Assembly: GCA_022496205.1 (NCBI GenBank)
Contig: WTXD01000005.1
Coordinates: 558,001 to 622,000 of the forward strand
Source of the DNA: Gloeopeniophorella convolvens
Taxonomy: Eukaryota; Basidiomycota; Agaricomycetes; Russulales
Direction of reading: 5' to 3'
Length of the DNA: 64,000 nt
Of this stretch, positions 1 to 64,000 are shown in pieces; the first letter of the stretch is position 1; each line of letters starts with the position of its first letter. The position numbers and the translations under genes were made by a program. The notes under the pieces are model-generated. The model had not been told where the DNA came from. It saw only the letters and a program-made list of their open reading frames with translations, and did not search any database.

Positions 1-1319
1 TCTAAACTGGACGGAGCAAAGGCGCCCATGATTTTTGAGGCACGAACGAACGAACTTGAGCGTTGTCACATACAGATTAACGAATCCGTTGAGCCCTGGC
101 ACTAGGGTGATGAGGAAGGAGGCACTTCGATTGATTGAGATCGCTATCTGTTACGTTCGGTGCCCCATACTGTCTTCGTCATTGGTTCTGTAACAGGAGC
201 CGATTCGTATTCACATTTCGCCCGTGTGTATCAGTAAGCTCGAGCATGCCCGGGTCGTCAGCAAAGAGCCACAAAGGCGCCGCGGGGCACATTCCGAAGG
301 GCCCTCCCTGAAGTGACATCCGGGTTAAGTTCAAACCATGCCGACTGGTCGAGGCTCACGGAAGGGGCCAAGAAGGGGTCGGGGACGGTGGCCTGGGCGC
401 CGGCCTGTGTAACGGACTACAAGGAGAACATATGTCAGTCGCACATGAATACGTAGAATGAAATTCGAATCCAACGGACCTGAGCGTGGGGTCTTGCACG
501 AAGGGTCTGACGGTCCTATCCCGAGCCAAGGCTAGTCGAACTTCAAGAACGGGGGGCGAATACTCTTGGCTAAGAATTAGGCGCTGAACGCCCTGCTTCG
601 GAGTTGTGAACGTGCATACTACAACCACCTTTCGAGCAGTTTGAATATACGGATTGACGGTCGACTCGTGAATAACCTACACGTCATTAGGAGACTCGAC
701 AGCAAATCTGGAGAAGCTCCCGGTTCGTAGTTCGCGCCGAACGTTGACAAACCGCGTCCTAAGTGCATTGATGAAAATGATACGGGTTGAAAGCTAGCCG
801 CTATCTCCTTATCTCACATGTGACATGTGACGGACATACTGTGGTGCCCTTGGGCACTCGAAGGGCGCCTGTCACTGAAGCTGAAGTTGCAAGAATTCGC
901 TGGATGCGAAGGCAGCCGGACCAAGGGAGGCCTCACGGTACTCGACGGCCCTAGACTGGCCTACACGCGCAGTCCCGGAGTCGGACATATACAGTCCTCT
1001 GTTCCTATGTGTGTGGGACAATTACGGACGCTAGTATCTGTGGGCGGTGGACCCACTGGCAGTGGCTGGTTGCGAGCCTGGGGAGCGCTGGCAGCAGTGG
1101 GTGAGCGCGAGCCTCAAGATTATTACGTAGCCGATAGACACGGTCACGTGATGTCTTTTGCACCCGAGTCGCGAAACTGCACAAGTCGTCATTTCAGACC
1201 GTGTGTGTATGTACGAGTACAGTACTCGAGTACACGTCCTGGAGCAAAACGATATCAAGTGGAATGGCAGCTCATACATATATTCATAAACTAGGACAAC
1301 TCTCAGACAGGCTGGTCGG
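1..1319. other. No recognisable gene
   Basis: No open frame here has a recognisable motif or a convincing set of splice sites. The frames present are short and lie on both strands at random. I see no tRNA, repeat or transposon end. Confidence 0.5.
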
Positions 1320-2200
1320 CTAGACATTCATCGATCTTATCTTGATCACAAGCTCGCCTTTACCCCTCAATTCCGCGACGAAGTGCGCCTTTTGGTCAAA
1401 CGTATCTTTCAGGCACACGGCCTGGTACGTGCGGTCCCGGGCGCCAGGAGCACCATCCCGTGCCAACCGACCGACCATTTCGCGCGTCGAGCCATACACG
1501 TGCATGGCGAGCATGGTTCCGCCTGGCATGTCCACTTTGATTATCGTACTCTTGTAATACCCGTGAGCAACGACCTCTCGGAAGGTTTAATCATTACTCC
1601 GCGACTAAGACACGTCGGGAAACCCAGACAACGCACGCCTGACGTCTTGCATTGGAATAGTGTCTGCGTGTCCAACCTCGTTGTAGTGTGGCTTGACAGT
1701 GACAGTATGGAGGGAGAAAATGGCTTGCACGTCGGCTCGTGATTCTCCTAATCGCGCCCTAGTTGGGTAGTCAACGAGAATCGGGGCATAGATAGATGCA
1801 TGGATGTGCTCACTTTGGCACGCCGCAGAACAGCAACGTATGATACGGCACGTCTTGCAACGATTGGGAGCTTCGTGACTTATCCGCAGGTCGCGCCCCC
1901 CTTCTACCCGAGCAGTGCGTGTTCCCCGGCACGCCGACGCTCCCACTGGTGAATTATGGCTGTAACCTTCGGGCCAGCACCGTCGTAACCTTCCCGCGTA
2001 ACGAAACCGTCCACATTGCAGACATCAAGGCCTGCGCCAGCAGCCATGAACATGTCAACAGTCTTCGTACACGCAGCTGGGATTGTTCGGACGATTGGCG
2101 TCTTCCCATAGATGTCAGTGTGATTCACATCCGTGCCGTGGTCGAGCAGCAAGGGTTGGGGTTAGGGCTATGATGACATATCACCGAGTATCTAAACATA
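1320..2200 (-). pseudogene. Relic ankyrin-repeat/MYND-finger gene copy
   Basis: A decayed copy of the family forming the array at 11.7-19.6 kb. Translating the minus strand gives, in order, an ankyrin fragment (LLDHGTDVNHTDIYGKTPIV, near 2150-2090), a linker ending KVTAIIHQWERRRAGE, a broken MYND segment (CKTCRIIRCCSAACQSEH, near 1870-1800) and the family C-terminal segment (YGSTREMVGRLARDGAP ... KGELVIKI). These lie in three frames, so several indels and stops separate them. The N-terminal exons and most of the ankyrin region are missing. It sits 9.5 kb from the array on the same strand, so it may be an old transposed copy or a remnant of a once larger array. It is very unlikely to make a working protein. 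Confidence 0.75.
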
Positions 2201-2291
2201 GAACAGTGACGACCGAGTGACGACTCCAATCAACTCCAGAATATCGCTCCCAACTGGGCCTGAGTTCGAGCGAACTCCAACGATGCCGGGG

Positions 2292-2299
2292 GATAAATA
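2292..2299 (+). promoter_or_regulatory. TATA-like element of the phospholipase D gene
   Basis: GATAAATA lies about 50 nt before the ATG at 2345, a plausible core promoter position for a compact fungal gene. This is a motif match only. Confidence 0.35.
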
Positions 2300-2344
2300 C
2301 AGCCACTTCCACTCACGCAATGCTCCAATCTCCAAGTTATCAAC

Positions 2345-4962
2345 ATGGTTTCCGAACATGTCTTAGGACTATGTACCTCTCCCGAAACTGTCACCGCAGC
2401 TCTCGCAAGGGCGCCGGATCAATCGGTCGCGAGCGTAGTCAAGTCACTTTTCAAGAAGAAGGGCTCTGCCGTCAAGGAGAAAGCGGAGAGCCCCTCTGCG
2501 GATGATGGACTAGGCGAACTCGACCTCGCAGAGAAGTGTGGGAGGTTTCCTCATAGACCAAGTGACCTCTTCCTCAAGGTGCGTGTTTGCAGCTCCGTTT
2601 GCTTGACGGCGTTTAGAGACCTTCCTTCCTTCACAAGGTCTACAACGATGTCCTGCATACATTAGACAAAGACCCGCTTGCCGGTCTTGTCTCGCCTTCC
2701 CTCCTCGGGAGCTCGGGCGTCATCCCACTGTCTATCGTCTCCGTCATTCCCGACATTATGAGACACTACGCCGATCTCATCGTACGCGCGGAGAAGGAGA
2801 TCTTCCTTGCTACGAACTATTGGGAACCTTCCCTCTCCGCAGGGATCGTGTCCGACTCTCTGCGGGAACTGTCAAAGCGTGTGCAAGCGCGCAGCGGCGA
2901 GAAAGTGGTCGTGAAACTGATGTACGACCGTGGCAACCTGAAGCAGGTTGTGTCGAACCACGTCGTCGTCAAGCCTGACGGCTGGAGCAAAGTAGGCTTA
3001 CCCACCGAGGAAGAGTTACCAGGCATCAATCTTGAGGTCGTCAATTATCATCGCCCACCACTGGGAACCTTCCACGCGAAATACCTGGTCGTCGACCGTC
3101 GCGTCGCGTGTCTCAATAGCAACAATATCCAGGACAGGCCCAATGTTGAGATGATGGTTCACCTCGAAGGGCCCATCGTCGAGAGCTTCTACGATATGGC
3201 GCTGCTATCTTGGTCCAACGCGATGCATCCGCCGCTGCCGCTGCTAGGCAAGCCCCCGACGTATCCTGACGCATACAAGTTCAAGCAGGACAATGAGGGA
3301 CTGCGGTGTACGTCTGCACCTGCCAGCATATGCTTTCCGGGGCTCTGACATCCGTCCGTACAGACATCGACCCCGAGGCGATGTCTAAAGCCACGCGAGG
3401 ATACCTCCAAGAGCAGCACGCCGTCAACGAAGCCCAGGGAGCTCAGGCTCGACCTGATGCGCAAGAACAGCCGCAACGCCGTGACAGCATGGATTCAGCG
3501 GCGGCTGATCGGAAGCGTAGCGAGCTCATGTCAGGACATCCGAACATGCAGGTTCCCTCGAATGAGGTGCCTGCTGTCAAGGACCGGCACGAAGACCTCG
3601 AATCTGACAAAGCTAATCAGAAGAGGAGCGGAATCATGGAGAAGCATCCAAATATGGCCGTGCCGTCCCTGGAAGACTCTACAAAGGCGAATGGTGATGT
3701 CGAGGCTTCAAGTCAAGGACCAGCCGGCGGCGATGTCAACTCTACTGCTCAAGGCGCCAGTACAATTGACTCGTCAGCACGCAGTGCCACTGACGCAGGC
3801 TCTAACCCGCTCGCGGTGGACGATCACACACGCAGAGCGGATGCCGAGCTAGCCGGCGCGTCGCAGAATGACGATACGAAGATCACCTCCACGAATGGCG
3901 GTGGCGCCGCGGGCATCGCAGCGCACCTTAACATCGTCAAGGAACTCGAGGCCACAGTACGAGATGGTGATGGCATCACGCTGGACGACTTCCGCCCGCA
4001 TATTTTGCATGAGCCCCACGGACCCGTTCCCATTGTCATGGTCAACCGAAACTCTACAGGCAGTACGCCCTCCTAACCTTGACATTTTCACGACGTTTTC
4101 TCACGGGCGCGATTCGTAGCACCCGGCCACGACCACGTTCACGAAGTTCCGCAAGACGTGGCCTGGCTTAGTGCCTTTCGCTATGCCCAGAAGAGCATTT
4201 TCATGTTCGTTTCCTCTCATACGGCCCCAGGAGTGCCTGTGCTGACCGCATCGACAGTCAAACGCCTACATTCAATGCATCTCCTGTCGTGCCCGCGACG
4301 CTGGATGCATGCCGGCGTGGCGTTCAAGTGACACTCTATCTCGACCTTGGGTTCAATGACCAAGGAGAGATGATCCCGTTCCAGGGTGGCACGAATGAAG
4401 AGGTCGTGCATAAGATGTACACGACGTTGAACTCCGAAGGAAAAGGTGCGGAGAAGCATCTCGAGGTGTTCTGGTATACGGGCAAGGACCAGACAAAACC
4501 CATCAGCGCGGCAATGAAGAGCCGGAACTGCCATGGTGTGTTGGGTTGTTTTCATCGAGACTTGGATAGGCACTGACCAAGTCGCCCTCATAGTCAAGTT
4601 CATGTCGGTGGATGATCAGATCGCCATTCTCGGGAATGGAAACCAAGGTGTGCAGAGCCTTGTTCGCGTAGGGGCGCTGATGCTGATGACGCCTGCCCAT
4701 GACAGACACTCAATCCTGGTTCCACTCGCAAGAGATCAACGTCATGGTCGACTCACCCGAACTCATCAAGGAATGGCTACGGGGCATCAATGCCAATCAG
4801 AATACGCGTGTCTTCGGGCGCGTGAGCGACAAAGACGGTGTATGGCGCGGCAGTGATGGAGAGGCCGTTCAAGCAAGCGGAACGGAGACGAGCAGCTTTT
4901 TTGGACGCCTGAAGGGTCTCGGGGGCGCAGTTGCGAGGGTCCGCGGGACCGGCGGATTCTGA
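2345..4962 (+). CDS. Phospholipase D family protein (two HKD motifs)
   Basis: Predicted 758-residue phospholipase D-superfamily enzyme, expected to cleave the phosphodiester of phospholipids or a related substrate through two HxKxxxxD motifs that form one active site. Spliced exons: 2345-2578, 2638-3307, 3364-4062, 4120-4204, 4258-4535, 4594-4647, 4706-4962; all introns are 53-59 nt and every phase closes. The first motif, FHAKYLVVDR, has H224, K226 and D231. The second reads HVKFMSVDD (H655, K657, D662) and is created only by splicing, because intron 4536-4593 falls inside it. Both motifs are followed by the expected N-N or GNGNQ segments. A charged, low-complexity linker (about residues 305-530) separates the halves. 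There is no signal peptide. The 3' end lies 167 bp from the end of the convergent NAPE-PLD-like gene. Fungal relatives are mostly uncharacterised, so the substrate is unknown; family assignment is secure. Confidence 0.92.
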
Positions 4963-5129
4963 TTGTTGTATGTTGAATATAGCGTGAACTCTTTGTACGT
5001 TATCGTACACCACGGACCATATCTACATTATGCGATATAGTATGCAAGCCACAATAAAGTGTGTTCGGGTGTTGCTGATACGCGTGACAATGCTAGTGCG
5101 TAGCCAGCCAGATACCGGTGCCGTACAAC

Positions 5130-6769
5130 TTATGGCTCACCAACCTGCACCACGGCTGTCTCGCCAATGTCGATGACGCCCATGCCACCCTCTTCCCACC
5201 AATCGCCCACATTCACAACCCCATCTGTACCGTTATCTGCTTTCTCTCTGCCCGTCTCGCGTTTGGCACGATCCAGCTCAACTATTGGGTCAAGTCCCTC
5301 GACATCGCTCCCCGCAAAGGTAGCGAAGTGCATTCCGAGAGAATGTCGCGCTCGGAGGGCGCCATGCATACGCAACGCTTGCGCCGGGGTCGCGTGAAGA
5401 GAAGTGAGCAGCGATTCAGGCGTCTCGATGAGCTGTGATGACAGGAGTCAGCCGAGGCTGTCAGACACGAGGCAGTGGTGAAGAGCACCCACACGGAAGC
5501 CAAGACGCGCGATGAAAGAGAGCGTGCCACCGCGCCAGATAGGGAGCATTGCGAGGTCGAAGGGACCATATTTGGTTCCGATATCTTCATATCGATCGTG
5601 AGCACGGCCGAGTTTTGTACGAAGGATGACCAACCTTCAAAGATGGGGCATGGCCCATTTATTGTCATGTATCCTGAGTCTCTGCGGGAAATTAGAAGAG
5701 AAAACGAGTCACCAGAAGAGAGGGAGGTACCCAGCAAAGTAAACAGAGGCCCGACCACTTGGTGCATCAGGTAGCGACTGCTCAACTATCCAGCTCGCCC
5801 AAAGCGTCGTACGCGCATCCATGGCCCCGCGGCCTGCAAGATATTCAGCATATAGCACACCTGAGATAAGCGCGCACGTACCGCTGGTGTGTTGGGCCGG
5901 TGCACAGACGAACTTCAGCTCCCTGCCCGAACCAGGATGTGTTGGTATAGTGACGGTATCCCACCAGTCGAGTTCGGTGATTTGTGATGAAGGAATCCCT
6001 GTATCCTGGAACCATTTCTTGTTCCCTATCTGCGCTTTAGAGCATGCGACAGAATCCGAAACGAACACGCACCTAGCGGGACAATAAAATGCACCTGGTC
6101 CTGACGGAGTTTATGAATCTCTTGCACTGTAGGGAGGTCGAGGTGATCGTAACTACATCCTTCAGTGACACGTACGTCTGCTGACCACAGAAAGGGACTC
6201 ACTGGTTATGGGAGTATACTACAAATTGGAACTCTGGCAGTTCTGCCACGGAGCAAGGTGGAGGTAGGCGCCGGCGCACGCCTGCCCAGGGAGACGGGCC
6301 GGCACGATCCGAAAATATGGGGTCGAATAAAACGCGAGGTGGTTCCGAATCCTCTCCTCGCGGCATCGCCGCTGTCGCCGTGCGCGGAAACTCGACGAGA
6401 AAGCTCTATCGCCAACATGAGGGGTGTGGTGGGAACATGTGTGTGCTGGAGACGTACGGCATGTCCCAACCATGTCGCCCTGAGGCTCGGTACCGGTGAA
6501 GCGGCCGTGCGCCCCCAGTCGGGCTTCACAACTTTGACCGGCGGATGCGGATGTGGTGCGGTCTCCCGGACACGCTCTATGGGTATTGAGGGTATGTTTG
6601 GGAGTGCGGGAAGTGCAAAGCTGGGGAACGCAGCCCAAGAATTTGCGCGTCGCTTCGGGGAGTCCTCCAGTGGTGTTGGAGGAGGCGCTGCTTCAGACTC
6701 GACGACTGTCCATGGGTTCCTGAAGAGGGAGCGAGAGTCATTTGCATGATGTCTCGGACGCGTCGACAT
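5130..6769 (-). CDS. NAPE-PLD-like metallo-beta-lactamase-fold phospholipase
   Basis: Predicted 427-residue zinc hydrolase of the N-acyl-phosphatidylethanolamine phospholipase D family, which releases N-acylethanolamines from membrane lipids. Exons on the minus strand: 6769-6458, 6405-6203, 6152-6073, 6025-5882, 5833-5731, 5681-5635, 5584-5493, 5432-5130 (introns 47-60 nt, all phases close). Visible landmarks are PVKVVKPDWG, LRATWLGHA, VLFDPIFSDRA, the metal motif SHNHYDHLD (H170, H172, D174, H175), the second metal site in CAPAQHTSG, then LWASWIV, VYFAGDSGY, FDLAMLPIWRGG and the distal HFATFAGSDVE. The HxHxDH motif is interrupted by an intron (codon for H172 is split ca|t). Length fits the family. 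The C-terminal tail after LDRAK is acidic and glycine-rich and not conserved. No signal peptide is seen. It converges on the HKD phospholipase D gene; the two share a name-level activity but not a fold. Confidence 0.92.
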
Positions 6770-7858
6770 TGGATGGAATAGTTGGCTGGCCTATAATAGT
6801 GGTATGATCAGTACTGGTTAAGTATCGGAAAAGGCATGGGAGCACAATGATGTCATTACCTCAGGGCCAGGTTCGGAACCATTGGGGGCAGACAATCCGC
6901 AAGAAGAATGATACGTGGGACAAGACGGATCTCGAATGCGACTGCGCACCAATTACCGAGGCTCCCCACCCAGCGCGGAGTCCACGCGTTTGATCTTGCA
7001 TGACGCCGCACGATGACCTCCTCTTTACCATGCTGCGGCGTAGTCAAACTCAGCATCTGACCCCATCGAGCGAGGCGCTTTTTGGTCTACGAGAGAGGCT
7101 TGTTTGTCCGAAATGAGTTAGGCGGTGCGAGGAGTCTACGAGAGCTTGGATCCAAGGCTTCGGATGGACCGGCGCTGGCTCCTCAAGAATTCGGACACCG
7201 GCCGAGAGTCCCGAGCCTCAAGGCCTCAAGGCCACGAGCAAAGTCTGGTGACGAGATCTTGGAACAAACAGGAGACCATATGCGCGTAATTGTACGCTGC
7301 CATCGATCGTCGTGGATGAACGCACTCCATGTCTCGGATCTCTCTTTCTCGCCGATTCTGGCTCGCTGCACGGCTGCTGGATGTTGCCAAAATGACGTCC
7401 CCTGCGCCTGAGCACGGCTACCGCTGCGCCGTAGTCTATGCGGTGTCGACACGCAACGAAACGTTGTCCATTGAGCCAACTCTCGTCTCTCCTCCCAATC
7501 CAAGTTCCATAGCTTGGCGTGGAAGTTCACCGGTTCACCGGCGATAACTGCCCTGCAACCTGCTGACGTGGGTATTGACCAGCCCGCGTGGATGTGGCAA
7601 GAAATTTACTCGTACGCGCTATATTTCAGGAAATTTCCATCGCGTTGATCGATACCCTTACCAGCTCCCCGCATCCTCTCTTTCACCTACCAATCTCGAC
7701 TGCGCGAAAGGTCGCGAGACCCACGATGACTTCGCTAGCCACATCGGTGGGTGCGATGAAGTGTAGTTCCAAGTGTCAAGGAAACATGCGTAACCGACTC
7801 ATTTATTTACAGCTGATCGAGGGCGATTTCGTTCCAGACGGAACAGAGCAAGCACTGC
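6770..7858. other. No supported gene between NAPE-PLD and the zinc-finger gene
   Basis: Frames of about 110 residues exist on both strands (7082-7411 plus, 7530-7183 minus), but none shows a domain, a motif or a consistent intron pattern. The first few hundred bases should hold the promoter of the NAPE-PLD-like gene. Confidence 0.4.
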
Positions 7859-10179
7859 TCAAGCAAGCGTACACGTATAGGGATAAGAGTCAAGGAACCG
7901 TACCGCGGGTAACGGAGCTCGTGGCAGGCCGGCGAAAAAGACACGGTGCGATAAGCAAACATCCCGCATCCACCGCCAAAGTGCGGCGACCCGCGAGTCG
8001 TGTGACTCAGAGCCGCGCTTACTCCGTAGACCCCCAGATGACCCGGGCTCCTTCGTGGTCGTCCTCCACTTCGACGTGTTCGTGATCTCCTCCCTCACCC
8101 TGGCAGCATAGGAGGTCCCAATGGGCGTGCCATCCTCCGTCCACTTGCGGAAGTCTTGGTCATAACCAGCGAGGATCCTGTGGTACGCCTTCCTCTTCTC
8201 GGCAATGACTTCCGACGTCGTCGTGGAGCACTTCCCATATTGACTCGTCGACTTTGAGTTGCTGATGCTGTGGCGGTGGCGTGCATAATCGCGCGCGAAA
8301 GAGTCTCCGCATTTGTCGCAGGAGAACAACATGTCGGGGTGCACCTCGCACTGTGAGCAGTGCCGCCGAAAGTCGGCGCGTGTCGCGAAAGCTACCTTTG
8401 GACACAACTTGCACTTGAGCGTCGTCATCATGCCACACCTGAGCTCGTCCTGCGTCACCATCAAGAGCGCCAATTCCTTCGGCATCAGATCCTCCTGGAG
8501 TGCCTGGACGGGGAATGGACCGCTTGCTGAGTATTCCATTCCGGGAGCTTGCTCTTGTCCTGTCCTTGCGTCGCCTTGCTCTTCACCCACCCACCCTCTG
8601 CACTACCCAGCCCCTCCCCTCCAAGGGATCCTGCCAATGCCTGTGAGACTCTCGGTCCCCCTAGCGGTTGGCGGAATATTCCTTGTGCGGTGATCACAAT
8701 GCGCATTCGTGCATCATTGTCCACCGACTTTGATATTTGGTTAATCGCTCTTGGGTTCCTAGAAGCGGGTGATTTCCGGGCCTCTTCGAAGGCCAGCCAC
8801 TCCTTTGAACCCAGTCGCTGCTTTGGCCTTTTGCGTGGCCTTGACCCCGACGCGGCGCGACATCTTCCGGACTTCCCAGCCGCTGTTATCATGGGTTCGC
8901 TCTGATGACCCGCTTTCGAACATGCGAGCCCACTCTCGCGTGCGCCGCAGCGATGGGCATGGCACTGGAAGGCTGACGACATGGCGGGGATGCTGAAGGA
9001 AGAAATGGTGTGCCGCGTCCCTGGAACCTAACATCAGCAGGGAAAACCCATATGCTGACTACGCACATGTTGCAAGCCGGAGATAGGCCGGTTGGAGTTC
9101 AGGTGCCTAATGCGTCTGAGCCAGCTTGTCCCCACATCACCAGGGAGCCACGGTGACTGCGCCGTCTGGCTCGGGTCGAGCAGGTTGAACGTGACAGGGA
9201 CGGGCTCCTGCGTGGTCGCACCTCCATAACTGTCGGTCTAGAGGACACCATGGTGAACCACAGCACAGCTGGAATCGGTGTCACACACTTACGTCGTGCA
9301 GCAGAGATGGTAAAGGAAGTGGGCCTGAGCACTGGCGATAAGAGGCGGGCGGCTAATGTGCGAGGGAAAGGTGAATAACGTTCTAAAACTGTTATGGTCA
9401 GTCTGAGCGTTCCAGCAGCTGAGCATGAAGGAGTGAAAGCGTACCTTGGGCGACGGCAGGCGAGAGAACCCGTGACCTATGGCACGCTTATGTGAGCGAT
9501 GCTCTCGCCCGACGATACAACCGGCTGCACTTACGGGTTTAGGAGGGTAGAAGGCACCGACGCTCATGTAATCGGGGATGAACGGGAGAGTGAGCTCGGG
9601 GGCATAGCGTAGGTGGCATGGGCGTAGGTGGCATTGATCGGGTGGTGGGATGTGTTCCCAGGGTTGATGGCTACGTGGCCCGTCCACTCGTCGGAACCCT
9701 GTGGCATCTTCGAAAGTGAGTGGCATGCCACCTTCAGACGTTCCGGAACTCACAGTATTGCCTAAAGCCTCTGAGAGCGACGAAGTGGTGGACAGGTGCT
9801 CCGTGAGGGAGGATAGTGTATGTTGAACTCGAGGGGGCAACGCCGAGCTCAGCGAGGAACTCATCGACCAGAGCATCGTCAAAGCAACGGCCGCATACGG
9901 CTGCTGTGGCACGTTGTCCAGTAGGATATTGTCGGAGAAGAGCGTGTTTGGGAATAGTTCATAGTGAGTAGGGAGGAGAGGGGGTTCAAGACGAGGGTGT
10001 CGTGGTGGTGGTGGTGAACGAAGTGATGTGGACGGAGGAGAACTTGCGGGACACAAGCCTTTTATTGGCGCCCCGGTGTCCCAAAGAAGGTGCTCTTTCA
10101 TTCGGCTAGGTGTCCAGATTCCCCACAGCGCTCCGCGCAACGTCCCTCGAGGTGCGTGGCTCAGTGCCCTTTCAAGCAC
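7859..10179 (-). pseudogene. C2H2 zinc-finger gene, probably frame-damaged
   Basis: Two coding-looking blocks on the minus strand appear to belong to one gene. The upstream block (10179-9060) reads as a proline-rich protein with conserved-looking stretches such as NILLDNVPQQPYAA, GGMPLTFEDATGF, PELTLPFIPDYMS and, after a presumed intron, LLHDTDSYGGATTQ and DVGTSWLRRIRHL. The downstream block (8590-7990) holds the finger region: CKLCPKVAFATRADFRRH, then CDKCGDSFARDYARHRH, then a basic helix ending SKW, a layout common in Agaricomycete C2H2 proteins. I could not join the blocks in one frame: near 9900 the better-looking frame shifts (ALVDEFLAELGVAP) and later returns, and the joins near 9540-9290 do not agree in phase. 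That suggests indels, although unusual splicing is possible. The second finger also lacks the normal spacing after RDYARH. If functional it would be a nuclear DNA-binding protein. Confidence 0.5.
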
Positions 10180-11679
10180 CAGACAATCCTGTGCGCGAAC
10201 ACCTCACGTCTTAGAGGCAATTAATATTCGACCAAGATTTACAGCCTCGTGCCTGAGTGGTTGGAAATGGGGCCTCGCGTCCACTGAGTTGTCACGATCT
10301 TAACTTCAACACTATCTGCGACGCAGAGTCAGCTGAACTGCTGAAAATGCAGTGTCTCTCACCACTAGTTCAGCCTTGTACTTTCAACCTGCAGATCCTG
10401 GAATGAGGTGCGTCAGAGTCCTTTGGCCTTCCCTCTGAACACATCATGGGTCGGGGTTCAAGCCACAGCCCTAGACGGGCACATTAGGCTGAGGCAGCCC
10501 GACATATCTCCGAAGAAGACCTCGCAGAGCACAAAGGACTCTATCAGTGATCGGAATCTCCAGACAAAGGCCTACCAGTCAAGTATCAGCCTCCACCCTT
10601 CGATGCGCGCAGGCCAAACGCATCACAGCCCGTGGCTGACCGGAACAGGGCCGCAAGCCTCGACGATGTCGCCTTGCTACTTCCAATGACCGTGCTCAAT
10701 ATGCGCGAAAGCGGTGACAGCGGGCTATGCGCTGACCCAATTCCACGTGTGATACGCATGGCACCTCGGGACCGTGCATGCACACGGAGCGGACCCTGGC
10801 GAGTAGAGTCTCATAAATTTGCATGCGATCTCTTGCCACAACGTCGTGAACACATCGCGAAAGGAAGAAAAGCATGCTGTCCGAATGCACACCTGCGTGA
10901 ACACGACTACCCTGTTGCTCGAAGTTACTCCTCGCGGTTCCATCCCAGCTCTTTGATGAGGATTTGCGGTTCGTCCTTCGGAAATAGCAAGCGGTGACCT
11001 TTTTATGGCACCAAGGAAAGCACGAAGATTATGAGGCCACATGCATCTGGACTTGTGCAATTGACCTGAGCCTTGGGCGTACCAGTGTGAGAGCACGCCG
11101 CTGCCCGCAGCAAGTTGTTTCCGCTGGCGCACGGCTGGCGAGGGCTGGCGGCGCTCCCGGGGCGCCCGCCAACTGCCGAACAAGCTGAGCCGTGCAGCGT
11201 GCAGCATATACCCCTCGCACATTCCTCTCTCATCATGCATCACCTCTCATAGAGGCCGCTCGAAATGCATGCATCCTGAAATTATGCGACCTCCCTATCG
11301 TCCGCCAAATACTTCCAGCCGCGAAATTCTAATTCCGAGTTGACAATCCTCGAGGGACACGTTTCGAGCGGGAATGACACTCCAACGCCCTCCTTCACTA
11401 GCATAAGCACGCCGGCATTGCATTCAGGTGCTAACTCAAGTGCGAGTACAATCATTTACCTCCAAATTTAACCTTACGAAGGACGCCCCAGATAGTATGG
11501 CTTGGACGACGGATGCTCTAGTCCAATCCCTAGTTCAAAGATAGGCCATCATCATCTTGATTGCGAGAAACGAATGGACAAACAGCCGGCATTTTGGGAT
11601 CGTTCTATCACATTCACACAGCAGAGGGGATCATTACAGGGTAGGGAAGGCAGTCCATATACACAACCTCTGACGTCCC
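10180..11679. other. No recognisable gene
   Basis: About 1.5 kb without a recognisable protein motif. Frames up to about 170 residues on the minus strand (11243-10725) have no domain and overlap equally long frames on the plus strand, as expected of non-coding sequence of this base composition. Confidence 0.4.
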
Positions 11680-13052
11680 TTAGAAGGGCTGGTCCGCTAG
11701 AACGTCGTCAATCTTGATCACAAGCTCGTCTTTGCTCTTCAACTCTGCAGCGAAATACGCCTTCCTGCCGAATGTACCCTTCTGGCGTACGATCCGAAAC
11801 ATACGGTCCCAGGCGTCAGGCGCGTCGTCCCGCATCAGCTGGCAAACCATTTCGCGCTTCGAGTCGTACACCAGGGCGGGGAAGATCCCATCAGGCGTCA
11901 TCTGCACTTTGATTACCATCTTCTTAGGATACTCCAATGTCGCTTCTTGGAGAGTCTGGCCGCTGCGCGTCGGTTTGTTGGACACGCCAGGGAACCCAGA
12001 GAACGTGCGCCTGACGTCTTGCATTGGAACCATACTCGTGTGCATGGCCCCGTTATAGCGTGGCCTCACAGTGACGGTGTTGGAGGAAGAAAATGGCTTG
12101 CACGTGGGTTTGTGCCTCGGCCAGTCATGCCCTGATCGAGGCATCAGTGAGTTGAGGCGTGGCTAGACACATCACCACTCACTTTGGCATGCCGTAGAGC
12201 AGTAGCGCACGGTATGGCATGCCTTGCAGAACTTGAGCGATTCTTCCTGGCCGCAGACTGCGCACCCTCTCTCTCCCAGGGGCACTTGCTCTCCAGCACG
12301 ACGGCGTTCCCACTTGTGAATTATGGCTGTGACCTTCGGGCCAGCGCCATCGTAACCTTCTCGCGCAGCGAAGCCATCTGCGTCGCGGATGTCGAGGTCC
12401 GCGCCAGCCTCCATGAGTACGTCGACAGCTTTGGAATATGCGGCCTCGATTGCTCCGACAATTGGAGTCCTCCCGTAGATGTCGATGTGGTTGACGTTCG
12501 CACCGTGCTCGAGCAGCAGGCGCGTAAGATTCGCGTTGTCCTGGGGTACCATCGTGGCGTGGCTCAAAGCTGTGTACCGGCAGATGTCTGGAACGTCCGG
12601 GGGGCAACCGTTCATCAACAGGAGCTTGAGAGATGCGGCGTGGAGGTGCCGCGCGGAGAGTTCCCCTGCTGCAAACAGTCTTTGGCTTCCGATCACAAGC
12701 AGCGTCGCATATCCAAGCTTGTACGGCGTCTCAGTGCCTTCTAACGGAGGTGCTTGGCCAGTCTCTAAGGCCTGGAGAAGAGCGTCAGACATCTGTCTCG
12801 GATGAAGTGAGTGTTCCGACCCTTTTGATGCCTTGAATGTCCCCAAAGTAACATAACGCGGCGAAGTGATTCAGCAGCCCAGGGTCGCACCTGGCAGAGT
12901 CTAGTTTACAAAGTGCCAAAGCACACGACTCAGCATGTATCAAGGTGAAAGAGGAGACGTGACGCACTTGTCATGTAAAGTTCGTACAGTCTGTCACCTC
13001 CCCAGAATGTGTCAAGGACGTCATCTCCAGCCTCGGCAATAAGCTCTAGCAT
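11680..13052 (-). CDS. Ankyrin-repeat/MYND-finger protein, array member A
   Basis: Predicted 401-residue protein, apparently intact. Exons: 13052-12968, 12900-12821, 12771-12183, 12131-11680; introns of 67, 49 and 51 nt close in phase, and exon 2 (80 nt) and intron 1 (67 nt) have the same lengths as in member B. Ankyrin-type repeats occupy roughly residues 85-185 (HGANVNHIDIYGRTPIVGAI, AGADLDIRDADGFAARE). A MYND zinc finger follows: CAVCGQEESLKFC, then CHTVRYCSTAC and, after the last intron, H-x3-C in RHDWPRHKPTC. The C-terminal 150 residues are a conserved family-specific domain with no name I recognise. MYND and ankyrin modules usually mediate protein contacts; no enzyme domain is present, so the function is unknown. 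Compared with member B the first exon begins later: the aligned region upstream has lost its ATG, and translation is placed at the in-frame ATG at 13052. It differs more from the other members than they do from each other. Confidence 0.8.
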
Positions 13053-13686
13053 ATAGGGTGTGCAAACAAAGCCGCCGCCGCCAATAGAAGTCTCAGAAAA
13101 TTTCCAACGAGTTTAATCAAAGGCGTGCGCGCAGGATAGAAGATGAGTGAGGGCTAGAGGGATTTGGATGGGAAATAGTCGACAAGGACAAGATCTACAG
13201 GTGTGCGCTTTGAAAGAACAGTAGTACAAAATATCAGCTCCTAGCTTAAGGATAAGTCCATTAAGACCACATTGCGAAATAAGGGTGGTATTTACTAACC
13301 AAGTGTACTCCTAGGGCGAAATATACCAAGGGAATAAAAGGGGTGCGTGAAAAGATGGCACAAAGGTGCTATGCTATGCAGTGGCCTTCGACCGCGGATC
13401 CCCCGGCCCGGAAGCGAAAACCATATCCACTCTGTAAGGCCTAGGGCACACCAATAATCTCGCGAACCGCGACTCAATCGCGACCCCTCATGCAGCGCCT
13501 TGCGCTCCGTGCGCGCGCGTATAAGTTCGACGGCCTAGTTTGATGGGGTATCACAATAGCCACAACCCGACTACAGTAGCCTGAATTGCCACCCATTCCG
13601 TCCAAATACAGCGAAGACGATATCGTAACGCGAAGAACCGAGAAAACGCGGAATGCAAAGACTAGCCATCCCAAGTAAAGCAACCC

Positions 13687-15103
13687 CTAGAAGGGCTGTT
13701 CACCGAGAATGTCGTCCACTTTGATGACCAGTTCGTCCTCGTTCCTGAGATCCGCGGCGAAGTAAGCCTTGAGACCACTGAAGCCCTTGGTCCGCACGAT
13801 CTCCGTCATGCGATCGAAAACTTCAGGAGAATCCTCCCGGTTCAACTGACAGGCCAGCTGGCGCTTCGAGTCGTACACGAGAGAAGGCATAGTCGAAGAT
13901 GTAGGCGAAATCTGCACCTTGATGATCATCTTTTTCGGGAATTCTGACGGTAGATTGAACACACGCTGCCTGCGTTCTGAGGCGGCTGGACGGAACCCTG
14001 TGACCAAGCGTGCAATATCCTGCATAGGAACCAGAATCTGGTGCTGATCGTCAAAGCGTGGCTTGAAAGTGAGGGTGTTGGTGGGGGAGAAAGGTTTGCA
14101 CGTCTTCTTATGCTCCTTCCAATTTTCCTCTGTGACCATCATCAGTACAAAACATATGATGGTTCGGCGCACACTTACTTTGGCACTCGGGAGAGCAGTA
14201 GCGTACAACATAGCATGCAGCGCAGAACCTCTGCTTGTCCTCCTTCCCGCATACGCTGCAACCTTGTTCGCCCAGGAGGGCTTGCTCTCCAGCACGGCGA
14301 CGCTCCCACTTGCGAATGACAGCGGCGACCTTTGGGCCGGCCTTGTCGGAGATCTTCCGCGGGACCCACTGGTCGCCGTCCTTGATGTCCAGGCTGGCTC
14401 CGCCTTCCATCAGGACGTCCACCGCCTTCGAATGCGCGGCCATGATTGCGCCGCTGACCGCGACCATCCCAAGTATATCCTGGTGGTTCACGTCTGCGCC
14501 ATGTTGAATAAGAATGCGGGCCACGTCCGCATTATCTTGAGGAATAGTCGAGGCGTGTGCCAAAGCTGTGTATCTGCAGATGTCCTCGACGTCCGGCGGG
14601 CAGCCGCTCATGAGCAAGAATTTGAGGGTCGCAGCATGTAGGGGTTTGGGGCCACCACCGTGCTGTGATATCCTCTGGCTTCCGCTCGCGACCAACGTCG
14701 CGTACCCGAATCGGAACGGCGTCTCAGTATTCGAGAGTTGAGGTGCCTCGCCGTTCTTAACAGCCTACGCGGTGCGCCCTGAGATCAACGAGCCAGGAGG
14801 ACAGACAGGAAATCTACAACCTTCATCACACCTTCAAGGTGCCCAAAATAGCACATCATAGCGAATGGATTGAGCAACAAAGGGTTGAATTCAAGAGTGC
14901 CTACTCGCAGGTATCCGATGCACGGCCTCTTATCAGACACATCACGGAGAAATGGGAGTTAACGTACACTCTTGATAAATCTTACGAAGTTCTTGCCCTC
15001 CTCCCTTGAACGATGACAGGAATCCGTCCCCAGCCCTTGCTATCAGGGTAGCCATTCGCGGGGGTACAGAAAGACCAGCGCTCCCCATAGTGAAATTCGA
15101 CAT
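13687..15103 (-). CDS. Ankyrin-repeat/MYND-finger protein, array member B
   Basis: Predicted 414-residue protein and the cleanest member of the array. Exons: 15103-14968, 14900-14821, 14764-14179, 14129-13687 (introns 67, 56, 49 nt; all phases close). Order of parts: N-terminal MSNFTMGSAGLSVPP segment, ankyrin repeats (HGADVNHQDILGMVAVSGAI, GGASLDIKDGDQW), linker ending RKWERRRAGE, MYND finger with CSVCGKEDKQRFC, CYVVRYCSPEC and the final H-x3-C in WKEHKKTC, then the family C-terminal domain ending DDILGEQPF. No signal peptide, membrane helix or catalytic motif is visible. Like member A its job is unknown; MYND fingers bind proline-rich partners in other proteins. It is the probable parent, or a sister, of the two broken copies upstream in the array. 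Confidence 0.85.
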
Positions 15104-15719
15104 GGCTGAATCTTGCAGAGATATCGTCAGGAACGCGCGGAATTGAGTGATGGAATTGCTGGTTTGTAAAGGTAAATTAAGAGAAGAAGCGCGGTGGCAG
15201 CTTTTATGACTGCGACTCACGTGCAGAAAATGGGGAAAGTGTCACGATGCCGCGGACGATCGAGCTTGTGGTTTGTGGCCCGGCGTGGCCCTCGGTTCAT
15301 TTGAGGTAGGCTTTATTGACCGAGAGCCAGGTGATAACCTATGCCCCGCGCAGACGGGACAAGCTTTGCGATAAAAACATTTGAAGGAGTTTTGATATAG
15401 CGCGCGGGGAAAGGAATGCTCAAACAAGTGCTGCAGTACACGGAGGTTGCTTGCTGAGTCGAGAAAGAGAGGCGGATGTAGAATTACGTGATATGTGCGC
15501 TTCGTGATCGATATCCTCACTGACCTCATTGCGCACTACATCTCGGTTGCTGACGTCATCGCGATCCCACAGAGGACCTTTGGCAATGCAATATTGTGCG
15601 GCGTGTGCCATATGTATGTAGGTTCAACGGCCCATTTCTATGGTATTGCACTCTTGAAGCTTGAATATGCAGCTCAGTCATCCCAGGGAGCACAGATTCT
15701 AGACGCATTGCGCTAGCGC

Positions 15720-18130
15720 GCGCCGTGAGATACATTCAGAGGCAATTCGAGGACGCGAACATGTTCTTGTTCCACTACATAATGGACGGGGGCGGCTCAT
15801 GTAAGGTATCACAGCGGCTGCAACCCGGTTGTGTACAGTAGTCTGAATTATCACCCGTTCCATCCAGACACAGCGAAGACGACAGCGCAGCGCGAGAAAC
15901 CCGAGAGGACTGGGCATCCCAAGTCAAGCAACCCCTAGAAGGGTTGTTCAGCAAGAATGTCATCCACTTTGATTGCCAGTTCGTCCTCGCTCCTTGATTC
16001 CGCGGCGAAGTAAGCCTTGAGACCACCTAGGCCCTTCGTCCGCACAATTTCGGTCATGCGATCGAAAGCATCGGGGTCACTCTCCGGTCAATTGGCAGAC
16101 TAGCTCGTGCTTCGAGTCGTACACGAGAGAAGGCATGGTCGGGGACGTAGACGAAACCTGCACTTTGACGATCTTCTTCTTCGGGAACTGAGACGGCAGA
16201 TTGAATGCCCGTTGCTTGCGTTCCGAAGTAGCTGAACGGAATCCTATGGCTAAGCGTGCGGTCTCCTGCACGGGAACCAAAAAAGGAATCCCGAGCCGTG
16301 GATCAAAGCTGCACGGCTTGAAAGTAAGGGTATTGCTGGAAGAGAAAGGCTTGCACAACTTCTTATGCTCCTTCCAGTCGCTCTCTGGAACCATCGTCAG
16401 CGCGGAGTGTATATGTTAGCTTGACGCTTGCCTACTTTGGCACTCGGATGAACAGTAGCGCACGACGTAGCATGCGGAGCAAGATTTCATCTTTCCCTCC
16501 TTCCCGCATACGCCACATCCATCTTCACCCAGGAGGACCTCCTCCCCAGCACGCCGGCGCTCCCATTTACGAATGACAGCGGTGACCTTTGGGCCAACCT
16601 TGTGGGAGAGTTTTCGCGGGTCCCACTGGTCGCCGTCCTTGATATCAAGGTCAGCTCCTCCTTCCATCAGGACGTCCGCCACCTTGGAATGCGCGACCAT
16701 GATTGCCCCGCCGATCGGAACCGTCCATGTATGTCCTGGTGGTTCACGTTTGCACCATGTTGGATCAGAATGCGTGCTATGTCTGCATTGCCTCTGGGAA
16801 TACTTGAAGCATGTGCCAAAGCTGTGAATCTGCAGATGTCCTCGACGTCCGGCGGGCAGCCACTCATAAGCAAGAATTTGAGCGTCGCGGCGTGAAAGAG
16901 TTTGGGGCCGCCGGGGTACTGCGATGCCCTCTGACTTCCGCACACGACCAATGTCGCGTACCCGAATCGGAACGGCGTCTCAGTATCTGAGAGTCGGGGC
17001 GCCTCGCCACTCTTGACAGCCTACGCAGTGAGCCCTAAGATCAGCAAGCCCGGGGAACCAGGCAGGAAATCTACAACCTTCATCACACCTTCGAATTGCC
17101 CGAAATAGCACATCATAGCGAATGGATTGAGCAACGCTGAGTTGAACCTAAGAGTACCTAATTGCAGGTACCCGATGTACAGCCTCTTGTTAGGTGCGCT
17201 GCGGAGGAAAGGAAGTTCACGTACATTCTCGGTAAATTCTACTGAGCTCCTGCCCTCCCTCGGACCATGACAGAAGTCCGCTCCCTGCCTTTCTACTAGG
17301 GCAGCCATCTGCGGCGATACAGAAAGACCAGCGCTGCCATAGCGAGATTCGACATGATTGAGTCCCTGGATCGCGGTGGTATGCCAGGAAGGCGTGGGGT
17401 CGAACGGGATAAAAGGTAGCCTGTTAGAGTGTTGAACGAGGAAAAGAGGATGGCGAAGGCTTTCTACAACCACGATTCACGTGCAGGAAATGAGGAAGAC
17501 GGCACAATGCCGCAGGGCGCCAAGGCTCGGGACAATTGAGTCCGCGATGTGGCCTTCGATTCATTTGAGGCGAACTCTGTTGTTTGAGAGCTAGACTGAT
17601 AGGTGCCCGAAGCAATTGAGATTGACCTTGCGATGAAGACGGCCCGGACGACGAACACGAGTGTCTTGCGAGATTGCATTGTTATTCGAGAAAGAAGTAG
17701 TATAGAATTTTATATACACAATTCTTGTGGCCGCGTCTGCTTGAACTTCACGTGGACACACTGGACTGGTGACCGAGTCTCTTACTGCGTTGGCGATGGC
17801 AAGCATGTACCTCAGTTTGACAGCCTATCTCAATACTGGGAATGCGCTCTTGAGGCTGAATATGCGGCTCAGTCAGAGGGAGCACGAGTCTAAATGTATT
17901 GCGTCCCTGGCCATAGCGCGTCGCGAGACACATTCGGGGGTGCGAACATATCCTTGTACCCCTACATAATGGACGGGGGCGGCTCATGTAAGGTATCACA
18001 GCGGCGGCGATCTGGCTACGGTACTTAGTCTGAATTATTACTCGTTCCGTCCAAACGCAGCGGAGACGACAGCGTGACGCGAGATACCCGAAAATTTCAA
18101 GAAGACTAGCCATCTCAAGTCAAGCAACTC
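15720..18130. repeat. Tandem duplication unit of the ankyrin-MYND array
   Basis: Non-coding DNA is duplicated together with the genes. The stretch 15740-15934 matches 17930-18130 closely (shared words include CATAATGGACGGGGGCGGCT and AAGGTATCACAGCGGC), and a weaker match lies at 13545-13680. The repeat period between members C and D is therefore about 2.2 kb, and between B and C about 2.25 kb. The promoter-side segments match too (17472-17640 against 15220-15360). Confidence 0.8.
15935..17355 (-). pseudogene. Ankyrin-MYND array member C, disrupted
   Basis: Aligns along its whole length with member B but carries several lesions. In the first exon the codons after MSNLAM lose one base (ATGGC where B has ATGGGG), so the ATG at 17355 runs out of frame. 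The end of that exon has further differences. In the ankyrin exon one base is missing around 16725, so that the frame of HGANVNHQDIHG continues only in another frame as GGAIMVAHSK. In the last exon a shift at about 16080 turns QLTGE into a stop where B reads on. The MYND cysteines themselves (CGVCGKEGKMKSC ... CYVVRYCSSEC) are still present. Intron positions match member B. It is best called a pseudogene. Confidence 0.8.
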
Positions 18131-19554
18131 TTAGAAGGGTTGTTCAGCGAGAATGTCATCCACTTTGATGACCAGTTCGTCCTCGCTCTTGAGATCCGCA
18201 GCGAAGTAAGCCTTGAGGCCACCGAGGCCCTTTGTCTGCACGATTTCGGTCATGCGATCGAAAGCATCGGGGTCATCCTCCCGGGTCAACAGGCAGACCA
18301 GCTCGCGCTTCGAGTCGTACACGAGAGAAGGCGTGGTTGGGGATGTACGCGAGATCTGCACCTTGATGATCATCTTCTTCGGGAGCTGAGACGGCAGATT
18401 GGATACACGCAGCTTGCGTTCCGAAGTAGCTGGACGGAAACCTGTGACTGAGCGTGCAGTGTCCTGCATGGGAACCAAGACAGCAGTCCCGAGCCGTGAA
18501 TCAAAGTTGCCTGGCTTGAAAGTGATAGTATTGCTGGGAGAGAAGGGTTTGCACGACTTCTTATGCTCCTTCCATTCGCTCTCTGGAACCATCGTCAGCG
18601 CGGAGCATAAGCATATGGTAATTTGGCGCTCGCTTACTTTGGCACTCGGATGAACAGTAGCGCACGACGTAGCATGCGGAGCAAGATTTCAGCTTGCCCT
18701 CCTTCCCGCATACGCTACACCCTTTTCACCCAAGAGGGCCTCCTCCCCAGCACGGCGACGCTCCCACTTGCGAATGACAGCGGTGACCTTTGGGCCAACC
18801 TTGTGGGAGAGTTTTCGCGGGTTCCACTGGTCGCCGTCCTTGATGTCAAGGTCAGCTCCTCCTTCCATCAAGACGTCCACCGCCTTCGAATGCGCGACCA
18901 TGATTGCTCCGCTGACCGGAACCATCCCATATATATCCTGGTGGTTCACGTCTGCACCATGTTGGACCAGAATGCGTGCCATGTCCGCATTATCTTGAGG
19001 AATATTCGAGGCGTGTGCCAAAGCTGTGTATCTGCAGATGTCCTCGACGTCCGGCGGGCAGCCACTCTTGAGCAAGAATTTGAGCGTTGCAGCGTGAGAG
19101 TGTTTAGGGCCATCAGCGCGCTGAGGTACATTCTGGCTTCCGCTCACGACCAATGCCGCGTATCCGAACCGGAACGGCGTCTCAGTACCTGAGAGTCGAG
19201 GTGCCTCGCCGTTCTTGACAGCCTACGCAGTGTGCCTTGAGATCAACAAGCCGGATAACTAGGCAAGAAATTACCTTCATAACGCCTTCAAGGTGCCCAT
19301 AGAAACACATCATAGCGAATGGATTGAGCAACGATGAATCGAGTTCCAGAAGGCCTAATTGTGGGTATCCAATGCACGGCCTTCTGTCAGATGCGACGCG
19401 GAGAAGAGGGAGTTCGCGTACACTCTTGTTAAATCCTGCGAAGCTCCTGCCCTCCCTCGAACGATGACACGAATCCGCTCCCTGCCCTTGCCATCAAGGT
19501 AGCCATTTGCGGCGGTATAGAAAGACCGGCGCTACCCATAGCGAGATTCGACAT
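18131..19554 (-). pseudogene. Ankyrin-MYND array member D, recently disrupted
   Basis: Almost a full copy of member B with few lesions. The first exon starts at the ATG at 19554 (MSNLAMGSAGLSIPP) but ends in a TAA at 19429-19431, after QELRRI, where B has a TAT codon. A one-base deletion at about 18715 just before the MYND finger shifts the frame, giving VAYAGRRAS and a stop instead of CSVCGKEG. All other regions read cleanly: the ankyrin region (19153-18720), the last exon (18592 to the stop at 18131; WKEHKKSCKPF to DDILAEQPF) and the intron positions. Two independent disabling changes against otherwise preserved coding sequence suggest recent loss. Its upstream region is the one split by the insertions at 19.7-26.6 kb. 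Confidence 0.82.
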
Positions 19555-20678
19555 GTTTGCCTTGAATCGCGGTGATCTCGCCAGGAAGATATGGGGTTGT
19601 ATAAGAGAAAAGGTAGCTTGTGAATGTGGTAAACGAGGAAAGAATTTGGGTCGTGACGGTTTCCACAACCAAGGTTCACGTGCAGGAAGTGAGGAAAATG
19701 CCACAATATTGCAGGGCGCCAAGAGGACCCCTGATAATGCCGCGAGAAAGTTGGTTTGAGGTCCACCCAACGTATTCCATATATGGTAATGAGCTTGGTA
19801 ACAGGTACCGTACGGTCCACCCATGAGAGGCCTGTTTCCGACCCTGAACTTGGGTAGAAGTCCACCCATGAACACCTCCCGGACGCTCGGGAACCTCGCA
19901 CTGCGTGCACAGCAGACTTATCCTGAAGGAAAAAGGCTTAAATAAGCGAGATATATGTTGAACTTGTTTTCGCTTTTTGTCATCCGGAAAAGTGGTTATC
20001 AGAAACTTAATGACTCTCTAAGCACTCTTAAAGGGGAAGAAAGTTTCCTAATAAAGTTAACCTTCTCTCACGACTTCCCCATGCAAACATAGTTGGCAAT
20101 AAAGTCAAACAATCACCCATATTCTTCACGCTTTGACACCCAGAATGAGTGTTTTGTTTGGATTTCCGAGAAATGTCTTACCAGATGTTTATGGCTCAGG
20201 AATCTGGTAGAAAACTTTAACTTCAGGCACAGACTTTACCCCTTATCAAAAAGCTTGTAGAGAATGTTAACTTCACTAATCCTCGTTTTTCGAGATTAAA
20301 TAATAACAAGTAAGTTAAACAAATATCCAGCTTTTCGAAGCCTTTTTTCGTGAGAATAAGTCTGCTATGCACGCAGTGTCGGATGTCGGCAAGAGGTCCA
20401 CCCATGAAGCTTAAGGTCACGGGACCTCTCGGATCCCGGCTCCCACGGACCTCCGCAGACACACCGTCCGCGCTGCCACCCGAGCCACCACCTCACTCAC
20501 TGCAACCAATCCACCAATTCAAGACTCTGAGCCATGTCACTGCGGCCATCGCTATGGCTCACTTACTTTTGACCAGTGCTCAGGATCTCTAGACACACAA
20601 CATGTATTTAAGCGGACTAGTGGGTACTAATCTTATCCGCATTTTCGATCCTCTCCAGCCCCTACGCGTGCTCGTACC

Positions 20679-21386
20679 ATGACTGAAGGCCCTCAGGTCA
20701 TCGAGGATATTGCTGGAGACCTATCTGGTGACCTGGATCTGTGGATTGGCAAAGGAAAGAAGTACAAGAATGTTCCACAGTTCGTCTCCGCTGCCCTCTG
20801 CTCTCGAGTCTCTGTTCCCGAGGCAGTCCACTTGACGCTCCCATCCTCCGACCTCACCATCCTTGAGTTTATCAAATTCCCGCTCCCAAATTACATCACA
20901 TCATTTCCGTTCATCGCGCTGTCTGCATACTTTTCCAAACGCAAGCCAACGAACACTCTGCGCGCTGGATTCTGACTCATGCAATTCCCAGTGTTGACAA
21001 TGTACAAAAAGGGTCCTGGAAGAGGTGCCAAGCACTCGTGGATGTCGTCTTTGGCATAGGTCGGCACTCTATCCTTCCTGGAGGCCAACTGCTACCAGCG
21101 CATGCATGGTGATGGGCAGTTCCGACTTATGCAGTGCCCGGCCACGCGAACCACAAAATTTACCTATGTCCCTGCCCTCTCCATCCTCTGCAGGATTCCC
21201 AAGGAATCTGTCCGTCGGTCTGCCTCAGGGAACATCGTGCAATTCACTCAAACTGTATTTGTCGACATCTTCCGGGGTCTCACCACTGAGAAGGAGGCAG
21301 TCGCTGCAGCTGTCAAGAAGCTCTCAAAGCCATCAACAGGGCGGCGACTGGGCGCAGCGTATCACGAGGATGATGGTGCAGAGTAG
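20679..21386 (+). CDS. Unrecognised gene-like sequence carried by the 3000-bp element
   Basis: An ATG at 20679 opens a frame beginning MTEGPQVIEDIAGDLSGD that runs to 20975. Coding-like sequence continues in other frames: ARWILTHAIPSVDNVQKGSW and VVFGIGRHSILPGGQLLPAH (about 20955-21100), then HGDGQFRLMQCPATRTTKF to a stop at 21386, ending EKEAVAAAVKKLSKPS. Introns could join these, but I could not fix the splice sites. There is no resemblance that I can see to a hAT transposase (no BED finger, no dimerisation motif). It may be cargo of the transposon or a gene fragment captured by it. Confidence 0.35.
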
Positions 21387-21625
21387 CTGATAATGTTTTA
21401 CATAGTGTCTATCTCATTCACAGTCGTTATGCGTGATGCGGGATGCATTCACACTATTTGCGTCCAAGGGCAAGCACTTGCACATCCTCAACACAACCAC
21501 GTTCCCTCACAGTCCGAAATGCGGCCATGTCAGAGATATTGATCCTGCGGATTATTCTGTGATTTTTCCCGATTTTGGTGCCTTTTTTTACGCCATGTAG
21601 AGCTTGGAAATAGGGTCCACCCATG

Positions 21626-22581
21626 TAGGGACCAGCACGGATATGGTTGATCCGGTTGACCATCCGCGGATGAACGAAAGGGTGGTTGTGGATACGGATA
21701 TGGATAATTCCCACGGTTCGTGGGTCGGATGACGGATTCCGTGGATTGCTAGCCTGCCGATTCTTACCGGTGCCCGTCTCACCGCTGTGTACTACCCATT
21801 CTCTCCTACTGTCTTTTGCTTGCGTGCACATTCATGGTACGCTCTCTCACCATACAAACTCTTCACTCACACTAATTGGATGCGCAACACTGGGCCCAGA
21901 TCCCTCATTTCTTCTGCTACCTCACACTCTCGACGCCCACAAGATCCCGACTCCGATCTCCACCCCCGCCGCCGCCGTCTCTACCCATCTCTACTACTAG
22001 CTGCGAAAGGAGGATGAATAGCAATTGTATGGCTGAAGTGTGGGTCTGTGGGATCCAGATGTTATAGGTGTGTCTCTGTTGTTGACCAGCTGCCTCGGAC
22101 ACCTCTGCTTTGCCTCTGCTCGTCGAGCCCTCAGATTCTGCTTGAAATTTGTACGTGTGGGAATCTGCTGTAGCGCATAATCATCTTGATATATCCATGT
22201 CACCCAAGTACTTGTAGCACCCGGTCCAACTTCGATATCCACCATACACTCTCATTGCGCACTGTGCAGCCCTCCCTCTTTCGAGCTCAGGGGGCTCTCA
22301 GGTCTCGGGGTAGTACACCAATACTCTCATACATAGATGATCGCATCGCCATGTTCTCGAATTGAGTTGTAGATAATGAACAATCCAGATACATGTCTTG
22401 CATCGTGAAACCTGCATACGGAATGACTGCCCGGTCTGCTTGCCAGACCCGGCCCGCCACTCCGAAGCCATCCGTGGTTCTATCCACCATCCGGCGGATG
22501 GGAATCCGTGGATAGCGGAGTTTTAATTCATCCGCGGATCTGTACCCGGATGACATCCGGATACAACCGTGCTGGTCCCTA
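21626..22581. mobile_element. 956-bp nested hAT-like element (MITE-type)
   Basis: The ends are the perfect 15-bp inverted repeat TAGGGACCAGCACGG (21626-21640 and 22567-22581). Flanks are the direct 8-bp duplication CACCCATG (21618-21625 and 22582-22589). The subterminal regions are rich in copies of TCCGCGGATG and TCCGTGGAT in both orientations. No coding sequence is supported. It inserted into one of the GGTCCACCCATG repeats of the larger 3000-bp element and is therefore younger than that element. Confidence 0.9.
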
Positions 22582-22731
22582 CACCCATGGGACGCGCGGG
22601 TCGGGATGTTGGTGATAAGGTCCACCCACCGAGTGCCCGATTTGGTAAGCGCCGGTCCACCCATCAGGACCGAAATTGGGCCAAATTTCTTACCAACATC
22701 GTAGCGGTATTATCAGGGGTCCTGCGCCAAG

Positions 22732-22829
22732 GCTCGGGACAATTGAGTCGCGGTGTGGCCTTACGTAGGTTCGTTTGAGGTGGGCTCTATTGAAATGAGA
22801 GCTGAATAAATCCGTTCCCGGAGCAATTG
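22732..22829 (-). promoter_or_regulatory. Displaced upstream segment of array member D, part 1
   Basis: This stretch continues, without a gap, the sequence broken at 19723. It matches 17525-17616, the region upstream of pseudogene C (GGCTCGGGACAATTGAGT, TTTGAGG and GAGCAATTG are shared). It shows that the upstream region of member D once ran directly on from 19723. Confidence 0.75.
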
Positions 22830-23086
22830 CATCTGAAAAAAGACTCATGGATTGCGCCGGGTTACGCCGACCAGCTGAGCACTGAAATAGGCCGAAATAG
22901 GCCGCTGTTGGGTTAGAGCCGGTTGTAACCCTGCAAAACCTTATGTAACCCCGAATTGAGCCTCGCACGGCATAACCGTGCTTTCATGTCGCTCTTATCA
23001 CGGTTGTGATGGGTTGTGACCGGATTGCATCCCCATTATAATGTAACTACGGGACAATTATACAATTCTCTCATACTTCTCAAGGA

Positions 23087-23276
23087 TGTGTTCTAAGGAC
23101 ATACTGTCCCCACTACCACAAAGTAGTGATTGAGCCTTGAGACTTATATACACCAAGCAGCAGTACTTCAAGCTCAAGCTTCAAGCATCACACCGGGTGG
23201 CCAGCCAGATAGCCATCAACAAGACAGATATTGATATTGAATTATACCGATCAACTAGATACTACATTTTGTTACA
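23087..23276 (+). repeat. Possible retrotransposon LTR with short gag-like start
   Basis: The stretch begins TGTGTTCTAAGGACATAC and ends ...TGTTACA, that is TG...CA, about 190 bp. It is followed at 23292 by an ATG opening a short frame (MFEINPDPNSAPVQSTDPRS) of the kind seen at the start of some copia-like gag genes. No second LTR, primer-binding site, protease or reverse transcriptase is visible nearby. The call rests on general appearance only. Confidence 0.3.
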
Positions 23277-23459
23277 CTTAATCAGTCTCAGTATGTTCGA
23301 AATCAACCCTGACCCTAACTCAGCACCAGTGCAGTCTACTGACCCCCGTAGTGCTCAAAAGCCTCTCGAGTCACAAACCGGTTCTGCCCGTGCAGGTCCC
23401 GGAGGCACACTCCCGCATGCCGTTGGAACGACAAATACAACAGGTGCGAGCACGCGGGT

Positions 23460-24348
23460 TTGAACACAAGCTGCATCCCGCTGCGGTCAGCACAACACAG
23501 CAGAGCACCCTGTGGCGTGCGGCGCACCTGTACCATACCTGCGCGCACGTCACCCACCCACGCGACAGGCCACGCGCCCGTGTCATCGTTAGACAGCGCG
23601 ACATTCACCGCGAGCAACTTCTTTCCCGCGCCACCGGTGCTGTACGCTGTGTAGAACACGAGCACCGCGAAAATCCCTGTGCAGAGCCAGCATCAGCGCA
23701 GGCACAGGCACAAGAGAACGGGCATACGTGGTGCACCTTTGAGCTCGTCCTTGCTCTTCCGCAACGGTGTCCTCGCGAGGTGCTTGCCTATACCTGGGCG
23801 CGTGAGGTTGAACACCTCGACCGTACCCTTGAAGCTCGAGTATGGCCTACATACATAGCATAGTGTCAGCACCGCCCTTCATTCAGTGCGCGGCACGCAC
23901 CGCTCCGCCGACATGTTGAATGCGATGCTGTGTGGCGCGACGGGCCGCTCGCAGTGGTCGACAATGCGGTATGATGTGCACAGCTGCACGCGGGTGCGCC
24001 AGCAGCAGGCCGGGGCAATGGAAGGGAAAAAGTGAGCACACCCTGCCGTCCATGACATCGAGTAAGTGAGCGCACGGTGCATCGCACACAGATGCGATGA
24101 GACAAAACGAGACCAGGCCGTGAGTGTGCAATGTAAGACCTAAGGATGACAGAGGCTAATGATAGACCTACAGTGCAAACGGGTATTAGCTCCATCAGGG
24201 GTTTGGGGACGAGCACACATACCTCGAATGCAATAGTAGCCCGACTGCACACTGGTGGCATAGCATACCTACACATGACGGTTACCAGGCCTGTGACGAC
24301 GCTGTCTACCTTGGAATTCACGTTCCAGTTCATAACAAAGCAACTCAC
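23460..24348 (-). CDS. Unrecognised multi-exon gene or gene fragment
   Basis: Several minus-strand blocks have clean splice signals between them. Reading downward: MNWNVNSKVDSVVTGLV (about 24330), then PACCWRTRVQLCTSYRIVDH and FNMSAER (about 24010-23910). A GTGCGT...TAG intron then joins PYSSFKGTVEVFNLTRPGIG and HLARTPLRKSKDELK (23850-23735), and a second intron joins IFAVLVFYTAYSTGGAGKKL and VALSNDDTGAWPVAWVGDV (23680-23555). I recognise no family. The hydrophobic segments suggest a membrane or secreted protein. The downstream end appears to run into the retrotransposon-like sequence near 23460, so it may be truncated. It lies within the 3.8-kb insertion. Confidence 0.35.
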
Positions 24349-24914
24349 GACTCATGAGAAAGCACATTACATACGGCGTGCCACCGCAGACGCTGCGCAG
24401 TCTTCACTGTGTGGCCTATACATGCACCCCTGGCACTGTGTAGAGGAGGTTATGCAGCGAGGAAGTGAGCAGACGAAAACACCGTACGCCACACCGTGAA
24501 AGTTGACGCTGCGATCGACAAATTGTATGCCATTCGTGGTCACAATATGGTCTAGGTGGTGCAGCAGGAATACCTTTGGGTCTACGTGTTCCTGTGAGGG
24601 ATAGCAAGCCGGGGGATTGCGGCTGTGATATTAAGTCAGTACGTACCTAAATCTGGCCAGTCTTGTCTCTCGTGGATGTAGCGTGGGGGCAGGGAGCGTT
24701 GGAGAGAGCGGGGGACGAACGGTTGAGGGGAAAGAATTGGAGAAAGGGATACCGTCGACGTTAGTCTCCTTAAGCAGACCTTAGTAACGGAAGATAGTCA
24801 TTCCGTTATAAGCCGTCGACGTGGCAATACGCATGAGGTCATGCCATGCCGGGTTCTGCCGGGTAGACTACGTAATGTTACGTAGGGGTAGCGAGTGAAA
24901 AAAAAAGGGAGGCA

Positions 24915-24987
24915 TGACAGACGGCGAGATTCGAACCGAAGGCCTCGGACTTCGAAATAATAAGTATTACCATTGCACCACGAACAC
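24915..24987 (-). tRNA. tRNA-like sequence, probably degenerate
   Basis: The minus strand holds a D-arm-like GTGGTGCAATGGTAATAC followed 40 nt later by a T-loop-like GGTTCGAATC. The middle can form only a short stem (ACTT/AAGT), the T-stem does not pair properly, and no matching acceptor stem was found. The anticodon cannot be assigned with confidence. It is likely a tRNA relic or a tRNA-derived repeat. Confidence 0.3.
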
Positions 24988-26594
24988 TATAGAAATAGAA
25001 GCAACAAACCCTTTATATCAACGCGCTCAAGATCCAGAATCGACTTCGTTATTCTTGACACTGTCACGTCTCAACCATGACTTGCTGCTCTTCACCTTTT
25101 CCCTCACCGTCTGTGTCAGTCCCTGCCATATTCTGCCGTTCTCGCTCTCGCCGAAACACACTTGCGGGTCTCACCCCTGGCATACACCTCCGCGTTCCTC
25201 CCACACCACTGCCACTGTCATTGTCCCATCCCCCTTCTGTTACTGTGCCGACTCAGTTGTTCGCATGCCGAATTGCTAGTGTGCCTCCAGTATCCCCTGC
25301 ATTCCCGAGTTGCTTCCACGCCCCATCCCACCTGCGCTGTCGGTACCTGTCTTGTGTCTGCAACCACTCTGTATCCCTCAGTGCACCATCCGCACCACAT
25401 TCCGCACCACTCCCTCCTTGTTCACTCTGTCTGCTGTAGACTGGGAGCGCCGGCAAGAGATCTCCATTTGAGGATAGCGAGTCGGTGTGCGCGTGGGGCG
25501 CTCGGGATGTAGAAAAAACGATGCGTTCATCTTGTGTATCAGTGTGTGGCTAATGCACCGACTCTATCCCTCCTCCATGATATCCTCTGTACTCTCTCCC
25601 TTAGCCTCCCTTCCGCCGTCACCGTCGCCCCCGTCCTCGCTCGCGCTGCACCCGCACCCGCCACCGCTGTCCTCATGCGTGGCACGTCCGTGGCGCGTTC
25701 AAGTGCACGGAGCTTGGAGGCCCGCGCGCTGCTAAGCCGGCGGGCTCTTGCCGAGGACGAGCTCTGCGAAGAGCGCGCAGTCCAGTGCCGACGTCGCCAC
25801 CCCGAGCAGGATGTCGTGCGCGCCGCGGTGCTCGTCTCAAGCCTCGGGGAGACGCTCACGGCGGGGCGCAGCAGTGGGCGTGTGCAGGGCTGCTCGCGGG
25901 CACCGACGTGCCGCCGTCCCTCGTGCTGATGATTAGGCGTCGGGTGGCGGCACCTCAAAAAAGTCGAATCGTCTTGCGGGCAGCGTGCAGGCGCGCAGGC
26001 TGGTGACGACGATCTGCGGGCTCGCACTGCCCAGTATCGGCGCCCGCACGATCCGAGTGGTGTGCATTTGCGGACCGCGCGCCCTCGTGTGGCACATCTC
26101 TGCAGCGAGCACGCGCCGCAATTAAGCAAAAATGTACATATACCTTCAACGATGGTCGGAAATACACTAGTACAACCCGATTAATTGTGGTGCGCGCGAA
26201 CACGGTGGGACCCCAGTTGGTCGCCAGTCGATGCTTGCGAGGTCCTTACATGCAGCTCTGACACCTCGAAAAGGTTCATAGAATGAGGTCTACCTTATGA
26301 TCATTTGTAGTTTGGTTGTAACCTGGTGCAAGGTTTTGCAGAGTTGAAGCCAGTTTCCAATCACATTGGACTGAGCATATAAGCAGGCTATAATCTCGGA
26401 CAATATTTCGGGGTTTCACAAGGGCGGAAACCTGGTACAAGCTACGCAAAGGATTCTAATCAGCTTGTTATCCATTGCCACTGCAACACAAGGGACTTGC
26501 AAGTCCGGACAATACCGGAACGGTTTGCAAATGGCCGGAACCGCGCGGAACCTCCGAAACTCGGGGCGATGCGCGCGTCGGATCCCTGATGTGG

Positions 26595-26790
26595 GATTGA
26601 CCTTGCGATGAGAACGCCGAAGGAGATCCTGAAGCAGTGCACAAGCCCAGAGGATGGGCATAAATGTCCAAGCGCTTGCAGGATTGCATTGTTGTTCGAG
26701 TTCGTGTTTGAGAAAGAGGTAGGTGTAAGATTATGTAATATCTGCCCTTTGTGGCCGCCCACATCTGCTTGAACACGTGGATACGCCGTC
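26595..26790 (-). promoter_or_regulatory. Displaced upstream segment of array member D, part 2
   Basis: GATTGACCTTGCGATGA and, further on, GATTGCATTGTTGTTCGAG, GAGAAAGA and TCTGCTTGAAC match 17623-17750 in order. The segment therefore continues the upstream region of the array after the 3.8-kb insertion. Confidence 0.7.
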
Positions 26791-29097
26791 TCGCCTGAAC
26801 AACTTCCCGAACCCGAACCTCTTTGCGTTTATACACTGTCTGGGCTTTTCAAGCGACGTTTGGGCACGCTCCCAAATGCTTCAGATTGGCCTCGGGTTTA
26901 TCCTGCGGCGATACCAACGAACATCTTGCAACATGCAAGTTATGCCCTCTTATGCTCACCATGGGAGTCCAGTCAGACATCGAAAGCTTGCCTTCAAAGC
27001 TTCAATATTCAATCTGTAAACATTCCGCCACTCTCCGCTGAACGAGGATCCAACTTTCCGCTGACTCTCCGCACTTCCTCCTTTGCCTCTGCCGCTTCTT
27101 CTACTCTCATCTTTTGCGCAGCAGATTCAGCGCTACCCGGAACGGTTCCGTATGGGGCAGCTAAGGCATAGGGACCCTGTCAACGCATGATCACGAACAG
27201 AAAGCAACAGAGTGCCTACGTGAGGGTTCTGACTTCGGGTAGACTTGCCCGGGTTTTCCCGGGTTGGAGATGGCGGTATGCCCTCGCCTTCTTGGTTGGG
27301 GAACTTCGCGTCTGCTATATGCGTAGGAAACCGCAGTCAGCATAATACAGGGATGATGCGCGTAAGCACCTGCCTTCACCCAGCGTTGCTGTCATATTGT
27401 CTTCTAAGAATATCTCAACGTTATCTCAACGTAGGGTTTTGAAGTGTCTTGGGTCAACACACTGCAGTGTGTCGACTTTATGTAGTCTGTTGTGACGTCA
27501 TTCCCGGGTGTGCAGGCTCCAACTTGTCTCCGTCATCCTTGGTTGTCTATGCTGCTATGCCCCCGCGCGCGCCTACGGTTTGTGACAGTCTCCTAGAGTG
27601 GCACCAGAAGACCAGCGCGATATATCCCCTTCAAGTACTGAGCTGGCAGCCGCCGGCGCCACCACTCTCATCCGCGGGAGCACCAGAGTTTACACAACAT
27701 GTCAAGGACCAAGGCACTTCGAATTGATCAGATGGAAGAATGCGCATTGCCCGCCCATTTGGCTACCTTTGGTCAAGCCCAAGGACAAGAATGATCTTCT
27801 CCAGCATCTTCTCAGGGTTCTGATAGATGCACGGGATGTTCCATGAATCGTTACAAGTGCCTGGCGCGTTCTACTGCGGTCTACCCTGTTCACGGGCGAC
27901 GCGCGGACAGCTCAATTCCGCTCTCACCCCATTTCCATAGAACCCAATGGCGACTAAAATAGCAGCTTCTTATGGGCATGCGCCACCGGCAGAGCCCCCG
28001 CCCAGCCAGCTCGAGTAAAATAGACGGTTTCATGCCGGTTCCCGCTTGCTATGGAGATGCAACGGCACTTAGACAGGTGAGAAGCTCGTTTGATAGGTTT
28101 TGTGTCTCGGTCGCAGAGTCTGGCTACGAAGGGACCACGTGGAGTCTACGCGATCGCCCATCTAAGGTCTTGCGGAAATCTGCGTCTCCGTCCCTGCATT
28201 ACCTGAAAGAATTCAAGGTACGCACCCAAGGCAACATAGAGACAGCCTGCGCCGAAATGCATGGCCCTACCTCTTGTGTGCCGAGCCTCAATGTCCTGTG
28301 GTACTCTCTGGCCAGAATCATCCTTCTCCCGGAATGCAGGCGCCAGCGGGAAGCCGGGCGTGTCAGAAACATGCGTTTGAAAAGAGTGCAAGTGCGACCG
28401 AAAGCTGTGTTTCGAGTCGTTTCAATCCGAGCGCCCCAAGACCATCGCGGGAGGTTGATGTGCGTACAAGGTAAGTAATGCAGTCCTTTCCTACCAATGA
28501 GCGGTCGGCTCATCGTGATTGACGTGTGGCCTCGAAGCCACTGGTAAAACGCTGTGCACGTCAACTGACCAGTAACACCGGACCGCAATACTGGTGCCAA
28601 GAATACGGCTCGTGCGGCTAGCTGCACGGTTTGTCCTGAACGGGGAAGAAGCACGCGTGAGGACCAATGATGTTCGGAGCAACGCTGCGCGTACGCGTGG
28701 AAACTTCGATCACGCTTGATTTGCTATTGTGGGTCCACCTAATCCATTTCAAACCCGAGCTGCCAGTCATAACCGACGAGTAACGTCCCAGGTTTTTTTT
28801 ACGAGACCCAGTCGCCACAAGGAGTTTTCCGTAAGACGATGCGTACTTATCTCTTCAGATGCGGTAGCGCCGACCGCCGCGATCAATAAGAAGGGGGTGG
28901 ACGCCCCACCTGGTTTAGGTTGGGCTTCCTCCTCAGGGCGATGCTGTCACGCTTCCGCGTGGAGCCGGCTGACGAGAGCTGATGAGCCATACAAATACTC
29001 CCGGGTCAGCTCAACTAGCCCGAATTCCCAGATGCTTGGGCGCTCCCTTCCGACCTCTGCATAACAGACAACCTGCTCGGTCTGAGCTGCGTTCAAG
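26791..29097. other. Gene-poor stretch
   Basis: No frame here shows a domain or a believable exon chain. The longest (27972-28478 plus, 28654-28199 minus) overlap on opposite strands and have no recognisable motif. The last 200-300 bases are presumably the promoter of the gene at 29098. Confidence 0.4.
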
Positions 29098-30904
29098 ATG
29101 ACCAACTTCCATGACCCTGCTGTGATCCAGGGTGATGCCCGTACGTGCTGTTGGTTCTGGCATCGTATGGGAGGACTCACAGTTCGGGACAAAGTTGCTT
29201 TGGTCAAATTTATGCACTGTCTGGATGGCGTATTTCTGTACGTGGACTACGGTCCTGTCGATGTTCACGGTCTCTAACTCCGCTCAGCTGGGACCTGTTC
29301 ACAACAATGGGGTTTGAGTGGGAATATTTAACTGGAAAAAGGAAATATAGATGGACGATGGTGGTGCGCGTTGAACCTTGTGTTACCTTGCGTGATTTGA
29401 CAGACTTTATCACCAGCTGTACTCTTTGAGTCGCCTCGGCGCCTTAGGCAATGTATTCTGCAATCTCATCGGGTTCAACGTTACCCATGAGATCAACTGC
29501 CAGGTGCGACAGTGCCTTACGTGGTAGCTCACGACACTCGCTTACATCGTTTAGCAATGGATCATCTGGAACCTCGTATGTCAAAATCGAAATCACCAGG
29601 CTCAGCGCTCTGATGGCACTGCAGATACTCGCCTATGTATCGTTCGGTTGCGCATCAGCTCTCATTGCTCTTAGAGTGTGAGTTCTCTACCCTCTGCTTT
29701 CCGAACCCCAATGAATATGCTTCGGCTAGGGTCGCGATCTGGCATCATAATCGCGTGGTCATGGCTTTGACCAGTGGGATGTGGCTGACGAACATCGGGT
29801 TCCTTATTTACGGTGCGTCATGGTGGTCACTGGTCGTGAAAGTGAGGCTTCTGAGATAGCTGACGGTCCACGAAGGCGTTGCTACGGTAAGCTTACTACT
29901 TGTCCATGCGTCATCACCGATGCTCATATCTCCGCCGTAGGTCCGCGCTGTATGGTCTCCGGACCCTGCAGGTTGCGTGATCGAAAACACATTCCAAGCC
30001 AGGGATAACATCACAGTGACGGTCTCGACGGACCTAGCTCAGCTCACCTTGATGCTCGTTGGTCTCCTGCGTTCTCGTCAGACGAACCACGGTATCTTCC
30101 GGTATCTCTACGTTCAGGTGGGACCTCTAGCATACCTTCCCGAGCGGACTGGGCTGACAGGAACCAGGGTTTAATTTGGTTGATTGCTGCAACACTGGGA
30201 GAAGTTCCTTCAGCTGTAAGGTTATCCCCATGAAAATTTCCGAGTCTCTCACTCGCATTTCCAGGTTTTCATCAACCTGAACCTCAACGGTAAGGACTCT
30301 GGGCGCACCAAATGAGCTTTTGACCCATGTCTTTGGCCACTTCCAGATCCATGGAATCTGGTCAGTTGTGAAGGCCCTCACTGCCCGATGTTGGAATAGC
30401 TAACACGCGTTCGCAGATGTTCCAGAACCTTGCGCGTACGTTGCCATTGTGACTGACCAGAGAAGCTGATCCAATGACACGTGTGCCTCTTTAGTTTTCA
30501 CTATGTGAGCTTCTCAGGGTCGCCCGCTGAACAATTTAATTGACAAGCATTGCAGGCAAATCTGTGCAACGCGCATGTACCGAGCGCTGGCCGACTTCAA
30601 TCTTGATATGTATGTCAATTCTGGACAATGTCGTTCGTCGCGTACGCATCCTGACATTGGACCCCTCAGTCACCAATACACCCGGGATCCGAATGGTGTC
30701 AGCGACCTACAGTTCCGCATGCCCAATGGCGATGCCGCCGCGACGCATGGGACCACTGTCCTGCGCATGCACCATATGGGTGCCTCTGCCAGCAAGTCCG
30801 GGAATTTCGGAATAAGCGCAAAGTCCACGGTCATAGGCGAAGAAGAGAGTCAAGTGTCACAAAAGGGCGTTCTGATGATGAGGGATCCATCTGAAGGTGT
30901 CTGA
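29098..30904 (+). CDS. DUF6533-type seven-helix membrane protein with microexons
   Basis: Predicted 350-residue integral membrane protein of the large fungal seven-helix family that starts with a DUF6533 region; function unknown. Fourteen exons: 29098-29131, 29183-29237, 29288-29360, 29417-29503, 29555-29575, 29625-29677, 29730-29812, 29876-29886, 29941-30117, 30168-30215, 30265-30289, 30347-30360, 30417-30439, 30556-30904. All phases close. Splicing restores family-like runs such as FEWEYLTGKRKYRW, NVTHEINCQQWIIW, YVSFGCASALIALRVVAIW, IYGVATVRAVWSPDPAGC, VTVSTDLAQLTLMLVGLLR and ATRMYRALADF. Exons of 21, 11 and 14 nt are needed. The junction 30439/30556 uses a weak donor (GTTGCC) and is the least certain. 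The cytosolic C-terminal tail (about 100 residues) is polar. The ATG at 29098 follows AAG and opens the only frame leading into the first helix. Confidence 0.82.
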
Positions 30905-31243
30905 TCGGCCGTTCGCCGTTTTCCTACCTGTATTCTTGCTTCACCGTATTTCTGGCACACCACTTGTTAATCTGTAGTTCCCATCATGTGTTGTACCCAC
31001 GATGTTTGTCCCAGAAGACCCTTACAGTACCCTTACATGTTTACTTCCCTGCATCCGTCACTCATTTTCTGAATGCGGGTGGTCAGCTGTTCTGTTATCT
31101 CCAGGTTTCTTCTCCGATTCGTGCTACGGCGCAATTTAGCCGCGTAACCATTCCCTGAGATGATGACAATTCATCACAAACACAAGTCCGGCCTTCCGTT
31201 CCGATCTGTTATATTAGAAGATAAGTATGCCCAAAAGTTCAAG

Positions 31244-33568
31244 CTAATATTGCAGCGCTCCATTGCCTCCAGGGTGACTTGAAGAGAGGATCAGCTTCGC
31301 CGCGCGCTCTGCGAACGCGTAGATTGCGGACTGCGGATGAGCGGTGGGTATAAATGGCTATACCAATTCAAACCTCAGCGATAGCGACGCAGGGGCCGGC
31401 GAGAAGCACTCACGAATACGCTTGCATCAACAACGCGAAGTCCGACAGCACCCTTCACAGTCAGATCCGGGTTAACCACGCCATTCGAAGAGTCCTTCGC
31501 TGCCATGGCGGCCGTGCCGACAGGGTGGAACACTGTCGCGGCGTTGCGCCGCGCGTACGCCTCAAGCTCGTCGTCGGTGTTCGCAGTGGCGAGGTCACCG
31601 TAAGGGCCGATCACGTAGCCATCCCACGCCGACGCGGCGGCGAAGCGCAGGGCCGACTTGATCCCCTCGCGGATGGCGAAGATATCGAAGTCAGAGTTGA
31701 GCAGTGCGGGATCGATAAGCGGGGCCTGCCATGGGTTCGACGACTGCAGCGTGATGGAGCCGCCTGCGTTGGGAGGGTGGTGTCAGGTGGAGATCACGTG
31801 GGGAAGTGGGCGTCGAGAGGTACGCACGTGAGGTTGGGGTGACGAGATTCGAAGCAATCATCATGTAGTGCCCTGTTGCTGGTGGCGACTCGACGAAAGA
31901 AGCGAAAGATTCCTGCAAGAAACGTACATAAGGATCTGCGCGAAATGAGCGCCATTCACGAGATGGCCTACATACCGCGAAGAGGAATTCATAGTGAGGA
32001 GAATGGGGGCCCGAGGACGGATCAGGGACAGTCCTGAAGATAGACGAACTTCTGGGCAACCTGAGCCAGCCAATCTCTTCGTTCGGCGATGTCGCGAACG
32101 GTCCGGTCTTGTTTGCCACCCACTCAGCAATATCTGCCTCAAGGATTGCAGGATCCCGGGTAATGTCATCGTAGGTGAATGTCGCGTTCACAGACCAAAC
32201 ATTCGGGAGCACAACGTGATCCTGAAGGTTCTTTCCGACTCGAGGGGAGTTCACGATGGTCTTGATCCCCAAGCCTGAAAGCTCGTTGAAATCGCCGATT
32301 CCCGAGAGCATGAGCAATTGAGGGGTATTTACGGCACCAGCTGACACGATAACCTCCTTCGTCGCGTTAAGAGCGTATAGCTGGCCTATTCCATGAGTCA
32401 GCCCAGTGAGGGAAGACTATATGACGCAGAACTACACACTGTTGGCATTCTGTGCAAACTGGACACCCAGGAAGACAGGAAGACCATGGTTTGTGCCAGT
32501 TCGGATCACCTTCGTGACTTGTGTGTTGATCAGGACGTCAAGGTTGGGCCTGGAAAGCGCAGGACGCAGGTAGGCTGTTGAAGCGCTGGTCCTCACGCCA
32601 CCGCCGACGGCGAACTGATTCCAGCCTTGCGCCACATCAGCTCCGGGTTCCCACTTTGTCCAAGATCGACGTACTGATACCAAGGGGGTTTCCAGAGTTC
32701 ACGTCCTCGTTGAAAGGGAACTCGGCAGGTAGCTCCGCAGTGGTACGAAAAACTCTCGAGTCGAGGTCAGACGGAAAGCCTTGAACACTAATCTCTACTG
32801 GCCCGGAGGTGCCGTGGATGGACGGGATAATTTGACCAGTCGTATCATGGCCATCTGCAGGGGGAACGAGCTTCTCGATCTACAGGTACAAGTGTCAGAG
32901 GTAATAGCCTGCCTGCTTCGCTGGACACGGACCGACTTCACTATGGAGCGCATAGAGTTCCATGACCATCCCAAATCCCCGGACACCTTCGCCCAGCGAT
33001 CGTAATCATCTGTTGGACCTCGAGTCCAGACCATGTAGTCTATGCGGGCTCAGGAACTTGATCTACGCACTCAATCGAACTGAATGCTCACTGATGGATG
33101 TCGATCCTCCTAGAGTCTTTCCCCGTGGGTAGTCTACGACGCGGTTGTTGAGACCGACTTGAGGGACAGTCGTATAGTTCCAGTCAACATTTGAGTTTGC
33201 AAGTGTTGTGCACAGGAAAGGGATCTGAATGTTGGGATTCGCGTCGTCGCTGGGGAGACGATCGTGTACGTGAGAAATGGCAGTCCTGGGATGCCGAAGT
33301 GGGGCTTACCTGACACCGGCTTCAATTACCAGTACCGTGTTACTTGACGAAGCAGAGAGTCTGTTGGCAAGAACGCTTCCTCCAGCGCCAGCTAAGAAGC
33401 ATAACACCCGCCAATTAACGTGTGCCGACAATCCAAGATTTGCACAAACTCACCCCCGACAATGATGTAGTCATACTGTCTGTTTGGCAAAGAAGCCGGG
33501 CTGTCGTACAAGGCAGCATATACCGAGGGCGTGGTCAAGGCCAACACGCTGAGGACGAACGCTTGCAT
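31244..33568 (-). CDS. Secreted GMC oxidoreductase (aryl-alcohol oxidase-like)
   Basis: Predicted 603-residue FAD enzyme of the glucose-methanol-choline family, expected to oxidise an alcohol and, in the oxidase branch, reduce oxygen to hydrogen peroxide outside the cell. Exons: 33568-33454, 33391-33310, 33249-33092, 33039-32933, 32879-32675, 32625-32440, 32385-31976, 31912-31828, 31763-31414, 31357-31244 (introns 49-64 nt, all in phase). A signal peptide (MQAFVLSVLALTTPSVYA) is followed by the FAD-binding YDYIIVGAGAGGSVLANRLS, the first GMC signature PRGKTLGGSTSIN, YMVWTRG, the second signature GAVNTPQLLMLSGIG, and the two catalytic-region histidines in VFHPVGTAAM and TAHPQSAIYA. Length is typical. 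The exact substrate cannot be read from sequence; aryl-alcohol oxidase or a related wood-decay alcohol oxidase is the best guess. Confidence 0.93.
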
Positions 33569-34838
33569 GAGGATCCCACCAAACACAGAGCGGCACTCGG
33601 AGGTGAGGAGTCCGAGGTCGTCGCGTCTTCGCCGTAGCGGCCGGTCCAACCTTTTGAGGGTCCCGAGCCACCACGCAATATATCATATACTTTTAGTCAG
33701 GATAGCTCGTGGGCGGAGGGGCGCCATGCTGCGCCAGGTCATCACTCCTGAACAAACGAAGACGAGGGAAAATTTAACCTAAATTTACCGCGCCCCATGA
33801 TGGGACCTGATGAATGCCGTAGAGGGAGTGCGTAAGGCACCGAGATACCGTGGTTACGACGGGATCGGAATGACAACAGTGCAGAGGGTTGCCTCATAGG
33901 TCAGCCGCACTGCCAATAGGGGGTCCTGAGGCGCCAGCGTACCTGACGAGCTAGAACTAAGCAGACCAAGTCTGGTCCCGTGAATTGAGCCGAAACGCGC
34001 ACGAGGCCGGTGTACATAGCTTGGGTGTATACAACAGCTGGCTGAGGATGGAAGTACTGTTCAGCTGACTACTTGGCTTACTGTAACGCGACGACAGCAG
34101 GCTGAAGCACTCGGGGATGGTATTCTTGGATATCAATGAGCATCTTCTCACCCATCAAGCATCAATTGACGAGCTTCCGACTCCCGAGGCGCGGGGTGCT
34201 ATTACAGACTGGCATGCAAGCGTCGGTGTGGGCCGTAGCACAAGGCTGAACGCTGCTGAACGAAGCCGCCACACCACTGCCACAAGCTGCCACGCCGGAC
34301 AAACCCTATAAAAGGGTCAGGACCGGCACGCGGGAGCCCGCCGGAGGCCATCCACCGAGGCTAAGATAAGTAATCTTGCTGACGCCGACAACACCTGTGG
34401 GGGGCACCCAAGGGACAGAAAAAAGCCAGCCCATCAAAGCCAGCCCATCCTGAGTTTGAATCGATTCACGCAAAGCGCTTAACTTTTCTGTCACGGAGAT
34501 AGCCAAACGCCGACCTCCAAATGCATTCAGTCCAAGCAAGAGACTACGTTTCCCTAGATTTGGTGGGGATAAACAGTTTTACCAGTGTCAATCAATATTA
34601 TTTTGACTTGCTGCACAACGCGATCGTGGGTGTCGCTTCGGCACACTAGCATCCTGTGCACACAAGGAGCCTGTAGTTCTCATGCGTGCGATATAAGTGG
34701 ATTTGAATCTATGCAAACGTTCATACAAGCGCCATCTTGCCAGTCGCTTCCGACACGTGCAAGGGCGACGCCAAGTCCTTATCGTGACGATCCAAGAAAA
34801 CCAAGATAGCCTACATGTCGACATTACCTTGCCCTGTC
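33569..34838. other. Intergenic region between GMC gene and MFS gene
   Basis: No gene is supported over 1.27 kb. CTATAAAAGG at about 34306 on the plus strand looks like a strong TATA element but no plus-strand gene follows it. The part next to 33568 should hold the promoter of the GMC gene. Confidence 0.4.
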
Positions 34839-37082
34839 TCAGATGGACGCCCTACCCCGGGGCTCGAACGGAAGCAAAAGGGCGAGGCCCCCTGCGCCAA
34901 TGATGAGCCCACCAGCAATGTAGACAGGCACGGCAGTTGTAAGGTCCGCATACAGCGCGATGATGGGGGCCTGAAAAGAGGCTCAGTGGCGCAGGGGAAC
35001 GCTCTCGTTGGGTGCACGCACCAGTACGCCGAAGACGCGTGTCGCCGTTGCCGTGAGGCCGTTCCCGGTGCCACGGTCCTTGGCGGGAAAAAGTTCGGGG
35101 GAGACAGCGTACAGCACGCCATACATGATCTAGGGTATGCGTCAACTCGCCAGACGGTTTCGCTAGTATCTGATGGACCCACGTTGCTGAAGAACGCATA
35201 CCCGCAGTTCCACCCGAGGAGCGCGGGGGAGCTGCGGGCGGTGGTACTTGCGAACAAAAATGCTCCCGTGAGCCCTGGATTCGCGCAGGGGGTCGTTGAG
35301 TAATGTCAATCTCGACAGGCAAGGATGTACTCGCCCGCAGAAGCAGCCAGGGTGCCGCGCCGCCCTACGTATGGCAGCTCGATGGTCCATCCAGCAAGTA
35401 ACGCGCTCGGGATTCCGATCACGGACAGTATGACTTGCTGTAAGCACATCCAAATTAGAGGTGCCGTGTGAGCGAAGCACGCTCGCTCACATTACGGTAC
35501 GTCGTAAAGTACGTAGCATCGTCGAACTTGGCACCCCGACTGGCTAGACTGGAGAGAAACGTCAGTGCGTATCACGAGGTTGTGCAGAAAAATAACGTAC
35601 AGGAACGGAAGGAAATTGTTGTAGAGTGTTGATGCGAGACCAATGATACCTAATGGCCAGATATCAGATGTGAGCGGGCGCCCAGCCGTAGGGACGTACC
35701 CCAGATGGCAATCAACAGGCTCGTAGACCATGCCATTTTTCTCGTTGCAAACAAAGAACGTATATGCTTGCCACTCCACGTGGAGCTCTCGCTCAGTACC
35801 CGCCATTTATGTGCGCTTTGTTTCTCTTCAGCACCGCGCGCAGCATCCTCGAGATCCTCAACCGTGAGGCTAGTCTCGGTTCCATTGTACCGTGCTATCT
35901 CTCGCACAATAGCAACAGCCTCTGCGTCGCGCCCACGTCCAACAAGATAGCGCGGAGACTCGTGCAGGCGAAAAACGAAGAGGCGCACGAAGGCTAACAC
36001 GAGCATGATTCCTCCAAGTGTGAAGAGAAGGTAACGCCAGCCCATGTTCTCCGAGCGTGTACATGGTTGTCCTGGTGTGCATGAAAAGTTCGAGATAAGC
36101 GGCCACGCGATCTGAAAGCAGGTTCATGAACGCTTGAAAATCGGGTGGCTTCTAAACTCACCAGAGAACCAAGCAACTGGCCGATAGCCCACCATATCGA
36201 GAGGATTGTGAGTAAATACTGGTGCGAGCTAGGTATGAAGTCTATGAGCAGTTGCTGTCAGCGTGTACTGTGGAGCCAGGCATGATCGACTATGACACAA
36301 ACCGAGGAAAACGGCAGAGTCTACGGGCATATTCCCACCAACCCCAACACTAGAAGTTGCAGCCAACGACGCGAGCGCTACGAAAGTTGGGGAACCGCCC
36401 ATGGCGATGCCGAATATACTCGCGACGAATAACGTGAGATTGAAGGACCACCTGCGATAAGGGAGAAGTTGAGAACTTCATGTGAAACGCTGCGGAATCC
36501 AGAGTGGGCCGCTCCACGTACTTTCGACCCCAGATATCGCAGCCAAAGCTCCATGTAATGGCACCGACGAGTAGCCCGATGTTCGTAGCAAGGGACAGGA
36601 ATGGACCGTTGAAGTGGAATTCGTTCAAAGCGGGAGAGAGGATAAGGCCAGTCATAAGCTAAAGCGCATCGGTTGATTAGATGTTTATATACCAGCAGGA
36701 TCGGATGGGGCATGCTAGCTTACCGGCCAGACGCTATCGCTGCATCGCGCCAGAAGAATATGTCAGACTACCGGGAGAGATCTTGAGGACATGCACTCAC
36801 GAGAACCATCCGAATCCAGCAACGACGAACAGAGCCCACTGCGTGGATGCGCATGGGAAACCGCAACAGGACCGATACACTACGAGGTGCAGGACACACC
36901 TGGTATTTGCCCATCCCGATTTCTTGAAGCGCCTGGTTGAGGACACGAGCCTTGGCTTGATAAACTGGATCGACCGCCCCCTCATCATAAATGTCCTCCT
37001 TTGCCAGGATAATGGGCTGGGAAGTCAGGTCATTGACGGTTTCGTCGGAGCGGGACTTGGACTTGGTAGACATCGTAGGCAT
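34839..37082 (-). CDS. Major facilitator superfamily transporter
   Basis: Predicted 518-residue multi-helix MFS transporter, similar in outline to fungal sugar/organic-solute carriers. Exons: 37082-36900, 36838-36801, 36739-36724, 36658-36522, 36451-36303, 36241-36162, 36111-35700, 35649-35601, 35548-35491, 35437-35335, 35274-35183, 35129-35022, 34970-34839. All phases close; exon 3 is only 16 nt. The intron between exons 10 and 11 has a GC donor (GCGAGT...CCAG). Visible parts are an acidic cytosolic N-terminus, NIGLLVGAITWSFGCDIWGRK (MFS loop 2-3 motif), SIWWAIGQLLGSL, GWRYLLFTLGGIMLVL followed by the signature-like FRLHESPRYLVGRGRDAEA, a central cytosolic loop, and in the second half AGWTIELPYVGRRGTLAAS and SPELFPAKDRGTGNG. 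The substrate is unknown. It lies on the same strand as the GMC oxidase, but 1.3 kb separates them. Confidence 0.92.
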
Positions 37083-37660
37083 GACAGACGGAAGGTGGGG
37101 ATTCCGTTAGGGAGAGGTGGGCCGAATCGAACGTGTATAAGTATGTCGCCTGACCATCTATTTTTTTTTTCTTGTGAAGATTGCGAAGAGTTCGGGGGCG
37201 CGTATCCCCGCAGCTTCCATATGGCGTCGAACTGGAGCTTCGACCGCGCATCCACGCAAGAAGAGTGAGCTCAGCTTTCGATCTACACCACGAAGAGTCG
37301 CTTCTCGACACCGCATTGATGCCGCACGTCTCGGAATTGTCACGGAAATTGCATGGAAGTGCATAAACATTTAGTTGAACAGCGCTGGTGGATGAAAGCC
37401 TCGAGTTCATGATCAAGCTCGAGACCGTGCCGGGTCCGGTCTTGATCAAAGACCCGGAGTTGACGCGCACGGCCCATTGACCGCCCTAGATTCCCATTGG
37501 CGTGGCCTTTTTGTCCAATCGGCATGCGGGATCCCACGAGCGATAATTACTGGGACAGGCCGTGTGGCTCACTCTCGCTCCATGACTGAGAAAGGTCGAC
37601 AAAGCTACCAGAAGACAAGTAATAAGATACAGAGGGGTAACAAGAACGTAGTCACAACAA
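37083..37660. other. Intergenic, promoter of MFS gene and 3' side of SWIB gene
   Basis: No gene is supported. A T tract (37160-37170, plus strand) lies about 80 bp upstream of the MFS start on its template side. Confidence 0.45.
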
Positions 37661-39303
37661 CTATCCCGTGATTTTGTTCGCCACGCGCATGCCGTCCCAT
37701 ATCGCGACAGCTTCTTCGACCCACGGCATCCGGAAGAACTCGCTGCGCGACAGGTCCTCCCTGCGAATCGTCGCACCCTCGCTTGGCCCGCTCCCCAAGA
37801 TCGAGTCGAGGTCGCGCGACTGGGAAGCCAACCATTTTTGAATGAAGCCGGACGGATCTTCCGCGAACGATTGCAAGAATTGCCTCTTCAACACCGAGGA
37901 CTGAAGTGACTGGGCAAGAGTCGCGATCTGTGGTCGCAAGGTAAGCTGGTACCACAATGACGATCAGCAGAGGAGACAAACTTCGTCGTCTAGCCTTGTT
38001 AGCTCTCGCGTGGTGCCTTGCGATGAGTTCAGCGAGACTGATTGCATCTTCGACTTTAGCACGGTGTCTTCTAGCTTGAGTTCAACATCCCAAGCTGACG
38101 GCCGCTCTGGCGGTGGTACAGATGGGTTGATAGTATAGTGAATGACTACTGGGTCTGGTGGAGCAAGGTTCCGGTTTACAAGCTCGGGGAGGAAGGCGAA
38201 TGGTACTGCGTCTGCGCCGAATATCTGAAAGGGGTCCTGCTAAGTACGTGGAGCTGCTAGAACTTATGAAAAACGTACGGGCCGCAGCAAAGCATCGGCG
38301 TGGATCCGCTTCCGATCAACCTTGTCTTGCAAGTTGTTGGTCTTGATGTAAGCCCACAGTGCCTGTATAATCCCCACTCTGCTATCTTCTTTGATGCCGA
38401 GGACGTTGCCTGCAAAAGAGGCGTTCGGTAATGACCGACACAGGCTTGGTGAACAGACTCACCAAGGTCGGGTTGCACCTTGTACTGCTCTGGGTATTGC
38501 TGCAAGTGCAGGACCACTCGCGCCTTGGTTGGGGTGTCTCCAGTCCGCCGTATTGTGAAGCCATCAAGGACGGGTTGTGAGGGGCCTTGGTGCCACTAGT
38601 AGGATGGTTACAAAGCTGAAATCATATTGCAGCGGCATGCGTACCTCGACAATGTTACCATCCGCGTACAATGCTGGATCACGGTCCAATTCAACAACCA
38701 TCGTCTTGATCAATGTCGAGAATTGGCGTGGTGTGGCCTTGTCCTTCGCTCTTTGATTTGCGAGCTGTGCAAGCGAGTTTCAGTATATGCGCGCGGCGTG
38801 ATTATATATGGCCCACCTCAAGCAGGCGGCCCTCAATCTTCAGCTGCCACGCTGGTATTCCTTGACCTGTTTCAAAGTTGGGGGCTTCGGCTGTTCCAGA
38901 AGTTGACGCTTCGCCCGTCTGCCATGGCTGGCCGGAGGCAGTGTGTGATAAGAACAGTCGGAGGGTGCGTGTTGTCTGCACGAAGGAACGGGGACCCTCA
39001 GCATCGTTTGGCAAAGCAGATATTGCAGCACTTACCGACGCCGTCCGTCCCAGGGCATCCTGCACCTCAGCTTTCTTCCTCATTATCGTCCAGTCTAGCT
39101 TTTTCTCCATCTCGAGCAAGTCTTGGTACATCTGTGAATCCACAGCCATTTGAGGGTCGGACAGGACGGAAGTCGGCAGACTACGGTCATTGAGCTTCCG
39201 CTTTCTGTTTTCCGTAGACAGAAGTAACTCTCAAGGTTAGTAGCGGGCCAGCGGGAAGCAATATGGCTGCGAACTTGGGCAATTTCTGGTCTACAGGGTT
39301 CAT
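37661..39303 (-). CDS. SWIB-domain chromatin-remodelling subunit (Snf12/Rsc6/SMARCD-like)
   Basis: Predicted 416-residue nuclear protein, the SWIB/MDM2-fold subunit of SWI/SNF- or RSC-type remodellers. Exons: 39303-39275, 39204-39036, 38975-38817, 38764-38645, 38595-38463, 38409-38279, 38224-37982, 37927-37661 (introns 49-70 nt, all in phase). After a short start with a basic KKRK run (created across the first intron) come MYQDLLEMEKKLDWTIMRKK, RTLRLFLSHTASGQ and IPAWQLKIEGRLL, the arrangement seen in SMARCD proteins. The SWIB core follows at about residues 212-275: VLGIKEDSRVGIIQALWAYI, DKVDRKRIHADALL, IFGADAVPFAFLPEL. The C-terminus is helical and charged (LKRQFLQSFAEDPSGFIQKW). Whether it belongs to SWI/SNF or RSC cannot be decided. 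It is divergent from the SNF2-family ATPase gene at 39637. Confidence 0.92.
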
Positions 39304-39636
39304 TTTGGTGTCTTTTGGTGTCTAGACAGACTGTAGAGTGATGGTGTATTATATTCCGGCGTAGAGTATGTGCTTCCAAACAGCCTGATATACTACACTT
39401 GTCAGCATCTCATACAAACGTGTGTGGACCGCCCAAGACTTACCTTCGCGTTAACCTTGGCGATTGTTGAGAGCAAAGCAGTGTGACGCTGTGACACATT
39501 GTGACGAGGTCCCGTGAGCGCGTGACCAGTTCATTCGACGCGTTTAGATTTGTGAGCGCTTGTTTCCCGTCGCGCTTCGACTTGCCTCACCTCCTCTTTT
39601 CGAAGCTCGTTACCACAGGAGCTTGCTTCTAGCCTC
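39304..39636. promoter_or_regulatory. Shared promoter of the divergent SWIB and SNF2 genes
   Basis: The start codons of the two chromatin genes lie 333 bp apart on opposite strands. No other gene fits between them, so both promoters must share or abut in this interval. TGTGACNNNNTGTGACNNNNTGTGAC-like repeats occur at about 39480-39505 (GTGTGACGCTGTGACACATT then GTGACG), a possible bidirectional control element. Confidence 0.5.
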
Positions 39637-42600
39637 ATGGCGTCCGGCGTAGGAAAGGGTAAAGAGAAGGGATATGCTAGTCGTGCGTTATGCTGTCATC
39701 TTGGGGCAACTGACCTCTAAAGGCTCTCCATCCAGGTGTCCTTCGCTCGATTCCTGCACCGCTGGGTGAGACGCTGTCCGTATCGAAGGATGGAGAAACG
39801 TGTTAATCAGCGGAAACTTCCAGAACCTGACTCTGATCCCGAGTTCAATGTCGATACGTTCATCCAGGAAACTCCCAAGAAGGCTCGCAGGCGCAGACGA
39901 TTTGGTGCGCCTTCGACACCCACGGTGCGAAGCAAGCGTACGCATAGGGGAAATACCATGAGCTCCAGCCTTTCAAATACTCGGCAGCGTAAGGATATTG
40001 AGCTATCTGGGATATCACTGACTGTATCACAGCGGCCAAACGGAGCCAAAAAGGCGCGTCTCAGAATCCGCTCGTGGAGTTTTTCAGTATGCACAACACG
40101 CTAGCAAATATACACTGTTTTCCTCTAAGACGTGATCATTTTCTTGTTAGACGAAGTCGTGGGCTCGGAATTCGATGCGTCTGACGAAGATTCTGAGGAG
40201 CACGACGATGAAGAGGCGGACGACGACCCGACAGATGACGATACGCTGCACGAAAGCAGCAGTCCCATTGTGCTCAAATCCATAATGCCAACAAGTCCAC
40301 TGGCTTCCAGAAGACCTAACCTATCTCAAGCTGAAGACAGCGCCACCGGTAAAGGCAACGTGTGAACCATCCGACGATAAGACTGAAAGTTGCTGTAGAG
40401 TCAGAAAGCGAGACTGAGCTTCCAACATTACAAACCAAGCGCACAGCCTCAATGACGGATTTCGAGGAGCCACCAACTAAGCGAAGTGCTCTCGTAAAAG
40501 AAGATTCTGCAACAGAGAGCGAGAGCGACCTTGACGAGACGTCTTCTATGCAACGTCCCTCTGCCTCTTTGCTGGCCTCGGCCTTCAGCAGGGGTATCGT
40601 TGTTGTCTTTCATGTCGAAGGCCTACTCCAACATTCATTTTCCTCAGGTGCCCCGCTTAGGAAGTTCCCTACTGAAGACTCAATCACTGAGTCAGAATCA
40701 GAAGGCGACCCTGCCGTTTTCTCGGTCTGTCCACACTTGCACGCTACCATCTGACACTGAGACTGCCAGCAGCAACCACCGGAGGCGGGTTCGTCGCTCG
40801 AGTCTGCACCAAGCGAGGAAGCGGAACCATTTGTCCTCGACGCAAAGCATCATATCCGCGTCCCATCTGCACTCAGCAAGCACCTACGTCCGTACCAGCG
40901 CGAAGGCGTCCGCTTTTTCTACGAACGCTACGCCCTCGGCCGCGGTGCAATACTCGGCGACGATATGGGTCTTGGAAAAACGCTCCAAACGATATCCCTC
41001 CTAGCTGCCCTCATGCGCAAGTCCGGCACCCCTGCGGACAAGGATCGGCGCAGGAACCGTGTATCGCAGCTCCAGGATGGTATAGAATGGCGGGAGTCCC
41101 GGAAACTGCCTCCACCCGACGACAAGTGGCCAACGGCATTGGTCATCACACCAAGTTCCGTCGTCAACGTGTGGACGAGGGAATTTGATAAGGTGAGTGG
41201 GTGTGGCCTTCTGTCATGGATCTGTGCCGACCCTGTAAAGTGGGGTCACTTCGAAGTCGGCGCGTACATCGGCACCCCAAGCGAGCGAGAACGTGTGCTA
41301 CGAGACTTCACCCTGGGTCGGCTCGACGTCGGTACGTCCTCTTAGGGAATTATCCAGGCACCCTGATTATCAACTTGTTACTGCAGTTGTCACTTCTTTC
41401 GATACAGCTCGACGTTCAGTAGCTCTTCTCGATAGCCTTCCCTGGACCGTCCTTATCGTCGACGAGGCCCACCGGCTCAAGAATCCCCGGTCCAGTACCA
41501 CGGAAGCTCTTGCCTCTTTCAAATGGCTAGAAGGGCGACCAGCACCAGCTCATGTAACCGAGTTGATACCCTCTTCATCATCACAACCGAGTACTTCCAA
41601 GCCTACTTGGACCGATTCCTCCACCCCGATCCCTCGGACCGGCCCAATTCGCATCGCGCTAACGGGAACAGCGATCCAAAATTCGTACATGGAGCTCTGG
41701 ACGCTGCTTGACTGGGTGAACCCGGGCTCGGTCGGCACGGAGAAGCAGTGGAAGAAGATGGTCGCGAACCCGCTGACTGCCGGGCAATCCAAAGGTTGCG
41801 GGGAAGAGGAGCGCCTCAGAGCCAAGAGGACCGCAGAGACTCTGAGAGACAAACTGCTGCCATTGTATTTCCTCCGAAGGTGAGTTCTGACTGGACGCCG
41901 CCTCCTCGGACGAGCTTACACGGCTACAGGACGAAGGACATCATCAAGGACCAACTTCCCCAGAAATTCGACGAGGTCGTATTTTGTCCATTGACCGAGA
42001 AGCAAACCGAGGTCTACAAGAGGATACTGAACATGGACGCTGTACAGAACATGATCAGGAAGGACGATCGATGTGACTGCGGGACCCACAAGAGGTACAG
42101 AACCTCGCCTTCTCTTTGGTTTTATTTTGATTATCATCTTTTAGGCGGAAGCAATGCTGTTATCCATTCGTGGCGGGTGACCTTTTCAAGTACATGTCTG
42201 CGCTGATCAAGGTGTCAAATCATCTGGCGCTCATACTGCCGGGTGAGCCACACTTCTGGTAATTCACGCCCTGTAATCAATACCACGCAGCACATTCGGA
42301 CACCCCTGAGCAGGTAGCATTCCCGTACCATTTGACCTCACCTTCTCTGATACTCTTATCAACAGACAGCGCGGAATCGCGAGCTTACTGAAGTCATCTT
42401 TCCGAATGGTGGCGCCCCGAAGTACGGCCCTTCTATGCTGTTGCCTGCCTATTGCGGAAAGTGGATAGTGCGTTATATGGATCTGGCGCTTAGAGAGCTG
42501 ATACGATGTCCAATCGTCAGGTTCTAGAGACTCTGCTTCAGGAATGGCGCAAGGACCCTACGAACAAAGTCCTCATCTTCACAAAGTCGGTCAAGCTGCT

Positions 42601-44177
42601 TGATATGCTTGAATTCCATCTCAGGAGACAGCGTGAGCCTGGACGTTGGCGTCCTATAGGCCCTTGCTGATTATGAGCATGCTTAGACTACGGCTTCGTC
42701 AAGCTAGATGGGTCAACGAAACAGGAAGATCGTGAGTGTTCGATTACCGTGGCGCGGCCTTGGTGCTCATGCCATCTCTCAGGAATGCCTTTGATTGATA
42801 GATTTCAGAACGAAAAGGACATATTTGTCTTTCTCATCTCGACGCTGGCAGGTGGGACTGGCCTCAACCTCACGGCCGCGAATAAAGTCGTCGTATTTGG
42901 TGGGTACACCCCTGGGACGATCGACCCTGTGCTCACTTGCGACCTACAGACCCGAACTGGAGTAAGCGCCTGGTCGGGTCAAATATAGTTATTCTCAGCT
43001 AATCCCCTGCAGATCCTGCGCACGACCTACAAGCGATGGACCGCGCCTACCGTTTCGGCCAAACGCGCGACGTCTTCGTCTACAGACTCCTTGGCGCGGG
43101 GTCCATCGAGGAGCTCATCTATGCGCGCCAGGTCTACAAGCAGCAGCAAATGGAGATTGGGTACAACGCGAGTGTGCAGACGCGCTACTTTTCAGGCGTC
43201 TCCGGGGACAAGTCAAAGCAGGGCGAGTTGTTTGGACTGAAGAATATCTTCACACTGCACGAAGACGCTTCTTCAACGAAGATGGCGGTAAGCCGACTGG
43301 CGCTTAGAGTGCCTCCGATGACTGATAGGTGGATGGCTTTGCAGATCGAGCACGCAAACATGGTCAACTTGGACTGGGCTCTTGCCAACATGGACGCCAT
43401 CAAATCGAAAAAGCGCCAGAAACCAGGTGCTACAGAGGACTGGGTGTACGAAGCCGAGATCAAAGATACCGTGGAAGATGTGAGTGCCTGAACGTGCTTC
43501 TGCCCAATCCAAATGACACCATGTCAACATAGACCGATCTCAAGGGCCTCGGCGCCTTGCTGTTAGACGACAGTACGCGATGTAATTATCCCTACTGCCA
43601 CAATTTAGTGATATACAACTCCAGGTGTACCCGAGGTCGTAGAGAACGACGTTACGAAGATATTAGAAAGGCGTGGAATCAAGTACAGCCACCGTAATAA
43701 CAATATCTTGGTACCCAATAGCATCGAAGAGCAACAAATGAAGAAAGCGCGACGAGTACGAGACACCTTACTTTCACGCGCAATCATATAACGTACTATT
43801 TGAGCAGGAGAAGCGAGAGCAGGCGAAGAAGGCCAAGGAGAAGGATGGGCTCAAGAAGCCTGAGATTGAGTGGCCTCCAAAGAGGAAGCACCACAAGCGC
43901 CCGCCTAGTCCCAGAACGAAGTGAGTGTTCCTTCGGAGGTCTCGCCACGTTGTATTGACCGAATTCGCCATAGGCTCGTGCAGAGACAAGTGGCACTCAT
44001 TGATCTGGGTCTGATTCAAAAGTATGAAGACGTCCCTGTGTTTGCTCAAGAATTGTGGGTGAACGTCCTTCTGGCGTCAGGGGCGTTACTGAGTGCAGGG
44101 ATTTTAGTGTCAAGAAGACCTCCGAAGAACAGAATGAATTGTTAGCAAGGCTAGATGAACACGCGAGATCTATGTGA
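39637..44177 (+). CDS. SNF2-family ATPase, ERCC6L2-like
   Basis: Large nuclear helicase-like ATPase of the SNF2 family. The exon chain is clear from 39811: 39811-39988, 40033-40086, 40151-40348, 40399-40593, 40648-40724, 40770-41192, 41241-41331, 41387-41879, 41930-42094, 42145-42242, then smaller exons to the stop at 44177. The first exon (ATG 39637) and its join are uncertain. An acidic, low-complexity N-terminus ([18 protein letters not shown]) precedes the motor: [16 protein letters not shown], Walker [38 protein letters not shown], and in lobe 2 [28 protein letters not shown] and, after splicing, [20 protein letters not shown]. The block after it, [17 protein letters not shown] and [20 protein letters not shown], resembles ERCC6L2 rather than Rad54 or Snf2 proper. 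ERCC6L2 proteins act in DNA-damage response. A short, lysine-rich C-terminal part follows. Confidence 0.88.
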
Positions 44178-44597
44178 TACCTTGTTTGAAGGCCGTGTGT
44201 TGTTACCGGTGTTGTACCATTGTGAGCGTCTGTATTCTCCTGCACCATGATCGCACCGGAACTCGATCTCCAGATTATCTTATCCCTAACTTAAGTGTTG
44301 TTGTTTCCGTCTATGCATGTCATGATGCCAGCCACTTTTCCGGATGATAAGGGTTGCTCGGTTGTAAGCTGCTGTACAGGCACAATAGGTCGCGTGGTAG
44401 TCTCTAGCACAGACGTCGATGAATCCGGTGCGGCGCAGGGATAACGCCGCAGGGGTCGCGTGCGCGCCACGTGTCCACGTGATCGAGAGGTATGAGCGCG
44501 CCTTGATCTGAGATCTAACTTTGGCGTCAGCGTCATGTCCTCGGATCGCTTTCTCCTCTTGCCAGCTCGCCATCGCACTCTCACCTGAACTGCCATC
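44178..44597. other. Intergenic region before otubain gene
   Basis: No gene is supported. It should hold the 3' end of the SNF2 gene and the otubain promoter. Confidence 0.5.
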
Positions 44598-46010
44598 ATG
44601 CAACGCGACACATCCGCACCCAGTCTACCCGAGCCCCCTCATGCGCGTGAGTGATCGCGACGAGCCCCGTGCTCTCTCCCTCCCCGACGCGTCTTTTCGT
44701 GCTCACAATCTCTCGCCACCCCGCCCGGCGCGATCACCACATCCAGCCAAGCCAAAAACGCACGACCTGCCTGACCTCCCAGATGGCGGGTCGGACTGGC
44801 AGTCCCAGATCAACGAGGATACAGGTGCGATGGCGCGCGCAGTCCCCGTGGCGCGGCGCAGTGCCACCCTGACCCCCACGCAGATCTTGCGTCGCTGACG
44901 CCTGCGCAGCTGCACGAGCTCAACCAGGTGCCTCTACCCCTCCTCCTTCCCCCTCACGCAGCACTGAGCGCCTGCAGAACATGCTGGACGACTCGGTCGC
45001 CTCGACGCTTCCGCTCGTGGCGGAGGTCGCGCCGCTGGGCGTGCTCCGCGCGGAGTACGAGCGCGGCTCGGAGTCGTTCGTACGCCAGATCGACGCGCTC
45101 GCCGCGCAGGGCTTCGAGGGCGTGCGCCGCATCCGGGGCGACGGCAACTGCTTCTACCGCGGTGCGCCCCCTTCCTTGCCCCCGCCCTTCGCGTGCCAGC
45201 TGACGGGATGTGGCGTGCGCAGCGATCTGCTTTGCGTACATCGAGCGCCTGTTCAACGCGCGCGACAAGTTCCTCGCTGTCGCGACAACGCTCTCGACGC
45301 TCGAGGCGGCATTGCCGCAGCTCGAGGCGGCGGGCTTCCACAGCATGGTGATCGAGGAGTGCTTCGAGACGCCGCGCGACCTCATCCGTGGTGTCGTCGA
45401 GCCCGCCGACGGGCACACGCTGCTCACACCCGCGCAGCTGCTCGAGGCGTTCCAGGACTACAGCTGTGCGTGCGCGCCGTGCGCCGTTTGATGCGTGTGC
45501 GCCGCTGACCGGCACTCAGCGTCGAACTACGCGGTCATGTTCATGCGCATGCTCGCGAGCGCGCAGATCCGCGGGGACCCGGACGAGTACGCGCCGTTCC
45601 TGACGCACCCGGAGATCGGCGAGCAGATGGAGGTGCGCGAGTTCTGCGAGGCGTTCGTCGAGGCGCTCGGGAAGGAGGCCGGTGCGCACCGTCTCTTCCG
45701 CTTTCCCGGGAGCTCGTCTGATGCGGGGTGGGTTGCACAGATCACGTCCAGATTGCGGCGCTGTCGCGCGCGCTCAGGGTCAATGTGAGCATCGCGTACC
45801 TCGACGGGCGCAGCGCGGACGGCCACGTCGAGTTTGTGCGATTCCACAACGCGATCGACGAGAACGAGCCGCCGCTTGTGCTGCTGTACCGGTGCGTGCA
45901 ACCACCCTCCGGGCACTCGGTGTCTGCTCTGCTCACATGACACACGCAGGCCGGGTCACTATGACGTGCTGGACAGACGCAGCATCGAGGCGCTGCCGAT
46001 TAATATCTAG
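44598..46010 (+). CDS. Otubain-type deubiquitinase (OTU cysteine protease)
   Basis: Predicted 323-residue cysteine protease of the otubain group, which removes ubiquitin from proteins. Exons: 44598-44646, 44747-44824, 44884-44927, 44978-45161, 45223-45465, 45520-45681, 45741-45891, 45950-46010 (introns 50-100 nt, all in phase). The catalytic site RGDGNCFYRA gives D112 and C115; the active-site histidine is H307 in PGHYDVLD near the C-terminus. Other family stretches are LRAEYERGSESFVRQID, CFETPRDLIRGVV, SSNYAVMFMRML, FLTHPEIGEQMEVREFC and IAALSRALRVNVSIAYLDG. The N-terminal 57 residues are proline-rich and would lie outside the fold. Length is near that of otubain-1. Linkage preference cannot be read from sequence. 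Confidence 0.93.
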
Positions 46011-46658
46011 GATGGAACGTAGACGCGACAGGCAGACAAGGCTAGCTGAATCGCATACCTGGATCGATGATTCCTGAGGAACGTTCTTGGATTGTTGTAT
46101 GCGTACGTAGCGATAGATTGTGCTACAATGGAAGACTGTGTTCCTTCTGTGAGCTTTCGGATCTCATGCCTCACCGCCTTGCTGCGCGCAAGATCGGTCC
46201 TGCGTGTTCACCCCGCTCTACATCTTGCGACAACAAACGCCCAGAGAATTACGGAAAGATTGTGAGACGTGGGTAGTAGTACCTGCCCAGAACTTGGGGA
46301 CGATATGTGCGATCGGTGAGGGCGGCCCGGGTGCATCTGCACGATGATCATAAAGTGAAGCGCTCGACACCCGCGACCCGAGAAAATACAAACTTTGTGT
46401 CCCTGCCCTCGTCCGTCGCCTAACATCTTCCAGCGGCTGAGGACGATACAAACAAACTACGCCCTCGCCTTTTACTAGGGCGTACCGTGTATTGTCCTCG
46501 CTGAAGCCGCTACCCAATCTTTGGAACTGACTCTTCGTGAGTTGCTTACTTTTTGCCCACTCTGACTCCTCGCGATTGCGGCGCCGTAGCTGCACTCTAC
46601 TATCGCCACTTGGCTGGACACATAGCGTGTCGACCTGCGCGCTGTCCTCTGCTCTTGC
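46011..46658. other. Intergenic region between otubain and PUS3 genes
   Basis: No gene is supported in about 650 bp. Frames on both strands are short and without motifs. Confidence 0.5.
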
Positions 46659-48143
46659 ATGCGACCTTCCTTCCGCTCACGCGTGCCGGTCCCAGCGTTC
46701 TACCCGATCCGTCCGCGGCGCATCACAATGAGACATCCATCGCCCACGCCCGCATCAGCGTCCTCATCGCACACATCGGACCCGCCAAACTACGATTCCT
46801 GGACGCGCGAGCAGCTCATCGCGCGCCTGACCGAGCTCGCCCACCCTCCCACCACACACACCCCCGCTGCCTCCCCACCCTCGCCCACGCCGACAGCCAA
46901 GCCCAAGCGCGAGTTCACCTTGTCCGCCTACCCGACGCAGAAGATCGCGCTGAAGTTCAGCTACGCCGGCGCGGGCTACGGCGGGCTCGCGTGGCAGGCG
47001 GGGCCGACGCCGCTCCCGACGGTCGAGGCCGTGCTCTTCGCCGCGCTCGCCAAGGCGCGGCTCGTTGACGCCGCGGGCGGGCTCGACGGCTGTGGGTGGG
47101 AGCGCTGCGGGCGCACGGACCGCGGCGTCAGCGCGGCGGGGCAGGTCGTCAGCCTGTACGCGCGCAGCTCGAACGCGCCGCGCGCAGCGGCGGACGGCCC
47201 CGCCGCGGCGCCCGTGCGGCCCATCCGCTACCTGCACACGCTCAACGCGGTCCTGCCGCCGTCGATCCGCGTGCACGCGTGGGCGCCCGTCGCGCCGGGC
47301 TTCTCGGCGCGCTTTGCGTGCCGCGCGCGGCACTACAAGTACTTCTTCTCTGCGCGCGGGCTCGACGTCGCCGCGATGCGCGCAGGTGCGGCGCACCTCG
47401 TCGGCGAGCACGACTTTCGTAACTTGTGCAAGCTCGATCCGGCGAAGCAGCTTACGTCCTTCCGGCGGCGCATCGCGCGCGCGGACATCGCGCCCATGGA
47501 GAGCGGGAGTGGCGGCGGCGGCGACATGCACGTGCTCGACCTCATCGGCAGCGCGTTCCTGTACAACCAGGTGCGGCACATCATGGCCGTGCTCTTCCTC
47601 ATCGGCGCCCGGCTCGAGGACCCAAGCGTGGTCCCCGCGCTGCTCAACGTGGACGCGAACGCGCCGCGTGGCGACGGCACGCCGCTCGTGCCGCGCAAGC
47701 CGGAGTACCAGATGGCGGACGCGCTGCCGCTCGTGCTGTGGGACTGCGCGTATGCATCGGAGGACGCGGCGTGGCGCACCGACGACGACGACGGGGACGG
47801 CCGCGGGGCCGCGGGGCTGCACGCGCAGATGGCGGGGCTGGTGGAGCGAGCGCAAGTCGAAGCAACGCTCGCGGAGCACTTTCTCGCTGCCGCCGCGCGG
47901 TACCACGCTCCCGCACCGGTGCGGCTGCGCGCGCCGGGCAAGGGCGAGCGGGGGCCGTGGGACTTGCCGCTGGGCGGGGGGACGGCGCGGCGGGAGGGGA
48001 CGTACGTGCCGCTACTGGAGCGGAAACGATTGGAGAGTGTGGAGGTCGTGAACGCGCGGTGGCTGGTGCGGAAGGGAAAGGCGGCGGCAGCGATAGAGCG
48101 AGATGTAGATGTAGATGCAGATGAGCAGGACGAGATAAGATAA
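46659..48143 (+). CDS. PUS3: tRNA pseudouridine(38/39) synthase
   Basis: Single-exon 494-residue protein of the TruA family, subgroup Pus3/Deg1, which converts uridine 38/39 of tRNA anticodon arms to pseudouridine. The catalytic aspartate is D154 in CGRTDRGVSAAGQVVSLY. Other family parts are KIALKFSYAGAGYGGLAWQ, RYLHTLNAVLPPSIRVHAW, FSARFACRARHYKYFF, GEHDFRNLCKLD and LDLIGSAFLYNQVRHIMAVL. A second ATG at 46728 (MRHPSPTP) is an alternative start; the N-terminal 85 residues are proline/serine-rich and not part of the fold. It is unusual here in lacking introns over 1.5 kb and in very high GC content, which also produces long antisense frames. The C-terminus runs into a GATAA simple repeat that supplies the stop codon. 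Confidence 0.94.
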   Translation: MRPSFRSRVPVPAFYPIRPRRITMRHPSPTPASASSSHTSDPPNYDSWTREQLIARLTELAHPPTTHTPAASPPSPTPTAKPKREFTLSAYPTQKIALKFSYAGAGYGGLAWQAGPTPLPTVEAVLFAALAKARLVDAAGGLDGCGWERCGRTDRGVSAAGQVVSLYARSSNAPRAAADGPAAAPVRPIRYLHTLNAVLPPSIRVHAWAPVAPGFSARFACRARHYKYFFSARGLDVAAMRAGAAHLVGEHDFRNLCKLDPAKQLTSFRRRIARADIAPMESGSGGGGDMHVLDLIGSAFLYNQVRHIMAVLFLIGARLEDPSVVPALLNVDANAPRGDGTPLVPRKPEYQMADALPLVLWDCAYASEDAAWRTDDDDGDGRGAAGLHAQMAGLVERAQVEATLAEHFLAAAARYHAPAPVRLRAPGKGERGPWDLPLGGGTARREGTYVPLLERKRLESVEVVNARWLVRKGKAAAAIERDVDVDADEQDEIR

Positions 48144-48156
48144 GATAAGATAAGAC
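48133..48156 (+). repeat. Simple repeat (GATAA)n across the PUS3 stop codon
   Basis: About five units of GATAA run from inside the last codons of the PUS3 frame into its 3' flank. The TAA of one unit is the stop codon. Confidence 0.8.
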
Positions 48157-48620
48157 AAACAAAGCGGGGGCCGGTTGAACGTTGATTGATCACGGGTGCT
48201 GGGAACGATTATGTAATGTCAGCCACCGAATTCAGAGGCCGCTGGAATTCCCAGGAGCAAAAAGCGGTGGGTGAGGCGAGAGGCCGCCCAGTTGAACCGC
48301 TGCAGGCCCCCCCACTGCAAAAGCCAGGCCAAGTGCCAGTCTATTATCCGTCCCCGCGCGCCCGCCAACCCCGCCCTCCGCCAACTCGCCCATCCCCTCT
48401 CCCTCGCTTGCTCCCTCAACTAGCCCCTCCAACAGCATCCAAATGTACGTTTTCAACCCTTCGTCGTCGTCGTCAGGGGCCACGTCCGCTATCGATCGCT
48501 CCATCCCCCGCGCACGCCTCTATGCACATATGCCTTTTTCGTTCCCCAGTGCTCCCCGCACCTTCATCGCGTGTTCTCGACGTGTCGTTACGTGCCCTGA
48601 TGCTGACCCTCGCTCCCCAG
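48157..48620. other. Intergenic region before NHP6 gene
   Basis: No gene is supported. From about 48370 to 48620 the plus strand is strongly pyrimidine-rich (runs of CCTC and TCTC), typical of a fungal promoter and transcription start region. Confidence 0.5.
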
Positions 48621-49349
48621 ATGCCCAAGGAAGCTACCAAGTCAAAGGTGAGCATCCCTCGGCCCTCCCGCGCGTCTCCCCTTGTACGCGTCCCGGACAC
48701 TGACGCCCTGGCGCCTCTAGACGCGCAAGGCCGCTGAGAAGGCCGAGAAGAATACTCGTTCCTCGCGCAAGAAGGATCCCAAGGCGCCCAAGCGCGCCTT
48801 GTCCGCATACATGTTCTTTAGCCAGGACTGGCGGGAGAGGATCAAGGCTGAGAACCCCGACGCGAGCTTTGGTGCGTATCCCTTTCCTTGGCTCTTGCCG
48901 GCATGGGCTGAGGGTTTTTCATCGTTTTGTAGGTGAGGTTGGCAAGCTGCTCGGCGCCAAGTGGAAAGAGCTTGATGACGATGAGAAAAAGGTAGGCAGG
49001 CCCGCAACCAGCACCATCTCTGCGTGGTTCGATGCGCATATATGCACGTTACCTGTGCTGTTGCACGCACGCTTTCTCGGAAGCCGTGTCAACCGGCGAC
49101 TATATGCGCCGCGTTCCCATTGGTGTCAAGTTGCACGTTGAGAGTTGACGTCATGCTGACGGATGCCTTTTCTGAACAGCCCTACATCGAACAGGCCGCA
49201 CGGGACAAGTCGCGCGCCGAACAAGAGAAAACAGACTACGACGTGCGTACCATCAGACGTGTTTTGCCCCCATCATCGCGCTGACCCAGACGCGTCACCA
49301 GAACAAGAATGCCGGCAGCGGTGGCGATGGTGATGATGATGACGAGTAG
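48621..49349 (+). CDS. NHP6: HMG-box chromatin protein NHP6
   Basis: Predicted 115-residue single HMG-box protein that bends DNA and assists nucleosome-handling complexes such as FACT. Exons: 48621-48647, 48721-48871, 48933-48991, 49180-49242, 49302-49349. The box spans about residues 28-99: [74 protein letters not shown] basic N-terminal arm and a short acidic tail (GDGDDDDE) flank it. The third intron (188 nt) is long for this genome. The last acceptor could instead be at 49289, adding four residues; I chose 49301 because CTGAC at 49281 would be too close to the earlier site. Confidence 0.93.
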
Positions 49350-49959
49350 AGCGTCCCCTGGCCATCATAGGCATCGTCGTCCCTGGTCAGCCCTTGGAGC
49401 TCTTGGTGGGCACGGTGTTCGCCTGGCACGACACGAGCATTCGTTCGATCGTCTTCGCTTTCTGAACATTCAATGACATAAAACATCTGTGTTAGCGTTT
49501 CTACTCTCTCCGACGTTCCCTTTTTCTCTATTGTTCCGCTGCCTGTTGTGTCTATCGTAACGTATTGTGCTTCGTGTCTGTTGACAGTGACGGCCCCCGA
49601 CTGCGCTGGTGGGGGGCACGGTGTCTGGCGTGTCCGAGCTGTACCGTTTGTCGCGGAGATGTGTGTAATAGTAAATATTGGCGAGAGCACGGCGAGGGGC
49701 GCGGGAGAGTGACTGAGAGCGCAAGCGTGGGTGAGAGTGATGGAGGAAGGAAAGGGAAAGAAAGAAGCAGATCTACGGAAAGTCCGGCGCAGCGGAGAGT
49801 TCCATACAAGGACGCGCCCGGACAGTCGCTGCTCCAGTGACGATACCGTACTGGAGGCGTTCTCCATCGTTCAATCTTCACCGCCACCCGCTCCCTCGTC
49901 TTTCTTGTTTCTCAACCACCACTACCACGCGATTCAAACTTCTTGCCTCCACCAACACC
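49350..49959. other. Intergenic region between NHP6 and oxysterol-binding protein genes
   Basis: No gene is supported in about 610 bp. From 49690 to 49790 the plus strand is purine-rich (GAGAGTGA, GGAAGGAAAGGGAAAGAAAG), possibly a promoter element of the next gene. Confidence 0.5.
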
Positions 49960-51642
49960 ATGTCAGAACCAGTCGATGGCCAGCCCGGCGATGTGAGATC
50001 GCGATCATCTCACCCGCCCGCCACAGTGCTCACCCCAGATCTCCCGCATCGCAGGCCGTTCCTGCGTCCCAGAAAACTACCTGGACGCAGTTCGTCAAGT
50101 CGTGCGTATAGCGGCGTCATCTTGGCCCTCCGCAGCCTGCTCATCATTCCGCAGCATCGCTTCGTTCTCCGGCGATCTCTCCTCGCTCACTGCGCCTCCG
50201 TTCATTCTCTCGCCCGTCTCGCTCACTGAGTTCCCCGGTGCGCCTGCGGTTCACGCCAATCTATGCACCCTCGTCGCTAGGCTGACCGCGCTGCAGCATA
50301 CTGGTGCGAGCGCCCTGAGCTCTTTGCCTCAATAGCGGATGGCAGGACACCAGAGGACCGCGCCCGACGTGTCCTCAAATGGTTCATCAGCACGCTCAAG
50401 GGGCAGTACACCTCGCGCAACGAGTCGATGGGCTCGGAGAAGAAGTGCGTGCCCCCGCCTTGCCCGCGCAACGCGGCGTGCTGTTTGACACCATATCTAA
50501 TGGATGGCTGTGCTCCGGCTCGGACACGTAACATGATAGGCCTCTCAACCCCGTGCTTGGCGAGTGCGTCATCTGTCTGCTCTCGCCCAGCTGCGGATGA
50601 CATACTCATCCGCGCCACCATAGACTCTTTTACGGGCACTGGCCGGACAAGAACGGCCGCGGGCTGACGACGCTCGTCGTCGAGCAGGTCTCGCACCACC
50701 CGCCGATCACCGCGTACTACATCGCGAACGAGTCGCGCGGGCTCACCCTGCAGGGCCACAACGCGCAGAAGACGTCCTTCTCCGGTGCGCAGCCCCGCCT
50801 TGTCCCCGCGGCCCCGCGCGCTGACGCGCGCGCGCGGCGCAGGCGGGAACATCATCGTGAAGCAGATCGGGCACGCGACGCTGACCGTCGCGTTGCCCGG
50901 CGGGCAGAAGGAGGAGTACCTGATCACGCTCCCGCGCTTGCGCATCGAGGGGCTCTGGTACGGCTCGCCGTACATCGAGCTCGCCGAGACGTCGTACATC
51001 CAGGCATCGTCCGGCTGGCTCTCGACGGTGCGCTACCAGGGCAAGGGCTACTTTTCGGGCAAGGCGCACTCGTTCAAGGCGGACCTAACGCCGCCGATTG
51101 GCGCGGGTTCGGGCGCGCTCGCGACCACGTTCGAGGGGCAGTGGACTGCAACGAGCAAAGACACGCGCACCGGCGCGGTGTTTACGGACGTCACCGGCCC
51201 GAAGGAGGAGGTCACGGTCAGCACCGTCGAGGGGCAGGGCGAGTGGGAGAGCCGCGCGCTGTGGAACAAGGTCGCCAAAGGCATCCGCGAGGGCGACTTT
51301 GACACGGCCGCGCGGGAGAAGAGCCGCATCGAGGTGCGCGTGCTGTCCCCCTTCTGACCTTCTTCCGCGCGACTCACCCTTGCGTATCGTGCGCGCGACA
51401 GAACGAGCAGCGCCAGCGGCGGCGCGACGAGGCGGCGGCGGGCACGACGTGGCAGCTGAAGCACTTTGTGCACCAGGATGACGACCCCCTCTGTGCGTGC
51501 CGCCCATCCCCCGCCTCCCAATTGTCCCTGATCGTGTTTTGCAGACCAGCGCCTGGGCAGGCTGTTCAAGGCGCAGCCGCCGACGGAGGATGTATACGTG
51601 TACCAGAACAACGGGCCGGCGTTCGGCAGCGACGGCGCGTGA
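49960..51642 (+). CDS. Oxysterol-binding protein-related protein (Osh4/Kes1-like)
   Basis: Predicted 391-residue lipid-transfer protein consisting of the ORD domain alone, as in yeast Osh4/Kes1, which exchanges sterol and PI4P between membranes. Exons: 49960-49992, 50055-50101, 50155-50237, 50297-50444, 50540-50563, 50624-50784, 50843-51333, 51402-51492, 51545-51642 (all in phase; exon 5 is 24 nt). The family signature EQVSHHPP begins at E132. Other ORD parts are [29 protein letters not shown] (lid and entry region), [26 protein letters not shown] (restored across the microexon), [15 protein letters not shown] and [20 protein letters not shown], and near the end WQLKHF. No PH domain, ankyrin repeat or FFAT motif is seen. 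Confidence 0.94.
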
Positions 51643-52188
51643 GCGGGCTCCCGCACCCTGCCAATTTCAATCGAGTACCAACAGTCGTTGACATCCACCC
51701 CGCATTTTGTATTTTTTCCTCTTGACTCTGTGTGTTATATATAATTCCCTCCCTTTTTTACCGAGCGAGCGTGTGCCGCGCCCTGGGGGACGCGGTGATG
51801 AGTTGGTAGGCAGGCATTTAGTAGTGAGTAGATTCGGAGCTGCCGATCTGTATAGGATGCGGCCCGGATATAACATATTCCAGTGTGGCTACTTCCAAAC
51901 TCGTGTCATGGAGGGCCGAAGGAAGGCGGGGACATTAAGATCTCTTGTGCATTCTTCACTTGCTTGCGGATGGATTTGGCAGCTTGAAGCCGCTCACAGT
52001 CGCTTTCGGCGCAGCCGGCAGGACCCATAATATCGGGTGGGACAACCCGGATCATGTCAGATGTGAAAGTAAATACTACTACTACAAGAAACAAGGGCCC
52101 TCTGGTCCACGTATCTCAGACAGGCCCCTGGTGTGTTGAGAGTGGCAGATATCCATGTGGGTGTGACCCTGTCCTATGGAATTCTTTC
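51643..52188. other. Intergenic region, convergent gene ends
   Basis: The region separates two converging genes and contains no supported gene. ACTACTACTACAAG at about 52073 is a short simple repeat. Confidence 0.5.
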
Positions 52189-53642
52189 TCAAAATTCCAC
52201 AGCTCGGTGGTCGTCCGACGAGAGCTCCTCGATGAGCTCCGCAAAAGACTTCGTGATGCACACGTCCGAGGCGGGATCGTCGGGAAGCCGGCCTTCAATA
52301 CCATTGGGCGCCTCGTTCCATGCACGTCTTTGGAGCGCTGCGACCAGCAGGACAAAGTTGAGATATATGGCCTGTACGAATGCGAGAGAGTTCTCTGTTT
52401 AGCTCGATGATACCACTGGTGCGTAGCCGTGTGGCGGGCTGGGCACTCACTGCGGCATAGACAACGATGTCGGCCAAGATGAAGTCTGCGGAGTCCAGTG
52501 TTGATGACAGGGACCCAGTGAACCGAAACATAAAAGATATTGTTGCAGCCATGAAGAGGGCCTGAACAAGCGTGGCTGAGGGACTCTGAAGCTTTGGTAA
52601 AGACCACACGCTCACCCAGAATAAGCTATACGCCACGCCAGATTCGAGAAGGAGAGCGAGTGCGCGCCCCACTGAGCTCCCGCGAAACCCTTCGTTGTGC
52701 AATTGCTTGAACATATTCCTACGGGACCTGCAAATTAAGAGGTCAATCGCTCCGGGTGTCGCGGATACTAAGATGCTGTACACTGCCTTACACGCCACTA
52801 GTACGAACGCCCAAAGGTTTGAGGCAAGTGAGAGTATAGAGAGCAAGAGCGTGGAACCTATAACCTGCGACGCCAGTGATGTACCAATCCCCCCGGATCT
52901 AAGACACCCCATATTCCCGAGGCTACCAGGATACCGTTTTCCACATGGTTATCAAGAATGTGCTTTGGTGAGGGCACGATATACGCTTACCTGCTGTGGC
53001 AACCCACAGAAGGCTCGAAAGGACGAGAATGCCTCTGGACCTTCCCCATATCAACCATACGCGCCATATGACGACAGCGTCACTCAAGATAACCTAGGCA
53101 TGCCCCGTGCGCGAAAGTGAGCTCAGGTATCATTGATGACAGGCTCCAGGACTCACATTAACCAGAATAGCACCGCCTTGTACTTTACCCAGTATCAGTG
53201 GATCGAGTACGATTGCGGGCTCCTTGAGCCACCTTCTATGCGTCACAGCATTCATCAGAATCCTGGTGGGAACAATGACGTTGTGGTATATGGTCGTGCC
53301 GTTGTGTAAAAGCGAGCTGAGATACATCGTGGCAACTATGGTGAGCATGCCGATATTGGTCTTCGAGTCTCGGAATCCTTGTTGACTGCGTTATGTGAGG
53401 AAGGGTTGCGCTGACCGGTAGCTTCCTCACCAAAGTATGACAATCACGATCGCCGTCAGGGAGGTGAGCGCACCTTCATGTTCGTGTCAGGAGACGATAA
53501 GGATTCGTCGGCTAAGTGCGGCTCACCCATGCATATGGCCGCAGCGATAGGCTCAAATTGCCACGAAGCGAAAGGCTGCTGGGAGAAGAAGCCATTGTAG
53601 GGGGATTCTGGAAAAATATCTGTACAATTCAAGAGTGACATC
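52189..53642 (-). CDS. Multi-helix membrane protein of unknown function
   Basis: Predicted integral membrane protein with about seven hydrophobic helices, of a kind common in Agaricomycetes. It starts at the ATG at 53642 (MSLLNCTDIFPESPYNGFF). Splicing joins WQFEPIAAAICMG to ALTSLTAIVIVIL, then QQGFRDSKTNIGMLTIVATM. Next come VILSDAVVIWRVWLIWGRSR with VLSSLLWVATA, the helix GSTLLLSILSLASNLWAFVL, the segment RSRRNMFKQLHNEGFRGSSV, VGRALALLLESGVAYSLFWV, FMAATISFMFRFTG and ADIVVYAA. The last exon reads AIYLNFVLLVAALQRRAW and has an acidic tail ending SDDHRAVEF before the stop at 52189. The intron after YAA (GTGAGT...CGTACAG) is needed to reach it. Most junctions are convincing, but a few in the middle were not fully resolved. 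No enzyme motif is visible; a receptor-like role is only a guess. Confidence 0.7.
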
Positions 53643-55726
53643 TCGATTCTCGAGGGGGCAGGTAGGTGGATCCGTAGGGTACAAATGTGCCATCTCTTAT
53701 GTGAAACGGACATGCGCACAGGCAAGAGCAAGCAAGTGTTAATGGCGCATCGTGATGATGATTACGGTCGTGGCTGGTATACATGTATATTCTTCTTGGT
53801 CAACTGTGTCCATGAAGCGTGATGCATGATGTACGGCCGTCGTCCTTGCGTGATTACCACCGAGAGATTGGGAGCCCTGCGACTGATACATAGTAGTACT
53901 ACACTGGGGGTGAATGCGAGGTAGCAACAAATTGATACTGATGCCGCTCGCTTAACTTGGCACGAGTCCAGTGGCCAGTGGTCGTCGTGGACATAGATCA
54001 GATTGACCCCATGGTGCAGGATTCAGAATTGATCTAGAAGCCCGGCACCGAGCCTTAGGAGATAGTGAAGTCATGATACGATGAGAGAGCCACCAACAAA
54101 GACTCAACAAGCCATTGAGAGACTGATCATGAAGCGAGCAAGGGAAAGGAGAATGTTGGGAGAATGGAGGAAGCTGAAGAACTTGAGCGACTCGGAGGTG
54201 CCGGAGAACTGAACCGGGGGTGCGAGCTCGATGTGGCGTGATGTTGGATGCTATGGACCTGGCCAGCCTTGTGTCTGTGAACAACTGGTCGCCACCGTGA
54301 CCACTGACGCCACGGCCGAGCAAGCCTGTTGAACGTTTCCACCATAAGTATTCGGAAGTTCAAGTTGGGACTCCGAGGAGCCTCAGATGTGGTCTCCTGC
54401 CACGTGAGTTATGTATGTAGTGCCAATTCGAGTGCGAGCGCAGCAGCCACCGCCGCACACTACATCCGCTCAGACTACGACCCCGAGCTAGCACGACAAG
54501 CAATGTCTCCTCCGTAAAACTAGACAGCCCACAGACGACGCAGAGGTCTGAGTCACCGACGACGAGGTCAACCCCTCGCAAACCGAGTCCTCCGCCGCTG
54601 GGTGCCCAAGTCCCGCCGCCTAGCGTACGCCCCAAGTTTGTCCCCGCCACCCTATCTTTACGACGGACGGGGCCCTGCCTTTGCCTCGGCCGCAACCAAT
54701 CGCACCGGACCACGCGCCCGCCAGCGTCACGCGCTGGAACGGATTCCTCAGCCGCCAGCGTGCGAGCGCCTCTCGGCCGCCCCGGACCCTTCTCCCCCAC
54801 CCCAGTACGTGGCCGCGGCCGACACCGTCCGCGCCAGCACCGACACCGTCGTGCCGGGTCCGCGGCCGCGACCAGTTCATCTCGCGCGGTCGCGCACGCC
54901 GCGCGCGTGGGGTCATTCTCCTTCCCTAGCTTGAGTGCTCGCCTGCTGTTAGCGCTGGCGCTGGCGAGTCGCCTGGGACGCCGTCGTCGTTGATCGGCGG
55001 GCGACCCTGCCTATTCCCCGTGCTACACTTATCTGGTAACAGGTACATGCACGCGGTGCGTGAACCCATCGATCGGGACATGCAGGATCCTGCAGTGCAG
55101 CTTCAAGGAACGCGACCGAAACTCTGTGGATTTTCGTGACGTCTGTTTTTTATCTCTCCTTGCACGTCGTTCGTGACCATATGCACGCACAGGGTACTCA
55201 GCAAGATTCTGAGGTTCGTCCGGTACAAAGTCCAGGGGATGCGTCGAGTGGAGCTTTGTCGCTCTGCTGTAATGCGCCCTTCTCGCACTCGCAGCTCCCC
55301 ATGACCATAGTGGAAGGTTGGTCCCCCATTCAACGTTGCGCCCTCCAACCCATGTTTAATTAACTCATCGAATAGCATGCGCTGCGAACTCGAATTAGGC
55401 AATAGCATGAGCGGATCTATGCCTATCGCTGTATTTCTCTGCAGTGCGATCAGAGCATCTGCGACCCCCTTGGGATAAGGTTCCGCTAGCCCAAAGGGCT
55501 CGCGGAAACCGTCACTGAGTTCGCGGCGCTCAACTCACGTACTGTGTCCCTTGATGTCAATACAGCATTTCAGAGGTGCTCACTCAGGAAACGACAGTAC
55601 TAGGATAATGAAAAGAGTCCACCACAAACCTGCACCGGACGCCGCATAAAAGGGCTGCTTCGCTTCATCTGCTGCTGTCCGACCAGGTCGCAGCGTGCCT
55701 TCGACTGTTCAAGTTTCTTCATTATC
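53643..55726. other. Gene-free stretch with GC-rich block
   Basis: No gene is supported over 2.1 kb. A GC-rich low-complexity block (about 54560-54990) gives open frames on both strands that lack motifs. CATAAAAG at 55645-55652 is a likely TATA element for the small secreted protein gene starting at 55727. Confidence 0.45.
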
Positions 55727-56185
55727 ATGTTCAACTTTAAGCTGCTCATTGCTTCCCTTGCCACTATCAGTGCAGTCGGCGGCGCGTCCGCAACTGCTTT
55801 CGAATGCAGGGGTCCAGACATCATACACAACTTTAACGTCACGATCCCAGGCATCACCCTCCCGGGTATCAGCACGGAAGAATGCTGCACCTCCATTACG
55901 CCCGTGACCATTAGGGGCGTCAGCATCTGCATAGGCCGAAACTGCACCGCTGCTATCGATTGGAGTGTGGGTGAAAGATCACCATTGCTGACAACTTGTA
56001 CTAGCCCGGCCGGGACGGTGGGGCCTAAGTGTTGTGTCAGGTTGTGTCCCGCGGAACGTTTTGCCGCGTCTGTCCATGCCTTGCGCTGGCTGACCATTCC
56101 ACCGAACACAGCCAGCGGGACGATCTCTCTCTGCAAATGCAATGAATCAGGAATGTGCGCACCGAGCTCGGAAGAATGTCGTTGA
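55727..56185 (+). CDS. Small secreted cysteine-rich protein
   Basis: An intronless frame of 152 residues. A signal peptide (MFNFKLLIASLATISAVGG, cleavage likely after ASA) is followed by about 130 residues with some 13 cysteines, including pairs in EECCTS and PKCCVR and a C-terminal cluster LCKCNESGMCAPSSEEC. Several NxT/S sites are present (FNVT, RNCTA). It is not a standard hydrophobin: the count and spacing of cysteines do not fit the eight-cysteine pattern. A TATA element lies 75 bp upstream. I recognise no family; secreted cysteine-rich proteins of this size in fungi range from cell-wall proteins to effectors. A GTCAGG...CACAG intron (56036-56108 region) is conceivable but would destroy the cysteine-rich end, so I kept the open frame. 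Confidence 0.6.
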   Translation: MFNFKLLIASLATISAVGGASATAFECRGPDIIHNFNVTIPGITLPGISTEECCTSITPVTIRGVSICIGRNCTAAIDWSVGERSPLLTTCTSPAGTVGPKCCVRLCPAERFAASVHALRWLTIPPNTASGTISLCKCNESGMCAPSSEECR

Positions 56186-56813
56186 AGCCGAATCGCGGAT
56201 ACAGACAAAGTCGAATCTTGTCGGTTTTTACGGTTTTGGGGATTAGCAAACCCTGGCTTTAAAGTCGTCGGGGGGATTTATGTCGATGTTGGGTAGTAGT
56301 TCTTTCAGGCCTTGCGTACCAAATGTACACTTTATTGTGTTTTCTTTGGGTAAAACAAGGTGTAAGTCCGAGCTGCAACCACTAGTACGAAGTTCTTCAA
56401 GCCGGTTTTATGAGGCGGCAGCCTTGGTCGCCGCGAGCAAAGAAGGTCGGGCCGCTGTCTCCCGCCAGATATATTTGTATGGGACACTCATGTTCTCCAC
56501 CACGAGGTGCAGAACTTGCGGGCGACTACATCGGCCACGCTGGGCCGCTTGTCATCACTCCTGTGAGCATGGTGGTGGGCTGAAGAACATCAGATAATAG
56601 CCGGGGGCAGTTGAAGCGTGGCCTCGAGTTATGGTATGTTGCATTCAATATAGGTCTATTCCTAATATACAGATGATAGGTTTCTACTGATATACGAATA
56701 TATAGAGGAATAATCGCGAAGAAGGTATCCTGTTAGTGGCCGTGCAAGGGTGGGATACGCCAGCGGGGTGCACGAGAGTCAAGCGCACTTGCAAGCCGCC
56801 TCATCTAAGAGGA
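56186..56813. other. Intergenic region next to receptor gene 1
   Basis: No gene is supported. I looked for short pheromone-precursor frames ending in a CaaX box and found none that I trust. Confidence 0.45.
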
Positions 56814-58385
56814 TCACGATGCCACGCTGGTAGGCATCGTAGTTTGGCGAGAGCGACGTACGACAGCCGGGGCCGGGGCCAGCAACGCCTGCATTGCCTC
56901 TGCCTCCGGTGCCGCAGGCGCAGACGCAAACACGAGACTGCGAAGCGCGCGCGGAGCATTTGCCGCTCTCAAGAAGCGGGCGCTGAAACCCGATAGCGAT
57001 GTGTCGATGGAGACCATAGGCAGAGACAGCATGCGCGACAGAGGCAGGACGGGCTCGGCCCGCTGCGTGTCGGACGTCGGTGGGTCTACGAGCCTGTGCA
57101 TAGCACTGTGCCTACGCTTGTTCACCATTCGCACAGGCGGCGCTGCAGACCTACGGGGAAAGTAAGCACGGTGTGGCGCATATACGTGGCTGCGCAGACG
57201 CACGCATCAGGGGCGCGGAGGCTCCACACGAGCCGGACGAGCCATCGGTAGACAGACCGATACCCTGCGCGTGCCTCCGCCGCAAACCCAAAGAAGCCAA
57301 AGAACACGAACGACGAAAGCACGAACATCCAGCGTGAGAGTTCGAGCGCGACGTGCACGCCGGTGTCTGCGCGCCACGCTGCCGTCGCATGCTGCGCCAT
57401 TCCATTGATACCGTCGAGCGGGAGTGCGAGCGCGTTTCGTTGGGCGTAGGACGGAAGGGCTTTTACGTTGAACCAGAGGAGGTATGCGCAGATCGGCACG
57501 GTGCCAAGAATGTCGACGATCGACAGAGCGATGAGGCGGTAGTAGACCGCTAGAGTCGGGCCGTCTTGGCCTGGGGCGACCTGTTTGAGCTGGTGGCCAT
57601 GTTTGCAGATATTGCAGATGTTGATCACTGCCGACGGGTAAATGACGACGCTTTGGGTGTACTGAGGAGCTGGTCTCACCATCATAAAAGAGCGACGCAG
57701 CTCCGAGGACAACTGGCCACGCGAGGACGGCGAGGTGCACGGGTGTGGCAGCCGCGAGATGCGGATACGGCCCAAAATCCTCAAATAGGACGACCACACG
57801 GCCCTCGGCGATGTGCTCTGCAACAACCCGTCTTGTCAGCAAACGTACTAACAATGCGAGGAACGATCCCACCAAACACTATCTGCCATACAAACGGCAC
57901 TCCCACGCCGATCACCAGGTCCATGAGTGCTGCACGGCGCAGCTCGTCTTGCGAGGGCCTCGCAGCCACCGCACGCGTCGCTCGGTAGATGTGGCGCGTG
58001 ATGCACAGCGCACACGCTGGTATGGCCACGGAGAGAGCGGTTTGAACGCGTATTGCTATACCATGGAGTGCATTAGAACGGCAGTCTGATGACAAAGTCA
58101 AGACACGTACGCACAGATCTCGCGGTATATCGGAACCCTGTCCAGCGTGTTTTTGTTCCATGCGACTGAGTTGAAGAAGTGCATTAGGCAGCCGAGGCCA
58201 CCCCACGCCATGAACAGGCACGTGCTCGTATTCCAGGCTTCGGGACGGCGCAGTTGAGAAACGGGCAGGGCGATGGGTGAAGAGAACGACAGCGTACCTC
58301 GGAGGTGCCAGTAGAAGGGAGTCGCACACATTACGAAACCGGTGAACGCGAGCGCAGAGAAGAGCTCATTCGGTGGCCCAATCAT
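56814..58385 (-). CDS. STE3-like pheromone receptor 1
   Basis: Predicted 430-residue G-protein-coupled receptor of the STE3 class, which in mushrooms detects lipopeptide mating pheromones at the plasma membrane. Exons: 58385-58298, 58237-58115, 58055-57873, 57817-57680, 57627-57204, 57150-56814 (introns 52-60 nt, all in phase). Seven helices are readable, including NELFSALAFTGFVMCATPFY, CLFMAWGGLGCLMHFFNSVA with the family WNKNTLDRVPIYREI, CALCITRHIYRATRA, DLVIGVGVPFVWQIVF, EDFGPYPHLAA, YYRLIALSIVDILGTVPICA and FVLSSFVFFGFFGFAAEAR. The C-terminal cytosolic tail (about 110 residues) is rich in serine, alanine and arginine. A second receptor of the same exon plan follows at 61560, so the two probably arose by duplication. 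Together they mark a B (P/R) mating-type locus, or a receptor cluster related to one. Confidence 0.93.
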
Positions 58386-59970
58386 CTTGACTTTGTTGAG
58401 ATACGCCTGTAGCCAGAATTGTTGGAGACGAAGACACAGCATCGGCCTGTGCGTGGCCTAGCTGTCTTTAAGAAAGTATGTGGTATCCCGGCGAAAACTC
58501 GGTGGCGAGACAATAGTAGTGCCCTGGCCATCTGCGCGCATGTATCAGCGCAGCATCGAAACTGAAAGTTTCCAGCCCGGGGTGGCAGTCTGTGGCAGTG
58601 GTCGAGCTCCAAGATGGCCGGTCCGCCCCGTCCGCCGGATGACCTTGTTCTTTTCCTCTCCCACGGGCCAGCAGGAACGCATATCATCGCAGATCTTGCA
58701 CCCACACACGCCGGCGACTGCGCTCGGCCATATTGGGGGCCGTCGCGTCCAATTTCACCTTGAAGCTGAGCCTTAGCCTACTTACCACCCCGTCCTCACT
58801 CCTCTACCAACAACGCGCAGGTACTATACGTGGAACCGATCGAAGCAATGCACAAACTTCTCATCTGATTGTCGTTACGTGTCACTGACTTCCACATCGG
58901 GCCCTTGCAACTTTCATCGCGAGTCCCATCGCCACGCCAGCCTCCTTTGCCAACCCTTAGTATGCCGATCGCGAGATACAGACGTTGCGCGGCGATGCAC
59001 AACCTTCATGCTTCATGTCTTCTAATCCACTGCTGTCTGAGATTAACCGCCTCTTGTATAAGCTCGCGCAGATCAGAGGTTCCTCCGCAGACACAGCGCT
59101 CCGTATCGGCGCAGCTTATGATCAGAAACCTCATGCTTATATATTTGCACTGCTATCAGGGCAAGCTCGCCGTTGCGAACAGAACTGGAATGCCTTGTAT
59201 TGTCATCGTTTGATACATTCGGTACTTGTGTAAAGCTATGAGGGCATTTAATCGGGATAGCGTGATGTTACGAGGGCAGCAGGCCAGGCTGTAGGTGGCG
59301 TGAAAGGTCGAAATGTTAGTAGGGAATGACCCACATCGTATGAAAAGAGCTATCGAGCAATACATTAAATAAAACTGACGCACGGAGGGGTTGGCATGGG
59401 GCATGGGAATATGATCATTGACGTATAGCAGAGCAGGGGGCGAGCATGGTCTTCAAGCCATGTCGGAGGCATGCACTTTCTCCGGGAGTACCAAATCGCT
59501 GATCCCATTCGGGGGCACACTAAGGTGCGGACTGGCTAGTGGTGTGGACATCCGCTCCGCAGCGCGCGCCGCGGGGGGCGCGGGCGCTCAGCGCACCTAG
59601 AGCGCAGTGTGCGAACGCCGGACAAGCAGCGCCATATGCCTCTGCTTAAGTGGAGATCGTATAGTGCGAGTTGACCGCTGTATGTACAGACAGGGGCTCT
59701 CGCGATAGACCAGAGGACGCGTGAAGATCTCCTTGCATTGCTGTGTCCTTGCATTGTTGTGATACAATCGGTGCAGTAGCTATCTAAGATAAAAACGACG
59801 CGCCGAAGGTTGCTGGTGATGACGGTCGAAACACGTAGAGATACAAGGGTGTACCCGGGATGGGTAAATACGGCTACAAAGAATGGCGGGCGAACAGACG
59901 ACGTTGCGGCACATTATGTGCGATAGTTGACAGCTTGTGCGCGGCAGCGGCGAGAGCGCGGAGACTCAGC
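58386..59970. other. Region between the two pheromone receptor genes
   Basis: About 1.6 kb in which no gene is supported. Pheromone precursor genes are often placed here in mushrooms, but they are too short and variable to call by eye. The closest frame I saw ends MPCIVIV at 59213, which lacks a CaaX cysteine at position -4. Confidence 0.4.
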
Positions 59971-61560
59971 TTAGACCATGTCGGCGGTCCGCGCCGGCGG
60001 TGGAAGTACCAGGTCCCCGACCGCAGCCCCGTCGTCCGACGAGAGGCTCAGACGTAGGGGCGGCGTGCGCCTCCGGTCCCCACGCGCTACAGCGGGCGCA
60101 GGCGCAGGCAGCGACCCGTCCGAGTCCACACTCGACGTCGACTCGGACGCGCCGCGCTGCGCTGGCTCCTTGAGGCGCACCGCGAAGTCCTCCAGAGACG
60201 CATCACCGACGAGCGGGAGCGACCGGGGGCGGAAGATGGGCAGGACCGGGTCGCGCTTCCCTGAGTCGGTGCCCCTGGTGATGGGCGGCATCGTCGCCGG
60301 GCGCGTGGAGTTGCCTATGTACGACATGCGTGGTATGGGGAGGCTGCGCCCTGGATAAGCACGGGTGTGCTTGAAGGAAGAGAGAATAGGCGTACGTTTT
60401 CTGGTCGATGGGTTCGGGGAGCGAAAGCAGGCGGCACGCGCGCCGGACGAACCATCTGTACACGAGGCGGTAGTGCTCGCGCGCCTCGTCCGCGAAGCCA
60501 AAGAAGACGAAGAAGACGAGGGCGGACGCGACGAAGAGCCAGCGGTAGAGCTCGAGCGTGAGATGCACGGGCGGGTTGTTCTTCCATATCACATTCGCAT
60601 ATTGGACGACCTTGGAGTAGTCTGCGTGCGTGTCGGACCAGCTCTTCCACTTGTACATGTTTCCACCGGTCACGTCGGCCCAGATGAGGTATGAGCAGAT
60701 CGGGATGGTCACCACGATGTCCACAATCGACAGAGCGATGAGTCGGTAGTACAGATTTGGACTCCAACCTTGCTGCTTGGCGAGCATCTGTTTGAGATGG
60801 CGGCCACGCTTCCAGAGGTGAAAGATATTCAGGACTGGATCGGTAAGTGACAAGCGTATAGATACCCGAATGAACGACTTACCGTCGTAGACGAGCGAGA
60901 CGATCCCAATGGCAAGTGGCCATACGGCAACGAGGGGATATGCAGGTGGCGTATCCAGAACAAATAGGAAAGGGCCAAAATCTTCAAAAAGATCGTAGCG
61001 ATGACCCTCAACGACGTACTCTATAGATGCTCAGGGGCCGGTTCCAAGGAAGGAGGATTGACTAATTACCGAGTGCCATCTGTAAAATAGGAAGACCAGG
61101 ACCAATCATAAGATCGACTATGGTGGAACGGCGAATTTCTTCCCGCGTGGGCCTGGCGGAGGTGGCTTTTGTCACCTTATAGAGTTTTCGAGTAATGCAC
61201 AGTGCGCTGGCAGGTATTGAGACAGCCAGCCCTGCTTGTATGCGGGTCACTGCGGTACTATAAGCACGGAGACCGCGAGCGATAGGTCGTAAAGACCTAC
61301 CAATGTCGCAGTAGACCGGGGCTCTGTTGATCATGTTCTTGTTCCAGATGATGGAGTTGACGAAATGCAGGAAGCACCCAAAGCCAGCCCAGAACATGTA
61401 TAAACAAGTACCCGTGTTCCGAGCTGCGTACTTTGAGCCATCGTCACTACCCAACATTTAGCGCATACTCACCTCGAAAGTGCCAATAAAATGGGATGGC
61501 ACACACGAGAAAGCCGACGAGTGCAAAAGCAGAGAAGAGCTCGTTGGGAGGACCGGCCAT
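59971..61560 (-). CDS. STE3-like pheromone receptor 2
   Basis: Predicted 446-residue STE3-class receptor. Exons: 61560-61473, 61423-61301, 61249-61070, 61020-60883, 60834-60396, 60343-59971 (introns 48-52 nt, all in phase). Exon lengths 88, 123 and 138 are identical to those of receptor 1, and exon 3 differs by 3 nt. Readable landmarks are NELFSAFALVGFLVCAIPFY, CLYMFWAGFGCFLHFVNSII with WNKNMINRAPVYCDI, SALCITRKLYKVTKA, DLMIGPGLPILQMAL, YDLFEDFGPFLFVLD, YYRLIALSIVDIVVTIPICS and FVASALVFFVFFGFADEAREHY. The cytosolic tail has serine-rich and acidic runs (ESTSSVDSDGS). Sequence differs enough from receptor 1 that the two could bind different pheromones; one might instead be a non-mating-type-specific receptor. 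Confidence 0.93.
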
Positions 61561-62364
61561 CTCAACCGGTATAGCTCCCACAGGCGATAGGGCCCGGGTT
61601 CGACTGAGACTGGGAGTGGGGGCAAGATGCGCCGGCTAGAGCATGTCGGTGGCATTGAGGAACTCCGTTATAAAGGCGCGGGGTGCTTGTACCCAGAGGA
61701 GAAGAGACAGGAACGCAATGAGCAGTTGATGCGCCGGCGCGGATTGGCCGACAGGTATTGGAACAGGGAAGCGGCATCGTGCATTGCGCCGCCCAGGCAG
61801 ACGTCGCTTTAATTAGGCGTCTGGAATGGGTCCCTTGTGCCCGGGTTGGATGGCGGTGATGAACGCTTGAGAACTAGCATACGTAGATGCGCTTTAGCGA
61901 GGCAGGGACGCCGGAACCGAACCAGGCACGACTTGAGCCGGGCAGAAAAATGTTGAGAATTCCGGAATCGAGGAGTCGGGCGGAAGACACGAGGATAGAC
62001 GTCCAGGAAGAAAAGAGAGGGTGAGTGTGCGTTGGAAGGAGGCCGAGTCGGGGATTTTGGGGCAGCACTGGTTGCTGGGAGGGAAGGAATAATTACGCGG
62101 CCACATATGGGCATAGGCGGGATGAGGCGAACGGGTTGCCTCGAGGTGGTTGTGTTTGGCTTCGGTTTCTCTTTTCATTTTCTTTTCGCGGGTTTCCCGC
62201 CTTTCCTTTTCACACTTGCTGTCGGCTGGCAGTCGAGGTGTGACGAGCACAGGTAGGTGTGACGCGTTTGCGTGACAGGCCTTGTTAGACGCAGTCCCAA
62301 CGACGGAATCCTTGTCTCGTCCGCCCACTGCTGACGACGTTGCTCACGCTTTGCCCGTAGTGCA
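61561..62364. other. Divergent promoter region, receptor 2 and kinase genes
   Basis: No gene is supported. A pyrimidine-rich run (TTTCTCTTTTCATTTTCTTTT, 62167-62187) lies about 180 bp upstream of the kinase start and looks like a fungal promoter CT tract. Because the receptor is transcribed to the left and the kinase to the right, both promoters lie here. Confidence 0.5.
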
Positions 62365-64000
62365 ATGGATTCTCTTCAAATTCCCGACTCAAATGTCCCT
62401 GGGCCCTCTCGTCAGAACGGCGCCTCCCGCCCAGCCTCAGTCTCTCCCACCCCGACGCCCCTCGCCCCGCCGCCACAGCCCTCTCGCAAGCGCGCCTCAC
62501 ACACAGTCACCTCATCTACACACCCAGAGGAGCAGCCCCAGTATCGCGACATTTACTCACATCCTGCCGCCCTCCAGTATGCTGCCAGCCATCCACGTCG
62601 CGCCATTCCCAAGTTTGGTCCGTATCTCCTCCTTCAAACCCTCGGCGAGGGCGAGTTTGGAAAGGTCAAGCTCGGCCTTCACACAACATGGGGAGAAGAG
62701 GTCGCCGTCAAACTCATAAAAAGGCACAACATCGACTCGGCCATCCGCATGTCAAAGGTCGAACGCGAGATTGAGGTTCTTAGGGTTCGCGTCTCCTTCC
62801 TTGTTGATCGGCTCTGCCCTAATATACACGTCCTTGCATGCATTAGATGCTCAAACATCCTAACATCGTCCGCTTATACGACGTCATTGAAACTGACAAG
62901 TATATTGGTATCATCCTTGATTATGCCTCGGGTGGCGAGTTGTTCGACCATATCCTTGCCCACCGCTACCTCAAGGAGAAGGATGCCTGTCGCCTCTTTG
63001 CCCAGCTCATATCAGGCGTCTGGTATATTCATCAGCGCAAGATTGTTCACCGTGACCTAAAGCTCGAGAACCTCCTTCTTGATCGCAACCGCAATGTCAT
63101 CATCACAGACTTTGGTTTCGCCAACCGCTTCGAGCATCGTACCGACGACCTTATGCAAACCTCTTGCGGCTCGCCTTGTTATGCCGCCCCTGAATTGGTC
63201 ATCTCAGAAGGGTCCTATGTCGGCTCAGCAGTCGATATCTGGTCATGTGGTGTAATCTTATACGCCATGCTCGCAGGATATCTTCCCTTCGACGACGACC
63301 CTGCCAACCCGGATGGTGACAATATCAATCTCCTGTACAAGTACATCATCAATACACCTCTATCATTCCCCGATTACATCTCCCCCGAGGCCCGCGACCT
63401 TCTGTCTATCATGCTTCAACCCGATCCCCAGCGCCGTGCAAGCCTCGGTATGGTCATGCAGCATCCGTGGCTTGCCCCATACGCGTACTTGTTTGACAAG
63501 ACCGTCGAGGACCTCGAGACGAGCGCGATCGAGCTGCACAGGGCGAAGCGCCAGGCGTATCAGAGACAGATGCGCAACGCCGGACAAAGTGGTTCGGATC
63601 AGAACAAGATGCTCCGTTCTCAGAGTGCCAAGAACGATGTCTTCCCACATGCAAGCGTCGCTGTTACCTCTGTTGCGCCCCGCAGCCACTCTCATGCCGA
63701 AGACCAAACGCTATACGAGACTTCGGCTGACCTTACCGCCCAGGCGCAAGCACAGCCACGCCGCGGCTTCGCCTCACAGATTGTCATGCCAACTCAGCCG
63801 CCGGCGCATTTGGACGACGATCCGTTTGCTCAGAGCCCAGCCGAAATCTCACCGACTCCCATCCCGCTCGTGGTGTCACCCAATGTCGAGCGACCGCCCC
63901 AGCGCGCACGTTCCAACTCGCGCAAGGATACGCTTCCACCCATCCCTGCGCCTGCGCCTGCGGTCAATGGGACCGGCAGTGTACGTAACAAGACAGCCGC
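62365..64000 (+). CDS. KIN4-like Ser/Thr protein kinase (5' part)
   Basis: Open at the window end; 524 codons are visible. Exon 1 is 62365-62784, exon 2 starts at 62847 after a 62-nt intron. The N-terminal 85 residues are proline-rich. The kinase domain spans about residues 87-370: glycine loop LGEGEFGKV, ATP-binding K116 in VAVKLI, catalytic D210 in HRDLKLENLL, DFG aspartate D228, activation segment MQTSCGSPCYAAPELV, then DIWSCGVILYAMLAGYLPFD and the insert DDPANPDGDNINLLYKY. The TSCGSPCYAAPE and DDPxNPDGxxI runs are typical of the yeast Kin4/fungal Kin4-like branch of the CAMK group. Kin4 works in the spindle position checkpoint in yeast; the role here is unknown. After the domain the sequence becomes low-complexity (proline, serine, alanine). 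Confidence 0.88.

Follow-up and report, generated by a model that had tools for sequence, protein, structure and literature searches.

The 64,000-nt stretch of the genome of Gloeopeniophorella convolvens (Agaricomycetes, Russulales) analysed here (the window) holds a minus-strand tandem array of ankyrin-repeat/MYND-finger genes (about 11680–19300), one unit of which is interrupted, and the question raised by this locus is what kind of mobile element entered it. Ankyrin/MYND-finger matches were obtained for two of the three array frames scanned, and the repeat units, to which both the interrupted and the empty-site unit belong, are 67–84% identical. Alignment of the units pairs 17837–19723 with 15641–17524 to the left of the element (82% identity) and 22724–22829 with 17517–17618 to its right (77%); the two alignments break and resume exactly at the element borders and overlap by 8 bp alone, namely the single GCGCCAAG of the paralogous site (Table 1). 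This octamer is present five times in the window versus 3.08 expected and is not rare by itself, thus the argument for insertion is carried by its position together with the inverted ends. The terminal arms are 84% identical across 32 nt, and the end sequence AGGACCCCTGATAATRCCGC (≤3 mismatches) matched just two sites in the window, 19724–19743 (+) and 22704–22723 (−), and none in 100 shuffles. The exact DNA-transposon insertion, the 8-bp duplication and the internal empty-site control proposed in an earlier note on this sequence were confirmed. The same note described one 3000-bp element; its boundaries stand, but it is not a single unit, as later nested insertions account for 483 bp and 964 bp of it (each taken with its duplication), without which the outer element, now 3000 bp, measures 1553 bp.

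Table 1. Coordinates of the features in the window
Feature	Position	Strand	Remark
Outer element, very probably a non-autonomous P-superfamily-type transposon	19724–22723	+	orientation from gene remnant
Left terminal inverted repeat, 32 nt	19724–19755	+	
Right terminal inverted repeat, 32 nt	22692–22723	−	
Target site duplication GCGCCAAG, 8 bp, left copy	19716–19723	.	
Target site duplication GCGCCAAG, 8 bp, right copy	22724–22731	.	
Paralogous empty site, single GCGCCAAG	17517–17524	.	neighbouring repeat unit
Left subterminal repeats GTCCACCCA	19761–19868	+	at 19761, 19815, 19860
Fourth left GTCCACCCA	20396–20404	+	just past nested MITE
Right subterminal repeats GTCCACCCA	21615–22663	+	at 21615, 22620, 22655; orientation as left ones
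N-terminus remnant of Ulp1-transposase protein, open frame	20631–20972	+	residues 3–98 of P0121
C-terminus remnant, open-frame piece	20976–21056	+	residues 1576–1600 of P0121
C-terminus remnant, open-frame piece	21060–21383	+	residues 1604–1710 of P0121
Nested CACTG-ended MITE, 480 bp	19899–20378	.	duplication TCG (19896–19898 / 20379–20381); absent from C82
Nested hAT-like element, 956 bp	21626–22581	.	15-nt perfect inverted ends TAGGGACCAGCACGG
Its target duplication CACCCATG, 8 bp, left	21618–21625	.	
Its target duplication CACCCATG, 8 bp, right	22582–22589	.	

In the whole genome the end sequence gave 21 matches (≤3 mismatches), including the two of the window, versus 2 in a reversed control. 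Fifteen matched regions were examined, allowing up to 6 mismatches for end recognition; both ends were recognised in eight, and the seven regions with a single end (C399, C17, C92, C349, C354, C371, and C334) were left out of the duplication count. The two-ended copies, nine with the window included, are the window element (3000 bp), C82 (2518 bp), C8 (6611 bp), C201 and C323 (2127 bp), C90, C279, and C343 (959 bp), and C361 (1952 bp). Perfect 8-bp duplications flank eight of them with seven distinct sequences, the window and C82 having one sequence in common, and C201 is the sole copy without a duplication. The 2127-bp copies C201 (L028) and C323 (L029) are 99.9% identical and the duplication is found in C323 only; the C201 copy may be rearranged or misassembled. 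The 959-bp copies (C90:165445–166403, C279:20172–21130, and C343:103458–104416) carry three different 8-bp duplications, and C90 shares 99.9% identity with C279 and 100% with C343. Such near-identity at three separate targets suggests recent movement, and the 959-bp elements, whose ends resemble those of the family, are read as a MITE that was active recently.

The best transposase relative was located between like ends on the 57,790-bp contig C8, where the minus-strand frames encode 433, 410, 650, 244, and 216 aa. The 433-aa frame matched the Ulp1 peptidase (PF02902, E 1.3e-5), and the 650-aa frame had 181 relatives at E ≤0.001 among the 7994 candidates scored; the named ones among the best 120 of these 181 are Agaricomycetes. 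The earlier note had named as support a family with the same ends and 8-bp duplications that includes one copy with a hAT transposase: relatives with like ends, their duplications and a transposase between the ends (C8) were all found, but by its predicted fold and motifs the transposase looks P-type rather than hAT, as described below. Further transposase copies of the host are interrupted by stops (C19, C399, and C221) or are open frames (C312 and C370, 46–47% identical); the end pattern (≤3 mismatches) had no match on C19, C221, C312, and C370 and marked one end on C399.

A profile search with the transposase family yielded 276 relatives, and at least 52 relatives reach 1400 aa or more. A precomputed PF02902 match was counted by eye for 21 of these 52 long relatives; in our search of five, PF02902 was above the cut-off in P0129, P0144, and P0172 and below it in P0122 (E 0.24), and no Ulp1 match was obtained in P0121, a 1710-aa Lactarius protein. 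Some long relatives without a recognisable protease, such as P0121, may reflect a gene-model fault or real loss. Both active-site motifs of the protease were recognised by a strict text pattern in just 7 of the 52; the C2HC finger pattern [HC]xxC-x(n)-H-x(n)-C was present in 45 (40 if the DDTKL motif upstream of the core is also required). No THAP domain was detected in five long relatives at E ≤1. The full form would encode one long protein that starts with a cysteine protease of the Ulp1 type (C48), followed by a C2HC zinc finger, a putative helix-turn-helix, an RNase H-fold transposase with a P-type insertion domain, and a tail. Among the database records, the transposase relative P0001 is BC834DRAFT_797740 of G. 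convolvens itself, and P0148 (Pleurotus ostreatus) is recorded as ‘Methionine--tRNA ligase, mitochondrial’, a name that probably stems from a fused gene model or misannotation.

The transposase part is predicted to fold like RNase H and to carry a large helical insertion, the insertion domain typical of the P element, the classic fruit-fly transposon. The fold match to P-superfamily structures covers 398–406 aligned residues at about 13% structural sequence identity, and in the fold ranking P-type structures come first with a Z gap of about 13 above the next family; in one Foldseek run RAG1 was also matched (E 6.4e-4). By its predicted fold, the transposase is therefore of P type. The earlier note had placed the outer element in the hAT superfamily, for which 8-bp duplications are usual too (PMC12730594), and a TAGGG-ended hAT-like element does sit inside it. 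Hermes, however, ranks far from the outer-family transposase in the fold search, the transposase of the C8 relative has the predicted P-element fold and signature, and the hAT-like element is confined to the nested interval 21626–22581; we regard a hAT identity of the outer element as highly improbable and discarded it on the fold ranking. The chance that the element is a KDZ (Zisupton-like) transposon seems slimmer still, even though Zisupton, which occurs in Agaricomycetes, likewise leaves duplications of 8 bp (PMC12730594). No KDZ family match was obtained in 42 relatives at E ≤1 and the predicted fold is P-type; KDZ was set aside on these indirect grounds, no KDZ structure having been identified among the fold-search rows.

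The catalytic signature is well conserved in the 42 rows compared. The second D of the DDE residues (D316) is present in all 42 and E547 in 41, and the D(2)H motif is represented by D369 (41/42) and H372 (40/42). The first catalytic D was read by eye from VDDTKL in strand 201–210, its column being left uncounted, and D369 follows strand 362–368, which is a candidate for beta5. Candidates for the GTP-binding residues of the insertion domain are D462 and E544, both of which are present in 40 of the 42 rows. By a strict text pattern, the three transposase motifs were found in 37 of the 52 long relatives. The Pfam HTH family PF12017 matched 4 of the 42 members, the best match covering about half the profile; three of these matches were below the cut-off and only that of P0095 was above it. 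PF12017 had no match in the whole host genome, where the controls likewise had none, which makes this search uninformative. Given these HTH results, and as the family profile also found no match among PDB chain sequences at E ≤1, P membership rests on the predicted fold plus the motifs. An unlikely, though not negligible, alternative is a distinct superfamily sister to P, with the same fold, separate end recognition, no THAP, and possibly no GTP use. In its favour, no similarity to P transposases of solved structure was detected at the sequence level, and an Ulp1 domain and C2HC finger stand in place of the animal THAP; the P0095 match to the HTH family, the D(2)H motif, the 8-bp duplications, and the Z gap to the next family speak against it.

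The window copy contains neither the catalytic core nor the protease, in agreement with the earlier view that it is non-autonomous, but its gene-like sequence, which had been regarded as of unknown origin, proved to be the two terminal portions of the Ulp1-transposase gene of this same family, and host-gene capture was ruled out on this basis. The three remnant pieces share one common reading frame with stops between them, and about 1500 codons are gone at a single deletion junction at about 20958–20976. When compared with 25 long relatives (E ≤0.01), the pieces matched 21, 12, and 7 of them, respectively; the third matching just seven indicates that the tail is kept mainly among closer relatives. 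DNA similarity between the window element and C8 is limited to 41 bp, so C8 is not identifiable as the direct parent. Considering the fold, the motifs and this remnant, we think it very probable that the outer element is non-autonomous and descends, through internal deletion, from a mushroom lineage of P-element-superfamily DNA transposons. Besides the short DNA match to C8 and the weak points of sequence-based placement given above, the RAG1 match, the missing THAP, the Ulp1 results for P0121 and P0122, the copy C201 without a duplication and the seven regions with a single recognised end count against this reading. In such a lineage the transposase would bind the direct subterminal repeats and the inverted ends, excise the element and insert it through an 8-bp staggered cut, and for the window copy a full-length relative would have supplied this activity in trans.

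The putative binding sites are the subterminal repeats. All seven occurrences of GTCCACCCA in the window lie within the element and share the same strand (the expected number is 0.66, and no shuffle out of 100 gave as many as seven), and those at the right end are split by the nested hAT-like element. Related TCCACC/TCTACC motifs, picked by eye, were found in the outermost 300 bp or so of C361, C323, and C8, on one strand each, the shuffle control covering the window only. Where the gene direction is known (window, C8, and C323), the strand of the repeats is the coding strand. The 959-bp copies had no TCCACC/TCTACC-type subterminal repeats, and in the window the TCTACC variant appears once on the opposite strand, near the left end.

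The Drosophila P element and zebrafish Pdre2/THAP9 likewise combine an RNase H fold interrupted by a large helical insertion with the D(2)H motif and a preceding HTH region, the latter putative in the mushroom family, and 8-bp duplications are common to them and the mushroom family; the seven target sites are too few to judge a palindrome preference as in P, and none is claimed. Zebrafish P elements are also reported to include internally deleted copies, as seen here (PMC7776569). Unlike the P element and THAP9, the mushroom family shows an Ulp1 protease and a C2HC finger and no THAP was seen, its ends read AGG(A/C)CCCC, and its subterminal repeats, where found, have one orientation; THAP domains are reported to be absent from fungi (PMC7776569). 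With hAT elements (Hermes, Ac) the family shares the 8-bp duplications, but its transposase is far from Hermes in fold, and with the Zisupton/KDZ elements of fungi it has the duplications and the occurrence in Agaricomycetes in common (PMC12730594), but the 42 relatives gave no match to a KDZ profile. We tentatively propose, as a possibility somewhat short of an even chance, that mushrooms hold a distinct P-type lineage in which Ulp1 fused to the transposase replaces the animal THAP architecture; the protease may serve to process the long protein or to remove SUMO from donor-site silencing factors, and the direct subterminal sites would give the two ends different identities. Among the titles and abstract openings listed in literature searches, none dealt with P-type elements of Agaricomycetes; Repbase and most subscription papers lie outside this scope and earlier cataloguing is possible. 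As far as these searches can tell, the Ulp1-fused, THAP-less P-type lineage of mushrooms is new, while the window copy by itself is ordinary. The family has escaped notice for two reasons: general profiles scarcely detect it, and the annotation of some long copies covers their protease part only (‘Ubiquitin-like protease family’). A P-type family in many Agaricomycetes would widen the known reach of P-type transposition, and its members would be natural variants for asking which parts, such as the GTP pocket and THAP, are essential.

The later history of the locus can be read from the nested insertions and from C82, a second assembled copy of the locus (99.6% identity over 2923 bp and 99.4% over 2452 bp). 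C82 shares the flanks and the outer duplication with the window but lacks 19899–20378 and has a single TCG there; it also lacks 22830–26591 and resumes at 26592 (99.8% over 2631 bp). Being collinear, without 22830–26591 and continuing at 26592, C82 is most likely the other haplotype, as judged from the assembled sequences. The 3762-bp segment 22830–26591, present in the window and absent from the otherwise collinear C82, has no clear terminal inverted repeat or duplication, apart from a possible 2-bp TG with ends CATC/GATG. After the outer insertion, the hAT-like element would have jumped into the outer element, and the CACTG-ended MITE would have entered one of the two assembled copies. The window records three layers of insertion, two of which have an empty site as control. 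The nested hAT-like element has both an 8-bp duplication and TAGGG-type inverted ends, a hAT-like motif, and as it contains no transposase, its superfamily is assigned by the ends only. Its duplication CACCCATG overlaps one subterminal repeat of the outer element. Exact ends of the TAGGGACCAGCACGG type were found in the genome in C82 and C350 only, and inexact ones (≤2 mismatches) were at chance level (71 vs. 77 in the reversed control). The nested MITE shows both CACTG ends and a 3-bp duplication, the features that define CACTA/CMC elements, and its end sequence had 39 genome matches per strand (≤2 mismatches) and none in the reversed control. These matches are mostly paired about 480 bp apart when inspected by eye, and the MITE family is very uniform.
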